From an uncultured Methylophaga sp. (lineage in GTDB: Bacteria > Pseudomonadota > Gammaproteobacteria > Nitrosococcales > Methylophagaceae), in contig CAJXKF010000002.1 of NCBI GenBank assembly GCA_913055695.1, forward strand, positions 124,001-188,000: a stretch of DNA of 64,000 nt, in the 5' to 3' direction. A program made the position numbers and the translations under genes. This document shows, in pieces, positions 1 to 64,000 of this stretch (positions within the stretch are counted from its first letter, which is position 1; every line of letters begins with the position of its first letter). The notes beneath the pieces are model-generated. The model worked only from the letters and a program-made list of their open reading frames with translations, had not been told where the DNA came from and searched no databases.

Positions 1-959
<959 letters not shown>

Positions 960-1518
960 CGCGCCATTTTATCACGTCTGCTTCTTCCAACGCTCGCCAT
1001 TGTCCCGGTTGCAGACCATCCAACTGCCATGGACCGATCGCAGCCCTGATGAGTCTCAATGTCGGATGCCCGACTGCAGCGGTCATTCTGCGTACCTGCC
1101 GGTTTCGACCCTCACGGATGGTCAGTGCCAGCCACTGGGTCGGTATCTGCTTTCGTTCCCTGATGGGCGGTGTGCGCGGCCAGACAGCGGGTTCGTCAAT
1201 CAGGCTGACTTCAGCGGGCAGTGTCCGACCATCTTTAAGATCGACGCCTTGCCGCAGTTGCTCAAGTGCGGCTGCATCAGGAATACGTTCAACCTGTACC
1301 CAGTAGGTTTTCGCCAGTTTAAAACGCGGGTTGGCAATAAGCTGCTGCAACGAACCGTCGTCGGTAAGCAGTAATAAACCTTCACTGTCGCGGTCCAGTC
1401 GACCTGCCGGATAAACACCGGACACATCAATAAAGTCTTTCAGAGTCTGTCGACCCTCATTGTCGGTGAACTGGGTCAGGACGTTGAACGGCTTGTTAAA
1501 CAAAAGCAGTCGGCTCAT

Positions 1519-1860
1519 ATTAGTCGTTGGCAGGTATTAGTGTTAGAATGCTCGCTTTTTAACGCGCAGCAACAGGCTTTATACTGGTATTCGAGTATAT
1601 CAGGCCGGCCGATAAGGGCATCGTCGTCCAGGCGCTGGCTGGTAAAAATATGACAAATCGTTCATCATTAGAACACCAGTACACAGGCTATTGCATCCTC
1701 CGGGCTGACCTCAGCCGCTGATGGGTAGTTGCTGTTTATCAGACGCTGTTTAAAACTCGCAGCCCAGCTGTGATATGGCTCAGGTCATGGGCGTCAATGC
1801 CTCAGGTTGTAGTGAATAAGCTGCAGCTGTAATCCAACACATCCAAGTAGAGGAAATTCA
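1519..1860. other. Intergenic region between rluE and slyD, nothing firm
   Basis: This 342-base gap separates divergent rluE and slyD. I see no convincing ORF, tRNA or strong sigma-70 promoter. A short inverted repeat (TATACT...AGTATA) sits near 1580-1600. A good ribosome site, GAGGAA, lies five bases before the slyD ATG. Both leftward and rightward promoters must lie here, but I cannot place them with confidence. Confidence 0.4.
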
Positions 1861-2343
1861 ATGAAAGTTGCAGAGAATACAGTCGTTGTTATCGATTACA
1901 CTTTGAAAGATAACGACGGTAGCGTCATCGACAGCTCGGAAGGTGCGGGCCCGCTGGCATACCTGCACGGTGCCGGCAACATTATCCCAGGCCTTGAAGA
2001 AGCACTGCTGGGCAAAGAAGCGGGTGATGAAGTTCAGGCCAGCATTGAGCCTGCCAAAGCTTATGGTGAACGCCACGAACAACTGAAACAGGATGTACCG
2101 CGTGAACTGTTCAGCGGTGTCGACAACGTTGAAGTCGGTATGCAGTTCCAGTCAGAAACCGAGCAGGGTCCGGTTCTGGTCACTGTGGTTGATGTCAAAG
2201 ACGAAAGCGTCACAGTCGACGGTAACCATCCGCTGGCCGGCGTGCATTTGAATTTTGACGTGACCATTCGTGAAGTCCGTGAAGCCAGTGAAGAAGAGCT
2301 GGAACACGGTCATGTTCATGGTGAAGGCGGTCACCAGCATTAA
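1861..2343 (+). CDS. slyD: FKBP-type peptidyl-prolyl isomerase SlyD
   Basis: A 160-residue cytosolic prolyl isomerase and metallochaperone. The FKBP half-domain opens VVVIDYTLKDNDGSVIDSS, followed by GxxxPxxYLHGxGNIIPGLEEAL (about residues 30-50). The insert-in-flap chaperone segment follows, and the tail is short and His-rich (HGHVHGEGGHQH), suited to Ni2+/Zn2+ binding. The tail is much shorter than in E. coli SlyD (196 aa). A strong terminator follows the stop codon. Confidence 0.95.
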   Translation: MKVAENTVVVIDYTLKDNDGSVIDSSEGAGPLAYLHGAGNIIPGLEEALLGKEAGDEVQASIEPAKAYGERHEQLKQDVPRELFSGVDNVEVGMQFQSETEQGPVLVTVVDVKDESVTVDGNHPLAGVHLNFDVTIREVREASEEELEHGHVHGEGGHQH

Positions 2344-2384
2344 TCGGGAAGGTCTGACTGATTTTCAGTCACCCGTGTCTATGG

Positions 2385-2412
2385 AAAGACGGGCGTTTCA
2401 GCCCGTCTTTTT
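2385..2412 (+). terminator. Rho-independent terminator of slyD
   Basis: A perfect 10-bp stem (AAAGACGGGC / GCCCGTCTTT) with a 6-base loop, followed by further T residues, 42 bases after the slyD stop. Confidence 0.9.
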
Positions 2413-2428
2413 GTCTGGAAAATGACTC

Positions 2429-3334
2429 ATGCAGGATCTGAACACACTTAATCGCATTTTCGGGCGCGAAGACAAGGTCAGTTTTGTTGAAGGCCCGTCT
2501 GGCATGCCCCTGATACAGGTAACGACGGCCCGTGCTGAGGCCAAAGTAGCGCTCTACGGGGGACAGATGTTGTCTTTCAAGCCGGCGCGCGCCGAGCACG
2601 ATCTGTTTTATCTGAGCAAGAAAGCCGTCTATCAACAGGGGAAAGCGATCCGCGGCGGCGTACCGTTATGCTGGCCGTGGTTCGGTGATGATCCGGGCAA
2701 CCTCGGTCGTCAGGCACATGGCTTTGCCCGTAACCTGTTCTGGGATGTGCTCGACAGTCAGCTGCATGATGATAATGTTGAAATCACGCTGGGGCTGGAA
2801 TCCACTGCGACCAGTAAACAATGGTGGCCGAGTGAATTCCGTCTGCGTAAGAAAATCCATATCGGCGACCAGCTGAACATTTCCTTGACCACTGAAAACA
2901 AAGGCGATATTCCGTTCAGCGTCTCCAAGGCGCTGCACAGTTATTTCCGGGTGGGCGATGTCAAACAGACGCGTGTCAGTGGACTGGACGGTGTTGATTA
3001 TCTTGATAAAACCCTGGGCTTTTCCCGTCAGAAACAAACAGGCGACATTACTGCCGAGGGCGAAACCGATCGGGTGTATCTGAATGCGCCGAACCGGGTG
3101 GAAATTGTCGATCCCAGCCTGAAACGCCGAATCGAAATCGAGCACCAGGGTGCCGATAATTTTGTGGTCTGGAATCCCTGGGACAAAGCAGCTCAACTCA
3201 AAGATATGTCAGCAGAGGATTACGAGCAGTTTATTTGTGTGGAGACCGCCAATGCCATCGCCAACAGCATTATTGTGGCGCCGGGCGCGGTACACCATAT
3301 GCAGGTCAGCTACCGTATTAATCCGGACCAATGA
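2429..3334 (+). CDS. yeaD: D-hexose-6-phosphate mutarotase (YeaD family)
   Basis: A 301-residue aldose-1-epimerase-like protein that interconverts alpha and beta anomers of glucose-6-phosphate. Family markers are the motif GGVPLCWPWFG, HGFARNLFW and the later SKALHSYFRVGD and ETANA segments, which supply the sugar-phosphate pocket His and Glu. It follows the slyD terminator and is probably transcribed with the small membrane protein downstream. Confidence 0.9.
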   Translation: MQDLNTLNRIFGREDKVSFVEGPSGMPLIQVTTARAEAKVALYGGQMLSFKPARAEHDLFYLSKKAVYQQGKAIRGGVPLCWPWFGDDPGNLGRQAHGFARNLFWDVLDSQLHDDNVEITLGLESTATSKQWWPSEFRLRKKIHIGDQLNISLTTENKGDIPFSVSKALHSYFRVGDVKQTRVSGLDGVDYLDKTLGFSRQKQTGDITAEGETDRVYLNAPNRVEIVDPSLKRRIEIEHQGADNFVVWNPWDKAAQLKDMSAEDYEQFICVETANAIANSIIVAPGAVHHMQVSYRINPDQ

Positions 3335-3368
3335 TCTCTTTGTCGGCTAAGTTGTCAGTGCTGCCTTG

Positions 3369-3797
3369 ATGACATTCTTTCAGGATCTGCTGGCTACCAT
3401 CCAGGGAAACGAAAGCCTGCTGTTGATGCTGGGACTGGTTTCGCTGCTGACTTTCGTCGCCACCTTGTTTCTGATTCCCTTCCTGGTAGTCAGAATTCCG
3501 GTTGATTACTTTGCTGAAAACAAACGCCAGACCTCGTCCTGGGCTGAACAGCATTTCATGATTCGCTGGACCATGCTTGTGGTTAAGAATATTTTCGGTG
3601 TCGTTTTTGTAGTGCTGGGCCTGGCAATGCTTGTGTTGCCGGGGCAGGGCTTACTGACTTTGCTGATCGGCGTATTACTGCTTAATTTCCCCGGTAAATA
3701 CGCTTTCGAGCGCTGGCTGATTCAGCGCGCCTCGGTGCGTCGTGCCGTATTCTGGCTCAGAAAACGGGCTGGGCGGCCGCCGCTCGAATTTGATTAA
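3369..3797 (+). CDS. PGPGW-family small membrane protein
   Basis: A 142-residue protein with an N-terminal hydrophobic segment (about residues 17-38) and a second hydrophobic hairpin (about 70-107) around LPGQGLLTLLIGVLLL, the hallmark of the PGPGW putative transmembrane family. A basic amphipathic tail follows. A TTG immediately upstream (3366) could also start translation; the ATG at 3369 is preferred. Function is unknown. Confidence 0.8.
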   Translation: MTFFQDLLATIQGNESLLLMLGLVSLLTFVATLFLIPFLVVRIPVDYFAENKRQTSSWAEQHFMIRWTMLVVKNIFGVVFVVLGLAMLVLPGQGLLTLLIGVLLLNFPGKYAFERWLIQRASVRRAVFWLRKRAGRPPLEFD

Positions 3798-4403
3798 TCA
3801 GCGCCAGCGCTGACGTAATTCATCACGATTCAGTGCCAGCCATTGCATCGCAATGATGGGGATCGCGGATTCAATTCGGCCGTTTTCCACCAACTGCCAG
3901 GCTTCAGGAAATGGCAGACTGCTGACAGCAATATCCTCATCTTCATGATCAAGACCATGCACGCCACCGACATTGCCGGCATCGACCCGGCCACAGTATA
4001 AGGTCAGATATTCGGAGGTACCGCCGGGAGAAGTGAAAAATTCACTGATTTTGATGATGTCCTGTACCTCGCAGCCGGCTTCTTCCAGGGCCTCGCGCCG
4101 AGCGACATCTTCAGCGGTTTCACCGGCTTCCATCGCGCCGGCCACAATTTCCAGCAGCCAGGCTTCTTCCTGATTTGATTTCAAAATGGCACCGGCACGG
4201 AACTGTTCAATAATGACGACTTCATCGCGCTTGGGGTCATAAAGGAGAATGCCGACACAGTTGCCGCGGTGGAAGACTTCCCGCTCTACCGGCTGACTCC
4301 AGCCACCCTCGTAGAGCGTATGCTCAAGCGTGTATTTCTTGATATTGAAAAAGCCCTTAAAAGGCATTTCCTGTTTCAGAATCCGGAAACGTTTGTCGCT
4401 CAT
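3798..4403 (-). CDS. nudF: ADP-ribose pyrophosphatase NudF
   Basis: A 201-residue Nudix hydrolase that splits ADP-ribose to AMP and ribose-5-phosphate. The Nudix box begins at GAMEAGETAEDVARREALEE (about residue 88). The upstream LYDPKRDEVVIIEQFRAG and downstream SPGGTSEYLTLYCGR are typical of the ADPR subfamily. The start overlaps the stop of the DUF3108 gene by 4 nt (ATGA), so the two are translationally coupled. Confidence 0.93.
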   Translation of the reverse strand: MSDKRFRILKQEMPFKGFFNIKKYTLEHTLYEGGWSQPVEREVFHRGNCVGILLYDPKRDEVVIIEQFRAGAILKSNQEEAWLLEIVAGAMEAGETAEDVARREALEEAGCEVQDIIKISEFFTSPGGTSEYLTLYCGRVDAGNVGGVHGLDHEDEDIAVSSLPFPEAWQLVENGRIESAIPIIAMQWLALNRDELRQRWR

Positions 4404-5158
4404 GGTTGTTCAATGACTTTGGCTGATTGTAACGGGGTGAAGGCCTGCTCGGCATCAATACCCTGCAAACGACGCAGCAGGGCAGTGAACACAGCTTCAT
4501 CTTCAACATGTTCAAGCTTGACCGGCAGGTAATTCAGTGCCGGGGCACACCAGAGCGTGGTTTCACGGTCATTGGGTTGTTCGCGGTGACGCGTTAATTT
4601 GAGGGTTTCAATCTGACCCATCGGAGTGGTAATGGTCTCCCTACCCAGTACTTTGATCTCATAGGTTTTGAGATGGCCCCCGTCAGCGATGAGATAGTCG
4701 ACCTGTTCAATGCCTTCACTTAAGTCACGCATAAGACTTATCTGGTAAACCAGCTTGTCGAGCACGCCGGTTTCGATATCCAGTTCCCAGGGGTGTTCAC
4801 GATCATCAATGCTGACTTGTTTGTCGCGCCAGTTGAATTGCATTTGCAGGAACTTGTCTTTTTTGCCGCCGGTGCGCTGATAGCGATAGCGCTGGGGTGT
4901 CACACGGCCATCGACAAGTTTCCAGACGCTGGTTTCTTCGATGACATCGGGTTTGAAAAAAGAGAATACCCCTTTGGCCTGGGACACTGAACTGAATTGA
5001 CGTAAGCCGTTTTCCTGTGTCTTGAGGGTACGCTTGAGTTCACCGGCCTGAATGCCGTTGAGCTTGACCAGGTAATTAGCGGAGAAGTCAGGAATATCGG
5101 CAGCCACAGCAAAATTGCCTAGACAAAAGAGCAGGATATAACTGAACAATCTGAGCAT
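4400..5158 (-). CDS. DUF3108 domain secreted protein
   Basis: A 252-residue protein with a signal peptide (hydrophobic residues 3-16, cleavage probably after AVAA) and a predicted beta-rich DUF3108 domain. The segments NYLVKLNGIQAGELKRTL and ALNYLPVKLEH are family features. The domain is usually found beside purN/purM in gammaproteobacteria, as here. Two bases separate it from purN. Role unknown; an envelope location is inferred from the signal. Confidence 0.85.
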   Translation of the reverse strand: MLRLFSYILLFCLGNFAVAADIPDFSANYLVKLNGIQAGELKRTLKTQENGLRQFSSVSQAKGVFSFFKPDVIEETSVWKLVDGRVTPQRYRYQRTGGKKDKFLQMQFNWRDKQVSIDDREHPWELDIETGVLDKLVYQISLMRDLSEGIEQVDYLIADGGHLKTYEIKVLGRETITTPMGQIETLKLTRHREQPNDRETTLWCAPALNYLPVKLEHVEDEAVFTALLRRLQGIDAEQAFTPLQSAKVIEQP

Positions 5159-5160
5159 GT

Positions 5161-5754
5161 TTATTCCGTTTGTTGCGAGATCAGCTTCTTTATGGCAGCG
5201 GGATAAAGCAGATGTTCCTGTTCCAGCACCCTTGCCGCCAGCGTGTCGGCATTATCATCCGCTAATACCGGTACCTTGGCCTGCAATATTACCGGACCGT
5301 CATCCAGTTCTGCTGTGACAAAATGCACACTGGCGCCATGCTCGCTTTCACCGGCTTCAATCGCCCGTTCATGGGTATGCAAACCTTTGAACTTGGGCAG
5401 CAGTGAGGGGTGAATATTGATGAGACGGCCGGCGTAGTGCGTAACAAAGTCTGCAGTCAGAATACGCATAAAGCCGGCCAGAATCACAAAGTCCGGCTGG
5501 TAGCTGTCAATGATGTCGATCATGGCATTATCGAAGCTCTCGCGGCTGTCGAATTGCTTGTGATCAAGCACCTGTGTGTCGATACCGGCATGCCCGGCAA
5601 ACTCGAGACCGGCGGCATCCGGACGGTTGCTGATAACAGCAGCAATCTCGACCTCAAGTTCACCCTGACGCGTTGCCTCGACAATAGAACGCATATTACT
5701 GCCGCGGCCGGAAATCAGGATCACCAGCCGGGCTTTATGACGGGATTCTGTCAT
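5161..5754 (-). CDS. purN: Phosphoribosylglycinamide formyltransferase PurN
   Basis: A 197-residue GART that transfers a formyl group from 10-formyl-THF to GAR, step 3 of purine synthesis. The phosphate loop SGRGSNM is at residues 15-21. The catalytic set is visible: Asn in NIHPSLLPKF, His in that motif, and Asp in ELDDGPVI. It is one base downstream of purM, so they are one operon. Confidence 0.96.
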   Translation of the reverse strand: MTESRHKARLVILISGRGSNMRSIVEATRQGELEVEIAAVISNRPDAAGLEFAGHAGIDTQVLDHKQFDSRESFDNAMIDIIDSYQPDFVILAGFMRILTADFVTHYAGRLINIHPSLLPKFKGLHTHERAIEAGESEHGASVHFVTAELDDGPVILQAKVPVLADDNADTLAARVLEQEHLLYPAAIKKLISQQTE

Positions 5755-5755
5755 C

Positions 5756-6811
5756 TCAGTTGATCACCACACTGTCTTCGTCACTGCTGCGGTTTTCAAT
5801 CTGACCAATCAGATTAGCTTCTTCACCCAGACCATGCAGCAGGCTGAGGGCAGTATCGGCATCTTCAGCTGCGACGACGACAACCATACCAATGCCGTTA
5901 TTGAAGGTGCGGTACATTTCCTTGTCTTCAACATTACCCTGTTGCTGCAGCCAGTCAAACACGGCAGGACGCTGCCAGCTGTCAGCAGCGATCACCGCTT
6001 TTTTGTCTTCTGGCAATACGCGTGGGATATTTTCCAAAAGCCCGCCACCGGTGATATGAGACAGGGCATGAATACTGATCTTGTCGTTCAGTTCCAGCAG
6101 CGATTTCACGTAAATCCGGGTTGGTGCCAGCAGTTTTTCACCCAGGGTGCTACCGTCAAATGCATCCTCCAGCGACTGGCCGCTGCGTTGCAGAATTTTA
6201 CGAATCAAAGAGTAACCATTGGAGTGAGGACCGGAAGAAGCGAGGCCGATTAATTTGTCACCGGCAGCGACTTTGCTGCCATCGATGACAGCGTCTTTTT
6301 CGACCACGCCGACACAGAAACCGGCCAGATCGTAATCGCCGTCTTCATACATGCTCGGCATTTCTGCGGTTTCACCACCAACCAGAGCGGCGCCAGCCTG
6401 CAGACAGCCTTCAGCAATGCCTGAGACCACAGATTCGGCAACATCAATATCGAGTTTGCCGGTCGCATAATAATCGAGGAAGAACAACGGTTCGGCACCA
6501 AGCACCGCAATATCATTGGCACACATGGCGACCAGATCAATACCGATAGTGTTGTGGATGCCGGACTCGATAGCCAGACGCAGTTTGGTCCCGACGCCAT
6601 CTGTACCGGAAACCAGCACCGGTTGTTTATAGCGATCCAGAGGCAATTCAAACAGACTGCCGAAACCGCCCAGACCGGCCATGACGCCAGGACGACGGGT
6701 TTTGGCTGCATGGGGTTTGATACGATCCACCAGTGCATTACCGGCTTCGATATCAACACCGGCATCACGATAACTGAGAGAAGTGCGAGAAGAATCCGCG
6801 TGATCGGTCAT
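5756..6811 (-). CDS. purM: Phosphoribosylformylglycinamidine cyclo-ligase PurM
   Basis: A 351-residue AIR synthetase, full length for the family. Visible motifs are [15 protein letters not shown] at the start, the DGVGTKL loop, [13 protein letters not shown], and [10 protein letters not shown], which form the ATP and FGAM sites. A ribosome site (AGGAAC) precedes the start. It is divergent from the DUF2066 gene across about 107 bases; no clear PurR operator was recognised there. Confidence 0.97.
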
Positions 6812-6918
6812 GGTTTGTTCCTGAAAATTGATACTGGTTGCAGACGCTTAGATGGCCGACCTCGACGGACCGGACCATAGGTCGTCACACGTTGAAAACA
6901 GCGTGTTAGAATACCACA

Positions 6919-7974
6919 ATGCATCGATTATTTATTGCCCTAATTTTGCTCAGTCTGACCTTTGGCAGCCATGCCGCCGAGGTAGATAATCTTTACCAGG
7001 CTTCGGCGCCAGTCAATTCCCGCGATGAGCAGGAAAGGGCGAAGCTGACGCCGCAGTTACTGCAGCAGGTCATGCTTAAAGTAGTCGGTAACAAAGCCTT
7101 GCTGGAAACGGCGCCGCTGGCCCCGATTCTGTCTCAGGCCGGGCAATACATGCAACAGTACGAATACCGACGCAACAACATTCTCGGTGCCGATCTGACT
7201 GAGCCCGATCAACTCGCACTGTCTGTGCGTTTTGATCCGGCTGCGGTTAACCGTGCCATTAATGAGCTCCAGCTTCCAGTCTGGGGCAATAACCGGCCTG
7301 ATATCCTGATCTGGGCGCTGGTTGAAAATAATGGCGACACAGCTATTCTCGGTCTTGAGACTGCACCGGTGGGTGTATTCCAGCCTCTCAGTCGGGCCGC
7401 CGAGCAGCGCGGCTTGCCTATCCTGATGCCGTTGATGGATTTGCAGGATCAGGCTGCCTTGAGCATAGCCGATATTCGTCAGGGTAATCAGGCAGCGGTA
7501 GCAGCCGCCTCCGAGCGTTATGGTGCCGATATCGTGATGACTGCAGTGGTGAACTTGAATGCCGATGCGGCTCAGGTTCAGTGGCGGGCAAACGGGGCAG
7601 GCGTCAGTGACAGCTGGCAAACTCAGGGCAACATGCAGGAGGCTTTTGCCGCGGGTATGGGGCACCTGGCCGATAAACTGGCCCTGCAATTCGCTCAACT
7701 GGTTGATAATGGCGGTGAAGCACAACGTCTGACCATGCAGATTAAAGATGTATTGAGCTATGCTGATTTCAGTCGTTTGATGACCTATCTGGACAAGCTC
7801 GAACTCATCAGCGATATTCGTGTCATCAATCTGGGAGAGCAGCAACTGGATCTGGACATTGCATTCAGAGGCAGTATTGATGTCTTGCAAAGAACGCTCG
7901 CTGTAGGCAGTTTATTAATCGAAGATCCGCAATCTGACAGCAACGAAGCCAAACATTACCGGTTAAAACCTTGA
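6919..7974 (+). CDS. DUF2066 domain secreted protein
   Basis: A 351-residue protein with an N-terminal signal peptide (MHRLFIALILLSLTFGSHA, cleavage near residue 19). The DUF2066 signature is seen in LYQASAPVNSRDEQER and QVMLKVVGNKALLE. Members regularly sit between purM and the hda region in gammaproteobacteria and have no known function. The gene overlaps the next one by 4 nt (TTGA), suggesting translational coupling. Confidence 0.85.
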   Translation: MHRLFIALILLSLTFGSHAAEVDNLYQASAPVNSRDEQERAKLTPQLLQQVMLKVVGNKALLETAPLAPILSQAGQYMQQYEYRRNNILGADLTEPDQLALSVRFDPAAVNRAINELQLPVWGNNRPDILIWALVENNGDTAILGLETAPVGVFQPLSRAAEQRGLPILMPLMDLQDQAALSIADIRQGNQAAVAAASERYGADIVMTAVVNLNADAAQVQWRANGAGVSDSWQTQGNMQEAFAAGMGHLADKLALQFAQLVDNGGEAQRLTMQIKDVLSYADFSRLMTYLDKLELISDIRVINLGEQQLDLDIAFRGSIDVLQRTLAVGSLLIEDPQSDSNEAKHYRLKP

Positions 7975-8528
7975 GTTTGAGAGATATTCCCAACCTGATT
8001 TCCCTGTTCCGCATTGTGCTAGTTGCACCCGTGGTGTGGGCATTGGGCACAGAGCAGTTTGTACTGGCATTGCTGCTGTTTGCCGTGGCCGGAATATCTG
8101 ACGGTCTGGACGGCTTTCTGGCCAAGCATTTTCACTGGGAGTCTCGCCTGGGATCGATTCTTGACCCGATTGCAGATAAATTATTACTGGTCGCAACGTT
8201 TGCCACGCTGACCTGGCTTGGCCTGCTGCCACTGTGGCTGCTGTGGCTGGTACTGGGGCGTGACATTATTATTATCAGCGGTGGACTCGCTTATCATTAT
8301 TATCTCGGGCAGTTTGATCTCAGCCCGCTCTGGAGCAGTAAAATCAACACCACCCTGCAGATTGCACTAGTCTTGCTGGTGATGATCCAGCAGCAGTGGC
8401 TGCCGGGTCTGGACAAGGTAGTCACGGTAGGCATCTGGCTGGTTGTGGCCAGTGTCATCAATAGCGGCACGGAATATGTTCTGGTATGGGGATCGAGAGC
8501 ATGGCGTCAGATCAAACAAAAACGATGA
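7971..8528 (+). CDS. CDP-alcohol phosphatidyltransferase family membrane protein
   Basis: A 185-residue membrane enzyme with about four to six helices. The active-site motif Dx2DGx2A(K)x8Gx3Dx3D is present from SDGLDGFLAKHF to LDPIADKLL; the usual AR is AK here. It resembles PgsA/cardiolipin synthase-like enzymes, but the acceptor alcohol cannot be told. Start is TTG at 7971, overlapping the previous stop; the next gene starts inside its stop (ATGA). Confidence 0.82.
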   Translation: MSLRDIPNLISLFRIVLVAPVVWALGTEQFVLALLLFAVAGISDGLDGFLAKHFHWESRLGSILDPIADKLLLVATFATLTWLGLLPLWLLWLVLGRDIIIISGGLAYHYYLGQFDLSPLWSSKINTTLQIALVLLVMIQQQWLPGLDKVVTVGIWLVVASVINSGTEYVLVWGSRAWRQIKQKR

Positions 8529-9571
8529 GTGATACCAACAAATTGATACTACTGGTCAGCCTGATTGCAGGTGGCTGGTTATTGTTCCAATTATCATCAG
8601 TACTGATGCCTTTTTTTATCGCGGCGCTTCTCGCCTATCTTGGCGACCCGCTGGTAGACAGGCTGGAAAACTGGAAATTATCCCGCCCTGTGGCGGTCAC
8701 GGTGGTATTCGCCGTGCTGTTTATCGCGATGATTTTATTACTGCTGGTGCTGCTGCCGATGCTCAGCGATCAGGTGAGCAAACTGTTCACCAATCTGCCG
8801 GGTTATCTGACGATGGCGCAAAAAGCACTGGAACCATTCCTGAACACTGCTGGACTGCCCAGCGATGTGTTCAATCTGCAGACGCTGAAACAGGCCCTGA
8901 ATAGCTACTGGTCTGAAATGGGCAATGTCGCCGGCGGTGTGTTCAGCTATGTCACCCAATCCGGTATGGCCTTGTTGCAGTGGATCGGTAATCTGGTATT
9001 GATTCCGGTACTGACATTCTATCTGCTGCGTGACTGGGATTTACTGGTAGCCCGTTTCAGAGAACTGTTGCCACGACGCATCTCGGGCAAATTTATTGAA
9101 ATGTCATTGGAGTGCGATGACATGCTGGCGGGGTTTATCCGGGGGCAGTTGATGGTCATGCTGTCGCTGTCCATCATTTACACTGTCGGTCTCAGTATTA
9201 TCGGTCTGGAACTGGCCCTGTTGCTGGGTGTGATTTCAGGACTGGTCAGTTTTGTGCCCTATCTGGGTTTGATCGTCGGGATCGCGCTGGCCGGCCTCGC
9301 GGCCTTTTTCCAGTTTGGTGAGTGGTTGCCGGTCTTCTACGTGGTGATTGTATTCACTGTTGCCCAATCCATCGAAGGTATGCTGCTGACGCCGCATTTT
9401 GTCGGGGAACGTATCGGCCTGCATCCGGTTGCAGTTATCTTTGCCGTGCTGGCGGGGGGGACCCTGTTCGGCTTTACCGGTGTGTTGCTGGCCTTGCCGG
9501 TCGCCGCGGTTGTGATGGTAGTGCTGCGGCATGCGCATCAGCGTTATGTTAACAGTCACCTGTATTCCTGA
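8525..9571 (+). CDS. AI-2E transporter family permease (PerM-like)
   Basis: A 348-residue inner membrane protein of the AI-2E/PerM family, with two N-terminal helix pairs, a soluble central part and four to five C-terminal helices. The conserved FVPYLGLIVG and EGMLLTPHFVGERIGLHP motifs are present. An in-frame ATG at 8486 exists, but 8525 overlaps the preceding stop as ATGA and is preferred. Members export small molecules or ions; the substrate is unknown. Confidence 0.85.
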   Translation: MSDTNKLILLVSLIAGGWLLFQLSSVLMPFFIAALLAYLGDPLVDRLENWKLSRPVAVTVVFAVLFIAMILLLLVLLPMLSDQVSKLFTNLPGYLTMAQKALEPFLNTAGLPSDVFNLQTLKQALNSYWSEMGNVAGGVFSYVTQSGMALLQWIGNLVLIPVLTFYLLRDWDLLVARFRELLPRRISGKFIEMSLECDDMLAGFIRGQLMVMLSLSIIYTVGLSIIGLELALLLGVISGLVSFVPYLGLIVGIALAGLAAFFQFGEWLPVFYVVIVFTVAQSIEGMLLTPHFVGERIGLHPVAVIFAVLAGGTLFGFTGVLLALPVAAVVMVVLRHAHQRYVNSHLYS

Positions 9572-9585
9572 GTTAATTCATTATC

Positions 9586-10290
9586 ATGTCTGTTGCCAAA
9601 ACCCAGTTAACGCTGCGCCTGACGCCACAGGAAATTTATCGTCTGGATAATTTTCTGTTTGCCAAACCTGAGACAGAGCAGGCATTAAAAGCTTTCTGTG
9701 AGCTCGATAGTCTTGATTTTGTCTATCTTTACGGTGAAAACGGCACCGGCAAGACACACCTGCTTATCGCCTGCGCCGAACGGGTCCAGCAGCAGGGCTA
9801 TCGGGTGATTTACCTGTCTCTGGCGGAACTGATTCAAACCGCCCAACCTGCGGTGCTTGAGTCACTGGAACAGGCTGATTTATTGTGTCTGGATGATTTA
9901 GAGGCGGTGGCCGGCAGGCGGGAATGGGAAGTTGCACTGTTTCACTGCTTTAATCGTCTGCACGATGCGCGGGGGCACTTACTGGTCGCTACCGAACACA
10001 ACCCGGCCCATAATGAGATTGAACTGCCGGATTTGCGCTCCCGCTTGGCTACCGGGCTGGTTTATCAACTGACCACAATGACTGATGAGCAGAAACAGCA
10101 GGCGCTGATGTTGCAATCGCAGATCCGCGGCCTCGCCATGAGTGAAGAGGTCGCACAATATCTGCTGCGGCATTACGGCCGTGAAATGCCGGCACTGATG
10201 ACCGTACTGCAACAGCTCGACAAGGCTTCACTGCAGGCCCAGCGTAAGCTGACCATTCCCTTCGTCAGGCAGGTGCTCAGCGATGGCTAA
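9586..10290 (+). CDS. hda: DnaA inactivator protein Hda
   Basis: A 234-residue AAA+ protein related to the DnaA ATPase domain. The N-terminal QLTLRL (residues 7-12) matches the beta-clamp-binding peptide of Hda. Walker A is GENGTGKTH (about residues 50-58), Walker B is LLCLDDLE, and sensor 1/box VII (LRSRLATGLVYQL) follows. With the clamp it promotes DnaA-ATP hydrolysis (RIDA). It overlaps the next gene by 8 nt. Confidence 0.94.
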   Translation: MSVAKTQLTLRLTPQEIYRLDNFLFAKPETEQALKAFCELDSLDFVYLYGENGTGKTHLLIACAERVQQQGYRVIYLSLAELIQTAQPAVLESLEQADLLCLDDLEAVAGRREWEVALFHCFNRLHDARGHLLVATEHNPAHNEIELPDLRSRLATGLVYQLTTMTDEQKQQALMLQSQIRGLAMSEEVAQYLLRHYGREMPALMTVLQQLDKASLQAQRKLTIPFVRQVLSDG

Positions 10291-11212
10291 GGCCCGTCTG
10301 AGCCTGGTTCTGTCTGACTTCGCCATATTCTTTGCCAATGAGCTCAATCGCGGTCTGGTGCCAGTCACCGTTAACCGCTGTCTCAACAAGGCCCGTTTCC
10401 GGGCAGATACAAGCCCTTATTACCGAAGTCTGCTGTACTTATTTGCAGACAATAAGCTTGAAGACGCAGATTTACCGCTTGCCGCATTGCGTGGTGGCAG
10501 TCAGCTCAGTCTTTGCGCTGATCCCTGCTATCTGCATCCGGACCGGGATCAGTTACTGCTGTTTTATCGTGATCTGGATTTAACGCTCGAAGAAGCAAAG
10601 GCTTTTGGCCTTCGTATTCAGCCGCTGTTCGATGATTTCAAAGCCAGTTTGAGCATACAGGAGGCTGATAGCTGGTTACTTGAGTGCGAACAACTACCGG
10701 CATTACAGTTAACTGCCAAAGAGGGCTTAAACGGACGCGCAGTGTCTGATCACCTGCCCAGAGGTAAAGATGCACCGGACTGGGTCCGGCTCTGGAACGA
10801 AATTCAGATGCTGCTGTTTGATTGTCCGGAAAATCAAGCACGGGAAGCAGCGGGTAAAGTGCCGATCAACAGTGTCTGGTTCTGGGGCAAAGGACATGAG
10901 CCAGTCTGGCGATCCTGGCCACATGTTTCAGGTGAAGCGCCGCTGCTGCAAAAGCTCGCGGCAGAGTCCGGCTCGGTTCATCAACACGGTATATCCGAAT
11001 TCAGTCAGGTTCGTGCCAGACAGGCGCTGCATGTAATAAACTTCAATCCCGATGATGATTGGGACAGACAGTGGGAGGTGCTGGCGCAGAACTGGTTGAT
11101 ACCGGCTATGCGTGCACTGAGACAGTGGCGTCTGCATGAACTGAAGCTGATCATTCCGGAGTGGGGCGATTATACTTTGACGCCTTTTTCCAGCTGGCGA
11201 TTCTGGCGATGA
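10283..11212 (+). CDS. COG4255-type protein, phosphoglycerate mutase-like annotation
   Basis: A 309-residue soluble protein that I place in the COG4255 group, often labelled a phosphoglycerate mutase in databases on weak grounds. The conserved region WNEIQMLLFDCPENQAREAAGKVPINSVWFWGKG supports the family. Members lie just upstream of recJ in many gammaproteobacteria, as here. No phosphatase metal-site signature that I can name is visible. The stop overlaps the recJ start as ATGA. Confidence 0.7.
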   Translation: MAKARLSLVLSDFAIFFANELNRGLVPVTVNRCLNKARFRADTSPYYRSLLYLFADNKLEDADLPLAALRGGSQLSLCADPCYLHPDRDQLLLFYRDLDLTLEEAKAFGLRIQPLFDDFKASLSIQEADSWLLECEQLPALQLTAKEGLNGRAVSDHLPRGKDAPDWVRLWNEIQMLLFDCPENQAREAAGKVPINSVWFWGKGHEPVWRSWPHVSGEAPLLQKLAAESGSVHQHGISEFSQVRARQALHVINFNPDDDWDRQWEVLAQNWLIPAMRALRQWRLHELKLIIPEWGDYTLTPFSSWRFWR

Positions 11213-12945
11213 CGGCAATGAATATCAAACAACGCGACAGCCGTGGTTGGGAACAGCTACCGGACAAGTGGCCTGATTGTCTGCGGCGGGTGCTGGCAGC
11301 GCGCGGCATCAATACAGAACAAACACTTTTCTATGAGCTCGGCGATTTACCCAGGCCCGAACAAATGCTGGGCATGGACAAAGCGGTCTCATTGCTGACG
11401 GAGGCACTGCTGCAACAATGGAAAGTCACTGTGGTCGCCGATTTCGACAGTGATGGCGCCACCAGTTGCGCTCTTGCTATCCGGGGTCTCAAGGCCTTCG
11501 GCCTGCAGAGTATCGACTTTATTGTGCCCAACCGCTTTATTCACGGTTATGGCCTGACGCCGGAGCTGCTTAATGAAATCCCCACCGACGGACAACCAGA
11601 TTTATTACTGACTGTTGATAATGGCATTGCTGCGATTGCCGGCGTCAGCGCAGCAAAAAAACGCGGCATCAAAGTCCTGGTAACGGATCATCACCTCGCT
11701 GGAGACACGTTGCCCGAGGCTGAAGCCATCATCAACCCCAATCAGCCTGATGATGAATTTCCCTCCAAAAACCTGGCTGGTGTCGGCGTCTGCTTTTATC
11801 TGCTACTGGGACTCAGGCAGGTTTTACGTGAGCAGAACTGGTTTGAACAGCAGGGTATCAAAGAGCCTAATGTCGCCGACTGGCTGGATATTGTGGCTTT
11901 GGGCACGGTGGCCGACGTGGTGCCATTGGATCGCCTGAACCGGACGTTAGTGGATCTGGGACTTAAGCGCATGCGTCAAAGGAGAGCGTGTGCCGGCATT
12001 CTGGCCCTGGCGCAGGTTGCTGGTCGCGAAGCCGCCAGACTGGTCAGTCCGGACCTGGCATTCAGTATTGCACCCAGACTCAATGCCGCCGGCAGAATGG
12101 AAGATATGGGCCTGGGCATCAATCTGCTGTTAACCGACAACTGGCAGCAGGCCTTGATGGTCGCTGCACAGCTGGATCAGATCAATCTGGAGCGTCGCGC
12201 CGTCGAGCAGCAAATGCAGCAGGATGCGTTGCAGATGCTGGATAAACTGTCTCTGCATACCCACAGCCCGGCACAGGGCTATTGTTTGTATGACGCAGAC
12301 TGGCATCAGGGAGTTATCGGTTTGCTGGCTTCCCGTATCAAGGAAAAGCTGCACCGGCCGGTGATTGCTTTTGCTCCCGGCAATGAGGGTGAAATCAAGG
12401 GGTCGGCGCGATCCATTGCCGGCGTTCACATCCGCGATGTTCTGGCTCGTATTGCGATGCGTCATCCCGACATGCTGCAGCGCTTTGGCGGTCATGCTAT
12501 GGCTGCCGGTCTCACGCTGAAACAGACAGATTTTGAAGCCTTTGCCACAGCCTTTGAAACAGTGCTGACAGAGATGGTCGATCCGGCGTTGTATCAACAG
12601 GAACTGCAGTCAGATGGTGAACTGGACCAAACTGAAATCAATCTGCAACTGGCCGAGTTATTACCGCATGCGGCTCCGTGGGGGCAAGGCTTTGAGGAGC
12701 CTCGCTTTCATGGCTTGTTTGAAATCGCCGACTGGCGTCTGGTGGGGCAGGAGCAGGATCACTTACGTCTGAGTTTGAGTCTGGCCGATAGTCGACAAAT
12801 CACCGCGATGGCATTCAGACAAAGCAAGCCTGACTGGCTGGAGCGGGGCAGCAAAGTACTGATTCGATACAGACTGGCCGTGAATGAATACCGCGCCAGT
12901 AAATCGATCCAGTTTCTGGTGGATGATTTATTGCAGCCGGTTTAA
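11209..12945 (+). CDS. recJ: Single-stranded-DNA-specific exonuclease RecJ
   Basis: A 578-residue 5'-3' ssDNA exonuclease of the DHH superfamily. Motifs in order are VVADFDSDGATS (motif I), TVDNGI (II), VTDHH (III), ALGTVADVVPL (IV), and in DHHA1 GSARSIAGVHIRDVL and RFGGHAMAAGLTL. The C-terminal OB fold follows. The ATG at 11209 overlaps the preceding stop by 4 nt; a longer frame from GTG at 11161 would overlap it by 52 nt and is not preferred. Confidence 0.95.
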   Translation: MTAMNIKQRDSRGWEQLPDKWPDCLRRVLAARGINTEQTLFYELGDLPRPEQMLGMDKAVSLLTEALLQQWKVTVVADFDSDGATSCALAIRGLKAFGLQSIDFIVPNRFIHGYGLTPELLNEIPTDGQPDLLLTVDNGIAAIAGVSAAKKRGIKVLVTDHHLAGDTLPEAEAIINPNQPDDEFPSKNLAGVGVCFYLLLGLRQVLREQNWFEQQGIKEPNVADWLDIVALGTVADVVPLDRLNRTLVDLGLKRMRQRRACAGILALAQVAGREAARLVSPDLAFSIAPRLNAAGRMEDMGLGINLLLTDNWQQALMVAAQLDQINLERRAVEQQMQQDALQMLDKLSLHTHSPAQGYCLYDADWHQGVIGLLASRIKEKLHRPVIAFAPGNEGEIKGSARSIAGVHIRDVLARIAMRHPDMLQRFGGHAMAAGLTLKQTDFEAFATAFETVLTEMVDPALYQQELQSDGELDQTEINLQLAELLPHAAPWGQGFEEPRFHGLFEIADWRLVGQEQDHLRLSLSLADSRQITAMAFRQSKPDWLERGSKVLIRYRLAVNEYRASKSIQFLVDDLLQPV

Positions 12946-13895
12946 ATATCGAGCGTCTTAATTGTCACCTGTTTGCTTAAACAGGCAATATCGCTCTCAT
13001 CGAACAGTTCCGTGCCCGGATGCATGACAGTACCGGCGCCACAGGCAAGTCCCAGAGTCAGAATCTGCTCCGACGTGTCATGCAGGCTGAACCCGGCCAC
13101 TAGACCGGCCACCATTGAGTCACCGGCGCCGACCGTGGTATTGACGGTGACATCCAGCGCTTTGGCAAAATAGCTGTTTTCCGGTGTGACCAGCAGGGCG
13201 CCTTCATGACTGAGCGAGACGCAGACATAATCAACACCACCTTGCTGAATTCGTCGGGCACTGTGGGCCACCGCCTCAGGTGTTGGCAGGGACTCTTTCA
13301 GCATCATTTCCAGTTCGTATTTGTTTGGTTTAATCATAAACGGTTTGGCAGCAATCGCCCGTTTCAGCATCTCTCCATGCACATCGACCACGGCGCGACC
13401 GCCCTGGCGATTAATCCGCTCGACCAGATCGGCATACAAAGACAGGGAAACATTGGGCTGACAGGAACCGGTGATAATGCCGTAGCCGTCGCCGGTGACC
13501 TTGATAAAATCGTCGGCGATTCGGCCGATGTCGGTGTCGGGAATATCTGTTCCGCTGCTGGTGATCTGGAACTGATTATGGGTGCCGGTTTCAATAATGG
13601 TGGTATTAATCCGGGTCTCACCAGTGACTTCTTCGTAGACTACATGAGCTAGCTGCTCAGCCAGCAGGGTTCTGAAAATCCGGCCGACCGCTCCGGCAAT
13701 AACGCAGATAGTATGAGATTCAATATCCAGACGGGTGAGCGCGCGGCCGATATTGATGCCGTTACCGCCGGGATCGTAACGCGCACTGTCAGCACGGGAC
13801 TTCTCATCGGGAATGAGCTTGCTGACATGGTAAGTCACATCCAGTGCCGGATTCAGGCATAAGGTACAGATGGGGCGGTGAGGTCTTATCGCCAT
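12942..13895 (-). CDS. PfkB-family sugar-phosphate kinase (1-phosphofructokinase type)
   Basis: A 317-residue ribokinase-fold kinase. The N-terminal TLCLNPALDVTYHV and GGNGINIGRAL are typical of the PfkB/FruK/LacC group, and the anion hole plus catalytic base is in TTVGAGDSMVAGL. It phosphorylates a sugar phosphate, probably fructose-6-P or fructose-1-P; which one cannot be decided here. The start at 13895 is chosen because family homology begins there; the open frame extends 54 codons further upstream without recognisable content. Its stop converges on the recJ stop with a 4-nt overlap. Confidence 0.85.
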   Translation of the reverse strand: MAIRPHRPICTLCLNPALDVTYHVSKLIPDEKSRADSARYDPGGNGINIGRALTRLDIESHTICVIAGAVGRIFRTLLAEQLAHVVYEEVTGETRINTTIIETGTHNQFQITSSGTDIPDTDIGRIADDFIKVTGDGYGIITGSCQPNVSLSLYADLVERINRQGGRAVVDVHGEMLKRAIAAKPFMIKPNKYELEMMLKESLPTPEAVAHSARRIQQGGVDYVCVSLSHEGALLVTPENSYFAKALDVTVNTTVGAGDSMVAGLVAGFSLHDTSEQILTLGLACGAGTVMHPGTELFDESDIACLSKQVTIKTLDI

Positions 13896-14031
13896 AGTGC
13901 CGTGCTTCCTGTCGACGCTTACTAGCAGTGTAAGAAATTTCCCGACAATTTGCACCGGATAAAGATTGAATTGCCAGGGTGAGATTAGGACAATAGTGAT
14001 TTCATCCTCTATCGACAGGCCACTACCTACC

Positions 14032-15021
14032 GTGCAAATCGCTGTTTTCAGTGCCAAGGCTTATGATCAGGCATTTCTGTTGCGAGCCGCAACGGCTGAG
14101 ATTGAGTTTCAGTGTTACGAACTCGGTCTGAACCCGGCGACCGCCGTGATGGCTCAGGACGCTGAGGTGGTCAGTGCCTTTGTGAATGATGACTTATGTC
14201 GTGAAACCCTGATTCAGTTGGCCAACGGCGGCACCCGGCTGATTGCCCTTCGCTGCGCCGGTTTCAACCAGGTGGATTTGCCTGCGGCCAGCGAGTTGGG
14301 TATTCGCGTTGTCAATGTACCGGCTTACTCACCCTATGCGGTGGCCGAACACACCATTGCCCTGATGCTGGCATTAAGCCGGAAACTGCCGAGAGCTTAT
14401 AACCGGGTCCGTGATGGCAATTTTTCACTCGACGGCCTGCTCGGCTTTGATTTTTACGGTAAGACCCTCGGCATTGTCGGCGGTGGCAAAATCGGCTTGC
14501 TGGTTGCCGAGAGGATGCGGGCATTTGGCTGCCGTGTGCTGATTTATGATCCGTATAGCGAAACAATATGCCGTCAGCAGGGCTATGAAACGGTCGAACT
14601 GAACAAGCTGTTCGACAGCAGCGATATCATTACCCTGCATTGTCCACTCAATGAGCAAACACGACATCTGATTAACCGTGACAGTGTGGCTCGTCTGAAA
14701 CAGGGGGTGATGCTGATAAACACCAGCCGAGGCGCTTTAATGGACACACAGGCTGTGCTGGATGGTCTTAAAGCGCATCATATTGCCTATCTCGGCATGG
14801 ATGTTTATGAGCAGGAAGGCAGCCTGTTTTTTGAGGATCATTCGCTGGATATTATTCAGGACGATGTGATTCAGCGTTTGATTACTTTGCCCAATGTCAT
14901 CGTCACCGGGCATCAGGCCTATTTCACCCGGGAAGCGCTGCAGCATATCGCCGAGACCACGGTCAGCAATATTCTGGAGTACCTTCACGATAAGCCGCTG
15001 ACTTATCAGGTCGGAGGCTAA
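14032..15021 (+). CDS. ldhA: D-lactate dehydrogenase (NAD+, 2-hydroxyacid dehydrogenase)
   Basis: A 329-residue D-isomer-specific 2-hydroxyacid dehydrogenase, the same length as E. coli LdhA. Present are substrate Arg in LRCAGFNQVDL, the NAD Rossmann motif GIVGGGKIGLLVAERM, the conserved Asp in LINTSRG...LGMDVYEQEG, and catalytic His in VTGHQAYFT. It reduces pyruvate to D-lactate. Start is GTG at 14032 (MQIAVFSAKAYDQAF), matched to the family N-terminus. Earlier in-frame starts at 13966 and 13996 exist. Confidence 0.9.
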   Translation: MQIAVFSAKAYDQAFLLRAATAEIEFQCYELGLNPATAVMAQDAEVVSAFVNDDLCRETLIQLANGGTRLIALRCAGFNQVDLPAASELGIRVVNVPAYSPYAVAEHTIALMLALSRKLPRAYNRVRDGNFSLDGLLGFDFYGKTLGIVGGGKIGLLVAERMRAFGCRVLIYDPYSETICRQQGYETVELNKLFDSSDIITLHCPLNEQTRHLINRDSVARLKQGVMLINTSRGALMDTQAVLDGLKAHHIAYLGMDVYEQEGSLFFEDHSLDIIQDDVIQRLITLPNVIVTGHQAYFTREALQHIAETTVSNILEYLHDKPLTYQVGG

Positions 15022-15022
15022 G

Positions 15023-17101
15023 TTGTCAGAAGCCATTTTCCGTCGTCTGCAAGCGGCGATTCCGGATTTCAAACCACGGCCGCAGCAACAGCAGATGAGC
15101 GAATTTATCGCCACGCAAATGGCAAGACCGGTTCAGCAGCGAATAGCGGTGGTCGAAGCGCCGACCGGTGTCGGTAAAACACTGGCTTATCTGAGCGGTG
15201 CTATTGAGGCCGCGATGAACAATAAAAAAACACTGGTCATCAGTACTGCCACAGTGAATCTGCAGCAACAGCTCATTCACAAAGATCTGCCGCAGTTTTC
15301 GGCGGCACTGGAACAACCGATTCGATTTGTTCAGGTGAAAGGGCGCCGGCGGTATCTGTGCCCGAGCAAACTCAGTCAACTGGCAACCGCACCGGAACAG
15401 CAGATGCTGGATATTGATATCGAATCCAAATATCAGCAGGCGCTGCATATGGCTGCAGCCAAACAGATGCTGAGCGAATGGGATCAAGAGCGCTGGGACG
15501 GTGACAGGGACAGTCGGCGCGACAAAGTCAGCCCGGATTTATGGAACCAGATATCGACTGATTCTGAAGGGTGCGCCGGGAAAAGCTGTTCGTTTTACCT
15601 GCGTTGCCCGTATTACAAGCTGCGGCGCGAAATGGTCAGTGCGCAGGTGGTGGTGGCCAACCATGACCTGATTCTGAGTGATGCCGATCTTGGTGGCGGC
15701 CTGGTTCTGCCAAACCCTGAAGAAGTGCTGTTCGTCTTTGACGAGGCGCATAACCTGCCACGCAAGGCGCTGGATCATGCCGCCAAGGCCCTGAATTTTG
15801 TACAGCTTTATCAAACCACTGAAACCGCTGACAGTGTGTTGAAAAAAATTCCGTCAGCGCTGGCTTTTCGGCAGCATGATTTCGGTTACATGCTGAGTGA
15901 ATTACGTCGCGATCTGCCTGCGGTTATCAGCCATCTGCAGCAGCTTGAAACTACTCTGCAAAGTGACGGGCTGGTACATGACCTGTTGGAAGGGCGTATC
16001 AGTGAGCCACGAATTTTCTGGAACAGCCCACTGGTCAATGCCTTGTTGATTCCTTGTCAGAATCTGCTGCAAAGAGCGAACAATATCTACAAGCATTATT
16101 CGGTACTGGCGAAATGGATTAAGGAAGGGCTGGAGAAAACACAGCTTTCCAATAAAGTAGGTGAAGCGTTGTTGCCTCAGGTCGGCACTGTGCAGAATAT
16201 TTTCGGTTACCTGATTGATTTCATGGCCTTGTTTCTGGAACCGGATCAGGAAGACCGGCCGCCTAATGTCCGCTGGTTGTCACTGGAACAGTTTGCCAAG
16301 CAGCAGACGCTGGTGATTCACGCTGGTCCCATGACAGCCGCTTACTTTCTTGATCGCAGTCTGTGGACGCGCGCCTTTGGCGTGGTGCTGACTTCCGCGA
16401 CTTTGCGCGGCATGGGACTGTTTCATCGTTTCCGGATGGACTGCGGTCTGCATCGTTTTGATGAGCAACATTTTCTGGCAGTCCCATCGCCGTTCAAATA
16501 CAACGATCAGGCCACGCTGAATCTGCCGGCGATGCAGTTTCTGCCCAATGAACAGCAACAGCAGTGGCGACGCGAGGTCGTCACCAGACTGACGGAGATT
16601 ATTGATAAGAACGAAGCAACACTGGTTTTGTTCACATCGCGTGAGGTCATGGAAGCGGTATATAAGCAGTTGCCCGCCGATATCAGCCGGCTGGTCCTGA
16701 TTCAGGGCGATACACTGTCACCCAAAAACATGGTGCAGCGACATATCCGACAGGTTGAAGCCGGCCATGGCAGTATTATATTCGGCATGGATCGCTTTGC
16801 CGAAGGCGTCGATCTGCCCGGTAACCTCTGTACTCATGTGATTATTACCAAATTGCCGTTTCCGGTTTTCACCCGGCCGATAGAGCAGGCGAAACAGGAA
16901 TGGATAATCCGCCGCGGCGGTCAGCCCTTTACTGCACTGTCGCTGCCGGCAGTCAGTGTGAAACTGATTCAGGCCTGTGGTCGTTTGCTTCGCAAAGAAA
17001 CTGACAGTGGCCGTATTACGATTCTGGATCGGCGTCTGCTGACCAAGGGTTACGGCAAGCAGTTACTGGCGCATCTGCCGGATTACAGATTGGTTCAGTG
17101 A
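15023..17101 (+). CDS. dinG: ATP-dependent DNA helicase DinG
   Basis: A 692-residue XPD-like 5'-3' helicase. Walker A is EAPTGVGKTLAYL (about residues 46-58), and the four FeS cysteines are in RRYLCPS and the GCAGKSCSFYLRCPYYK stretch. The DEAH box is VFDEAHNLPRKA, and motif VI is QACGRLLRKE. It unwinds D-loops, R-loops and forked DNA. A TTG start one base after the ldhA stop fits the frame. Confidence 0.94.
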   Translation: MSEAIFRRLQAAIPDFKPRPQQQQMSEFIATQMARPVQQRIAVVEAPTGVGKTLAYLSGAIEAAMNNKKTLVISTATVNLQQQLIHKDLPQFSAALEQPIRFVQVKGRRRYLCPSKLSQLATAPEQQMLDIDIESKYQQALHMAAAKQMLSEWDQERWDGDRDSRRDKVSPDLWNQISTDSEGCAGKSCSFYLRCPYYKLRREMVSAQVVVANHDLILSDADLGGGLVLPNPEEVLFVFDEAHNLPRKALDHAAKALNFVQLYQTTETADSVLKKIPSALAFRQHDFGYMLSELRRDLPAVISHLQQLETTLQSDGLVHDLLEGRISEPRIFWNSPLVNALLIPCQNLLQRANNIYKHYSVLAKWIKEGLEKTQLSNKVGEALLPQVGTVQNIFGYLIDFMALFLEPDQEDRPPNVRWLSLEQFAKQQTLVIHAGPMTAAYFLDRSLWTRAFGVVLTSATLRGMGLFHRFRMDCGLHRFDEQHFLAVPSPFKYNDQATLNLPAMQFLPNEQQQQWRREVVTRLTEIIDKNEATLVLFTSREVMEAVYKQLPADISRLVLIQGDTLSPKNMVQRHIRQVEAGHGSIIFGMDRFAEGVDLPGNLCTHVIITKLPFPVFTRPIEQAKQEWIIRRGGQPFTALSLPAVSVKLIQACGRLLRKETDSGRITILDRRLLTKGYGKQLLAHLPDYRLVQ

Positions 17102-17110
17102 TGGGAGAGT

Positions 17111-17190
17111 GTCATCCACAGATGACGCAGATTCTCACAGATGATTAATGACAGCGGTGTATCTGTGGCAGTTTGTATCATCTGCGCATG
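17111..17190. repeat. Dispersed CACAGAT/CGCAGAT inverted repeat, short copy
   Basis: The left part reads ATCCACAGATGACGCAGATT then CTCACAGAT. The right part carries the reverse complement units ATCTGTGG and ATCATCTGCG, about 15-40 bases away. The same units form the inner arms of the larger inverted repeat at 31468-31675, so this is one member of a family in this genome. It lies between dinG and its terminator. Confidence 0.75.
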
Positions 17191-17232
17191 TTTATTCCAT
17201 GGGGCTTAACTGGCCCATTTCGAGCTGGCGAT

Positions 17233-17261
17233 AAAAAAAGCCCCTGCGAAGGGGCTTTTTT
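17233..17261. terminator. Bidirectional terminator between dinG and ppiC
   Basis: An A7-GCCCC / GGGGC-T6 stem with a TGCGAA loop, between the converging genes. T runs on both strands allow it to serve each side. Confidence 0.9.
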
Positions 17262-17278
17262 AACAAGACATTGAAGTC

Positions 17279-17560
17279 TTATTCGCTGCGGCTGGTCACT
17301 TCCAGCAGGTGATAACCGAACTGTGTTTTCACCGGTCCTTGCACCGTATTGACCGGTGCTGAGAAAACGACTTTATCGAATTCCGGTACCATCATGCCGG
17401 GACCGAATTCGCCCAGATCACCGCCACTGCGGCCGGATGGGCAGGATGAGTGTTCTTTGGCAACATCACCAAAATCGGCACCCTGTTCGATTTCACGTTT
17501 CAGTTCCAGACAGATTTCTTCACTGTCGACCAGAATATGTCTTGCAGTCGCTTTTGCCAT
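17279..17560 (-). CDS. ppiC: Parvulin-type peptidyl-prolyl isomerase PpiC
   Basis: A 93-residue cytosolic parvulin, full length for PpiC. Active-site elements include ARHILV (His), [22 protein letters not shown] (catalytic Cys), [11 protein letters not shown], and [10 protein letters not shown] (Phe and His). No signal peptide or extra domain is present. Confidence 0.95.
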
Positions 17561-17602
17561 GACTTCAATCTCGCTTGAATTAAAAAGGACCGATTATACC
17601 AG

Positions 17603-18289
17603 TTAAGCTGCTTGTTTGAGGCGGTCCAGCAAAGCCTGCGCTGTCGCAGCGGATGATTGAGGGTTCTGTCCGGTAATCAGCAGGCCATCGACACAACAGT
17701 TTTCTGTCCAGTCTTCGGCTTTGACGAAACGGCCACCGCGTGCTTTGAGTGCATCTTCCAGCAGAAAGGGAACGATAGTTGTCAGTCCCACAGCCTCTTC
17801 CTCACTGTTGCTGAAACCAGTAACGGCACGGTTGTCGACCACTGGCTGACCATTTTTATCGTGAACATTCATCAGTGCCGCGGGCGCATGGCAGACAAAA
17901 CTGATAGGTTTATCCTGTTGGAGAAAAGATTCAATCAGGCTGATCGAGTAAGATGAGTGCGCCAGGTCCCACATTGGACCATGACCGCCCGGATAGAACA
18001 CAGCGTCATAATCTTCAGCGCGTACCTGCGCCAGGGGCAGGGTATTGGCTAACAGTTTGTTGGCCGCTTTATCTTTTTTAAAGCGCTCAGTATCAGCAGT
18101 TTGAAAGTCCGGGCTGTCACTTTTGGGATCCAGTGGGGGTTGTCCACCTTTAGGTGAAGCCACGGTCACTTTGATACCTGCATCATGGAATACATAGTAA
18201 GGTGCGGCGAATTCTTCCAGCCAGAAGCCGGTTTTTTCGCTGGTGGCACCCAGTCGGTCGTGCGAGGTTAGAACCATAAGAATATGCAT
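17603..18289 (-). CDS. DJ-1/PfpI-family protein (glyoxalase III-like)
   Basis: A 228-residue class I glutamine-amidotransferase-like protein. The nucleophile elbow is SFVCHAPAAL, with a Cys at about residue 130, preceded by YPGGHGPMWDL and followed by VTGFSNSEEEAVGLT. These match the Hsp31/YDR533C branch that hydrates methylglyoxal to D-lactate. A good ribosome site (AAGGAGG) precedes the start. Confidence 0.87.
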   Translation of the reverse strand: MHILMVLTSHDRLGATSEKTGFWLEEFAAPYYVFHDAGIKVTVASPKGGQPPLDPKSDSPDFQTADTERFKKDKAANKLLANTLPLAQVRAEDYDAVFYPGGHGPMWDLAHSSYSISLIESFLQQDKPISFVCHAPAALMNVHDKNGQPVVDNRAVTGFSNSEEEAVGLTTIVPFLLEDALKARGGRFVKAEDWTENCCVDGLLITGQNPQSSAATAQALLDRLKQAA

Positions 18290-18337
18290 GTTTCCTCCTT
18301 GTCTTGTTTAGCATTTGTTAATGCTGACAAATCGTGT

Positions 18338-19024
18338 TCAGCAATGATTCCCGTGATGAGAAAAATGACCATACTGCAGAAACCAAATGACCTGGCGGAT
18401 CACTGTTTTTCTGCTCATCATGAATGGATGACTGACCGGCAGGCAAATGTGATCTCTCATGCCCGCGAGACGGGTACTTTCCACTGTAACCTGACCATCA
18501 TTGGGCTTGGGCAGAAAAGGGGCGCAGAGAATATTAAAAGCCCGGCTGCCAGCAATAACTCCCAGTTCAAAGTCTGTCGCACCCAGCTGTTTAAGTGGGC
18601 TGTTTGTATCGGTTCCAAGCTCTGCAGCGACCGGCCCGAAAAATTTATGATAAAGAGTGCAGGGCTGTAGCCAGTCTGCTATCTGACTGCCGTGATTAGG
18701 GGGCCCCAGCATGACCACCCGACCCAGATTATTGATCGGGTGATGCTGTTGATACTGTCGCAGCACAATGCCGCCCAGCGAGTGAGTGACAAAATGGACT
18801 GTGGTTGATGACGGTATGTTTTTCAATGCTTCAGGGATAAGCTGTTCACTTAAATCGGCGATATTGAATTGCCGGGAAGGATAGTCAATATTGCGTGTCT
18901 GATAGCCCGCCTGTTGCAAGGCCTTTTCCAACTTCCGCATTGAGCGTGAAGTACGGGCGAGGCCATGCAGGAGGATGACGGTCTGAGGCGTTTCAAAGCG
19001 GGTATCAGTCATAGTTACATTCAC
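18338..19024 (-). CDS. Alpha/beta hydrolase, lipase-like
   Basis: A 228-residue alpha/beta hydrolase. VILLHGLARTSRSM gives the oxyanion HG, and the nucleophile elbow is VTHSLGGIVLR with Ser in GxSxG-like THSLGG. The histidine of the triad is probably in LPVSHPFMM near residue 205. MLGPPNHGSQIAD is typical of this small esterase/lipase group. No signal peptide is seen; substrate is unknown. Confidence 0.8.
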   Translation of the reverse strand: MNVTMTDTRFETPQTVILLHGLARTSRSMRKLEKALQQAGYQTRNIDYPSRQFNIADLSEQLIPEALKNIPSSTTVHFVTHSLGGIVLRQYQQHHPINNLGRVVMLGPPNHGSQIADWLQPCTLYHKFFGPVAAELGTDTNSPLKQLGATDFELGVIAGSRAFNILCAPFLPKPNDGQVTVESTRLAGMRDHICLPVSHPFMMSRKTVIRQVIWFLQYGHFSHHGNHC

Positions 19025-19046
19025 TATCTTTAAACAGATAAGGGAT

Positions 19047-19520
19047 CTATAAACCCAGTTCAGTCAAGCCTGGATGATCCTCCGGACGCGGGCCGGCAGG
19101 CCAGTGAAACAGGCGTTCCTCCGCCTTGATAGGCATGTCATTGATACTGGCAAAACGAGTCTGCATCAGCCCCTTGCCATCAAACTCCCAGTTCTCATTA
19201 CCATAAGAACGGTACCAGTTGCCGGTATCATCACACCATTCATAGGCAAAGCGTACGGCAATACGGTGACCGTTATAAGCCCAGAGCTCCTTGATAAGCC
19301 GATACTCGAGTTCACGCTGCCACTTGCGCTGCAGGAAAGCTCTGATCTGGTCTCGTCCCTGCGGGAACTCTGACCGGTTACGCCAGCGGCTGTCTATGGT
19401 ATATGCCATTGAGACTTTGTCTGGGTTCCTGCTATTCCAGGCGTTTTCCGCCATGCGGACTTTTTGTCTGGCGCTGTCATCATCAAACGGGGGGAAGGGT
19501 GGTTTACTCTCATCAGTCAT
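19047..19520 (-). CDS. DUF1348 (SnoaL-like) nuclear transport factor 2 family protein
   Basis: A 157-residue NTF2-fold protein. The family signature includes [32 protein letters not shown] and [10 protein letters not shown]. The function of DUF1348 is unknown. It is divergent from a TetR-family gene, with two inverted repeats in the 88-base spacer, so the TetR protein probably represses it. Confidence 0.85.
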
Positions 19521-19532
19521 GCCTGTCTCCTT

Positions 19533-19554
19533 AAGTAGAACAAGTTGTCTACTT
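19533..19554. promoter_or_regulatory. Operator-like inverted repeat 1 (TetR gene / DUF1348 gene)
   Basis: The arms AAGTAGA and TCTACTT are separated by 8 bases. It lies just before the DUF1348 start and shares the half-site GTAGA/TCTAC with the neighbouring palindrome, suggesting binding by the same TetR protein. Confidence 0.6.
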
Positions 19555-19557
19555 ATG

Positions 19558-19575
19558 GTAGACAGGTCTGTCTAC
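19558..19575. promoter_or_regulatory. Operator-like palindrome 2 (TetR gene / DUF1348 gene)
   Basis: GTAGACAG-GT-CTGTCTAC, perfect 8-bp arms around a 2-base centre, a typical TetR-family operator form. It is 33 bases upstream of the TetR ATG, so autoregulation is likely. Confidence 0.75.
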
Positions 19576-19608
19576 CTGTGTCAAACTGTTTGTCAAAAGG
19601 AATGATTA

Positions 19609-20193
19609 ATGACAGATAAGAGACGGCAACTGATAGAAACTGCATTTGATCTTTTTTATCACCATGGAACTCATGCAGTCGGAATTAATGAAATTCTGAA
19701 GCAGGCCAATGTCGCCAAAAAAACCCTATACAGTCACTTTGACAGCAAAGCATCGCTGCTTGAAGCCGTATTACATTATCGTGATGAACGCTTTGTCGAC
19801 TGGCTGCAACAGCGGATTAACCGCGAACAAGCAGGCAAGCCGGCATTACTGGCTGTGTTTGATGCACTCGATGACTGGTTTAATGACCGGGTGCCGTCAC
19901 TGACAGCATTTAATGGCTGTTTTTTTATCAACACCTGCAGTGAATATGCGGATGTCTGGTCTGGGCCACACCAACTCTGTCATGAGCATAAAAAACGGGT
20001 TCGCGCACTCATCGAAACGCAGCTAGCCAGGCTGGACCAGGTGAGGGATCCGGTCTGGCTGGTAGATATGCTGTCGATGTTGAAAGAGGGCGCTATTGTC
20101 ACTGCACAGGTTCAGGGAGACAGGCAGGCAGCACTAAAAGCCCGCCGACTGGCCGAACAGTTGCTGACCGAGCCGGGTCTCAGTCAGAAATGA
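19609..20193 (+). CDS. TetR/AcrR-family transcriptional regulator
   Basis: A 194-residue repressor-type protein. The N-terminal helix-turn-helix is clear (DLFYHHGTHAVGINEILKQ, then KKTLYSHFDSK, residues about 14-50), with a helical ligand domain behind. An inducer cannot be predicted; Cys residues lie near 103 and 109 (NGCFFINTCSE). It ends 14 nt into the 3' end of the convergent S4 gene. Confidence 0.9.
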   Translation: MTDKRRQLIETAFDLFYHHGTHAVGINEILKQANVAKKTLYSHFDSKASLLEAVLHYRDERFVDWLQQRINREQAGKPALLAVFDALDDWFNDRVPSLTAFNGCFFINTCSEYADVWSGPHQLCHEHKKRVRALIETQLARLDQVRDPVWLVDMLSMLKEGAIVTAQVQGDRQAALKARRLAEQLLTEPGLSQK

Positions 20194-20398
20194 TCAGATA
20201 AATATCGTCGATCTGAATTTTGTCACCAGCGATGATTTTGCGGCGTTTGCGGGTTTCGGTTTCGTTGTTCACGCTCACCATCCCTTGTTCAACCATCATC
20301 TTGGCCTCAGCCCCGCTGGTGGCGATGCCTTCAAATTTGAGAATTTTGTATAGCTCGACGGGACTTTTGCTTAAAACGACCTGAATAGTTTCGCTCAT
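20180..20398 (-). CDS. Small S4-domain RNA-binding protein (YbcJ-like)
   Basis: A 72-residue stand-alone S4 domain. The motif LYKILKFEGIATSGAEAKMMVEQGMVSVN and the basic TRKRRKIIAGDKI form the alpha-L RNA-binding fold. Related small proteins bind RNA, but a target is unknown. Confidence 0.88.
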   Translation of the reverse strand: MSETIQVVLSKSPVELYKILKFEGIATSGAEAKMMVEQGMVSVNNETETRKRRKIIAGDKIQIDDIYLIISD

Positions 20399-20590
20399 GA
20401 ACTTCCTTCACTGATGGCTATGGCAAGCGTGTTTATTGATCGGGACTCTCAACGCTGCCTATTGACGGTTTTTGTATAACAGCAACAAAATAAACATAGA
20501 ATGATCGATGACTGTGACAAAAGTCCTGACCTGTCAGAAGTTTTGTCGGTATAGTCGCGATTTTACCTTATATGTTGCAGGGCATGACGT

Positions 20591-20890
20591 ATGAAAATAC
20601 TGGTTAACCTGATTCAACTGGGCGTTGTGCTCGCCATCCTGTATCCCGTTTATTACGTCTGGGATACCGGCAGGGTGGAAGATTTCTGTGAATTGATTGA
20701 ACCCGGTATTTCCGTCAGTGAGTTGCAGCTACTGGCGGATGAGCAGAGCGTTACATTGAATATGCCTACAGACAATGAGACTGGTCAATGGATGACCTCG
20801 GTGGAATCCTCAGCCTCTATTGACCGTTTTGCCTGTGTCATCATTGGCGCGGTGGACAGCGTCGCCACTGCCAGACTGGTGACAGAATAA
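20591..20890 (+). CDS. Unrecognised membrane-anchored small protein
   Basis: A 99-residue protein with an N-terminal hydrophobic helix (about residues 4-24), probably a signal anchor, followed by a soluble domain with two cysteines (33 and 82) that might pair in the periplasm. It has AGGG ahead of the ATG and a strong terminator behind. I do not recognise the family. Confidence 0.7.
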   Translation: MKILVNLIQLGVVLAILYPVYYVWDTGRVEDFCELIEPGISVSELQLLADEQSVTLNMPTDNETGQWMTSVESSASIDRFACVIIGAVDSVATARLVTE

Positions 20891-20891
20891 T

Positions 20892-20917
20892 AAAAAACCC
20901 GCCGAAGCGGGTTTTTT
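20892..20917. terminator. Bidirectional terminator between the small protein gene and oadB
   Basis: A6-CCCGC / GCGGG-T6 stem with a CGAA loop, between converging genes. It ends the oad operon on the minus strand. Confidence 0.92.
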
Positions 20918-20925
20918 ATTCAGGT

Positions 20926-22059
20926 TTAGACGCCGACGTAATTTATCAGAATACCGGCAGCGACTGCTGAACCAATCACGCCGGCCACGTTGGGGCCCAT
21001 GGCATGCATCAACAGGAAATTATGCGGGTCGGATTCAAGCCCCAGCTTATTGGAAACCCGGGCAGCCATCGGCACTGCCGACACGCCGGCTGAACCGATC
21101 AAAGGATTAATCGGTGCTTTCACCAGCTTATTCAGCAATTTGGCCATAAGGACACCGGAGGCGGTACCAATACCAAAGGCAATCATACCCAGCACCAGGA
21201 TGCCCAGAGTGGCCATGTCCAGGAAGCTTTCGGCGCTCAGTTTGGAGCCGACCGCCAGACCCAGAAAGATAGTCACGGTGTTGATCAGTGAGTTCTGGGT
21301 GGTATTACTCAGGCGATCCACTACGGCACATTCCTTCATCAGGTTACCGAAACAGAACATACCGAGCAGTGGCGCGGCATCCGGCAACAGGAACGCCACC
21401 AGAATCAACAGCAACAACGGGAACACGATTTTTTCGCGTTGTGAAACATGACGTTGCTGCACCATCTTGATTTTGCGTTCGGCGTCAGTAGTCAATGCCC
21501 GCATGATCGGTGGCTGAATCAGTGGCACCAATGCCATATAGGAATAGGAGGCGACGGCAATCGCACCCAGCAGTTCCGGTGCCAGTTTACTGGCAACATA
21601 AATAGAGGTCGGACCGTCAGCGCCACCGATAATACCGATAGCAGCAGCATCGGCCAGACTGAAGTCAAAGATACCGAAGTAGGACAGTACCACCGCCCCC
21701 ATCAGCGTCGCGAAAATACCGAACTGGGCTGCCGCGCCCAGGAACAGGGTTTTAGGGTTGGCCAGCAACGGCCCAAAGTCGGTCATTGCACCGACACCCA
21801 TAAAGATAATCAGCGGAAAGGCACCGCTTTCGATACCCACAGTGTAAAAAATATGCAGGATACCGCCGGCTTCAGCCAGTCCGGCACCGGGGATGTTGGC
21901 CAAAACGCCGCCGAAACCAATCGGTACCAGCAGCAACGGTTCAAAGTTTTTCTTGATGGCGAGATAGAGCAGCAACATGCCGATCAAAATCATCACGCCC
22001 TGACCGGGAGTCATCTGGTTAATACCGGTCACTTCCCACAGGTGAATCAGTTTATCCAT
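20926..22059 (-). CDS. oadB: Oxaloacetate decarboxylase, Na+-pumping beta subunit
   Basis: A 377-residue polytopic membrane protein that uses carboxybiotin decarboxylation to expel Na+. Conserved elements are [15 protein letters not shown], the [13 protein letters not shown] region with the essential Asp, and [16 protein letters not shown]. Alternatively it could belong to a glutaconyl- or methylmalonyl-CoA decarboxylase, but the alpha subunit next to it is of the oxaloacetate/pyruvate type. It is 15 bases from oadA. Confidence 0.94.
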
Positions 22060-22074
22060 GAATTGAATCCTTGC

Positions 22075-23874
22075 TTATGCGATGGTGGCGAGAAGGTCAC
22101 CGACTTTCACGGCGTCGCCCTGTTTAACATTGATAGACGCGATGCTGCCTGATTTGGATGCCACGATCTGGGTTTCCATTTTCATTGCTTCCAGAATCAG
22201 CAGAGTGTCACCCTCGCTGACCTGCTGACCGGGACTGATATGAACTTTCCAGATCGTGCCTGACAGGGGAGCGGTGACCGGTTCGCCTTCGCCCGCGGGT
22301 TCCGCAGCGGCTGCCGGTGCATTAGCAGCACTGCTTTCCACATGGCTGATATCACCACCTTCATTGATTTGCACCACATAAGCCTGACCATTGACCTTGA
22401 TGGTGTAGGTTTCCTGCTCAGTGGAAGCAGCACTGGCAGCCGGCGCTGATGATTGGGCTGCAGCGGCGCTGGGTGCGGGTTCAAAGGCATCGGGATTATC
22501 CCGGTTTTGCAGGAATTTGAGTCCGATTTGCGGGAACAGGGCATAGGTCAGCACATCATCGACCTGATGCTCACCTTCCGCCAGCCTGATGCCATCGACA
22601 TCGGCTTTTTCCAGCAGCTCGGTGGTCAGTTTGTCCATTTCCGGTTCCAGCAGATCAGCCGGCCGGCAGGTGATGGGCTCAGCACCCTCCAGTACGCGGT
22701 CCTGCAGTTCCTTGTTGTAAGGTGCTGGCGCGGCACCGTATTCGCCTTTGAGGACACCGGCGGTTTCAGCACTGATGGTTTTGTAACGCTCACCGGTCAT
22801 GACGTTAATCACAGCCTGGGTACCGACGATTTGCGATGTTGGTGTCACCAGCGGGATAAAGCCCAGGTCTTCACGGACTCGCGGAATTTCTTTGAGCACA
22901 TCATCCATACGATCCAGTGCATTTTGTTCGCGCAACTGGTTTTCCATGTTGGTGAGCATGCCGCCTGGCACCTGAGCGACCAGAATACGGGAATCAACAC
23001 CACGCAGAGAGCCTTCGAACTGAGCATACTTCTTACGAATATCACGGAAGTAGGCTGCGATCTCTTCCAGCAATTGCATATTGAGGCCGGTATCACGATC
23101 CGTGTCTTCAAAGATTGAAACCACAGATTCCGTGGCCGAGTGACCATAGGTCATCGACATGGACGAAACCGCGGTATCGACGTTGTCGATGCCGGCTTCG
23201 ACGCATTTCATGATAGTGGCGGTCGACAGGCCGGTGGTCGCATGCGACTGCATATGAATCGGAATATCAATAGCTTGCTTAAGACTTTGAACCAGCTCAA
23301 AAGCTGCGTAAGGCTTAAGCAAACCAGCCATATCCTTAATGGCCAGGGAGTGCGCACCCATATCTTCAATGCGTTTGGCCATGTCAATCCACATCTGCAG
23401 GTTGTGAACCGGGCTCAGTGTGTAGGCGATGGTGCCCTGAGCATGGCGATCGTTTTCAAGCACGGCCTTGATCGCGGTTTCCAGGTTGCGTGGGTCGTTC
23501 ATCGCATCAAATACGCGGAATACGTCAACCCCGTTGACGGCAGCACGCTCGACGAATTTTTTCACCACATCGTCAGCATAATGCCGGTAACCCAAGAGGT
23601 TCTGTCCACGCAGCAGCATTTGCTGGCGGGTATTGGGCATGGCCGCTTTCAGGCTGCGGATACGATGCCAGGGGTCTTCACCCAGATAACGGATACAGGC
23701 ATCAAAAGTGGCACCGCCCCAGCTTTCCACCGACCAGAAACCGACTTGATCGAGCTTGTCGGCAATCGGCAGCATATCGTCAAGACGCAGCCGGGTGGCA
23801 AACAGAGATTGATGGGCATCACGCAGGACGACGTCGGTAATGCCAAGTGGTTTTTTTGCTTCGGTCATGTTCAT
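22075..23874 (-). CDS. oadA: Oxaloacetate decarboxylase alpha subunit (biotin carrier)
   Basis: A 599-residue carboxyltransferase with a C-terminal biotinyl domain. The N-terminal TIM barrel has [16 protein letters not shown] and [23 protein letters not shown]-type [10 protein letters not shown] carries the metal and Lys site. A linker rich in Ala/Pro (about residues 470-530) leads to the biotin motif LEAMKMET near the end. Start is placed at 23874 (MNMTEAKK); the open frame extends further but would overlap oadG. Confidence 0.94.
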
Positions 23875-23920
23875 GGCCTTAGTTTGATGTAACGGAAACT
23901 GCCTCGATGATGCAGGCGGT

Positions 23921-24202
23921 CTATTTATGACGTGAGCGGAATTTGTGAATCGCAGCCGACAGGACCGTGATAAGGTTCTTGTCATCATTGGCATGCTGGG
24001 TTTTGCTCATCGCCTGACTGATAACAGCCGTCGGTGCCGGGATACCTTCTTCCGGCAGAGTGCCGACATCTCGCTCATAGCGGGTGATGATCTTTGACAT
24101 CAGACTGGTGGCAATCACCAGTAAGGTCAGGAATATGAAGACAAAGCCCATGCCGACCAGCATCAGGTTAAGACCTTCAGACATCAGATTGGATGCAGTC
24201 AT
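23921..24202 (-). CDS. oadG: Oxaloacetate decarboxylase gamma subunit
   Basis: A 93-residue protein with one transmembrane helix near the N-terminus ([20 protein letters not shown]) and a polar C-terminal part, as in OadG, which joins alpha to beta and binds Zn2+. First gene of oadG-oadA-oadB. A decarboxylase operating as a Na+ pump fits a marine or saline habitat. Confidence 0.9.
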
Positions 24203-24431
24203 AACGACCTCCTCTGTGCATCACGAACGTCATTAAATCAATGACTTGATTCAAAACAGCCGCAGATTATACCACTGTTGGGCACTCTGGGTTTGAACAG
24301 GCCGGGACGGCCGTGGCGACAGCCCCTTGTGACACAGAGAACAGTTCGGCAGCACCCTGAGCGTAGACAGCAACTGCGCAACCCGGTCTCAATTGGCATA
24401 ATGGTGCCGGTTTTGAATAGTAGAGGATGGT

Positions 24432-25808
24432 ATGACGCCGGACGCAGAAGACTTTTGGTTCCTGCCCCTGGGCGGGACAGGCGAAATCGGCATGAACCTC
24501 AACCTGTACGGTCATGATGGTCGCTGGTTAATGGTGGATTGCGGGCTGACCTTTGAAGCACGCACGGATGTGGATGGCGAACCCATTGCCGGCAGCCGCG
24601 CCGAAATTCAGATGGCTGACCCTCAATTTATTACAGATCGTAAAGATCGACTCGATGGTCTTATTATTACTCATGCCCATGAGGATCACATCGGTGCAGT
24701 GCCTTATCTCTGGTCGCGGTTTCAGTGCCCGGTTTTCACAACGGCCTATACGGCTGAAATTCTGCGCCGCAAGCTGAAAGAAGCAGGACTGCTGGATGAG
24801 GTGCCGGTCACCATCGTCGAGCCCAGAGCGGATATTAATATCGGCGTGTTCAATGTGCGCTGGATACAGTTGACCCATTCCATCCCCGAACCTTTTGCCT
24901 TGTTGATCAGCACACCGGCAGGCAAAGTGTTTCATACCGCAGACTGGAAGCTGGACAGCGACCCGGTGGTCGGTGAGCGTTACCGGCCAGCTGACTTCGA
25001 AGCACTCGCCGAACTCAATATCGATGCGATGGTATGTGACTCCACCAATGCTGATGTGCCAGGCTGGTCCGCATCGGAAGCCTCACTGCAGCGAGGTCTC
25101 AAACATCACATTGAGCAGGCGACCGGACGCGTCGTGGTGACCTGTTTTGGCAGTAATATTGCAAGATTGAGAACGATAGCAGACATTGCGCAGGTCACCG
25201 GCCGTCACCTGGGGCTGCTGGGCAGATCATTGATCAATACCTATACAGCGGCTAAAAGAACCGGTTTCTGGAACGGAATTGAAACCTTTGTCGATCCGCA
25301 TCATCTGGGTTATTTACCCAGACCGACTGTATTACTGGTGGCTACCGGCAGTCAGGGAGAGCCCCGCACTGCGCTTAATCGGCTTAGCCATAACAGCTTC
25401 CGTGATATGCAGTTGGAACCGGGTGATACCGTCATTTTCAGCTCCAAAGTGATTCCCGGCAATGAGGCCGCGATTGAATCATTAATCGAGAGGCTGAAAA
25501 CGATGCAGATAGATGTCATCACTGTCGATAACAGCCGTCTGCCGATTCATGCTTCTGGCCACCCGGCGCAGGATGAACTCAAGGCGATGTATCAATGGGT
25601 GAAACCAGCCTGTGCTATTCCGGTGCATGGTGAATACCACCATATGCGGGCCAACGCCCGGGTAGCGAAATCGGTGGGCGTGCCTGAACAACTGGAAGGG
25701 CAGAACGGCGATCTGTTTTTTATTGCGCCGGTGAGGGGCGTTCGTCGGCGCGCTGTCAGCACTGGCCGTCTCGGGCTTTTCAACGACAAGCTCAAAAAGC
25801 TCTACTGA
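24432..25808 (+). CDS. RNase J-type metallo-beta-lactamase-fold nuclease
   Basis: A 458-residue MBL/beta-CASP nuclease. Zinc motifs are THAHEDHIG (about residues 78-86), HTADWK and the C-terminal VHGEYHHM; beta-CASP elements include DSTNADVPGWSASE and the HASGHPAQDELK segment. It is about 100 residues shorter than Bacillus RNase J1 because the C-terminal dimerisation region is missing, as in other proteobacterial members. It should process RNA in both endo- and 5'-exo fashion. Enterobacteria lack it. Confidence 0.87.
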   Translation: MTPDAEDFWFLPLGGTGEIGMNLNLYGHDGRWLMVDCGLTFEARTDVDGEPIAGSRAEIQMADPQFITDRKDRLDGLIITHAHEDHIGAVPYLWSRFQCPVFTTAYTAEILRRKLKEAGLLDEVPVTIVEPRADINIGVFNVRWIQLTHSIPEPFALLISTPAGKVFHTADWKLDSDPVVGERYRPADFEALAELNIDAMVCDSTNADVPGWSASEASLQRGLKHHIEQATGRVVVTCFGSNIARLRTIADIAQVTGRHLGLLGRSLINTYTAAKRTGFWNGIETFVDPHHLGYLPRPTVLLVATGSQGEPRTALNRLSHNSFRDMQLEPGDTVIFSSKVIPGNEAAIESLIERLKTMQIDVITVDNSRLPIHASGHPAQDELKAMYQWVKPACAIPVHGEYHHMRANARVAKSVGVPEQLEGQNGDLFFIAPVRGVRRRAVSTGRLGLFNDKLKKLY

Positions 25809-25843
25809 TTCACAGTTTTAACCGGCTGTGCTAAGTTGCGGTG

Positions 25844-26263
25844 ATGATTGAAGAACTGCGACAGTTTATCCGTCACCCCAGTAATATTCCCATCAGCTAC
25901 CGCCTGGGAAAGCAGCATCATAGCCAACCGGCCCGGGATGTCAGCCAGGGAGGCTTGTGTTTTAGCAGCCAGCAACCGGCCCATGTCGGTGACAGTATCT
26001 TGGTGGAAATTAATTGCGGCAGACCCGGTTTCAGTGCCGAAGGGATTGTGCGCTGGTGCAGTCAGGAAGGCAGGAAATATCTGATTGGGGTCGGCTTCAA
26101 GGATAAAGCCGTCCGCTATGCGATGCGCATGGTTGAACAGGTTTGTCATATTGAGGCCTATCGGCGCCGGATGGAGGCCGAGACAGGTCAAAAACTCAGC
26201 ACTGAGCAAGCTGCTTTTCGCTGGATAGCCGAAAACGCAGCAGACTTCCCGGCTGCAGAATAA
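25844..26263 (+). CDS. PilZ-domain protein
   Basis: A 139-residue protein with a PilZ domain. The c-di-GMP-type signature appears as RHPSNIPISYRL early and DVSQGGLCF, with D-x-S-x-x-G, about 30 residues later. The usual RxxxR is reduced to RHPSN, so nucleotide binding is uncertain. A GTG at 25841 precedes the chosen ATG. It is 35 bases behind the RNase J gene. Confidence 0.82.
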   Translation: MIEELRQFIRHPSNIPISYRLGKQHHSQPARDVSQGGLCFSSQQPAHVGDSILVEINCGRPGFSAEGIVRWCSQEGRKYLIGVGFKDKAVRYAMRMVEQVCHIEAYRRRMEAETGQKLSTEQAAFRWIAENAADFPAAE

Positions 26264-26267
26264 CTAA

Positions 26268-26483
26268 TCAGGCCTTGGCGTCAAAGCGGGGCGCACGGCG
26301 ATCAGATGACACGCGGCGCTCTATCAGTGGCTTTCTATTACGCTTGCGGCGATCCGGCTGATGACGTCTGTCATATTCAGACACTGTTCTGGTTCTGTCA
26401 GCGACCGGTCGTGCCGGACCGACCTGAGCCGGCGTGCTGACTGTGACCATGTTGTAGTGACTGAGACGAGGTATTTCGTTCAT
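26268..26483 (-). CDS. Small basic protein with DRR/ERR repeats, unrecognised
   Basis: A 71-residue, strongly basic protein. Its second half contains spaced DRR and ERR tripeptides (YDRRHQPDRRKR, IERRVSSDRR) and ends in PRFDAKA. The first half (NMVTVSTPAQVGPARPV) is not basic. It converges tail to tail with the PilZ gene, five bases apart. The clustered regularity suggests a real protein, but its role is unknown. Confidence 0.6.
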   Translation of the reverse strand: MNEIPRLSHYNMVTVSTPAQVGPARPVADRTRTVSEYDRRHQPDRRKRNRKPLIERRVSSDRRAPRFDAKA

Positions 26484-26567
26484 CGTTGTTCACTTTACTG
26501 GTTCTGTATCAAAGCTATCGACTTGATTTTGATGAACTTTAGATTTTTATTCACAGCCCAGTAATGC

Positions 26568-26957
26568 TTATTTGAAGCGACCGGTTTTGATCTGTTTGCC
26601 GGGATCAACAGCATGCTTGTATATATAAGCCCAGGCCTTGACCGGTTTCGCCTTGTCAATAAACACATCCACTTGCTGGCGCTGGTATTCATGGGGCTCC
26701 GGGAAAGCGGCTGAGCATTCTTCATAGTCATCCAGTTGCGCCAGCAGAGAAGCATTTGTCAGCCGGTACAGCTCACCATAAACCTTATCTGTTTCATTAT
26801 CAGAGAGTACGGCGCCAGGGTAATTTTTAATCTGATACAGTTGAGCTGTGATCCAGCCATAGCAGACGAACTCGCTGCCAGTCAGAAGACGCTGGTGCAT
26901 TGGATGCTGATGGTGCTGCATCAGCGTGCCATAGACAAAAAGGTAATAATTAGTCAT
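26568..26957 (-). CDS. Gamma-glutamylcyclotransferase-like (AIG2/GGCT) protein
   Basis: A 129-residue GGCT-fold protein. The signature FVYGTLMQ (residues 7-14) and the loop GELYRLTNASLLAQLDDYEEC, with a catalytic-type Glu, are present. Family members cyclise gamma-glutamyl peptides or amines; substrate is not decidable here. Confidence 0.85.
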   Translation of the reverse strand: MTNYYLFVYGTLMQHHQHPMHQRLLTGSEFVCYGWITAQLYQIKNYPGAVLSDNETDKVYGELYRLTNASLLAQLDDYEECSAAFPEPHEYQRQQVDVFIDKAKPVKAWAYIYKHAVDPGKQIKTGRFK

Positions 26958-27008
26958 TTTACTTTAAGTTTATGATTTAAGTTTAAGAATAATATAAAGA
27001 ATAATGGT

Positions 27009-27938
27009 ATGAGTAAAAAGGTAAAAGTCGGACTGGCACTGGGCAGTGGCGCTGCCAGGGGCTGGGCCCATATCGGGGTGATTCAGCAGCTTCTCGCTCT
27101 GGATATCGAACCGGATATCATCTGCGGCAGTTCTATCGGTTCCCTGGTGGGAGCGGCGTATGTCGCCGGCAATATCAACAAACTGGAAGAGTGGGTCAGC
27201 CAGCTCGATAAGCTTAAAACTGCACGTTATTTCACTATAAACCGATCTCTTAGCGGCTTTGTCAACAAAGAGCGCTTCCGGCACTTTCTTGATGAGTATG
27301 TCGTCAGTGCTGATCTGATGATTGAAAAACTGGATAAACCCTTTGCCACTGTGGCGACTGATCTCAATACGGGTCGGGAAATCTGGAACATGAAGGGCAA
27401 AGTGATGGAGTCCGTGATGTCCTCAATTTCATTGCCCGGCCTGTTTCCTGCGATTAAACACGATGACCGCTGGCTGATCGATGGCGGACTGGTGAACCCC
27501 GTTCCCGTGTCAGTATGCCGCGCACTGGGGGCAGATGTCGTCATCGCGGTTAACCTCAACAGTGATATTGTCGGCAAACATTTTCGCGCTGAGTCACCGG
27601 AAAAGCTCAAGGAAAAGGAAAACAAAAACAAGCCGGATAATCCCAGTCTGACTGACCGTTTCACCACAATGGTTGCAGATTACACGGTCAATCTTTTCAA
27701 TAATGGCGATGATAAGGATGAAGCACCGGATTTGATGGAAGCCATTGCCGCTTCAATCAATATTACCCAGGATCGAATTACCCGTAGTCGTATGGCCGGT
27801 GATCCGCCCGAAATCATTCTGTCACCGCGTCTGTCACATATCGGTATTCTTGAGTTCTATCGAGGAACAGAAGCAATAGAAGAGGGCAAGGCCAGCGTTG
27901 ACCGTCACAAACGTGATTTCGACTATTTTTTGAATTAA
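27009..27938 (+). CDS. Patatin-like phospholipase (RssA/YchK-like)
   Basis: A 309-residue patatin-domain protein. The oxyanion loop is GSGAARGWAHIGV (residues 12-24), the nucleophile is in GSSIGSLVGAAY and the dyad Asp is in LIDGGLVNPVP. It hydrolyses acyl esters in membranes; the target lipid is unknown. A charged linker (about residues 198-215) separates the catalytic domain from a helical tail. Confidence 0.88.
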   Translation: MSKKVKVGLALGSGAARGWAHIGVIQQLLALDIEPDIICGSSIGSLVGAAYVAGNINKLEEWVSQLDKLKTARYFTINRSLSGFVNKERFRHFLDEYVVSADLMIEKLDKPFATVATDLNTGREIWNMKGKVMESVMSSISLPGLFPAIKHDDRWLIDGGLVNPVPVSVCRALGADVVIAVNLNSDIVGKHFRAESPEKLKEKENKNKPDNPSLTDRFTTMVADYTVNLFNNGDDKDEAPDLMEAIAASINITQDRITRSRMAGDPPEIILSPRLSHIGILEFYRGTEAIEEGKASVDRHKRDFDYFLN

Positions 27939-27953
27939 CGGTAAACCCAGTTT

Positions 27954-28565
27954 ATGAGTGATTGTTGTAATGACAGTTGCGGTGGTGAACTCACCGGCGA
28001 GAAGAGAAAAATCCTGTTAATTGTACTGGTTCTCAATGGCCTGATGTTTGTCATTGAATTCAGTCTGGGCTGGCTGGCCGCCTCGACCGGGCTGATGGCT
28101 GACTCACTGGATATGCTGGCAGATGCGGTGGTATATCTGATTAGTTTTCTGGTGGTGCAGGGCAGTATGAAGCAGAAGGCCAGCGCGGCGCTGCTTAATG
28201 GCTGTCTGCAGTTTTTGCTGGTGTTGCTGGTTGTTTACAGTGTTATCAGTCACTTTCTGGCTGGCACTGTGCCGGATTCCTTATCAATGGGCTGGGTGGC
28301 GGCTCTAGCGCTGCTGGTCAACGTCATTTGTTTTATTCTGCTGTCACGTTACCGCAATGGTGATATTAATCTTCGGGCAACCTGGTTGTGCTCACGTAAT
28401 GATATGATTGCGAATATCGGGGTTATCATTGCTGCCATCATGGTCTCTGTGCTTCAGCATGGCTGGCCGGATTTGGTTATCGGCTGTGTTATTGCCCTGT
28501 TTGTGCTGAGATCAGCGCTCGGCATTATCAAAGACAGCCTGAAGGTATTGCATGGACAGGACTGA
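27954..28565 (+). CDS. Cation diffusion facilitator-like transporter, membrane domain only
   Basis: A 203-residue protein with about six helices, of the CDF type. Metal-site-like residues occur in ADSLDMLADA (helix 2) and SRNDMIANI (helix 5), where Zn transporters have HxxxD/DxxxD. The N-terminus is Cys-rich (CCNDSCGG, residues 4-11), a possible metal trap. The usual C-terminal cytoplasmic domain is absent. It lies 16 bases behind the patatin gene. Confidence 0.78.
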   Translation: MSDCCNDSCGGELTGEKRKILLIVLVLNGLMFVIEFSLGWLAASTGLMADSLDMLADAVVYLISFLVVQGSMKQKASAALLNGCLQFLLVLLVVYSVISHFLAGTVPDSLSMGWVAALALLVNVICFILLSRYRNGDINLRATWLCSRNDMIANIGVIIAAIMVSVLQHGWPDLVIGCVIALFVLRSALGIIKDSLKVLHGQD

Positions 28566-28594
28566 TGCCTGACTCACTAAGGTTGTCGAATTCA

Positions 28595-29503
28595 TCAAAG
28601 GCACTGCCAATCTGGACGCTGGGCAAAATAATCACGCAGAAAATCAATCAGCATCCTGACCCGCTGTGACAGGAAACGGGTTTGCGGATATACAGCATAG
28701 ATGCCGATTTCATTCTGTAACAGGCAGTCTTCCAGTACTGTCTCCAGTCTGCCTGCACGAATCGCGTCGGCGCAGATAAAATCGGGCGACAGAATCAGCC
28801 CTTTGCCTTCGATCGCCGCGTCATGCAGAAACTGGCCGTTATTGGCAGTCATGACGGCCGGCAGATTCACTGACAGACTCTCACCCTGATGATTTTTCAA
28901 CTGCCAGCTGGGACTGACATGGCTGTACTGCAATTTGACATGGCCATAGAGCAAGTCCTCTGCCGTTTGCGGTTTGCCATTACGGGCAAAATATTCAGGA
29001 CTGCCGCAAATCAGCAGCCGCGTGGTTGACAGTTTTCTGGCAACCAGACTGGAATCGGCGAGATTGGAGACCCGAATAGCCAGATCAATTCCTTCAGCCA
29101 CCAGATCCTGCTGTCTGTCGTTAAACTCGATATCAAACATGATATCGGGGTTAGCGCGGTTAAATTGCCTCAGGGCCGGACTCAGATGCATCAGACCGAA
29201 GCTTATCGGTGCCGCCATTCTGATTCTGCCGGACAGCGCCGTCTGGCCATCACTCAGCGTGGTTTCTACTTCGTAAATATCATCCAGAATGCGAACGCAG
29301 TGCTGATAATAATCGCGGCCGGCATCGGTCAGGGTCTGTTTGCGGGTAGTACGCTTGATAAGACTCACTGCTAATCTTTTCTCCAGATCAGTCAGCCGTT
29401 TGCTGACGGCGGATTTTACGGTGTTCAGCTGTTCCGCAGCGCGGGTAATACTGCCGGCTTCAACAATGCGGACATAAGTCTGCATTTCTTCGAGTTGACT
29501 CAT
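28595..29503 (-). CDS. LysR-family transcriptional regulator
   Basis: A 302-residue LysR protein. The winged HTH is at residues 4-62 (VEAGSITRAAEQLNTVKSAVSKRL), and the substrate domain follows. It is divergent from doxX-azoR-pirin, an arrangement seen for LysR regulators of quinone/electrophile stress, so it probably controls that operon and itself. Confidence 0.92.
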   Translation of the reverse strand: MSQLEEMQTYVRIVEAGSITRAAEQLNTVKSAVSKRLTDLEKRLAVSLIKRTTRKQTLTDAGRDYYQHCVRILDDIYEVETTLSDGQTALSGRIRMAAPISFGLMHLSPALRQFNRANPDIMFDIEFNDRQQDLVAEGIDLAIRVSNLADSSLVARKLSTTRLLICGSPEYFARNGKPQTAEDLLYGHVKLQYSHVSPSWQLKNHQGESLSVNLPAVMTANNGQFLHDAAIEGKGLILSPDFICADAIRAGRLETVLEDCLLQNEIGIYAVYPQTRFLSQRVRMLIDFLRDYFAQRPDWQCL

Positions 29504-29560
29504 AGATAGTTCTCAATAAAGAAACAATAAGTTTATTAATAGCTTGTTTTTTAGAAAAAT

Positions 29561-29581
29561 GGAAACGATTAAAGTGTTTCC
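29561..29581. promoter_or_regulatory. Inverted repeat in front of doxX
   Basis: GGAAAC and GTTTCC, perfect 6-bp arms around 9 bases, in the spacer between the LysR gene and doxX. The T-rich, dyad form suits a LysR recognition or activation site. Confidence 0.55.
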
Positions 29582-29607
29582 GTCATCAACAAAAACGAGG
29601 AACGACA

Positions 29608-30003
29608 ATGAACTTAACAAGCAATATCTCATCACTGACCGGCCGCATCCTGCTCAGTGTCATTTTTATCAGTGCCGGTTTCAGCAAACTGGGCGCTGGC
29701 TATGCCGGTACCCAGGGCTACATGGAATCGGTCGGGCTTCACGGCGCACTGTTGCCACTGGTGATCGCGACCGAAATTCTGGCCGGACTCGCTCTGTTAG
29801 TGGGTTTTAAAACCCGTCTTGCGGCTTTTCTGCTGGCAGGCTTCAGTCTGATGGCCGCGGCGCTGTTCCATTTCGATTTTTCTGATCAGATGCAAAGCAT
29901 TCTGTTTATGAAAAATCTGGCGATTGCCGGTGGTTTATTGACCCTGGTTGCACATGGCAGCGGTGCTTTTGCGATTGATAATCTGCGTCGCCGAGCTGTC
30001 TGA
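29608..30003 (+). CDS. DoxX-family membrane protein
   Basis: A 131-residue protein with four transmembrane segments. The family start LTGRILLSVIFISAGFSKLG and the central IATEILAGLALLVGFKTR are present. DoxX proteins accompany redox and quinone stress genes; function is not established. First gene of a three-gene operon. Confidence 0.9.
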   Translation: MNLTSNISSLTGRILLSVIFISAGFSKLGAGYAGTQGYMESVGLHGALLPLVIATEILAGLALLVGFKTRLAAFLLAGFSLMAAALFHFDFSDQMQSILFMKNLAIAGGLLTLVAHGSGAFAIDNLRRRAV

Positions 30004-30019
30004 TATCAAGGAGAGAACA

Positions 30020-30616
30020 ATGCATCATTCAATTTTACATATTAATTCCAGCAGCCGGATTCAGGGCTCGGTGACGCGTGATATTTCGACGCAACTGGTT
30101 CATCAGCTGGCATTGCAGCATGATCAAGAAGTGATTGAGCGCGATCTGGCTGAAGGCATCGCATTTATTGACGAGCAATGGGTCGGGGCTAACTTTACCG
30201 ATCCGGATGCGCGAACTGAGGCGCAGAAAGCGGCGCTTGATTTGTCTGACAGCCTGATTGATGAATTAAAACAGGCCAGGCATATCGTTATTGCCGCGCC
30301 GATTTATAACTTTGGTGTACCTGCCGTACTGAAAGCCTGGATTGATCAGGTGGCCAGGGCCAGAGTGACTTTTCGTTACACCGAAAACGGACCCGAAGGT
30401 TTATTGAAAGGCAAGAAAGCCTACCTGGTCGTCGCCTCCGGTGGTGTACCGCTGGGCAGCGAAGTCGACTTTGCCTCGACCTATCTGCGTCATGTGATGG
30501 GCTTTCTCGGCATTGATGATGTCATCCTGGTAAACGCCAATGAACTGGGAAAGGCAGCCAATGACAATGCCGATATCAAACAACAACTGGCAGCGATTGC
30601 TGCGGGAGAACAATAA
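30020..30616 (+). CDS. azoR: FMN-dependent NADH azoreductase / quinone reductase
   Basis: A 198-residue flavodoxin-like reductase. The FMN phosphate loop NSSSRIQGSVTR is at residues 8-19; PIYNFGVPAVLKAWIDQVARARVTF and VVASGGVPLGSEVDFAS shape the flavin pocket. It reduces quinones and azo compounds by two electrons using NADH. An AAGGAG ribosome site precedes the ATG at 30020. Stop and next start overlap by one base. Confidence 0.93.
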   Translation: MHHSILHINSSSRIQGSVTRDISTQLVHQLALQHDQEVIERDLAEGIAFIDEQWVGANFTDPDARTEAQKAALDLSDSLIDELKQARHIVIAAPIYNFGVPAVLKAWIDQVARARVTFRYTENGPEGLLKGKKAYLVVASGGVPLGSEVDFASTYLRHVMGFLGIDDVILVNANELGKAANDNADIKQQLAAIAAGEQ

Positions 30617-31455
30617 TGAGCACAAGAGAACTCAGACAAATTGTTAACGGCGATCAGGTGTCTGATGGCGCCGGTGTGCAGCTTAAACGCGTGATTGGAT
30701 CACCACAGCTCAGTATGCTGGATCCTTTTCTGATGTTTGATGCCTTTGGTTCAGACCGGCCGCAGGAATATCTGGCCGGTTTTCCACCCCATCCGCATCG
30801 TGGCTTTGAAACAGTGACCTATATGCTTGCCGGAAAAATGCGGCATGAAGACAGCGCCGGTAACCGGGGTGTGATCGAGACCGGTGGCGTGCAGTGGATG
30901 TCAGCGGGCCGTGGCGTCATTCATTCGGAAATGCCCGAGCAGGAAGAGGGGCTTCTGGCCGGTTTCCAACTGTGGGTGAACTTGCCCGCTGCTGAAAAAA
31001 TGAGTGAACCGCGTTATCAGGAGCGTTCAGCCTCTGAGATTCCGATAGAAAACCATGAAAACGGCACTCGTATCAAAGTGGTGGCCGGCAAGACTGACAA
31101 TGGCACAGAAGGCGTGATTGACAATCCTTATGTGAATCCACTCTATCTGCATGTTGAATTGCCCGCTGAGATAAGCTTTGAGCAGCAGGTAGCAGAGGGC
31201 GATAACAGCTTTGTGTATGTCATCAATGGTCAGTTATCTGTGGGTGATAAACAGCGACCTCTGAAAGCCGGTCAGTTGGGTGTGTTGGAGCGGGGAGAAA
31301 CGGTCAAACTGTTTGCTGAAACAGACAGTGAGTTGTTGCTGGTTTCGGGGCGGCCGCTGAAAGAGCCGGTGGCCCGTGGCGGTCCGTTTGTAATGAATAC
31401 CCGCGAAGAGGTGGAACAGGCTTTTGCCGATTACCGCGAGGGGCGGCTGGCCTGA
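30616..31455 (+). CDS. Pirin family protein
   Basis: A 279-residue bicupin. The metal-binding cupin motif is HPHRGFETVTYMLAGKMRH (about residues 57-75), followed by VQWMSAGRGVIHSEMP. Bacterial pirins such as YhhW have quercetinase activity. Cotranscribed with azoR in an apparent quinone/electrophile module. Confidence 0.9.
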   Translation: MSTRELRQIVNGDQVSDGAGVQLKRVIGSPQLSMLDPFLMFDAFGSDRPQEYLAGFPPHPHRGFETVTYMLAGKMRHEDSAGNRGVIETGGVQWMSAGRGVIHSEMPEQEEGLLAGFQLWVNLPAAEKMSEPRYQERSASEIPIENHENGTRIKVVAGKTDNGTEGVIDNPYVNPLYLHVELPAEISFEQQVAEGDNSFVYVINGQLSVGDKQRPLKAGQLGVLERGETVKLFAETDSELLLVSGRPLKEPVARGGPFVMNTREEVEQAFADYREGRLA

Positions 31456-31467
31456 TTGAAAAGTTTG

Positions 31468-31675
31468 AACCACAAAGGCACAGAGGACACAAAGCTCAGA
31501 ATGGCTAAAAAGTTATCCGCAGATCTCGCAGATTTTCACAGATTAAAAAAAGTTCATTGAAATCGTCATCCAGCGACAGGCTTCTGAATTGAGCTTTGGT
31601 CCTTTTCTTTTAAGAACAATCTGCGCTCATCTGCGTAATCTGTGGATCATTTTATAACTCTGTGCCTCTGTGGTT
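31468..31675. repeat. 208-bp composite inverted repeat (CACAGAG / CGCAGAT family)
   Basis: Outer arms at 31468-31485 and 31658-31675 match at 17 of 18 positions as reverse complements. Inner arms at 31513-31545 and 31617-31647 are built of CGCAGAT/CACAGAT units and also pair. About 70 bases of unique sequence lie between. The inner units recur at 17111-17190. It sits between the converging pirin and P-type ATPase genes and contains no ORF. Confidence 0.8.
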
Positions 31676-31695
31676 AATTATTAAAAGGTGACAAA

Positions 31696-34188
31696 TTAGA
31701 GTTTCACCCGCCGCAGTCTGAGGGCATTGCCGATCACTGACACCGAACTTAGACTCATCGCTGCCGCTGCAATCATCGGTGACAATAACAAGCCAAAGAA
31801 AGGATAGAGTACGCCGGCAGCCACCGGTACCCCGAGGGAATTGTAGATAAAGGCGAAGAAAAGATTCTGACGGATGTTTCGCATCGTCGCTCGGCTCAGT
31901 TTCAAAGCCTGATGAATGCCACGCAGGTCACCTTTGACCAGCGTAATACCGGCACTTTCCATGGCCACATCTGTACCGCTGCCCATCGCAATACCAATGC
32001 TTGCCTGGGCCAGAGCCGGTGCATCATTAATGCCGTCACCCGCCATAGCGACGGTTCTGCCTTCAGCCTGCAATGCTTTGATGACCTGATTTTTCTGCTC
32101 AGGCAGGACATCAGCCCGAACATCATCAATACCAAGCTGGCTGGCAACAGCTTCCGCAGTGACACGGTTATCGCCGGTCAGCATCACAATGCGGATATTC
32201 TCTTTATGTAGAGCCTTAATCGCTTCTGCGGTTGACGATTTGATAGGATCTGCAACTCCAATCAGCCCGGCTGCCTGATTATCGACGGCAACCAGCATCA
32301 CGGTCTGTCCCTGCTTGCGATAAGCCTCGGCTTTTGCCTGTAATGAGGTCGAGTCTATCTCCAGTGTGGCAAACAGGGCGGTGTTACCCAGCGCCACTGC
32401 ATGACCATCAATCTCTCCCTGAATACCCTGACCGGTGATTGAATCAAACTGCGTCAATCTGGATAAAGTCAGTCCTCTTGCTTTCGCCCCCTCAATAATG
32501 GCCATAGCCAGCGGATGCTCACTGCCTTGTTCCAGGCTGGCGGCGAGTGTGAGCAGCGTGCTGTTGTCCATATTCGTCAGCGATTCAACCGTGACCAGCT
32601 TCGGTTTACCCTCGGTCAGGGTACCGGTTTTATCGACCACCAAAGTATCAATCTGCTCCATTGCTTCCAGCGCTTCAGCATTTTTGATTAAGACGCCCAT
32701 TGAGGCGCCACGACCGGTGCCGACCATAATCGACATTGGCGTCGCCAGACCCAGGGCACAGGGACAGGCAATGATTAACACAGCAACAGCATTAACGATG
32801 GCATGGGCCAATCTCGGTTCCGGCCCCCAGATAAACCAGGCTGCCAGCGTGATTAGGGCGATCAGCACCACTGCCGGCACAAACCAGGCCGCAACCTTGT
32901 CGACCAGTTTCTGAATCGGCGCGCGTGAGCGCTGCGCTTCAGCCACCATATGCACGATTTGAGAAAGCAGGGTGTCACTGCCAACCCGCTCAGCCCGCAT
33001 AAGCAGAGTGCCGGTGCCATTGACGGTAGCGCCGATAAGCTTGTCATCTTTTTGCTTACTGACTGGTATCGGTTCGCCAGTTACCATTGATTCATCGACA
33101 CTGCTGCTGCCTTCAATCACCGTGCCATCGACCGGAATTTTCTCGCCCGGCCGAATCCGCAACTGCTGACCTGCCTCAACCTGATCGAGCGCTATATCCT
33201 GTTCCTGTCCGTCTTCAGTCACCAGCCTCGCGGTTTTGGGCGCGAGGCCCAGCAGCATTTTGATGGCGGTATTGGTCTGACTGCGCGCCCTGAGTTCGAG
33301 TACCTGGCCCAGCAGCACCAGAACGGTAATGACCGCTGCTGCTTCAAAATAGACGGCCACAGTCCCATCGGCATGTTGCATGCTGGCCGGGAAAATGCCC
33401 GGGAAAATCAGGGCTATCACACTGTATAACCAGGCGACGCTGACACCCAGACCAATCAGCGTGAACATGTTCAGATTCAATGTTCTGACTGATTGCACGG
33501 CGCGGACAAAAAACGGCCAGCCACCCCACAGGACAACCGGTGTGGCAAGTGTGAACTCCAGCCAGTACCAGCTCCGGGTTGAATACATGGCTGGTAACAC
33601 CTGGGGGGCCATATCCAGCAGCATCGCGATGATAAATACCGGCAAGGTTAATAGCGCGCCAATCCAGAAGCGGCGGGTCATCTCGTTCAGTTCGCTGTTG
33701 TCCTCTTCGACTTCGACGGTTGTGGCTTCCAGCCCCATGCCGCAGATGGGGCAGTTACCGGGATGGTCCTGCACAATTTGTGGGTGCATCGGGCAGGTGT
33801 ATTCGGTTTTGGTCGTCGCCAGTTGCGGTGACTCAGGCTCCAGCGCCATACCGCATTTGGGACAACTACCCGGCCCCGACTGACGCACGCCTTCACACAT
33901 CGGGCAGATATAGTCGCCACTGCCTTTTTTTGCTGTGTCTGCCGGGTGAGCGTTTTGATGACTGCCACAACAGCTGTGAGGCTTTTCTTGTTCGACAGGC
34001 TGCGGTTTGCTATGGCTACTACAGCAGTCATGATCAGTCTCTGACTGAGTGAGATAACGCTCGGGATCAGCTTTGAAATTATTCATGCAATGTTGTGAGC
34101 AGAACACATAATCCTGTTGATTATGGCGCGCATGATACAGCGCGTTATCCGCATCCACCGTCATTCCACATACCGGATCAATGGCCAT
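31696..34188 (-). CDS. Cu(I)-exporting P-type ATPase with YHS and zinc-ribbon metal domains
   Basis: An 830-residue P1B ATPase. Order: YHS domain (DPVCGM, residues 4-9, and Cys 30 and 34), a Cys/His-rich linker (DCCSSH, SCCGSH), two heavy-metal-binding zinc ribbons (YICPMCEG...CPKCGM at 93-113, and YTCPMHPQ...CPICGM at 130-151), then eight helices with CPC at 475-477 and phosphorylation Asp 519 in [24 protein letters not shown] in the last helix fits Cu+ specificity. It lacks HMA domains. A GGAG-type site precedes the ATG at 34188. Confidence 0.92.
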
Positions 34189-34288
34189 GTTATCTCCTTC
34201 AGGTAAAACATTGCAGGGCATTAGCTAATGTAAAACTTTGTTGACGCTGCTACCAGTTAGGTAAGTTTGTATTGCGAGTCTGAAATAG

Positions 34289-34320
34289 ACTATAAAGTAC
34301 GTACCAAGGTACGGAGTCAA
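34289..34320 (-). promoter_or_regulatory. MerR-type elongated-spacer promoter of the P-type ATPase
   Basis: Reading leftward: -35 TTGACT (34320-34315), a long 19-20 base spacer, and -10 TATAGT (34294-34289). The spacer holds the dyad CGTACC-TT-GGTACG (34300-34313). Stretch TTGACTCCGTAC matches the start of the mercury-operon promoter PmerT as I recall it. Long spacers of this kind are distorted by metal-bound MerR proteins to start transcription. Confidence 0.85.
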
Positions 34321-34326
34321 GCCCTG

Positions 34327-34719
34327 ATGACACAAACATTACTGACCATAGGAAAATACGCCGCCAGCGCCGGTGTCAGTGTAGAAACAGTGAGGTTTTA
34401 TCAACGCAAGGGCCTTTTGACTATTCCTGCTGCAGAATCAGGCATACGTCGTTATGGAACTGCGGATATACGTCAGTTGAAATTTATCCGCAAAGCGCAG
34501 GAAGCCGGCTTTACGCTGAGTGAAATTAAGGAGTTGATCCAGCTTGACGCGACTGAAGATCATGAACGCGCCTATCAGCTGGCCATGAAACGGCTCGAGG
34601 CGCTGGAGCAGAAAATCAAAGAAATGCAGCAGGCAAGAGACAGCCTGAAGAAGCTGGCTACAGACTGCGCATGTGCGGGTAAAACCAAACCCTGCGCTAT
34701 TCTGGCAGCATTTGATTAA
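34327..34719 (+). CDS. MerR-lineage metal-responsive regulator
   Basis: A 130-residue MerR-family activator. The HTH (YAASAGVSVETVRFYQRKGLL) and IRRYGTADIRQLKFIRKAQEAGFTLSEIKEL are closer to mercury MerR than to CueR. The C-terminal metal loop has DCACAGKTKPCAIL; MerR has the same CAC...C pattern with a slightly longer loop. The third MerR cysteine position seems to be His (DHERAYQLA). Start ATG 34327 chosen over the longer frame from 34267, which would run through the promoter. Divergent from the ATPase it likely controls. Confidence 0.85.
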   Translation: MTQTLLTIGKYAASAGVSVETVRFYQRKGLLTIPAAESGIRRYGTADIRQLKFIRKAQEAGFTLSEIKELIQLDATEDHERAYQLAMKRLEALEQKIKEMQQARDSLKKLATDCACAGKTKPCAILAAFD

Positions 34720-34722
34720 GCT

Positions 34723-35130
34723 TTACTGCTGCGCCTTGTATTCAGCCTTGATGGTTTCCAGTGTTGGCGGAATGGCATCGCAGTGGCTGACTTCACCACT
34801 GCATTTAATGCATTCAAAGGCTTGCCAGCCGGTGTCGATGTATTCTTCTTTATTAGGGCTGTCCAGACGATTGGCGATGCCGATAGTGGCTTTAGCCCGT
34901 GAGCTGATATAGCTGTATTCACCCTGGCAATAACGCATCTGACTGGGATCTTCAGCAATCTTGGCATCATATTTCTGGTGAATTTCTCGACCCACCTGAT
35001 TCAGATAATGCAGCTCCGAATACAGTTTCTGTAAGGTGTCATCGCTATGCCGGTAGACACCCGCTGGCAAACCGCCGGCCAGAGTAGTGAAGGAAATAAA
35101 TAACAGGCTAAACAGGATACTCAGTCTCAA
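34723..35130 (-). CDS. Secreted cysteine-containing small protein, unrecognised
   Basis: A 135-residue protein with a signal peptide (hydrophobic residues 3-17, cleavage probably near TLAGG). The mature part has five cysteine-rich positions (YCQGEY, FECIKCSG, SHCDA), enough for disulfides or metal binding. It is convergent with the MerR gene, 3 bases away. Family not recognised. Confidence 0.65.
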   Translation of the reverse strand: MRLSILFSLLFISFTTLAGGLPAGVYRHSDDTLQKLYSELHYLNQVGREIHQKYDAKIAEDPSQMRYCQGEYSYISSRAKATIGIANRLDSPNKEEYIDTGWQAFECIKCSGEVSHCDAIPPTLETIKAEYKAQQ

Positions 35131-35258
35131 GGCTCTGCTCCGTTACTGATTGAGTGTATAGTCAGATGATAACGCATTGCTGCTGATTATGAGCGAGAAA
35201 CAGCGTTGAAAGTTCATGACAGGGCGCAGTCGGCTCGATGCCGGGGGGATGACGATAG

Positions 35259-35753
35259 ATGATTGAATATGAATTGGGTAGTTGTTCACTGGGCTGTGTT
35301 CTGCTGGCCATGAGTGAAAGGGGGGTATGTGCCATTGCGCTGGGCGATGAACCGTCGCAACTGATTGACTGGCTCAGACAAAAATATCCACATGCTCGAG
35401 AAGGGACTGGAAATGCCGTTTTATTATCTCGACTGCAACGGGTATTGAACTACATTGAATGGCCCGAACCCGACCTTGATCTTGAACTGGATATTCGTGG
35501 CACAGAATTCCAGAAACGCGTCTGGCAGGCATTACAGACCGTGCCAGCTGGAGAAACCCGAAGCTATAGTGAGATAGCAGTGGAGATTGGTTCTCCTCAT
35601 TCGGTGCGTGCGGTTGCAGGCGCCTGTGCCGCGAATTTACTGGCTTTAGCAATACCCTGCCATCGCGTCATCCGTCAGGATGGTCAGTTATCCGGTTATC
35701 GCTGGGGAGTGGAAAGAAAAAAAATGCTGTTGCAAAAAGAAGCGATTCGCTAA
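35259..35753 (+). CDS. ogt: Methylated-DNA-protein-cysteine methyltransferase
   Basis: A 164-residue O6-alkylguanine transferase. The acceptor Cys 134 is in IPCHRVIR. The recognition helix FQKRVWQALQTVPAGETRSYSEIA and RAVAGACAAN are present. The closest look is to the C-terminal half of Ada, but no Ada N-domain is attached. It repairs O6-methylguanine. Confidence 0.92.
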   Translation: MIEYELGSCSLGCVLLAMSERGVCAIALGDEPSQLIDWLRQKYPHAREGTGNAVLLSRLQRVLNYIEWPEPDLDLELDIRGTEFQKRVWQALQTVPAGETRSYSEIAVEIGSPHSVRAVAGACAANLLALAIPCHRVIRQDGQLSGYRWGVERKKMLLQKEAIR

Positions 35754-35816
35754 GTGATTGAAACTGATCCAATCCCAGCAAAGCTGTTCATTTTGTCAAG
35801 TCTCAAATACGGGCTG

Positions 35817-35839
35817 CTGGTTAAAAAATAACCAGTTTT
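35817..35839 (+). terminator. Possible weak terminator behind ogt
   Basis: A 7-bp stem CTGGTTA / TAACCAG with an A5 loop and TTTT after it, about 65 bases past the ogt stop. The stem is AT-rich, so efficiency is doubtful. Confidence 0.4.
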
Positions 35840-35951
35840 CAAAGCTTGTCATAAAAGAGTCACTTAGCAACTTACCAGAAAGTTATCCACATGCTTCTCC
35901 ACAGAAATTGTGAGTAATGTGAAAAACTATTATTGAAAAATAGCAGAGCGA

Positions 35952-36317
35952 TCAAAGCTTGTCTGATGAAGAGTCGCGTTTCTTCCGATCCCTGACCGCC
36001 TTGAAAGGGATTATCCGGCAACTCGAATGCGCTTCTGTCGCCGTGGCCTGACGGATGATCTCTTCCATATCCAGATTGGCAAGCTGGTAAAAGTGGTCCA
36101 TCAGCATATCCGAGATTTCAATACAGGCACCAAGCGCATGTTTGTGTTTACGCCGCACCATATCCACACGGAACTGCAAACCATTGAGCATGCGCCGTTC
36201 ACGCTCGCTGTGAGCCGAATCATCAATCACCTGTTTGATAGCAGCAGCACGCTTTCTTTCAAAGGCGGCCTGATCCTGTTTGGCTAGCTGTGCCCATTCT
36301 TCAAAATCAAATAACAT
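35952..36317 (-). CDS. DUF3135 family protein
   Basis: A 121-residue soluble, helical protein. FDFEEWAQLAKQDQAAFERKR at the start and LNGLQFRVDMVRRK match DUF3135, a small gammaproteobacterial family of unknown function. About 200 bases with no gene separate it from ogt. Confidence 0.75.
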   Translation of the reverse strand: MLFDFEEWAQLAKQDQAAFERKRAAAIKQVIDDSAHSERERRMLNGLQFRVDMVRRKHKHALGACIEISDMLMDHFYQLANLDMEEIIRQATATEAHSSCRIIPFKAVRDRKKRDSSSDKL

Positions 36318-36403
36318 GGGGTGCCCCCCGTTTGTGCTTGCTTAAGGTCTAAGATAACAGACAACACATCGGCGCGGTGGTTGCGCGCTGATTTTCAGAC
36401 ATA

Positions 36404-36436
36404 AAAAAACCGGGGCCTGTTACCAGACCCCGGTTT
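36404..36436 (-). terminator. Terminator of the yqhD-qor-nemA-dehydrogenase operon
   Basis: Read leftward: AAACCGGGG, loop arm, CCCCGGTTT and a run of T. It closes the long minus-strand operon 18 bases after the last stop. Confidence 0.9.
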
Positions 36437-36453
36437 CATTCAGCGTGTAGCCT

Positions 36454-38394
36454 TTAATGAATCGGCAGATACACCAGCTTGCCGGCTTTCATATCCGGTA
36501 CCAGCAGAAACTGGCCATCAGCTGACAAGGCAATATCAGCCGCGGCCTGCAGATCATCGGCGATGAGCTGCGGCGTCGCGCGTGGTCCGGCCAGTTGCCA
36601 GACCTTGCCATTATTCCAGTCACTGACATAGAGGAAGCCTCGGGTGTCACGAACCAGACCATCTGCACCGCCGAATCCAGTATTGAGTCCTTTGACTTCA
36701 TTTGAGGCCAGGTCAAAACGGAATAGATCACCGGTACCGAAATCAGCAACCAGCAAGCTGCCGATACCGTCCATCAACAAACCATTGGGACGTTTTATAC
36801 CATCCTTGCTGCCCAGTACTTCCGTAATCTCTCCACGGTTTGAGATGCGGTAGATGCCGGCATTCTGACCAGTGTCTTTACCACTGTCTGATACATACAG
36901 ATTGCCACTGCCGTCAATTTCCAGATCGTTGAGAAATTCCGCTTTACCCGGGAAATCATTGCTGTCTGCAATAACCTCGACGTTGCCATCCATATTGATC
37001 TTCAGGACCTGATTGATATCAGCAACATAGAGTTCGTTGTTGAATAAATCGAGGCCTTTCGGATCGTTGAGTCCAGTGGCCAGCACGGTTTTGCTGCCAT
37101 CTGTAGCAATGATGCTGATCTGACCGTCGCCGTTTTTACCGAACTCACCGATTTCGCTGACAAACAGACGACCATCGGGGTGTGCAACCACCGATTCAGG
37201 CATTTTCAACCCCGTGACAGTCTGTTGACTGGTTTCGGTTGGTTTGGTCACGGCAGCTGCTTGCTTTTCACCATAACTGACACGGTAAATAACACCATTG
37301 TAGTCATCCGAGACCAGCAAAGAACCATCCGGCAGTTGCAAGACATCGGTCGGTCGTCCCCAGGCTTCGCCGTCAACCAGCCAGCCATCAATGAAGGTTT
37401 CGTGACCGGTGACCTGATTGTTGTCATCGAAGGTCACACGCTCCAGTTTGTAACCCACCGGTTCTGTGCGATTCCATGAGCCGTGCTGGGCGACGATGGC
37501 ATCACCCTGGTACTCGGCCGGGAACATCTCACCAGTGTAGAACTTGAAGCCGAGGTTGGCTGTGTGAGCCTGAAACGTGGCCACAGGGAAGGTGACTTCC
37601 TGCGGCGGCTCTTTATTTTCCCAATCCTGATGACGGGCATGGCCGCCGGCGTAATAAGGAAAACCGAAATGCATGCCTTTTTCCGGTGCTGCATTGAATT
37701 CGCCCGGTGGATTGTCATCACCCATCATGTCGACGTTGTTATCGGTGAAATACAAGTTACCGGTCTCAGGGTGGAAATCGATACCGACCGAGTTACGTAC
37801 TCCACGGGCATAGATCTCGGCATCACTGCCGTCCGGATTCATGCGAATAATGGTGCCTTCATAGCCGCTGACATCACAGATATTGCAGGGTGCCCCCACT
37901 GTGACATAAAGCTTGTTGTCCGGACCGAAACCGATATAACGCCAGCCGTGATGGGCCTTGTCAGGCAGATCGTCAAAAACCACTTCACGCATCTGCTCAA
38001 ATGGCAGGCTTAAATCAAAGCCGGGCGCCGCGTAACGGGCGATGCGGTGTTGTTCTGCCACGTAGAGGTTACCCTGGTACATGGCAACACCGTTACCCAT
38101 TTTAAGATCATCCAGAATATTGACAACTTCATCAGCCTGACGGTCTTTGTTCTTGTCGACCACGGCATAGGCATTCTTACCACGTGTGCCGACAAAAACT
38201 GTGCCGGTTGACTGGCCGAAAGCCATCTGGCGGGCACCGGGTACTTCGGCATACACCTCGACCTGAAAGCCGTCGGGTACATTCAGTTTATGCAGGTTAG
38301 CTTCAGCGCTCGCCCGGTCTGCCATGACCGGTGACGCCATGAGTCCCAGCGATGAAGCCGCCAGGCTTGCAACAGATAAAAGTTTAAGTTTCAT
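36454..38394 (-). CDS. Secreted two-propeller enzyme: PQQ-type sugar dehydrogenase plus SMP-30-like domain
   Basis: A 646-residue protein with a signal peptide (cleavage near PVMA-D, residue 25). Residues about 30-370 form a soluble sugar/sorbosone dehydrogenase-like propeller (HHGWRYIGFGPDNKLYVTVGAPCNIC, AWGRPTDVLQLPDGSLLVSDD). From about 390 on, an NHL/SMP-30-like propeller follows (VVAHPDGRLFVSEIG, NGLLMDGIGSLLVADFG). The second ATG (38394) is preferred because AGGAGG lies 5 bases before it; the first (38397) is too close. Last gene of the NemR-boxed operon. PQQ use is inferred from family only. Confidence 0.8.
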   Translation of the reverse strand: MKLKLLSVASLAASSLGLMASPVMADRASAEANLHKLNVPDGFQVEVYAEVPGARQMAFGQSTGTVFVGTRGKNAYAVVDKNKDRQADEVVNILDDLKMGNGVAMYQGNLYVAEQHRIARYAAPGFDLSLPFEQMREVVFDDLPDKAHHGWRYIGFGPDNKLYVTVGAPCNICDVSGYEGTIIRMNPDGSDAEIYARGVRNSVGIDFHPETGNLYFTDNNVDMMGDDNPPGEFNAAPEKGMHFGFPYYAGGHARHQDWENKEPPQEVTFPVATFQAHTANLGFKFYTGEMFPAEYQGDAIVAQHGSWNRTEPVGYKLERVTFDDNNQVTGHETFIDGWLVDGEAWGRPTDVLQLPDGSLLVSDDYNGVIYRVSYGEKQAAAVTKPTETSQQTVTGLKMPESVVAHPDGRLFVSEIGEFGKNGDGQISIIATDGSKTVLATGLNDPKGLDLFNNELYVADINQVLKINMDGNVEVIADSNDFPGKAEFLNDLEIDGSGNLYVSDSGKDTGQNAGIYRISNRGEITEVLGSKDGIKRPNGLLMDGIGSLLVADFGTGDLFRFDLASNEVKGLNTGFGGADGLVRDTRGFLYVSDWNNGKVWQLAGPRATPQLIADDLQAAADIALSADGQFLLVPDMKAGKLVYLPIH

Positions 38395-38420
38395 CATTCC
38401 TCCTTTAATGGATTAAGACC

Positions 38421-39524
38421 TCAGGCTTCGAGGAAGGGGTAATCAATATAGCCACGCTCATCGCCACCGTAGAATGAGTCTGGGTCAGGCTCGTTGAGTG
38501 GCGCGTTTTTCTCGAAACGTAATGGCAGATCCGGATTGGCAATAAACAGCTTGCCGAAAGAGACCAGATCAACCTTGCCGCTGGCAATAATTTCATTGGC
38601 CTGGTCCAGACTGTAATCGTAATTAGTCATGTAAATGCCATGCCAGAGCGGACGCAGCGAGTGAATATCAAATGCCGGCCCGGCCGCGCCGGGGTTGTCG
38701 ACACCCATTTCGGTGATATGCAGATAAGCCAGCCCGAATTTATCCAGCTGTTCTACGGTATAGCGGAAAGTCTGTTCAGGCTGACTGTCATAGACATCAT
38801 TGAAAGGCTGCAAAGGTGACAGGCGAACACCGACTCTGTCAGCACCCCAGATGCGGGTGACTTCATCGACAACTTCAAGCAGAAAACGCGCACGGTTTTC
38901 GAGACTGCCACCGTATTCGTCATTACGCTGATTGCTGCCGTCACGCAGGAACTGATCCAGCAGATACCCGTTGGCACCATGTACTTCCACGCCATCGAAA
39001 CCGGCAGTTAACGCATTGTGTGCTGCCTGCCTGAAGCTGGCTTTAATGCGTTTGATATCATCCAGCGTCATTGCACGCGGCGTTTCGTATGGTTTCATGC
39101 CTTCATAAGTCATGACTTCGCCGGCCGGTTTAATTGCTGACGGCGCCATCGGCAGTTTGCCGTTCAACAGTGTAGTATGACCGACACGGCCGCAGTGCCA
39201 GATCTGCATGACGATTTTGCCACCGGCCTGATGAACTGCTTCAGTGACTTTTTTCCAGCCTTCAATCTGGGCCTCGCTGTAGATGCCGGGGATATTGGGA
39301 TAACCGATACCGTCTTCAGACACCAGTGTCGCCTCGGTAATGATCAAACCGGCGGAGGCACGCTGTCGGTAATATTCGACCATCATATCGGTCGGCACTA
39401 AACCCTCACCGGCACGGTTGCGGGTCAGGGGTGCCATCACAAAACGGTTTTTTAACTGGATGGCTCCCATCTGTAATGGCGACTGCAGATCCGCTCTGGA
39501 TTCTGATGTTTGCTTCATAGACAT
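38421..39524 (-). CDS. nemA: Old Yellow Enzyme-type alkene/N-ethylmaleimide reductase
   Basis: A 367-residue FMN TIM-barrel reductase. It has the family start (GAIQLKNRFVMAPLTRNRA), MQIWHCGRVGH, and VEVHGANGYLLDQFLRDGSNQR. It reduces activated alkenes, quinones and nitro compounds with NAD(P)H. In E. coli nemA is controlled by NemR; here nemR lies upstream across two genes. Confidence 0.92.
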   Translation of the reverse strand: MSMKQTSESRADLQSPLQMGAIQLKNRFVMAPLTRNRAGEGLVPTDMMVEYYRQRASAGLIITEATLVSEDGIGYPNIPGIYSEAQIEGWKKVTEAVHQAGGKIVMQIWHCGRVGHTTLLNGKLPMAPSAIKPAGEVMTYEGMKPYETPRAMTLDDIKRIKASFRQAAHNALTAGFDGVEVHGANGYLLDQFLRDGSNQRNDEYGGSLENRARFLLEVVDEVTRIWGADRVGVRLSPLQPFNDVYDSQPEQTFRYTVEQLDKFGLAYLHITEMGVDNPGAAGPAFDIHSLRPLWHGIYMTNYDYSLDQANEIIASGKVDLVSFGKLFIANPDLPLRFEKNAPLNEPDPDSFYGGDERGYIDYPFLEA

Positions 39525-39529
39525 TCCTT

Positions 39530-40519
39530 TTAGACAGTAACGATAATTTTGCCGAACTGGGTATTGGATTCGAGATAACGGTGGGCCTCGACGATCTCAT
39601 CCAGACTGAAAGTTTTGGCAATCAACGGTTTCAGCTGAGCGCCTTCCAGCCAGCCATAGATGTCATCTTTGGCACGTTTCAGTTGTTGCTGATCCTGAGT
39701 GAATTCAAACAGGGTATAGCCGCGGATAGTCAGGCCTTTGCCGAGCACACTGAACAGGGGGAAGGGCGTCGGCTCAGGGCTTAAAGCACCGTATTGGAAG
39801 ATAATTCCGTGACTGGCAGCGACTTCTGCCAGCGTCTCCAGCATCGGGCCACCGACCGGGTCGAAGATGATGCGGACACCCCGGTCCTCTGTAATGTTTT
39901 CAACAGCAGCGACCACGTCTTCCTCTTCGCTCACCACCACATGGCGGGCACCGTGGTTAAGCAGTTCCTGTTTCTTGTCGCTATGGCGGGTCATGGCTAT
40001 CGGCACCGCACCCACCAGGTTACACAGCTGAATCGCTGCCAGCCCCACGCTGCTGGAGGCCGCCGGAATCAATACAAAGTCATCCGGTTGCATCTTGGCA
40101 ATATCAATCAGCGCACCGTAAGCGGTGAGATACTGCATCCAGACTGCAGCGGCTTCCTCCCAGCTCAGGTTCAGCGGATGAAAGGCGACGGCAGTGACCG
40201 GGACGTTGACCACTTCACCATAGACAGCGTAGCGGTTCATGGAAAAATTGGGGATGGTGCTGACCGCATCGCCGACTTTGTAGCCATGCACATCCTCGCC
40301 CACCGCCTTGATGGTACCGGCGGCTTCATAACCGAGCCGGGCCGGAAACTCCGGTGCTTCCAGATACTGGCCGCGGCGGAACATGGCCTCGGCACGATTG
40401 AGGCCGATCGCAGCGACCTGAATCTGAATCTCGCCGGCGGCGGGTGGGGGTACCTGCTCATCAACAAGTTGCAGAACATCCGGCTCGCCGGCTTGCTTGA
40501 ATCTCACTACTTTAGACAT
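39530..40519 (-). CDS. Zinc-independent MDR-family quinone oxidoreductase
   Basis: A 329-residue medium-chain dehydrogenase/reductase. FPARLGYEAAGTIKAVGEDV and the nucleotide-binding stretch VLIPAASSSVGLAAIQL are visible. The cysteine and histidine ligands of zinc alcohol dehydrogenases are not evident, so a NADPH quinone or enal reductase is likely. Five bases separate it from nemA. Confidence 0.85.
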   Translation of the reverse strand: MSKVVRFKQAGEPDVLQLVDEQVPPPAAGEIQIQVAAIGLNRAEAMFRRGQYLEAPEFPARLGYEAAGTIKAVGEDVHGYKVGDAVSTIPNFSMNRYAVYGEVVNVPVTAVAFHPLNLSWEEAAAVWMQYLTAYGALIDIAKMQPDDFVLIPAASSSVGLAAIQLCNLVGAVPIAMTRHSDKKQELLNHGARHVVVSEEEDVVAAVENITEDRGVRIIFDPVGGPMLETLAEVAASHGIIFQYGALSPEPTPFPLFSVLGKGLTIRGYTLFEFTQDQQQLKRAKDDIYGWLEGAQLKPLIAKTFSLDEIVEAHRYLESNTQFGKIIVTV

Positions 40520-40534
40520 GGCTGACTCCTTGTA

Positions 40535-41695
40535 TTAAAGACTGGCTTGCAGAATCTTGCGGCTTTTACCGAGGTCAATATCTTCGCGTTCGCCTAGCCG
40601 GGTTAATCCGTGTTTTTCCAGCTGCTCGACCACCAACGGGATAGCCTCGGCGCCGATTTGATAATCACTGAGTCGTGTTTTCACACCCATCTGCTCAAAA
40701 AAGTCGCGGGTTTTGGTGATGGCGAGATCAATGCGGCGTTCTTCATCGGCCTCATTGATATGCCAGACTCTGTCCGCGTACTGTAGTAGTTTGTCGCGTT
40801 TAGCGGCGCGTTGTTCCTGCATGACGCTGGGCAGGACAATCGCGAGGGTTTGCGCATGGTCGAGACCATGTAATGCTGTAATTTCATGACCAATCCAGTG
40901 TGTGGCCCAGTCTTCAGGCACACCGGCACCGATAAGGCCATTCATCGCCAGCGAACTGGTCCACATAAAGTTCGCCTGCAGGTCATAATCAGTGGGGTTA
41001 TTGAGTAATGCCGGTCCTATTTCGATCAGCGTTTGCATCAGCCCTTCAGAGAAGCGATCCTGCAAACGGCCCTCAGCAGGGTAAGTCAGATATTGTTCAA
41101 CGATGTGCACAAAAGCATCAACGACACCATTGGCCAGTTGTTTCGGGGGCAGCGTGAATGATTTGGTCGGATCCAGAATCGAGAAGCGGGGGAACACCAG
41201 TTCACTCCGGAACGAGAGTTTCTCGCGGGTCTCATAGCGGGTGATGACCGAGTTGTAATTCATTTCCGAGCCGGTGGCAGGCAGAGTGAGTACGCTGCCA
41301 AAAGGCAGGGCAGAGCGAATATCCTTCGCCCCTTTTACCAGGATCTCCTGCCACGGATCACCCTCACATTCCACAGCTGCTGCGACAAACTTGGTGCCAT
41401 CGATGACCGAGCCGCCGCCGACAGCCAGCAGAAAGTCCAGATTTTTATCATGGATAAGTTCAACCGCTTGCATCAGGGTGCTGTAACCGGGATTGGCCTC
41501 GATGCCGCCAAAGGTCTCGATATGACGCTGACCCAGCGCGGCAGTGACTTCATCCAGTGTGCCGTGTTTTCTGGCACTCTGGCCGCCGAACAGGATGAGC
41601 ACTCTGGCGGATTGTGGCACCAACTCGTCAATGGCTTTGATTTGTCCTTTGCCAAAGACAATACGGGTCGGATTATAGAACTCGAAATTGTTCAC
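40535..41695 (-). CDS. yqhD: Iron-type alcohol dehydrogenase / aldehyde reductase YqhD
   Basis: A 386-residue group III alcohol dehydrogenase. NPTRIVFGKGQI opens the protein, and GGGSVIDGTKFVA is the cofactor loop. Metal ligands appear as Asp/His in VVDAFVHIVEQY and His in HEITALHGLDHAQTLAIV. It reduces short aldehydes with NADPH. First gene of the operon, with a NemR box 21 bases ahead of its start. Confidence 0.93.
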   Translation of the reverse strand: MNNFEFYNPTRIVFGKGQIKAIDELVPQSARVLILFGGQSARKHGTLDEVTAALGQRHIETFGGIEANPGYSTLMQAVELIHDKNLDFLLAVGGGSVIDGTKFVAAAVECEGDPWQEILVKGAKDIRSALPFGSVLTLPATGSEMNYNSVITRYETREKLSFRSELVFPRFSILDPTKSFTLPPKQLANGVVDAFVHIVEQYLTYPAEGRLQDRFSEGLMQTLIEIGPALLNNPTDYDLQANFMWTSSLAMNGLIGAGVPEDWATHWIGHEITALHGLDHAQTLAIVLPSVMQEQRAAKRDKLLQYADRVWHINEADEERRIDLAITKTRDFFEQMGVKTRLSDYQIGAEAIPLVVEQLEKHGLTRLGEREDIDLGKSRKILQASL

Positions 41696-41715
41696 GTTGA
41701 TCCTTTAAAGTTTAA

Positions 41716-41730
41716 TAGACCAGTCGTCTA
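41716..41730. promoter_or_regulatory. NemR box in front of yqhD operon
   Basis: TAGACCAGTCGTCTA, a 5-bp dyad (TAGAC/GTCTA) matching the NemR operator form TAGACCNNNNGTCTA as I recall it. With flanks it is identical over 19 bases (AATAGACCAGTCGTCTAGT) to the box at 42389. Confidence 0.88.
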
Positions 41731-41752
41731 GTTTTTGGGCAAATAAAAAGGC

Positions 41753-42376
41753 TTAGCTGGCGGCCTTGCCTAAATTCAAACGTGCACGCAGGGCATTCAT
41801 GGCAACATGCAAAGCGTCCGGATTGTGATTGACCTTGGTGAGCAGGGTCGCGCCAATCCAGAGATAATAAATTTCTTCTGTGACAGTTCGAGCGTCATCC
41901 TCGATGCTGATTTCACCGTTATCAATGGCTTCCTGAACAACTGAAGCCAGGCGATTGATAACTCGGTGCGTGCCTTGCTTGAGTGCCAGACGCATGCTTT
42001 CAGAAAGGTCGGTCACTTCACCGCTCAGCTTGACCACCAGACATTTATCTGTGGTGGTGTCACCGCATTGTGAGATTTTCCAGTTATCGAAATAGTGGAT
42101 GAGCCGATCCACGGCGCTGCTGTCATCACCCAGAAAGTGCGCCTCCAGCGTCAACATATACTGATCAAAATAATTTTCCAGCAACACGCTGCCGAAATGT
42201 TCTTTCGATTCGAAATAATGATAGAAGGAACCTTTGGGCACGCCGGCAGTTTTCAGAATCTCGTTAAGACCGACCGCAGCAAAGCCTTTGCCCAGAATAA
42301 TGGTCTGGGCAGTGGTCAGAATATGTTGTCGGGTATCACTGTAACGTGAACTGGCTGCTTGATTCATGTTGCTCAT
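41753..42376 (-). CDS. nemR: NemR-type TetR regulator, redox/electrophile sensing
   Basis: A 207-residue TetR protein resembling E. coli NemR over its length. The HTH includes GLNEILKTAGVPKGSFYHYFESKE. The sensing Cys is present as KCLVVKLSGEV (Cys 112; E. coli Cys 106), and the paired Lys is in WIGATLLTK (Lys 181; E. coli Lys 175). NemR releases DNA when oxidised by HOCl or alkylated by electrophiles. A second box lies before its own start. Confidence 0.87.
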   Translation of the reverse strand: MSNMNQAASSRYSDTRQHILTTAQTIILGKGFAAVGLNEILKTAGVPKGSFYHYFESKEHFGSVLLENYFDQYMLTLEAHFLGDDSSAVDRLIHYFDNWKISQCGDTTTDKCLVVKLSGEVTDLSESMRLALKQGTHRVINRLASVVQEAIDNGEISIEDDARTVTEEIYYLWIGATLLTKVNHNPDALHVAMNALRARLNLGKAAS

Positions 42377-42388
42377 TATTTCAAAAAA

Positions 42389-42403
42389 TAGACCAGTCGT
42401 CTA
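42389..42403. promoter_or_regulatory. NemR box in front of nemR
   Basis: TAGACCAGTCGTCTA, identical with its flanks to the box at 41716, 13 bases upstream of the nemR ATG. Indicates autorepression. Confidence 0.88.
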
Positions 42404-42549
42404 GTAAAGATTATTGAAGCCTGAACAAAGGCTTATTGTTTAGGGTTCAAAATGTTGGAACAAGGCTTGCTTGGTGTTAGTCTGAGGCTGAAAGCATCGT
42501 CTTCGAAGCAAATTTATCTTATCAGCGCTTCGGACAGGGCATTTCAGTT

Positions 42550-42566
42550 AAAACGTGCACCGTTTT
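42550..42566. promoter_or_regulatory. Inverted repeat ahead of doeB
   Basis: AAAACG-TGCAC-CGTTTT, perfect 6-bp arms, 22 bases before the doeB ATG. Either an operator for an unidentified regulator or an RNA hairpin in the leader. No AsnC/GntR-type ectoine regulator gene was seen in this cluster. Confidence 0.5.
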
Positions 42567-42588
42567 GAATCAAACCGCAGGGGGCAAG

Positions 42589-43749
42589 ATGGGCGACATC
42601 TGGCAACAAGCGATCGATAATGCGCAGCAACTGCGCAAAGACCTGCACCGGCATCCTGAGCTGGGCTGGCATGAGGTCCGCACGGCCGACCTGATTCGTC
42701 GCGAACTCAGCGCCCTGAACATTCCCTGGCAAGCCTGTGCTGATCTCGGCACCCTGGGGCGACTCAATCCTGATGGAAAAGGCCAGCATATCGCCTTGCG
42801 CGCGGACATGGACGCCTTGCCTATCGTTGAACAAAACGAGTATGACTGGCGCTCTGAGCATGAAGGTTACATGCATGCCTGCGGTCATGATGGTCACACA
42901 GCTACCTTGCTGGCGACAGCACGCTGGCTGAAATCGATTGAATCGAGACTGCCGGGACCGGTAACCCTCTTATTCCAGCCTGCCGAAGAGGGCGGGCATG
43001 GCGCTAAAAAGATGATCGAAGATGGTGCGCTCAACGGGATTGATATGATTTTCGGCTGGCATAACTGGCCGGTGATTCCTTTTGGAAAAATGGTGTGTCC
43101 GGATGGCATTGTGATGTGTGGCAACGGCACCTTTCAGATCAGTCTGCAGGGACAGGGCGGTCATGCCAGCCAACCGGAACTGTGTCGCGATCCGGTACTG
43201 GCTGCCAGTGCGGTGACGCAAGCCCTGCAACAAATCGTGAGCCGTAATCTGCCGCCACAATTCCCCGCCGTGGTCAGTGTGACGTCAATTGAAGCGCCCA
43301 GTGCTCCGACCGTCATTCCTGACTCAGCCTTGATTGGCGGCAGTATCCGGGTACCGGATATCGCGACCCGTGACCGGGTCAATCAACTTATCACCGAGAT
43401 CAGCCAGCGAACGGCGGTGGCTTACGGGATAGAAGCTGATGTCAGACATTTTCGCCGCTACAACGCCACCATCAACCATGCCGCTCAGGCTGCCTTTATG
43501 CGTCAGCAATGGCAGCAGGATCTGGGCGAGGGCAGTCTGGATCATCTGCTGCCTGTGCCGGTGATGGCTTCGGAAGATTTCAGTTACTACCTGGAACAGA
43601 TACCTGGCGCTTTCGCGCTGATCGGCGCTGATGATGGTCCGCAACATCGGGCTGTCTGCCACAGCCCTCTGTATGACTTTAATGACAATTTAATACCACT
43701 CGTCACACGGCTTTATGCGCGCTTGGTCGGTGCGCCAGTTGCAGAATAA
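42589..43749 (+). CDS. doeB: M20-family N2-acetyl-diaminobutyrate deacetylase (DoeB role)
   Basis: A 386-residue M20D metallo-amidohydrolase. Metal and catalytic motifs are ADMDALPI, HACGHDGHTATLL (about residues 93-105), and PAEEGGHGAKKMI. The dimerisation insert follows. In the doe cluster the product of ectoine hydrolysis needs deacetylation, so it probably does that. The Halomonas DoeB/EutE belongs to the aspartoacylase family instead, so this is a non-orthologous replacement. ATG 42589 has AGGGGG before it; a TTG at 42565 is less likely. Confidence 0.78.
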   Translation: MGDIWQQAIDNAQQLRKDLHRHPELGWHEVRTADLIRRELSALNIPWQACADLGTLGRLNPDGKGQHIALRADMDALPIVEQNEYDWRSEHEGYMHACGHDGHTATLLATARWLKSIESRLPGPVTLLFQPAEEGGHGAKKMIEDGALNGIDMIFGWHNWPVIPFGKMVCPDGIVMCGNGTFQISLQGQGGHASQPELCRDPVLAASAVTQALQQIVSRNLPPQFPAVVSVTSIEAPSAPTVIPDSALIGGSIRVPDIATRDRVNQLITEISQRTAVAYGIEADVRHFRRYNATINHAAQAAFMRQQWQQDLGEGSLDHLLPVPVMASEDFSYYLEQIPGAFALIGADDGPQHRAVCHSPLYDFNDNLIPLVTRLYARLVGAPVAE

Positions 43750-43802
43750 CCGACCGGTTTTCAGTTGCCGCAGCATCGGCGTTTCTATTGTGGAGGTGTT
43801 TA

Positions 43803-45077
43803 ATGAGTGTATTCGAACAACGTGAGTCTGCCATCAGAGCTTACTGTCGTGTTTATCCGGTTGTGTTCGACAAGGCACGCAATGCAAGACAGCGCGATGA
43901 AGACGGCAAAGAATATATCGACTTTTTCGCCGGTGCGGGGGTACTCAATTTTGGTCACAACAATGAGCGCATGACGCAGGCTGTTGTGGATTACATTCAG
44001 TCGGGCGGTGTGACCCATGCGCTGGATATGATGACCACCGCCAAACGCCGTTTTATGGAACGCTTTGAAAAAGTCGTACTGAAACCGCGCAATATGAATC
44101 ATAAAATGCAGTTTATCGGCCCCACCGGTACCAACGCCGTGGAAGCAGCGATGAAGCTGGCAAGAAGGGTGACAGCGAGACAGGAAATTGTCGCCTTTAC
44201 CCGTGGTTTTCACGGCATGACACTGGGTTCACTGGCGGCGACCGCCAATCGTTATTTCCGTGGGGCAGCGGGTGTGCCTTTGAATCATGTCTCGCATTAT
44301 CCCTTTGGCTGTAATAAACCCTGCATGGGCTGTGAATCCGGTTGTGGCCTTGAGAGTATTGAGCACATGCGCAGTCTCTACCGTGACACCTCAAGCGGGG
44401 TGACACCACCGGCCGCCTTTCTGCTGGAAACGGTACAGGCTGAAGGCGGGGTCAATGTTGCTTCAAAAGAATGGCTGCAGGCCGTGGCTGCCCTCGCCAG
44501 GGAAGTAGGTGCCTTACTGATTGTCGATGATATTCAGGTGGGCATGGGACGTACCGGCTCGTTCTTCAGTTTTGATGATATGGGCATCGATCCGGACATT
44601 ATCTGTCTCGCCAAAGGTCTGGGCGGCATGGGTACACCGATTGCGATGAACCTGATTAAGCCGGAAGTCGATGAATACTGGTCACCGGGTGAGCATACCG
44701 GCACTTTCCGTGGCCAGAGCATTTCCTTTGTCGCCGGCAGTGAAGCGCTCAGCTATTTTGAAGACAACAGCCTGATGAAAGAAGTGCATGAAAAGGGCGA
44801 TCGGATGAATGATGCTTTGACACCGCTTGAGCAGCGCTATGACCAGGTGCAGATCCGCGGCAGAGGCATGATTCTCGGTCTGGATGTCATGACCGGTGAG
44901 CGGGCGAAAGCAATTGTTGAACGCTGTTTTGAAGCCGGTCTGCTGATTGCCGCCTGTGGCACCGGTGGCCGTGTGGTCAAACTGATTCCACCACTGACCA
45001 TTCCTGACAATGATCTGGAAGAAGGGCTCAGAATCCTGATGGATGTCACTGAAAAAGTGATGGAGGAAGCGGCATGA
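43803..45077 (+). CDS. doeD: Diaminobutyrate--2-oxoglutarate transaminase (DoeD)
   Basis: A 424-residue class III aminotransferase. It has QFIGPTGTNAVEAAMKLAR, FTRGFHGMTLGSLA, the cofactor Asp in IVDDIQVGMGRTG and PLP Lys in CLAKGLGGMGTPIA. It turns 2,4-diaminobutyrate into aspartate semialdehyde. The ectoine-making EctB is almost identical in sequence, but no ectA or ectC is present and its neighbours are catabolic. GGAGGTG precedes the ATG at 43803. Confidence 0.88.
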   Translation: MSVFEQRESAIRAYCRVYPVVFDKARNARQRDEDGKEYIDFFAGAGVLNFGHNNERMTQAVVDYIQSGGVTHALDMMTTAKRRFMERFEKVVLKPRNMNHKMQFIGPTGTNAVEAAMKLARRVTARQEIVAFTRGFHGMTLGSLAATANRYFRGAAGVPLNHVSHYPFGCNKPCMGCESGCGLESIEHMRSLYRDTSSGVTPPAAFLLETVQAEGGVNVASKEWLQAVAALAREVGALLIVDDIQVGMGRTGSFFSFDDMGIDPDIICLAKGLGGMGTPIAMNLIKPEVDEYWSPGEHTGTFRGQSISFVAGSEALSYFEDNSLMKEVHEKGDRMNDALTPLEQRYDQVQIRGRGMILGLDVMTGERAKAIVERCFEAGLLIAACGTGGRVVKLIPPLTIPDNDLEEGLRILMDVTEKVMEEAA

Positions 45078-46345
45078 GACAACGCGATGACATGACTTTT
45101 CCGTTTGAGGAATATGAGCGCCGACTGAGTGAATTACGGGTGCGGATTGCACAGCGCTTACTGGATGCGGTGGTCATCACCGATCCGGAAAATATCATGT
45201 ATCTGACTGACTACCAGACCACCGGTTATTCCTTTTTCCAGGCACTGGTGGTGCCGCTGGAGCAGGAACCTTTCATGATCACCCGGCAGATGGAAGAGTC
45301 TAATATCATCGCCCGCACCTGGGTTGAGCGTACCCGGCCTTATCCTGACACAGGGGATGCGATTCAGATGCTGGTGGATGCGCTGCGTGAGTTCGGACTT
45401 GCTAATAAACGTATTGGCTATGAACGCAACAGTTACTTTTTCCCAGCCTATCAGCAGGACTTTATTCATACCACGCTGACCGACGGCAAACTGCTGGACT
45501 GTTTCGGTATTGTCGAGCAGGGGCGGATCCGCAAATCTGACGTTGAAATCGACCTGATGCGAAAGGCCGCTGTGGCTACCGAAGCCGGTATGCAGGCCGG
45601 CCTGGAAGCGGCTACAGCCGGTATCACTGAAAATGAAATCGGTGCGGCCATCAGCAGTGCGATGTTCAAAGCGGGTGGCGAGCCGCCCGCCGTCATGCCT
45701 TATGTGACCTCCGGCCCAAGAACCATGATTGGTCACGCCACCTGGGAAGGTCGTACCGTCCAACCGGGCGAGCATGTCTTCCTTGAGGTGGGCGGCTGTT
45801 ATCGCCGTTATCATACGGCGCTGATGCGAACGGTGGTACTGGGTGAACTCAGTGACTCCATGTACAAAGCGCAGGAGCGAATGAAAATGGCGCTCAATGC
45901 CGTGCATGAGATTGTTCAACCCGGAATGACCGTCTCTGATGTGGATAACTTGGTACGCAATATCATTACCAATAATGATGTCGGTGCCCGGCTGGTGACC
46001 CGTTCCGGTTATTCGATCGGGATCGCTTTTCCTCCGAGCTGGGATGAAGGCTACATCTGCAGTCTTAAGCAGGGAGAGTCCGCCATCCTGGAAGAAGGCA
46101 TGACTTTCCATGTGATTCCGTGGATGTGGGGCGTGGATGGAGATAAAACCTGCGGTATCTCCGACACTATCTATATCACCGCCGATGGTTGCAAGTCATT
46201 CTTTACGCTGGATCGAGACTTCACCGTCAAACCCGAACAGGGCCAGAAAAAGCTGGTAGAGCTGGACCAGGTCAAAAACGAAGACAAAAAAACGCAGGCC
46301 CAGAACGACAGCAATTCCCGTCAAACTGCCAAGAGTGCAAAGTGA
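45074..46345 (+). CDS. doeA: Ectoine hydrolase DoeA (M24 family)
   Basis: A 423-residue pita-bread (M24) hydrolase. The N-terminal creatinase-like domain has PENIMYLTDYQTTGY, the catalytic domain has YVTSGPRTMIGHATW and VFLEVGGCYRRYHTALMRTV. It opens ectoine to N-acetyl-diaminobutyrate. Typical aminopeptidase metal ligands seem changed, as in creatinase-like enzymes. The ATG overlaps the doeD stop (ATGA). A charged, low-complexity tail of about 35 residues (EDKKTQAQNDSN...) ends it. Confidence 0.88.
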   Translation: MRQRDDMTFPFEEYERRLSELRVRIAQRLLDAVVITDPENIMYLTDYQTTGYSFFQALVVPLEQEPFMITRQMEESNIIARTWVERTRPYPDTGDAIQMLVDALREFGLANKRIGYERNSYFFPAYQQDFIHTTLTDGKLLDCFGIVEQGRIRKSDVEIDLMRKAAVATEAGMQAGLEAATAGITENEIGAAISSAMFKAGGEPPAVMPYVTSGPRTMIGHATWEGRTVQPGEHVFLEVGGCYRRYHTALMRTVVLGELSDSMYKAQERMKMALNAVHEIVQPGMTVSDVDNLVRNIITNNDVGARLVTRSGYSIGIAFPPSWDEGYICSLKQGESAILEEGMTFHVIPWMWGVDGDKTCGISDTIYITADGCKSFFTLDRDFTVKPEQGQKKLVELDQVKNEDKKTQAQNDSNSRQTAKSAK

Positions 46346-46352
46346 GGTGCTG

Positions 46353-47714
46353 ATGTTAAATGCAACCAATCCCTACACAGGTCAGATCCTGAACCATTAC
46401 CAAGCGCTGGATGAAGCAGCTATCGAACAGCGTATTGAGGCAGCGCATCAAGCCTACAAAAGCTGGTCGAGAAAAAGCATTGCCGCGCGGGCTGAGGTGC
46501 TTAAGGCCGTCGCTGCCAAATTGCGTGATAACAAAGCCTTGCTCGCCAAACTCATGGCAGAAGAGATGGGCAAGCCGGTGAAAGAAGGTGGTCCGGAGGT
46601 GGAGAAAGCCGCCTGGTGTGCAGAACACTATGCCGAGCATGCAGAAAATTATCTGACCAGGGAAGAACTGCCGTCAGATGCGTCACTCAGTTACGTATGT
46701 TACCAGCCGCTGGGCACTTTGCTGGGTATCTTGCCCTGGAATGCGCCGTTATGGCTGGCATTTCGTTATCTGGCACCGGCTCTGATGGCAGGAAATACCT
46801 GTGTGATGAAACATGATCAACATGTGCCGGGTTGTGCTGAAGCCATTGAAACTGCATTCCGCGAAGCCGGAGCGCCCGACAACATCATGGTCAATCTGCC
46901 GGTTGAGACGGCGATGGTGGAAAAAGCGATTCGTGATCCCAGAATTGCTGCGGTGTCATTCACAGGCTCTCCCGGCGCCGGAGCAAAGGTCGCTGCCACC
47001 GCCGCTTCCGAAATCAAACATTCGGTGTTGGAACTGGGTGGAAGCGATCCTTTTATCGTGCTGCAGGATGCCAACCTGGAAGCCGCCGCTGATGTTGCCA
47101 CGCTGTCCCGCATTATTAACGCAGGACAGTCTTGCATTGCGGCCAAGCGGGTGATCGTTGAGGCACCGGTTTATGATGACTTTATCGGTCGCGTGTTTGA
47201 GCGGCTGCAAAAACTCAAACTGGGCGATCCGCTCTCAGAGGAAACCGACATCGGTCCGATAGCGCGTTTTGATCTGCGTGAAGATCTGCACCGTCAGGTC
47301 AGTGAGACCATTGCCGATGGTGCACGATGCCTGATGGGTGGCGAAATGCCGGAAGGAGAAGGCTTCGTTTACCCGGTCACTATGCTGGTCGATGTGACCC
47401 CCGAGATGACTGCATTCCGTGAAGAAACCTTTGGACCGGTGATGTGCATCATCCGTGCTGAAGATGCCAAGCATGCGGTGGAAATGGCCAATGACAGCGA
47501 GTTCGGACTGGGAGCCGGTGTCTGGACCGGTAATTCGGCATTAGCCGAGGATATGGCTCTGCAGCTGGAAGCAGGCCAGGTCGCTATCAATGGTATTGTC
47601 AAAACTGATCCGCGTCTGCCCAGTGGCGGTATTAAAAAATCCGGTTACGGTCGAGAACTCGGGCCGCATGGCATCAAGGAGTTTGTCAACGCCAAACAGG
47701 TGTGGATTAAATAG
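46353..47714 (+). CDS. doeC: Aspartate-semialdehyde dehydrogenase (NAD(P)+) DoeC
   Basis: A 453-residue aldehyde dehydrogenase. Active-site elements are ILPWNAPLWLAFR, ELGGSDPFIVLQDA (catalytic Glu), INAGQSCIAAKR (Cys nucleophile) and EETFGPVMCI. It oxidises L-aspartate semialdehyde to aspartate at the end of the ectoine pathway; by sequence it looks like succinate-semialdehyde dehydrogenases. GAGGTG precedes the ATG at 46353. Last of doeBDAC. Confidence 0.88.
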   Translation: MLNATNPYTGQILNHYQALDEAAIEQRIEAAHQAYKSWSRKSIAARAEVLKAVAAKLRDNKALLAKLMAEEMGKPVKEGGPEVEKAAWCAEHYAEHAENYLTREELPSDASLSYVCYQPLGTLLGILPWNAPLWLAFRYLAPALMAGNTCVMKHDQHVPGCAEAIETAFREAGAPDNIMVNLPVETAMVEKAIRDPRIAAVSFTGSPGAGAKVAATAASEIKHSVLELGGSDPFIVLQDANLEAAADVATLSRIINAGQSCIAAKRVIVEAPVYDDFIGRVFERLQKLKLGDPLSEETDIGPIARFDLREDLHRQVSETIADGARCLMGGEMPEGEGFVYPVTMLVDVTPEMTAFREETFGPVMCIIRAEDAKHAVEMANDSEFGLGAGVWTGNSALAEDMALQLEAGQVAINGIVKTDPRLPSGGIKKSGYGRELGPHGIKEFVNAKQVWIK

Positions 47715-47734
47715 CATTCAGCGTTCAAATCGAG

Positions 47735-48838
47735 CTATGGAGAACGCCTGGGGCGGAATGTTCTCTGGTACCAGAGCCAGACACCGGCAATACCGAGCAC
47801 ACTGACCAGCAAACCTGACAGGAAGACCAGCAGGCGGCCGGGCAAAGCAAAGGCCTCGCCGCTATGCAACGGGAAAAGCCAGAAAGCGATCTTCTGTCTC
47901 AAGGTGAGTTCGGCATAATCCCGCTCAGCCAGTATGTCACCGCTTTGCGGGTGCAACCAGAGCATAGAACTGCCTGATGTTTTACGCGGGTCATTCGCTT
48001 TTCTGATGGTAAAAGCAGCAGCAGGCTGCGTGTCAGTTGGCTGACTTAGCCGCATCCACTGTGCATCGGGCCAGTGCTTTTTGACGGCAGGTAGCCAGTC
48101 ATTGATATTGATAGTTTGCTCAGGATAAAGCTTTATATCCAGAGCAGGAGCACCAGGCCGGTCCAGTAAGGCTTCAGTCTGCTCATGAAAAACCAGGCTG
48201 AGGCCGGAAATAATCAACACGACAAAAACCGGTAAGCTACCCAGTCCGCTGAGTATATGCCAGCGCCGGAGTTTGCCGATTAGCGGCGTGATACGGCGTT
48301 TCCTTGCCAGTAGCCAGTCCCAGGCTGCGCGACTTCTGGGCCAGCCCAGGTAAGCCCCGATAATGACATTAAACAGAACCAGTATGGCGACAAAACCAAG
48401 AAAATAGGAGCCACAGTCGCCCATGAGCAGCGTAAAGTGGAAAAGATAGACAAAGGAAGTCAGGTAGCTACCCCATTCCCTGACGGCAATGAGCTCTGCT
48501 GTATAGGGATTAATCAGCACTTCCATGCGTTTTCCGTGAAACGGAGAGGTTTCCCGCATCACAGGATAGGCCGTATAGACGGTGCGGTGATGACGAGGTT
48601 TACGTAAGGATTGAATATAGGCTGTTTGAGGCAGTGCTGATGAGGCTACGGCCATGATGCTTCTCAGTGAAGCAGGCTGCGCCTCAGCCGGTGGATTAAC
48701 CAGAAGGATGTCCGGATTGAGCCACTCATCTATGGCATGATCGAAAACAATGATCGAACCGCTGATGCTTTGCAGCAACAGCGGGATCAAAATAATCAGT
48801 CCAGAGATTTTGTGGAACTCAATCCAGAATCTTCGCAT
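47735..48838 (-). CDS. PepSY-associated membrane protein (iron-uptake partner)
   Basis: A 367-residue inner-membrane protein with four main helices and periplasmic PepSY-like segments. FHKISGLIILIPLLLQSISGSIIVF and FHFTLLMGD at helix ends carry conserved histidines. Related proteins sit with TonB siderophore receptors and are thought to reduce or release ferric siderophores. GTG at 48844 is an alternative start. It directly follows the receptor gene. Confidence 0.82.
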   Translation of the reverse strand: MRRFWIEFHKISGLIILIPLLLQSISGSIIVFDHAIDEWLNPDILLVNPPAEAQPASLRSIMAVASSALPQTAYIQSLRKPRHHRTVYTAYPVMRETSPFHGKRMEVLINPYTAELIAVREWGSYLTSFVYLFHFTLLMGDCGSYFLGFVAILVLFNVIIGAYLGWPRSRAAWDWLLARKRRITPLIGKLRRWHILSGLGSLPVFVVLIISGLSLVFHEQTEALLDRPGAPALDIKLYPEQTININDWLPAVKKHWPDAQWMRLSQPTDTQPAAAFTIRKANDPRKTSGSSMLWLHPQSGDILAERDYAELTLRQKIAFWLFPLHSGEAFALPGRLLVFLSGLLVSVLGIAGVWLWYQRTFRPRRSP

Positions 48839-48861
48839 GGACACAGATTATCGACCTGGGC

Positions 48862-50994
48862 TTAAAAGTCCAGCGAATAGCCCAGTGTCACTGTGCGGCC
48901 ACGACCTTTGAAATAACGCTCATCAAGGGTATTGGCTGTCTGTGAGTAGTAGTCGAAGTAGTCTTCATTCAGCAGATTGGCAAAAGCCAGATTGACCGTG
49001 CCTTTGGGCAGCTGATAAGCCATGGAGGCATCGACCAGGGTATAGCCATCAAAGTCGATTTTCGGATCGCCCGGTTCTTCATCAAAACTGCGGTCGAAGT
49101 TGTGGCTGACCTGAATAAACGAGGAGAGTTTCGGGGTCCAACTGGCATTCCAGTTAGCAATCAGGCGATTAGGTGGAATATTGTTACCATCCAGATCACT
49201 GTCGATGCTGCCATTATCATCTGAGTCGTAGCGGCCTCGGATGTAGGAATAGCTGAGTTCCAGACGATGATCATCATTTGCCTGGAAACCCACAGTGGTC
49301 TCGACGCCATTGATCTCGGTTTTTTCTCTTCTGACGAAATAGGTACCGCCGATATTTTCCAGTCGTGAGCCCAGATCTGAATCAGATTCGTAGTAACTGA
49401 TCTCAAAATCGACAGGTGCCCAGTCAATGCGGAAACCGATTTCACGGTTATCAGTCAGCACTGGTTGCAGATTGAGGAAATTATCGACATTCTGACCCGG
49501 TGTACCGATACCCCGCAGGACACGGCCAACATCAGGCATGCCGAAACCTTCGGAATAGTTAGCGAATACACTGAACCAGCTAAGGGGCGAAATGACGAAA
49601 CCGGCGTTGTAGAGTGTTTCACTGAAATCAGGATCACCGCCCTCAACGAAGACGCCGCCGGCGTCATTGGTCGAATGGATAGTCCGGAAATCATCGACAT
49701 CGAGTTTCGCTTTTTCGTGACGTACACCTGCATTCAATACCAGCATATCAACGGGTTTAAATTGCGCTTGCAGGAAGGGTGCATAATTTTTGAACGTGGT
49801 TTCCGGTACCCAGCTCCGGTTTGTCGCCGCCAATTCCTGTTCGGTGGTGTCATGAAGGATATCCATACCGGCGGTCAGGGTCAGTTTGTCTTCCAGCAGA
49901 TCATCTTTGGTGAGCGTGAACTTGGCACCTTTTTTGATTGAACTGGTTTGTGACTGATCGTACAAGGTACCGACAGGGGCTATGCTAGGGTCCTGGAAAG
50001 AGTCAAAAATGCCGGCACCAAACAATGCCTCAAACTCCTGCCGGTAGGCCTGAGCGGTAAAATGCATGCCAGCCAGATCATAGTCTTCGAACTTGATGCT
50101 GGTGGTGGTCACTTCATTGTGAGGCGCGTCACCGGGTGGCGTTTGTTCGATTGATGTGGCGGGAATGCTTCTGTTTCGATCACCGGGAACAGACAGGTAG
50201 TCATTATCACCATCAAGTTCATAGCGGTTTAATTGCAGTTCGATATTCTGATTATCGCTCAGCCAGTAACCCAGCTTGCCGAACAGGTCGTAGCTGCGCG
50301 ATGCCATGATATCGCCCTGGGTGTTGTCGACACCGATGGCGTCGTCATCCGCATCCAGGAAAAGACCCTGTTTTTCATAGCTCAGACCCAATGCGTATTC
50401 GACATCATTCTGACTACCACGCAGTCCATAGCTGGTCCGATAACCGAAGGTATCCCCGTCCAGTTCGCTGGTCGGTGAGGTCATCTGAACATTCATGTTC
50501 TGATCTACTTTATTCGTAGTCGGCCGGCGGGTGATGAAGTTGATAATACCGCCTGTAGCGCCCAGTCCGTGAATGGCACTGGCACCATGAATCACTTCAA
50601 TGCGTTCTACCATGGATAAATCGATGGTATGGCCATCACGCTGTGCATCCCGTAATGGGTTGGATTGCGGAATACCATCAATCAGAAATAAAGGCGCACG
50701 GCCGCGGAAAGTTTCACCGGCACTGCTCAGCTTCTGACGCGCGGGGGTGAAAGAGGGCAACAGGCTGCTTAGTACCTGGGACGCATCAGGCGATATTTTA
50801 AGCTGCTGTTCAATCTCCTCACGACTGATAATGGTGACAACTTGAGGCGAGTCTTCAATTTTGGTTTCAGCGCGAGTCGATGTGATGGTCATTTCATCCA
50901 GTTCGACAGCTTTGTCAGCATAAGCAAAGGATGACAAACATAGGGCCGGTATAAGGGTGATTAACTGTTTTGATAATGGTTTGAGTCTCACCAT
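48862..50994 (-). CDS. TonB-dependent siderophore receptor
   Basis: A 710-residue outer-membrane receptor. The signal peptide ends near AYA-DK (residue 27). A TonB-box-like DEMTITSTRAE lies just after, then a plug domain with VTIISREEIEQQ, VERIEVIHGASAIHGLGATGG, and a 22-strand-type barrel ending in the terminal aromatic LGYSLDF. The leader has a Fur box. Substrate is probably a ferric catecholate or related siderophore; not proven. Confidence 0.92.
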   Translation of the reverse strand: MVRLKPLSKQLITLIPALCLSSFAYADKAVELDEMTITSTRAETKIEDSPQVVTIISREEIEQQLKISPDASQVLSSLLPSFTPARQKLSSAGETFRGRAPLFLIDGIPQSNPLRDAQRDGHTIDLSMVERIEVIHGASAIHGLGATGGIINFITRRPTTNKVDQNMNVQMTSPTSELDGDTFGYRTSYGLRGSQNDVEYALGLSYEKQGLFLDADDDAIGVDNTQGDIMASRSYDLFGKLGYWLSDNQNIELQLNRYELDGDNDYLSVPGDRNRSIPATSIEQTPPGDAPHNEVTTTSIKFEDYDLAGMHFTAQAYRQEFEALFGAGIFDSFQDPSIAPVGTLYDQSQTSSIKKGAKFTLTKDDLLEDKLTLTAGMDILHDTTEQELAATNRSWVPETTFKNYAPFLQAQFKPVDMLVLNAGVRHEKAKLDVDDFRTIHSTNDAGGVFVEGGDPDFSETLYNAGFVISPLSWFSVFANYSEGFGMPDVGRVLRGIGTPGQNVDNFLNLQPVLTDNREIGFRIDWAPVDFEISYYESDSDLGSRLENIGGTYFVRREKTEINGVETTVGFQANDDHRLELSYSYIRGRYDSDDNGSIDSDLDGNNIPPNRLIANWNASWTPKLSSFIQVSHNFDRSFDEEPGDPKIDFDGYTLVDASMAYQLPKGTVNLAFANLLNEDYFDYYSQTANTLDERYFKGRGRTVTLGYSLDF

Positions 50995-51037
50995 TTTCTC
51001 CTGTCTGCGTGAAAATAGTGTGACATGCTAAAACAAA

Positions 51038-51052
51038 TGATAATTGTTATCA
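51038..51052. promoter_or_regulatory. Fur box before the TonB receptor
   Basis: TGATAAT-T-GTTATCA, a 7-1-7 dyad differing from the consensus TGATAATGATTATCA at two bases. It lies 44 bases upstream of the receptor ATG and should give iron repression. Confidence 0.9.
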
Positions 51053-51112
51053 ATTGTGGATTAGGAAACAGTGGTTTTGCCTTTATCCACTCCATCGACG
51101 GTTAAGCCATAT

Positions 51113-51964
51113 TTATTCTGACCGTAGATGCAGATAGGACTGGTCAAGTAGATCGTGATAGACACCCTCGATATTGAGCGGTAACCACGCTTCGTACATC
51201 TTGAGTGACTGAAATTGATCAAGTCGGATTTGCTGCTGCAAGGTCTTTAAGCTTTTACCCTCAAGCATGCCCTCAAGCACAGCAGCATGGAGCTGTTCAA
51301 GATAACTGAGATAAAAACGGACATCGTCTTTATCACCGCTATCGGCATGGCCTCCAACCAGGATATCGAAGTTCATTTCCAGTACGTCCCGGGTTGAATT
51401 GATCATGCCGCGGATATCGTAGCCGGGCAGATTTTTGTAGGGCATACGCCCCAGCACCACCCAGTCGACCACGTGCAGTACACCTTGTTGTGGGAAATTG
51501 ATGGAAATCGACCCTTTGCCGTTATTAGGACCGTGATAACGCAGGTCAATTTGAGTGCCGCCAAGATAAAGACTCATTTCATCATTAAAAACCAGGTTGG
51601 GGATTTGTGTGTCGGCTTTTGTTGCAAGGAGATCATCCCGGGCCCATCGATGGGCGATAAAACTGACACCGGGTTCAGCAAAAATCTCTCCGCCGTAAAC
51701 ATGAGCGGGATGATTGTGACTATAGATGACGTATCGTACCGGCTGAGCGAAGCGGGTTTTGAGCGCCTGTTTCAGCCATATGGCCGCTTCTCTGGAGAGC
51801 GGATCGGTGAGTGCGATACCTTCTTCTGTAACAGCAAACACCGAGTGATGGGTGCCATTACTGAATTTGTAGATGTTGTCTTTCAACTGAGTAATGCTGA
51901 AGCTGCCGGCATGAGCAGACGTCAAAGAGAGTAACAACAGAAAGAGAATGAGCGGACCTTTCAT
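51113..51964 (-). CDS. Secreted metallo-beta-lactamase-fold protein with an altered metal motif
   Basis: A 283-residue protein with a signal peptide (cleavage after AHA, residue 19). MBL features include YVIYSHNHPAHVYGGEIF, where the normal HxHxDH is HNHPAH, so the aspartate ligand/base is lost; HVVDWVVLG and LVGGHADSGD give other metal ligands. It resembles periplasmic hydrolases found with quinoprotein systems. It might have weakened or altered catalysis. Confidence 0.75.
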   Translation of the reverse strand: MKGPLILFLLLLSLTSAHAGSFSITQLKDNIYKFSNGTHHSVFAVTEEGIALTDPLSREAAIWLKQALKTRFAQPVRYVIYSHNHPAHVYGGEIFAEPGVSFIAHRWARDDLLATKADTQIPNLVFNDEMSLYLGGTQIDLRYHGPNNGKGSISINFPQQGVLHVVDWVVLGRMPYKNLPGYDIRGMINSTRDVLEMNFDILVGGHADSGDKDDVRFYLSYLEQLHAAVLEGMLEGKSLKTLQQQIRLDQFQSLKMYEAWLPLNIEGVYHDLLDQSYLHLRSE

Positions 51965-52038
51965 AGCAAATCCAGTGAGCGAAGTAGACTAGATTGATGA
52001 CAGCAGTCAACGGACATTAGCTCAGATCAAGACGATGC

Positions 52039-52233
52039 TTATTCATTCTCAGAATAAACAGACAGCTGGTAGTCATTGTCCCCGCTCACCACCACATGGA
52101 ACTCAATGGGGCGGCAGCAGACTTCACAATCTTCAATATATTGCTGTTCGGGCACACTGCAATCGATAAGCACGGTGAAATGCTCGCCGCAGTAAGGACA
52201 CATGATGGTGTTTTCTTCGAGTGGATGAAGCAT
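52039..52233 (-). CDS. CPXCG-motif cysteine-rich protein
   Basis: A 64-residue zinc-ribbon-like protein with CPYCG (residues 12-16), a further Cys in LIDCSV and CEVCCRPI. It belongs to the short CPXCG family of unknown function. GGAGG lies eight bases before the start. Confidence 0.88.
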   Translation of the reverse strand: MLHPLEENTIMCPYCGEHFTVLIDCSVPEQQYIEDCEVCCRPIEFHVVVSGDNDYQLSVYSENE

Positions 52234-52297
52234 GATTCAGCCTCCACATAAGTGGTGGATTAAAAAGCTTTCAGCCTCATTGTGGCATGGATAAAGC

Positions 52298-52786
52298 TCA
52301 GCATGAAAGGCTGAAGAGATGACGTTTATCACCCAGCCCGATACCGGTTTCGATAATCGTAAAACCGAGTGATTGATAAAACTGTAACAAGGCTGGATAG
52401 TGAGCCACCGCGTCGAGTTGTAAAGTCACCGCGTCAACCTGGTTGATGCAGTATTGCATTAATTGCCTGCCATAACCTTTACCCCGGGCTTCGGGACTGA
52501 CCGCAAGCTGGGTAATGTAAAAATCAGCGTCCGGTGCCTGTGGCCAGCAATCTGAATAATACTCAGCTTTTTTGTTACCCAGTGCGATGCAACCCAGCAG
52601 CTGATTACCGTCTTCAAACACATAAACCTGTTTGGTACTTAAATTTTCGACCACCGCATTCTCATCATAGACACCCAGCCAGTGATGCATGCCCTGATCA
52701 CTCATAGACTGGGCACAGGACTGTAACAGGCTGGTGATGGCGGCCACATCACTCTCAATGGCGGGACGTATCCTGGCTGAACTCAT
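52298..52786 (-). CDS. GNAT-family N-acetyltransferase
   Basis: A 162-residue GNAT acetyltransferase. Acetyl-CoA motif A is ITQLAVSPEARGKGYGRQLM (Q/RxxGxG/A). The ATG at 52786 overlaps the chrA stop (ATGA); a longer frame from 52819 exists. The acetyl acceptor is unknown. Confidence 0.85.
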   Translation of the reverse strand: MSSARIRPAIESDVAAITSLLQSCAQSMSDQGMHHWLGVYDENAVVENLSTKQVYVFEDGNQLLGCIALGNKKAEYYSDCWPQAPDADFYITQLAVSPEARGKGYGRQLMQYCINQVDAVTLQLDAVAHYPALLQFYQSLGFTIIETGIGLGDKRHLFSLSC

Positions 52787-53964
52787 AGCAGGGCAAGTCC
52801 GATGCTGGCGAGCACACACCAGGCCACAATGATGAGGGCTGATAACCTGAAAAACTGCAGCATGATGAAGCCGATAAGTGCAATAACAAAATCACTGACA
52901 TGATGAACAGCACTGATCCAGATGGGGTCGTACAAGGCAGCTGCCAGAAGACCGACCACAGCGGCATTCACTCCGGCCAAAGCACTGGCCGCGAGGGGAT
53001 ATTTCAGAACTGACTGCCACAAAGGCAGCATGGCGGCAATCAGCAGAAAGCCGGGCAGAAAAATGGCGGACAATGCCAGCAATGCCCCGCTAAGACCGCC
53101 CATATCACCCGGTAATAAAGCGCCAAGATAAGCCGCGACAGAAAACACCGGACCAGGGACGGCCTGGGCAGCCCCGTAGCCAGCGAGATAATCATCCGCG
53201 GCTACCCAGCCGGGTTCAACGACGGTCTGCTCCAGCAAAGGCAGGACGACGTGCCCGCCACCGAAGACCAGCGCACCGGCTCGATAAAAGGCATCCATTA
53301 CAGCGGCAAGACTATTGATTTCAGCCAGAAACGGCAGACTGATCAGCAAAATAAAAAAGGCAGCGAGTAAAAACTGGGCAGCGCGTCTGCCATAATCAAT
53401 ATCAAAACGGCTCACCGGAAAGCGCTGATGCCGGCAAATTGCCAAACCGGCCAGTGCACCACCGACAACAACAGCAATCTGTGCCAGTGCATGATCAAGC
53501 AACACGAGAAACAGAATAGCTACCAGTGCGATAAATCGTCGTTGCCAATCAGGAGTCAATTGTTTCGACATCAGCCAGACAGCCTGAGCGACTACAGTCA
53601 GGGCAACCAGTTTCAGACCATGAATTGCCGCATTACCGATGGTGTCGGATAAATAGGGTAGCCATTGGGCGAAAGCAAACAGCAATAATGCTGAAGGCAG
53701 GGTAAAAGCGATAAAGGCGGCCAGACCGCCCAGCCATCCTGCCCGCATCAGTCCCACACTGAATCCCATCTGGCTGCTAGCCGGTCCCGGCAGAAACTGA
53801 CACAGCATCAGTAATTGTGCAAATTGCTCCTCGGTCAGCCAGCGACGTTTTTCGATAAATGCCTTACGGTAATAGGCAATATGGGCTATGGGCCCACCGA
53901 ATGAAGTGAGCCCCAGCTTGAGAAAAGTGATAAAGACTTCAGCAGCCGTGCTTTGCTTGCTCAT
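52783..53964 (-). CDS. chrA: Chromate efflux transporter ChrA
   Basis: A 393-residue two-domain chromate transporter. Each half has the repeat start: FLKLGLTSFGGPIAHIAYYRKAFIEKR and ALVFGGGHVVLPLLE. QFLPGPASSQMG and GAAQAVPGPVFSVAAYLG are the paired motifs. It extrudes chromate. The GNAT gene is coupled to it. Confidence 0.92.
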   Translation of the reverse strand: MSKQSTAAEVFITFLKLGLTSFGGPIAHIAYYRKAFIEKRRWLTEEQFAQLLMLCQFLPGPASSQMGFSVGLMRAGWLGGLAAFIAFTLPSALLLFAFAQWLPYLSDTIGNAAIHGLKLVALTVVAQAVWLMSKQLTPDWQRRFIALVAILFLVLLDHALAQIAVVVGGALAGLAICRHQRFPVSRFDIDYGRRAAQFLLAAFFILLISLPFLAEINSLAAVMDAFYRAGALVFGGGHVVLPLLEQTVVEPGWVAADDYLAGYGAAQAVPGPVFSVAAYLGALLPGDMGGLSGALLALSAIFLPGFLLIAAMLPLWQSVLKYPLAASALAGVNAAVVGLLAAALYDPIWISAVHHVSDFVIALIGFIMLQFFRLSALIIVAWCVLASIGLALL

Positions 53965-54038
53965 GCTGTATCCATTTCAGGTAATGAGCCTGAATTATGC
54001 TTGCATGGCTGAGGATTGCAAGCCACCGGTCAGGATGT

Positions 54039-54257
54039 TCAGCTTGCCTGGACAGGCTGACTCAGCTCACCTGAAGCAGCAGCTTTGTGGCTCTGCAGAC
54101 GATTCCATATCTTCTCATGGAAGTGGAATGCAACGGTATTGATGGCTGGTTCCACCATAGCCATCACACTGCCGAACAGGATACTGCCGGTCAACACATA
54201 ACCGACTGTAAAAGCCACACTGAAGTGGATAATTGCGAAACTGATTGTTTTAGTCAT
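54039..54257 (-). CDS. DUF2061 small membrane protein
   Basis: A 72-residue protein of the DUF2061 type with two hydrophobic segments (FAIIHFSVAFTVGYVLTGS and a second around residues 28-45). The ATG at 54257 is preferred over 54263 because GGAGAA lies eight bases before it. An almost consensus Fur box precedes the gene, so its synthesis should rise in iron lack. Function unknown. Confidence 0.82.
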   Translation of the reverse strand: MTKTISFAIIHFSVAFTVGYVLTGSILFGSVMAMVEPAINTVAFHFHEKIWNRLQSHKAAASGELSQPVQAS

Positions 54258-54272
54258 AATCATTTCTCCTTT

Positions 54273-54287
54273 TGAGAATGATTATCA
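54273..54287. promoter_or_regulatory. Fur box before the DUF2061 gene
   Basis: TGAGAATGATTATCA, 14 of 15 bases of the 7-1-7 Fur consensus, 15 bases before the DUF2061 start. The dps start is 225 bases away on the other side. Confidence 0.9.
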
Positions 54288-54511
54288 TTAATGAGGTTGT
54301 TCAAGTAAAACAAATTAGTTCAATCAAGACGATTGGAAAAAACGTAATTGATAAAAGAACAAAATATCATCGATTCAGTCGATTAATGTAACCAGAATTA
54401 CTTGTTTCACTTTGGGTAAGATAGCTAATAGAATGAAACTCAGTTTTCGGCGAAGCAGCTTTCGCCAGATTGACTAAGTTAATTCCTAACTTCGAACAAG
54501 GAGGCACAATA

Positions 54512-54979
54512 ATGAGTACCATTGATATTGGTATTAACAAGCAGGATAGACAAGATATTGCTGATGGACTGAAACGCCTGTTGGCAGACAGCTACACCCT
54601 CTACCTGCAGACTCATAACTTTCACTGGAATGTGACGGGTCCGCAGTTTCGTGATCTGCATCTGATGTTTGAAGAACATTACACCGAACTGGCTCAGGCG
54701 GTGGATGACATCGCTGAACGGATCCGTACTCTGGGCGTGGCTGCGCCGGGCACATACAAATCATTTGCCCAGCTCAGCAGCATCGAAGAAGTTGAAGGTG
54801 TACCGGGCGCCGCGGATATGGTTGTGACCCTGACCCACGGTCACGAACAGGTTGTCAAAACCTGCCGTGAAGTGCTGAAAAAGGCGCAGGATGCCGATGA
54901 TGAATCCACAGCGGCACTGGTCGGTGACCGCATGCGTGTTCATGAAAAAACGGCCTGGATGCTGCGTGCCATGCAGTAA
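54512..54979 (+). CDS. dps: DNA-binding ferritin-like protein Dps
   Basis: A 155-residue Dps mini-ferritin. The ferroxidase site is seen as [27 protein letters not shown], with His, Asp and Glu ligands, near residues 35-60. It stores iron and protects DNA from peroxide. AAGGAGG lies before the ATG at 54512, so the longer frame from 54470 is rejected. Confidence 0.95.
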
Positions 54980-54999
54980 TTCGAACAGCCGGATGGCAG

Positions 55000-55026
55000 A
55001 AAAAGGGAGCTCAAGCTCCCTTTTTT
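55000..55026. terminator. Bidirectional terminator between dps and the channel gene
   Basis: A5-GGGAGCT / AGCTCCC-T5 stem with a 2-base centre, between converging genes; the channel stop codon lies inside it. Confidence 0.88.
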
Positions 55027-55850
55027 ATTGCCTTTAATTCGGTCTGTTGCACAAGCAGGGCTTTGAGTTCTTCAATCTGACGCGATAAATCAGCCACAGT
55101 CGGTTCACCGGCATGATCTTTCTGCCACTGTTCGGCACTTTCCTTTTCCATCACGTTGACAACAATGCCGATCAGCATATTGAGAAAAGCAAAGGCGTTA
55201 AGAAATATGAAGCTGATATAGAAAAGCCAGCTCAGTGGATGCACTGACATGGTCTCGTACATGACATCCGTCCAGTCCTCAAAGGTCATCACCCTGAACA
55301 ATGTCAGCATCGAGACGGTGATGTCACCCCATAAGGTTTCATTGATTTTGGCAAAGAAGGTCGTGCCCACTGCGGCATAAATATAAACGATAATGAACAT
55401 TAATAAGGCGACATAAGCCAATTGGGGCAGGGCTTTAAGCAGAGAGTTAAGCAGTGTGCGTAGCTCCGGGATCACAGACACCATCCTGAGTACCCGAAAG
55501 ATGCGAATCAGCCGTCCTACCAGGGCGAGTTCACTGTCTTCAATCGGGATCAGGCTGACCACGACGATAATGGTATCGAAGATATTCCAGCCACTTTTAA
55601 AGAACTGCGATTTGCGTTGTTCGGCAAAAAAGCGAATGCTGATTTCGCTAAGGAAAAACAAGGTAATGCTGTAATCGAGCCAGACCATGATATTAACCAC
55701 GGCGGGTGAGATATCGTAGGTTTTGGCCCCGGCGAGCAGCGCGGAGAATAGAATAACGCCAACCACTATTGTTTCGAAAAGACGGTTGCTTCTGATCGCA
55801 TCGAAAACCTTGGTCAGACTGGATGATGCTTTGGACTGAACATCTTGCAT
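55011..55850 (-). CDS. Voltage-gated cation channel, NaChBac-like, acidic filter
   Basis: A 279-residue six-helix channel subunit. The S4 sensor has Arg at 113, 116, 119 and 122 (GRLIRIFRVLRM). The pore filter is TFEDWTD (189-195), where classical bacterial sodium channels have TLESWSM. A C-terminal amphipathic coiled-coil segment (about residues 248-275) is present, as needed for tetramers. The acidic residues at three filter positions resemble engineered calcium-selective CavAb. Ion choice is unproved. Confidence 0.87.
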   Translation of the reverse strand: MQDVQSKASSSLTKVFDAIRSNRLFETIVVGVILFSALLAGAKTYDISPAVVNIMVWLDYSITLFFLSEISIRFFAEQRKSQFFKSGWNIFDTIIVVVSLIPIEDSELALVGRLIRIFRVLRMVSVIPELRTLLNSLLKALPQLAYVALLMFIIVYIYAAVGTTFFAKINETLWGDITVSMLTLFRVMTFEDWTDVMYETMSVHPLSWLFYISFIFLNAFAFLNMLIGIVVNVMEKESAEQWQKDHAGEPTVADLSRQIEELKALLVQQTELKAIKKGA

Positions 55851-55968
55851 TGGCGCTCCGGATCTTTGGTGGATTTGCGCCGAATAATAACGATCGCCCG
55901 ATTAATGCAACAGCCCTGTGCTTGATTCAAGATTATGCTAAGGTCAGGAAAAAAGCGGAGATGCCATA

Positions 55969-56562
55969 ATGAATACGACTTTAAGAGATATCGTGGGGCT
56001 GGGACATCACCCCTCAGCATTGCGTGATTCGGCCCTCATCATGATCGACTGTCAGAACACCTACCGCCAGGGTGTGATGCAACTGGAAGGGGTGGAAGAG
56101 GCCCTTAAACAGGCGCAAACACTGTTGCAGATGGCGCGTGATAATGGCGTGCCGGTGTTTCATATTCAGCATGATGGTGGGGCGGGCTCACCCTATGACC
56201 TTAATACGGCGCTGGGTGAGATAGCAGAGGAAGTCGCGCCGACCGATGGCGAACATGTGATCACCAAGAATTTCCCCAATGCTTTTGTGCAAACGCCGCT
56301 GGATGAATATCTTCGCGGCCAGGGAATAGACAATATTATCCTGGCAGGTTTTATGACGCATATGTGCGTTAATTCAACCGCTCACGGTGGTTTCAACCTG
56401 GGCTACAAGCCGACCGTGATAGCCAGTGCCACCGCCACAAGAAGTCTGGATGCTCCCGACGGCAGCACGTTGCCGGCAAAGCAAGTGCATGAAGCCGCAC
56501 TGGCCTCAACCCGTGACTTGTATGCAGCAGTGATTAACTCAGTTGATGATCTAAAGCTTTGA
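55969..56562 (+). CDS. Cysteine hydrolase (isochorismatase-like)
   Basis: A 197-residue isochorismatase-fold hydrolase. The triad is visible as Asp in ALIMIDCQNTY, Lys in HVITKNFPNAF and Cys in GFMTHMCVNSTA. Members cleave amides, including nicotinamide and N-carbamoyl compounds; substrate not known. Its end overlaps the BLUF gene end by 12 bases. Confidence 0.88.
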   Translation: MNTTLRDIVGLGHHPSALRDSALIMIDCQNTYRQGVMQLEGVEEALKQAQTLLQMARDNGVPVFHIQHDGGAGSPYDLNTALGEIAEEVAPTDGEHVITKNFPNAFVQTPLDEYLRGQGIDNIILAGFMTHMCVNSTAHGGFNLGYKPTVIASATATRSLDAPDGSTLPAKQVHEAALASTRDLYAAVINSVDDLKL

Positions 56563-56988
56563 ATCGTCTTCGGGTAAGCTGAAAGCAAGTTCCCGGCATA
56601 GTTGCAGTGCGCTTGCACCACTCATTTCATAGGGATTAAATTGCTGTCTGCCGGAATAACGCAGAATATGTGACTGGCTCATTTTTGATTCCGGCACATA
56701 AAGCATTTGCCAGTTTTCGAAGCTGCGATGCGTCATCTCAGCGTAATGAAGCAGAATGACATCACGATGGCGGTGATCGTTTTGAATCTTGCGGTAAAGT
56801 TCATTCACCGCCCGGCGGTCACCTTCAAGACACTGCAGGAAATAATCACCATTAAAACAGAGTGCGCCGGTGATAGCTGATTTTGCATTATTGATTCCTG
56901 ACGCGGATAGAATCTGATAAATGTCTTTATCCTTCCAGTCGGAACAACGGGTACTGGCATAGACCAGGCTGACAAGATACATTGCCAT
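56551..56988 (-). CDS. BLUF-domain blue-light sensor protein
   Basis: A 145-residue protein, mostly one BLUF domain. Key residues are Tyr 10 (LVYASTRCS), Asn 33/34 (GINNAKSAITGAL), Gln 52 (YFLQCLEG), and the Trp 93 / Met 95 pair (FENWQM). These bind FAD and switch hydrogen bonds under blue light. No effector domain is attached; a helical tail of about 45 residues may pass the signal to a partner. It begins immediately after the lipocalin stop. Confidence 0.93.
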   Translation of the reverse strand: MAMYLVSLVYASTRCSDWKDKDIYQILSASGINNAKSAITGALCFNGDYFLQCLEGDRRAVNELYRKIQNDHRHRDVILLHYAEMTHRSFENWQMLYVPESKMSQSHILRYSGRQQFNPYEMSGASALQLCRELAFSLPEDDSKL

Positions 56989-57537
56989 TTATTCCCTGTT
57001 ATCAGGCCATTGCTGCGGTACCTTGCGAACTTTACTGGTGTCATAGCCCATTTCTGCAACCAGATTCAGCATATGCCGGTAGTCTTTTGCCGGAATTTGC
57101 GGTGTTCTTGCCATGATCCACACATAGTCTCTTTTATTACGACCAATGATTACCTGGCTGTAATCCTCGGTCAGATAGACGATGCGGTAATCGGCTTTAA
57201 TCGGCCAGACAAACTGCATGCCCCAGACGGCATTGGTTTCCGTGTTCTCGACAAATCCCTTGGGATGATAGGTTTTCAGTTCGCCATCAAACCCGCCTTC
57301 GCGAAAAGTGAATGTGGTCGCTATGGTACCGTCTTCATTCAGGGAATAGGATTCGACCGCATTATAGGCTTCCTCTTCGATAAAGGTGGGAATGTTGGCA
57401 ATGACATACCAGTCGCCCATGAAGCGATTGATGTCAACATAATCAACGGTGTCCAATGGGGGCTTTGACATGCTCTGGCAACCGAACAGGCTGAGACAGG
57501 CTGATAAAATGAGACCTGCTTTGAAATAGTGATGCAT
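56989..57537 (-). CDS. blc: Outer-membrane lipoprotein lipocalin Blc
   Basis: A 182-residue lipocalin. The lipobox LSLFGC gives a lipidated Cys at residue 20; the lipocalin signature is RFMGDWYVIANIPT (GxW), with YRIVYLTEDYSQVIIGRN and ARTPQIP further on. Blc binds fatty acids or lysophospholipids. A stem TGACTC/GAGTCA lies at 57541-57560 just before it. It forms a two-gene unit with the BLUF gene, with no bases between. Confidence 0.92.
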   Translation of the reverse strand: MHHYFKAGLILSACLSLFGCQSMSKPPLDTVDYVDINRFMGDWYVIANIPTFIEEEAYNAVESYSLNEDGTIATTFTFREGGFDGELKTYHPKGFVENTETNAVWGMQFVWPIKADYRIVYLTEDYSQVIIGRNKRDYVWIMARTPQIPAKDYRHMLNLVAEMGYDTSKVRKVPQQWPDNRE

Positions 57538-57650
57538 AGCTGACTCCTGAGTTTGAGTCAGTGTTGGCTTGAATCCGTGAATTTGTCGTGAAGCCCCAGA
57601 ATAGCGCGGCTTGCCCTGAATTTGTGCAGATAGGGGGGGGAATGAAAGGC

Positions 57651-57678
57651 AAAAAAAGAGCCTGCGTCCGGCAGGCTC
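57651..57678 (-). terminator. Orphan minus-strand terminator
   Basis: GAGCCTGC / GCAGGCTC, an 8-bp GC-rich stem with a 5-base loop, then seven T residues on the minus strand. No minus-strand coding gene ends here; see the candidate small RNA. Confidence 0.85.
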
Positions 57679-57840
57679 AAAACTAACCGAAGAAGAGGAG
57701 TGACTCTCCGGTCTGAACTGTGAACAAAAGAATTTTAGTGATTTTCTGCTGTCTCAAGCCCGGGTTCGAGCGCTGGCTGGAAAATTGCTTGCGATCATCA
57801 GGCTTTGACCAGGGTCAAAAACAGCTTAAATATATAAACG
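57651..57840 (-). ncRNA. Candidate small RNA upstream of nsrR
   Basis: A minus-strand transcript could start near 57840 behind the -10 TATAAT (57852-57847, preceded by TGGG) and end at the terminator at 57651. Its 190 bases contain a TTTGACC/GGTCAAA hairpin and a GGAGAGTCACTCC hairpin. The nearest -35 sequence is weak. No protein-like frame is seen. Together with the flanking spacer this accounts for the 363-base gap between blc and nsrR. Confidence 0.4.
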
Positions 57841-57900
57841 GTATCCATTATACCCATTTCAATTGGGATAGACTATACCGCAGTTTGAAGGAGTACATGA

Positions 57901-58332
57901 ATGCAGCTCACTACACACTCGGATTACGCGATGCGCCTGTTAATCTATCTGGCGATTCATCCCGGCGACAAACCCGCTACCGTCAAAGATGCAGCCGAGC
58001 GATATGGGATTTCCACTAATCATCTGGCTAAAGTCGCACAAAAGCTGGTACAGGAAAAAATCGTCCTCAGTCAGCGCGGTCGAGGCGGTGGTTTGAAGCT
58101 AGCTATGCAGCCCAGCGACATCAACATCGGTAAACTGATTCGCAAAACAGAGAACCTTGAACTCTTGGAGTGCTTTGGTGACCAGTGCGCCTGCCCGATA
58201 GATAATGTCTGCATTCTCTACAGTGCATTACGCAAGGCACAAAAAGCTTTCCTGGAAGTCCTCGATGGCTACACGCTGGATGATGTCGTCAAGAACAAAG
58301 CCAAATTACAACAAAGCCTGAATGTAGCCTGA
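57901..58332 (+). CDS. nsrR: Nitric-oxide-sensing Rrf2 repressor NsrR
   Basis: A 143-residue Rrf2 protein. The winged HTH spans about residues 1-60 (DAAERYGISTNHLAKVAQ). The FeS ligands are Cys 91, 96 and 104, with an extra Cys at 98 (ECFGDQCACPIDNVC), in the spacing of NsrR. NO destroys the cluster and relieves repression, here probably of hmp. An AAGGAG site lies before the ATG. Confidence 0.93.
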   Translation: MQLTTHSDYAMRLLIYLAIHPGDKPATVKDAAERYGISTNHLAKVAQKLVQEKIVLSQRGRGGGLKLAMQPSDINIGKLIRKTENLELLECFGDQCACPIDNVCILYSALRKAQKAFLEVLDGYTLDDVVKNKAKLQQSLNVA

Positions 58333-58360
58333 TTAGCTCATCCCTGAGCAGGGCCTGTTA

Positions 58361-59569
58361 TCAGCTGGCCAGCTGTAGCGCCGGCCCGAATGCTTCCAGA
58401 TGAATCTGTTCTGACTTGACGCCGGCTTGCCGCAATAATTGATGACAATGCTGCATCATCTCAGCCGGACCGCAGAGGTAAAAGTCAGCTGATTTATCGA
58501 CCGTAGCCAGCAAGTCTTCATCAATCAGTCCTTCACTGTGGAAGCGGCCCAGATAACGATCGTTATCAGTAGGTTCGCTGTAGCGAATATGCCAGTCAAA
58601 GTTGGCATAGGTTTCCTTAAGTTCAGCAATTTCCTCACTAAAGGCGAGTGCGTCACCATTAATCGCCGCCTGAATCAAGGTAACGGGAGATGTATCTTCA
58701 GTATCCAGGCTGGCATGCAACATCGACAGCAACGGTGTGATGCCAACACCGCCGGCAATCATCACCATGGGCTTGCCTGCTGGAGTCCGAATGGTAAATT
58801 CGCCACAGGGTGGCCCCACCCAGATAGTATCCCCGGCATTGATCTCGTCATGCAGGAAATTTGAAACAACACCGTGCGGCGCATCGTCCTGGCGGGCAGT
58901 CTCGCGTTTGACACTGATGCGATAAAAATCATCACCCGGTTTGTTAGACAGACTGTAGTTACGCATAGGCTCATGCTTATCAGATGCCGGGACACGAACA
59001 GTAATATATTGACCAGGCTGATGCGCTTTCAAAGGCTGGGCGTCTGCCGGTTGCAGGTAAAAGGAACTGATGATCTGACTGTTGTCTTCTCGTTTAACTA
59101 CTTTAAAAGCTTTGAAACCCTGCCAGCCATAATGTTGTTCATGACTGCGATAGATTTCAGCTTCGCGCTCAATGAAGATATCTGCCAGTACCTGGTAGGC
59201 CTCAGCCCAGGCATTGATAATGTCGTCAGTGGCGGCATCACCCAGTAATTCCTTGATAGCCGCAAGCAGGTTGTTGCCGACAATCGGGTAATGTTTCGGC
59301 TTGATCCCAAGAGAAGCGTGTTTCTGAGCAATCAATTCCACCGTTGCTGCCAATGCCGCCGGATTATCAATATTTTCTGCATAGGCGCAGATGGCTCCGG
59401 CCAGGGCTTTTTGCTGACTGCCAGCATGCTGGTGAGCCTGATTAAAAAAAACTTTAACTTCAGGGTTATTCTCAAACATCCGCTGATAGAAAAGCCGGGT
59501 AAGCTGTTCGCCATGGGCCTGCAGAACAGGTACAGTGGCTTTGATGGTGGCGATAGTGTCTGGGCTCAT
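58361..59569 (-). CDS. hmp: Flavohemoglobin (nitric oxide dioxygenase) Hmp
   Basis: A 402-residue three-domain enzyme. The globin has proximal His in IAQKHASLGI and distal Tyr in TRLFYQRMF; then an FAD domain with RNYSLSN, and an NAD domain with GGVGITPLLSML. It oxidises NO to nitrate using O2 and NAD(P)H. ATG 59569 matches the family start; the longer frame from 59605 runs through the NsrR box. Confidence 0.95.
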   Translation of the reverse strand: MSPDTIATIKATVPVLQAHGEQLTRLFYQRMFENNPEVKVFFNQAHQHAGSQQKALAGAICAYAENIDNPAALAATVELIAQKHASLGIKPKHYPIVGNNLLAAIKELLGDAATDDIINAWAEAYQVLADIFIEREAEIYRSHEQHYGWQGFKAFKVVKREDNSQIISSFYLQPADAQPLKAHQPGQYITVRVPASDKHEPMRNYSLSNKPGDDFYRISVKRETARQDDAPHGVVSNFLHDEINAGDTIWVGPPCGEFTIRTPAGKPMVMIAGGVGITPLLSMLHASLDTEDTSPVTLIQAAINGDALAFSEEIAELKETYANFDWHIRYSEPTDNDRYLGRFHSEGLIDEDLLATVDKSADFYLCGPAEMMQHCHQLLRQAGVKSEQIHLEAFGPALQLAS

Positions 59570-59585
59570 TATATGCGGTCTCCTA

Positions 59586-59608
59586 AATAAGTATTTCAAA
59601 TGCATATT
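59586..59608. promoter_or_regulatory. NsrR box before hmp
   Basis: AATAAGTATTT-C-AAATGCATATT, an 11-1-11 dyad matching the NsrR form AAGATGCATTT-N-AAATGCATCTT at most positions. It is 17 bases ahead of the hmp ATG. Confidence 0.85.
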
Positions 59609-59677
59609 TATAAGCTGTATATTATTTACGACTTATAATGGCGTCAAGTGGAAATTTCGATAAAAGGAACACAGTGA

Positions 59678-60259
59678 ATGAAAACCTGGCGACAAAATCA
59701 GCGTCAGCGCTTGCTTGAGGACAGGGCTGCACTCTCTGCCGAACAGCATCAGCAGATAGCGCAGACCTGTCTTCGGCATGTTGCTGCCTATCTGTCTGAC
59801 TGTCAGCCGGGCGTTCTCGGGATTTACTGGCCTATCAAGGGTGAACTGGATTGTCGTCTATTAGCAGAATCACTGATATCAGCCGGGTGGATATTGAGCG
59901 TGCCTGTTATTAATAATGAGACACGCAAACTTGAATTTGCCCGCTGGCAGCCGGATACGGCAATGGTCAGCGGCACCTGGAATATTCCGGTGCCTGCCAG
60001 ACCCGAATGGTTGAATCCCGACCGTTTCCTGGTGCCCTTAGTCGGCTTTGATAAAGCCAATTACCGGTTGGGTTATGGTGGCGGTTACTACGACAGGACG
60101 CTGGCAGAGTGTGAGGATATAATCGAGACAATCGGTGTGGGAATGGAAATGGGGCGTTTCGAGACCATCCATCCGCATGAGCGGGATATTCCGATGCATC
60201 GCATCATCACTGAAGCAGGCATGCAGCTGCCTGAACCTCAAAACGGGTCAGCCCTCTAA
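59678..60259 (+). CDS. 5-formyltetrahydrofolate cyclo-ligase
   Basis: A 193-residue enzyme (E. coli YgfA/Fau) that converts 5-formyl-THF to 5,10-methenyl-THF with ATP. Markers are LGIYWPIKGELDCR, VPLVGFDKANYRLGYGGGYYDR and MEMGRFETIHPHERDIPM. It matters for folate-linked C1 metabolism. No 6S RNA was recognised upstream of it. Confidence 0.92.
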   Translation: MKTWRQNQRQRLLEDRAALSAEQHQQIAQTCLRHVAAYLSDCQPGVLGIYWPIKGELDCRLLAESLISAGWILSVPVINNETRKLEFARWQPDTAMVSGTWNIPVPARPEWLNPDRFLVPLVGFDKANYRLGYGGGYYDRTLAECEDIIETIGVGMEMGRFETIHPHERDIPMHRIITEAGMQLPEPQNGSAL

Positions 60260-60292
60260 GAAATAGCGTTAATAACAACTCAAGGTGCTTTT

Positions 60293-60613
60293 ATGTCAAA
60301 CGTCAGCATGATCGGCATGATTCTTTATCTGATTCTGGCTCTGTTCGGCGGCTTTCTGACCGGACTGTTCAGTCGCTATGCCTACCGAGGCGCCCGTAAA
60401 GAGTTTGGTAAAGCGATTGCTGTAGTGTTCAGCATTGTGTTTTACATTGCGCCAGCCTGGGCACTTGTCAGCCTGTTGAAAGATGATGATCTTGATATTT
60501 TTTATTTGCTGTTGCTGGCCAGTTTTGCTTTTGGTGTGTTTTATTTTAAACGCATTGGTGGTGAAGAGTCTGAAGACAGACATTATCACTTACCCGACGA
60601 GGATGAACGCTGA
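60293..60613 (+). CDS. Small membrane protein, unrecognised
   Basis: A 106-residue protein with three hydrophobic helices (about 6-27, 40-62, 67-86) and an acidic, His-containing tail (EESEDRHYHLPDEDER). AAGGTG lies near the start. It follows the cyclo-ligase by 33 bases. Family not recognised. Confidence 0.7.
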   Translation: MSNVSMIGMILYLILALFGGFLTGLFSRYAYRGARKEFGKAIAVVFSIVFYIAPAWALVSLLKDDDLDIFYLLLLASFAFGVFYFKRIGGEESEDRHYHLPDEDER

Positions 60614-60756
60614 CTCAAAACCGACTTGCCATGATGAGGCAAGCCTGAGTGGGCCAGCAGGGGCAGCAAAAAGCCGGGAGCCAATGTGCTGCCAGAACTG
60701 GTATTTAGCACGCAGCTTGCCTATCATGTCAGCTTTTTTCCAGGCGAATCAGTTTC

Positions 60757-62199
60757 ATGCAAAGCCGCAAACGTCTCTATAGCGTCATCATCAGCGTGAT
60801 TGTCCTGCTGGGTTTCCTGGCAACAAGTCTGATTGGCTATTTTGTAGCGCGGGACTCGATAGCGGAACGGCTGCAGCAGGAAATGCTGCCTCTCACCAGT
60901 GATAACATCTATTCTGAAATCCAGCGCGATCTGTTACAGCCAGTGCTGATTTCCTCTCTGATGGCGAATGACACCTTCGCTATTGACTGGGTGGCAAACG
61001 GCGAGCAGGACCCGGAGCGCATGCAGCGCTATCTTGCCCAGATCCAGGACAAATACGAAACCATTACCGCTTTTTTCGTTTCTGAAAAAAGTCGTCTCTA
61101 TTATCACCCGGAAGGCGTTATCAAACGGGTCTCTGAAGACGAGCCTGAAGACGAGTGGTATTTCCGCGCCCGCGAAATGAAACAGGATTATGAGATCAAT
61201 ATTGATCACGACACCGCCGATCGCAGCCGTTTGAGCATTTTCGTAAATTATCGGGTGGAAAACAGACAAGGTGAGTTTATCGGCCTTATCGGTGTCGGAT
61301 TGTCGATGGAAAGTGTGGTGCAGCTGATTGAAAATTATCAGCGTCGCTATGGTCGGGAAATCTACTTTGTTAACCGCCAGGGTGAGGTGATGCTGCAAAG
61401 CAGCCAATACAGTCATGAGTTACATATTCAGAACAAAGAAGGACTGGATAAACTGTTCACCCGTATTCTGACGACGCCCAGTGCTTCTGTCTCGTTTGAG
61501 GCCAAAAACGGTAATGTTATCTATCTTAACAGCCGGCTGGTGCCGGAATTTGACTGGTTTCTGATCGTCGAGCAGGTCAACGACCCGGCCTCAGAGAAAG
61601 TCGAAGCGGCCCTGTGGATTAATATTCTGGTATCTCTCGCTATCAGTATTGTGGTGTTGTTTATCGCTCATCTGGCACTGCGCGGCTATCAGGGGCGGCT
61701 GGAAACCATGGCGACCCGGGACAAACTGACCGGTGCGGCCAGCCGGCAGGTGTTTGACAGTTTGTTTGAACAGGCGCTGGCTAAATCCCGTCGCAATCAG
61801 CAAACTATTTCACTGGCGCTGATTGATATTGATCACTTCAAACAGGTAAATGACACCTACGGCCATCAACATGGCGATGAAGTGCTGGAAGCAGTGGCAC
61901 GGATCATCAAACTGCATATCCGCAAGGAAGATGTCTTATGTCGCTGGGGCGGGGAAGAGTTTCTGGTGATGTTCACCGACTGTGATCAGGCGCATGCGAT
62001 GCAAAGAATTGAAGCTATTCGCCTCGCTATTTCAGCCTGGACCTTCCATTTTGATGACACCAGGCTGACGGTGACCGTCAGTAGCGGCTTGTCTGAGCTG
62101 GCGGAAGGAGAAACACTGGCGACGCTGATCGAGCGTGCTGATAAAGCGCTTTATCTTGCCAAAGGTGATGGCAGAAACTGTATCAAACTGGCTGAATGA
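60757..62199 (+). CDS. Membrane diguanylate cyclase with Cache-type sensor
   Basis: A 480-residue protein. Helix 1 (about 9-31) and helix 2 (about 287-309) flank a periplasmic Cache-like domain (FFVSEKSRLYYHPEGVIKRV, LIGVGLSMESVVQLIENYQ). The GGDEF domain has RWGGEEFLVMF, and the inhibitory I-site RKED lies five residues earlier. It makes c-di-GMP under control of an unknown ligand. An untranslated leader of 143 bases, with a possible stem-loop, precedes it. Confidence 0.9.
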   Translation: MQSRKRLYSVIISVIVLLGFLATSLIGYFVARDSIAERLQQEMLPLTSDNIYSEIQRDLLQPVLISSLMANDTFAIDWVANGEQDPERMQRYLAQIQDKYETITAFFVSEKSRLYYHPEGVIKRVSEDEPEDEWYFRAREMKQDYEINIDHDTADRSRLSIFVNYRVENRQGEFIGLIGVGLSMESVVQLIENYQRRYGREIYFVNRQGEVMLQSSQYSHELHIQNKEGLDKLFTRILTTPSASVSFEAKNGNVIYLNSRLVPEFDWFLIVEQVNDPASEKVEAALWINILVSLAISIVVLFIAHLALRGYQGRLETMATRDKLTGAASRQVFDSLFEQALAKSRRNQQTISLALIDIDHFKQVNDTYGHQHGDEVLEAVARIIKLHIRKEDVLCRWGGEEFLVMFTDCDQAHAMQRIEAIRLAISAWTFHFDDTRLTVTVSSGLSELAEGETLATLIERADKALYLAKGDGRNCIKLAE

Positions 62200-62211
62200 A
62201 ACGTCAGACAT

Positions 62212-62239
62212 AAAAAAAGCCCCTGGAAAGGGGCTTTTT
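62212..62239. terminator. Bidirectional terminator between the cyclase and pqqA
   Basis: A-rich flank then AGCCCC / GGGGCT with a TGGAAA loop and T5. On the minus strand the seven A residues become the T run that ends pqqA, 20 bases after its stop. Confidence 0.9.
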
Positions 62240-62258
62240 CTTGCGTTGCAGCTATGTA

Positions 62259-62330
62259 TTAGCGGTTGCAGATATACATAGTGACTTCAAAGCCGAAACG
62301 CATGTCTGAATATTCTGGTTTAGTCCACAT
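62259..62330 (-). CDS. pqqA: Coenzyme PQQ precursor peptide PqqA
   Basis: A 23-residue peptide that begins [16 protein letters not shown] and ends TMYICNR. Glu 15 and Tyr 19, the two residues joined by PqqE and built into pyrroloquinoline quinone, are at the canonical positions, as is the MWTKP start. Cys 21 is unusual; Ala or Thr is common there. An AGGAG site lies seven bases before the ATG, and a terminator follows the stop, so the gene is monocistronic. No pqqB, C, D, E or F was seen in this window. PQQ is the cofactor of methanol dehydrogenases. Confidence 0.95.
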
Positions 62331-62354
62331 GGTGAATCTCCTGATCAAATGATT

Positions 62355-62371
62355 ACTTGAGAACTTCAAGT
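62355..62371. promoter_or_regulatory. Inverted repeat upstream of pqqA
   Basis: ACTTGA-GAACT-TCAAGT, perfect 6-bp arms, 24 bases ahead of the pqqA ATG and within the spacer shared with the divergent membrane-protein gene. Possible operator. Confidence 0.5.
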
Positions 62372-62472
62372 AGTTGTTTGCTATTTTAGAGATCGCCGCA
62401 AGAAGCACAATCAGTGTTTGGCGCGTTATGACTCAGGATTTTCCTGAGCAGAAGTCCCGGTCAGGAGGTCTT

Positions 62473-63258
62473 ATGTCTTTAAGACAGAAATCAGCTATCG
62501 CAATGGCACTCATCTGCTTAATCATTGCCTGTTTACCCATGGAGCAGGCTTTTGCCGGCCAACTGACGCAAATGCTCAAGGTGACTTTGACTGTCTATGC
62601 GCTGGCACGCGGACTCAACGCAGTTATTTCTGTTGCACAGGGAACCGAGATGTCGATTGAGCCAATGGGATTGGGGCTGACACTTACCCCGGGCGAAATT
62701 CTTGACCCACTCAATGATCTCATTGAACAGGTGTCTTCGGTCCTGCTGCTTGCCTCAGCGTCGATCGGTGTGCAGAAAATTATCCTGATGCTGAGCGATC
62801 ATTTATTGATTCAGCTCCTGCTGGTTTTATTGGCGATACTCGTCCTGCTCCTGCTGATTTTAAAACCCGCCGGTCATTTCTCAGGGCAGTGGCTGCTGAA
62901 AACCTTGGTCATTCTGACCGTTCTGAGGCTGACTGTTCCGGTGCTTGCGCTGGTCTCTCATGGGACCCAGCAATGGCTTCAGACAGAGCGCCAGCAAGCT
63001 GTTTCAGTGCTGCAATCAGCGCAAGGCAGTGTTGATCAATTGAATGAGAGTTATCAGCAGGAATCAGGAGGCTGGTTCAACAATTTACGTGACAAGATTG
63101 ATATTCAGGCCCGGCTCAGTCAGATAAAAAACCGTGCAGAGCAGGGTGTTGAAGCCGCGGTCTATCTGCTGGCAGAGTTCGTGCTGATTATGCTGCTGTT
63201 GCCATTATTGTTCGTATGGCTTGTGCTGCGAATCATCGGCGCCTTACATTTTAGGTAA
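62473..63258 (+). CDS. Membrane protein, unrecognised
   Basis: A 261-residue protein with an N-terminal signal or anchor (MALICLIIACLPMEQAFAG, ends near residue 30) and strongly hydrophobic segments (about 100-118, 125-146, 155-175, 236-258). Between the last two is a polar, Gln-rich helical region (about 180-225) likely to coil. AGGAGG lies six bases before the ATG at 62473. Family not recognised; divergent from pqqA. Confidence 0.7.
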   Translation: MSLRQKSAIAMALICLIIACLPMEQAFAGQLTQMLKVTLTVYALARGLNAVISVAQGTEMSIEPMGLGLTLTPGEILDPLNDLIEQVSSVLLLASASIGVQKIILMLSDHLLIQLLLVLLAILVLLLLILKPAGHFSGQWLLKTLVILTVLRLTVPVLALVSHGTQQWLQTERQQAVSVLQSAQGSVDQLNESYQQESGGWFNNLRDKIDIQARLSQIKNRAEQGVEAAVYLLAEFVLIMLLLPLLFVWLVLRIIGALHFR

Positions 63259-63334
63259 CTGCGCCTGTTGAGCCAGCAGCCAGAGCCAGGCAAATTTAGC
63301 TGCAACAAAAAACTTTGCCGTGAATAACTGCTGC

Positions 63335-63793
63335 TCATGCAGCTGTGTGCTTATGTTCCCGCTGTGACAGATTATCGGCCAGGGTATTGAGTTGGGCGAG
63401 CAGTTCAAAGAATTCTGTTGATGACAAAGCCGTCTGACACGCCACTTTCTCCTGGACTTTGGCGATTTTCGGTTCAAGCTTTCTGGCTTTATCTGTCAGC
63501 AATAGGCGAACAATACGTTCATCTTTGTCAGCGCGAACCTTTTCAACCATACCGGCACTCTGCAGACGCTTGATAATCGGTGACAGTGTGCCTGAGTCAA
63601 GGTTTAATTTTTGCATCACATCTTTAATGGCGATGCCGTCTTTCTCCCAAAGTACCAGCAAAACCAGATATTGCGGATAAGTGAGGTCGTAGTCATCCAG
63701 CAGACTGCGATAAAGACGCGTGATGTTGTTAGTTGCGCTGTACAGGGCGAAACATAATTGCTTGTCCAGTTTCAGGTTTTCGAATTGCGACAT
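63335..63793 (-). CDS. ohrR: MarR-family regulator, OhrR type
   Basis: A 152-residue MarR protein. The peroxide-sensing Cys is in LDKQLCFALYSAT (Cys 14), followed by YDLTYPQYLVLLVLWE and a winged HTH (DVMQKLNLDSGTLSPIIKRL, then DERIVRLLL). OhrR represses the thiol peroxidase Ohr until organic hydroperoxides oxidise that Cys. An ohr gene may lie outside the window. Confidence 0.88.
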   Translation of the reverse strand: MSQFENLKLDKQLCFALYSATNNITRLYRSLLDDYDLTYPQYLVLLVLWEKDGIAIKDVMQKLNLDSGTLSPIIKRLQSAGMVEKVRADKDERIVRLLLTDKARKLEPKIAKVQEKVACQTALSSTEFFELLAQLNTLADNLSQREHKHTAA

Positions 63794-63815
63794 GCGTTAA
63801 TCCTCGTTGTGATGC

Positions 63816-63840
63816 GTTGCGAGCAACACAAAAACGTGTT
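63816..63840. promoter_or_regulatory. Dyads upstream of the OhrR gene
   Basis: GTTGC-GA-GCAAC (63816-63827) overlaps AACAC-AAAAAC-GTGTT (63825-63840), 23 bases ahead of the OhrR start. They could be operator halves; neither matches the classic OhrR consensus well. Confidence 0.35.
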
Positions 63841-64000
63841 CAGTTAAATGCACACTATATTATGCATAATAAAAGCAGATTAACACTAGTCAGTTGAACT
63901 GAAAATTGCTGAGCTGAATGCTGACAAACAATTTTTGATGTTCAGATTTGCAGCAAATCTTTCGGATAAATTGACGGAAGCTCAAATCAAACGCAGTTTC

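Follow-up and report, generated by a model that had tools for sequence, protein, structure and literature searches.

The AnclNav group of bacterial voltage-gated channels spans several phyla and carries selectivity filters enriched in acidic residues (Shimomura et al. 2020, PMC7041947). NavPp is a natural voltage-gated channel from the marine, NaCl-requiring bacterium Plesiocystis pacifica. It has the filter TLEDWTD, prefers Na+ with a PCa/PNa of 0.308 +/- 0.028, and is blocked by Ca2+; the authors of that study point out that its filter is identical to the inferred ancestral one (PMC7041947). According to the same study, neither of two substitutions at filter position 6 made NavPp a Ca2+ channel: NavPp-TLEDWSD (T6S) resembled the wild type and NavPp-TLEDWAD (T6A) gave no inward current with divalent cations, whereas TLEDWSD in NavAb and TLEDWAD in NaChBac are both Ca2+ selective (PMC7041947). 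CavMr of Meiothermus ruber (TLEGWVD), a native prokaryotic Ca2+ channel that its authors place in AnclNav and whose filter is more acidic than the canonical ones, has a PCa/PNa above 200 with Gly at position 4 as a key residue, and the D4G change gives NavPp a PCa/PNa of 41; Ca2+ selectivity in NavPp and CavMr is reported to come from this Gly and not from extra Asp (PMC7041947).

For the canonical channel NavAb, the change of the filter from TLESWSM to TLEDWSM alone raises the Ca2+ over Na+ permeability about 100-fold, and a 2023 review gives the rule that Asp at position 4 should make a channel either selective for Ca2+ or conductive to Na+ but blocked by Ca2+ (PMC10120453). Some BacNavs and AnclNavs have Phe at position 2, and L176F in NavAb is said to create no block (2023, PMC10349818). 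NavRh of alphaproteobacterium HIMB114 (PDB 4dxw) is described as nonfunctional in heterologous expression, and its filter, placed in NaChBac, is Na+ selective (PMC4225499). Our literature search found no recording of a channel with the filter TFEDWTD, which is that of the channel described here, and no paper on a voltage-gated sodium channel in Methylophaga; the papers cited here likewise yielded no recording of the variant filters treated below.

The window (the whole stretch of Methylophaga DNA that was analysed, 64,000 nucleotides long) contains a gene whose product the earlier note had read as a bacterial voltage-gated channel with an intact voltage sensor and three acidic residues in the filter TFEDWTD, and all of these readings stood (Table 1). 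The open reading frame begins with ATG, and its product matches the Pfam family Ion_trans with an E value of 7.8e-43; at E <= 0.001, it is the only gene in the host genome to match this family. The four S4 arginines are invariant in all 108 clade rows, and D59, E69, N89, D92, and the S6 residue Asn224 are likewise unvarying in the 108 rows. The protein has no cysteine. A comparison of the window channel gene with that of its nearest relative, L003 (92% identity), gives a dN of 0.046 and a dS of 1.09 (Nei-Gojobori, with dS near saturation), which argues that the gene is maintained under purifying selection. We also considered a chance or spurious open reading frame, which is ruled out by the Ion_trans match, the invariant residues, and the low dN compared to dS.

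Table 1. Features of the channel locus, in positions of the window
Feature	Positions	Strand	Basis
Voltage-gated cation channel gene, 279 aa, six transmembrane helices (AnclNav-type/NavRh-like)	55011..55850	-	ORF, Ion_trans, PDB match, tree, fold model
Shine-Dalgarno-like GGAG, 5 nt before the channel ATG	55856..55859	-	Read from sequence
Selectivity filter TFEDWTD, residues 189-195 (codons)	55266..55286	-	Sequence and alignment of relatives
S4 voltage-sensing helix, residues 107-125, with R113, R116, R119, R122	55476..55532	-	Conservation and model
S6 helix and neck, residues 206-245, with invariant Asn224	55116..55235	-	Conservation and model
C-terminal helix, residues 252-278	55017..55097	-	AlphaFold model
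Terminator-like palindrome that overlaps the last codons of the channel gene and lies between it and the Dps-like gene	54999..55026	+ (as listed)	

An AlphaFold monomer model built with 33 sequences (mean pLDDT, 79.4; pTM, 0.52) has helices that fit S1 to S6, two pore helices flanking the filter, and a C-terminal helix. The last of these is probably the coiled coil of the tetramer, by analogy with the role of this helix in other BacNavs. With an Ion_trans domain, six helices, regularly spaced S4 arginines, and a P-loop of the form T-x-E/D-x-W, the window channel has the features that define the bacterial single-domain voltage-gated Nav/Cav superfamily. It belongs to a large family of such channels, is in no way unusual among them, and is of a known kind.

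A functional gene neighborhood was rejected as a candidate explanation, since none of the neighboring genes accompanies the channel throughout the clade. Within flanks of at most 6 kb, some of them shorter, relatives of the neighboring Dps-like and isochorismatase-like genes were found near the channel in 7 of the 80 named loci, all of them in Methylophaga, and a lipocalin gene was found in 14 of the 80. Four terminator-like sites were found in the region, compared to 1.3 in shuffled sequence, and a search of the locus for a promoter of the sigma-70 type gave 0 hits, compared to 1.9 in shuffles. As a side observation, the lipocalin gene in the window is adjoined by a gene for a BLUF blue-light sensor (56551-56988, - strand; Pfam, 4.1e-30), a relative of which lies near the channel in just 1 of the 80 named loci searched.

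The earlier note had proposed a survey of the filter in relatives, and this survey showed TFEDWTD to be the rule. Within the genus, 22 of 24 genomes have a channel gene, and the remaining two genomes are 68% and 82% complete; the filter is TFEDWTD in 20 of the 22 gene-bearing genomes and TFESWTG in the other 2. Matches were also found in 35 of the 58 genomes searched as relatives (the host's own included), in 116 of 369 genomes of the class sample at E <= 0.001 (37 with at least 50% identity), and in 126 of 398 genomes of the phylum sample at E <= 1e-30 (44 with at least 50% identity). Eleven of these last 44 genomes fall outside the class, and the six proteins read from them (L267 and L271-L275) all have TFEDWTD. 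A collection of contigs held 549 stretches that encode a relative, and in the best 80 of these, which were kept and read, TFEDWTD occurs 78 times, followed by VMYE (75), VQYE (2), or IMYE (1), and TFESWTG occurs twice. Among these best 80 of 549, the nine best named relatives are all from Methylophaga, with M. thiooxydans at the top (79%), and the tenth is from a Marinobacterium metagenome-assembled genome; none of the 80 bears the name of the source species of NavPp or CavMr, of Halomonas elongata, or of Teredinibacter turnerae.

Altogether we read 314 loci, which, once a duplicate locus (L001) had been dropped, gave 294 proteins that differ in their last 200 residues, and we assigned the 204 proteins that scored at least 215 bits to the clade. 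Filters were read from the proteins themselves; reading them from an alignment hides the extra residue of the canonical and ESWATA forms. In this sample, which is uneven in that the families f172 and f195 were searched on purpose as bearers of variants and the clade matches of the phylum search were fetched in part, the 204 clade proteins have TFEDWTD (169), TFESWAT (19), TFESWTS (10), TFESWTG (2), TLEDWTD (2), and TFDDWNN (2). The 90 distinct proteins outside the clade have TLESWSM (48), TLEDWTD (25), TLESWSE (3), TIENWGA (2), and twelve single types that include the TLSSWET of NavRh, so that the exact filter of NavPp lies mostly outside the clade of the window channel. TFEDWTD is thus the norm of a large clade in gammaproteobacteria and other classes of the same phylum, and a rare or novel filter is ruled out by these counts.

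To place the channel among its relatives, we used a quick IQ-TREE tree of 135 rows from which the filter columns had been removed; it is unrooted, carries SH-aLRT support only, and has 49 weak branches among 132 inner ones. On one side of a branch with an SH-aLRT of 99 are 111 rows, made up of the TFEDWTD clade, NavRh (L277), and L073. The opposite side comprises the canonical BacNavs plus a small EDWTD group of four rows, of which three have TLEDWTD and one (L286) has TFEDWTD. L277 is NavRh's own gene (224 of 225 residues identical to PDB 4dxw) and pairs with L073 beside the TFEDWTD clade. The window channel therefore shares a branch with NavRh in this quick tree, but the filters differ, with NavRh having Ser at positions 3 and 4 and lacking Asp at position 7. 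NavRh is also the closest solved structure, being the best of 141 matched PDB sequences (4e-61; about 44% identity) and the best fold match of the monomer model, with a TM-score of only 0.51.

The canonical BacNavs (NaChBac, NavAb, and NavMs, with TLESWxxG filters) resemble the window channel in their six-helix fold, S4 arginines, and C-terminal helix, but they lie across the main branch, lack Asp at positions 4 and 7, and have one more residue behind the filter; the window channel has neither their filter, nor a place among their rows, nor their spacing. Its filter is of the AnclNav form, which is TLESW-like with extra acidic residues and near TLED(S)WTD, and it is close to the one inferred as ancestral. 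The Gly at position 4 that marks the CavMr type is replaced by Asp192, and at position 6 the Val that together with Gly4 gives CavMr its Ca2+ selectivity is replaced by Thr. Since the group with the NavPp filter and VMYT-type tails falls on the canonical side of the SH-aLRT 99 branch, in an unrooted tree built without the NavPp and CavMr sequences, NavPp may be just a distant guide to the window channel.

We also compared the length of the stretch behind the filter, using as our own measure the number of steps that separate the filter Trp from the Trp preceding S6 (Trp-Trp spacing). This spacing is 15 in all rows with TFEDWTD (91/91), TLEDWTD (5/5), ESWTG (2/2), ESWTS (6/6), and DDWNN (2/2) and in NavRh. 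It is 16 in all TLESWSM (10/10) and TFESWAT (6/6) rows, and in 13 of 13 rows when TLESWSM, TLESWSE, and TFESWSM are taken together. Compared to canonical BacNavs, TFEDWTD channels have one residue fewer between the filter Trp and S6, and the engineered Ca2+ channels are built on a scaffold of the canonical type, with NavPp and NavAb themselves outside the measured rows.

These measurements bear on the comparison with CavAb (TLDDWSD, engineered from NavAb) from which the earlier note had derived a possible Ca2+- or mixed-selective channel. When the two filters are aligned gap-free, acidic residues do occupy positions 3, 4, and 7 in both, as had been noted. However, CavAb has Asp at position 3 where the window channel has Glu, so that the nearest engineered filters are instead TLEDWSD in NavAb and TLEDWAD in NaChBac, and the mapping of the third Asp assumes that there is no gap, so that with spacings of 15 and 16 the comparison fails residue by residue at this point. 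The spacing of 15 in the EDWTD rows, including the five with the filter of NavPp, compared to 16 in canonical rows weakens the analogy with CavAb, as do the Na+ preference and Ca2+ block of NavPp, and the Ca2+ reading, though possible, has a lower probability than a Na+ channel of the NavPp kind with Ca2+ block. We consider a Ca2+-selective channel unlikely, in which Ca2+ ions would line up on the twelve carboxylates of the tetramer and keep Na+ out, as they do in CavAb, so that depolarization would lead to Ca2+ entry. The acidic positions are those of the Ca2+-selective NavAb and NaChBac constructs, Asp at position 4 alone has a large effect in NavAb, Ca2+ selectivity is among the outcomes of the review's rule (PMC7041947; PMC10120453), and the acidic filter is strongly conserved in the clade, but the same motifs in the NavPp scaffold are reported to give no Ca2+ selectivity (PMC7041947), position 4 is Asp and not the Gly that matters in CavMr, and canonical rows are one residue longer behind the filter.

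We favor a NavPp-like Na+ preference because the filter of NavPp, which is identical save for Leu in place of Phe at position 2 (as compared by filter motif), gives a low PCa/PNa together with Ca2+ block. By this analogy, the window channel is probably Na+ preferring, weakly Ca2+ permeable, and blocked by Ca2+. The protein would be one subunit of a homotetrameric cation channel that is activated by depolarization and that belongs, within the bacterial Nav/Cav superfamily, to the ancestor-like (AnclNav) type. Its S4 helix with four arginines would sense voltage and, as homology suggests, would move upon depolarization and open a pore that is expected to be formed by the S5-P1-filter-P2-S6 segments of the four subunits. 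At the filter, Glu191, Asp192, and Asp195 of each subunit would supply the 12 carboxylates, and this acidic ring would attract cations and, if it behaves as in NavPp, let Na+ and little Ca2+ pass, while outside Ca2+ at the millimolar level would bind, linger, and block. Seawater Ca2+ is millimolar, and a modest Na+ current would be expected there. The earlier note regarded Na+ use as suited to a saline habitat, which agrees with the host: it is a Methylophaga whose genome encodes the NqrB subunit of the Na+-pumping NADH dehydrogenase (555 bits, with a cutoff of 349.9) and has four matches to MotB-plug genes, whose ion may or may not be Na+. Our guess for the role in the cell is Na+ entry on depolarization, perhaps re-entry, in a marine bacterium that pumps Na+ out.

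Two further readings concern the pore itself. Single changes in the filters of NavPp and CavMr easily allow permeation of K+ and Cs+, with a PK/PNa of 0.99 in NavPp-T6V, but NavPp with its wild-type filter discriminates against K+ (0.16) and Cs+ (0.005) (column order deduced from the text; PMC7041947). NsvBa of Bacillus alcalophilus, which has a different filter, shows that there are natural nonselective members (PMC4225499), and in view of the discrimination by NavPp we regard a poorly selective window channel, passing Na+, K+, and Ca2+ alike, as quite improbable. Two AnclNav homologues whose filters are described as resembling that of NavPp, one from Halomonas elongata and one from Teredinibacter turnerae, gave no current in Sf9 cells (PMC7041947), which counts against the NavPp-like reading by leaving the channel function of such proteins unproven. 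A protein with a working voltage sensor and little or no ordinary conduction, or one that needs a special salt, lipid, or pH condition, would be in line with that result but is very unlikely here, as the conserved filter, the invariant S4 and S6 residues, and the low dN/dS argue for a working pore.

On its own, the window channel adds little to what is published, as the filter type, Na+ preference, and Ca2+ block are already described for NavPp, and it is the variant filters that may bear on what sets Na+/Ca2+ selectivity in the shorter scaffold. All rows with variant filters fall within a clade of 109 rows (support, 97), and from this nesting we infer that the EDWTD state came first, the counts of changes giving no direction. 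The variants ESWTG, ESWTS, and ESWATA lack Asp4 and Asp7 together, with DDWNN being the exception that keeps Asp4. Single branches of the tree set apart ESWTG (two rows; support, 97), DDWNN (two rows; 100), and ESWTS (85), while ESWATA takes two changes to explain on the best tree and at least one by the starred branches. The joint loss of Asp4 and Asp7 goes in the same direction in 2 or 3 of the 3 starred-branch pairs (median p, 0.25, with too few pairs for a test).

The filter TFESWATAVLYP, with a spacing of 16, is nested in the EDWTD clade and was found in L219, L221, L230-L242, L244-L246, L062, and L065 (families f172 and f181); among the 28 proteins of f172, 18 have TFESWAT and 10 have TFEDWTD. 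The six ESWATA rows seemingly also have Gln186 and Pro199 as in canonical rows (6 rows with each residue; L062 and L065 were read), and these forms may have either converged on the canonical Na+ filter or recombined with it. In f195, 10 of 19 proteins have TFESWTS, 7 have TFEDWTD, and 2 have TFDDWNN. TFESWTS occurs in genus g324 (L304-L308, L310-L312, L314, and L315), in a subclade whose other rows are EDWTD or DDWNN. TFDDWNN occurs in genus g330 (L309 and L313) and nowhere else in the sample, and it is similar to engineered aspartate-rich filters. Because the EDWTD rows and the ESWTS and DDWNN rows of f195 sit in different subclades, transfer or paralogy is mixed into its pattern.

The TFESWTG proteins, from the Methylophaga metagenome-assembled genome bin.73 (L016/L147) and from M. 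lonarensis (L017/L150), are near-identical and count as one event. M. lonarensis comes from a saline alkaline (soda) lake (PMC3650440). Lakes of this type are poor in free Ca2+. Tentatively, and with some doubt, we suggest that EDWTD pores that handle Ca2+, by block or permeation, repeatedly became Na+-type ESW pores, and once DDWNN, in adaptation to the free Ca2+ of the habitat. The link between filter and habitat is only an idea, with ESWTG being a single event, and if it were true, these channels would offer a natural allelic series in which to ask how small a number of residues decides between Na+ and Ca2+ selectivity.

Some further relatives have other filters. Two adjacent channel genes on one contig (L284 and L285; G546, contig 135) encode the filters TMEGWPD and TTEGWPT, both of which have Gly at position 4, a site important for the Ca2+ selectivity of CavMr. 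Among the rows with Gly at this position, the three with Pro behind the Trp have a Trp-Trp spacing of 15 and the others have 16 or 17. A further channel, L067, which is 40% identical, has the filter TFDNWAH and a spacing of 19, 4 more than its tree neighbors.
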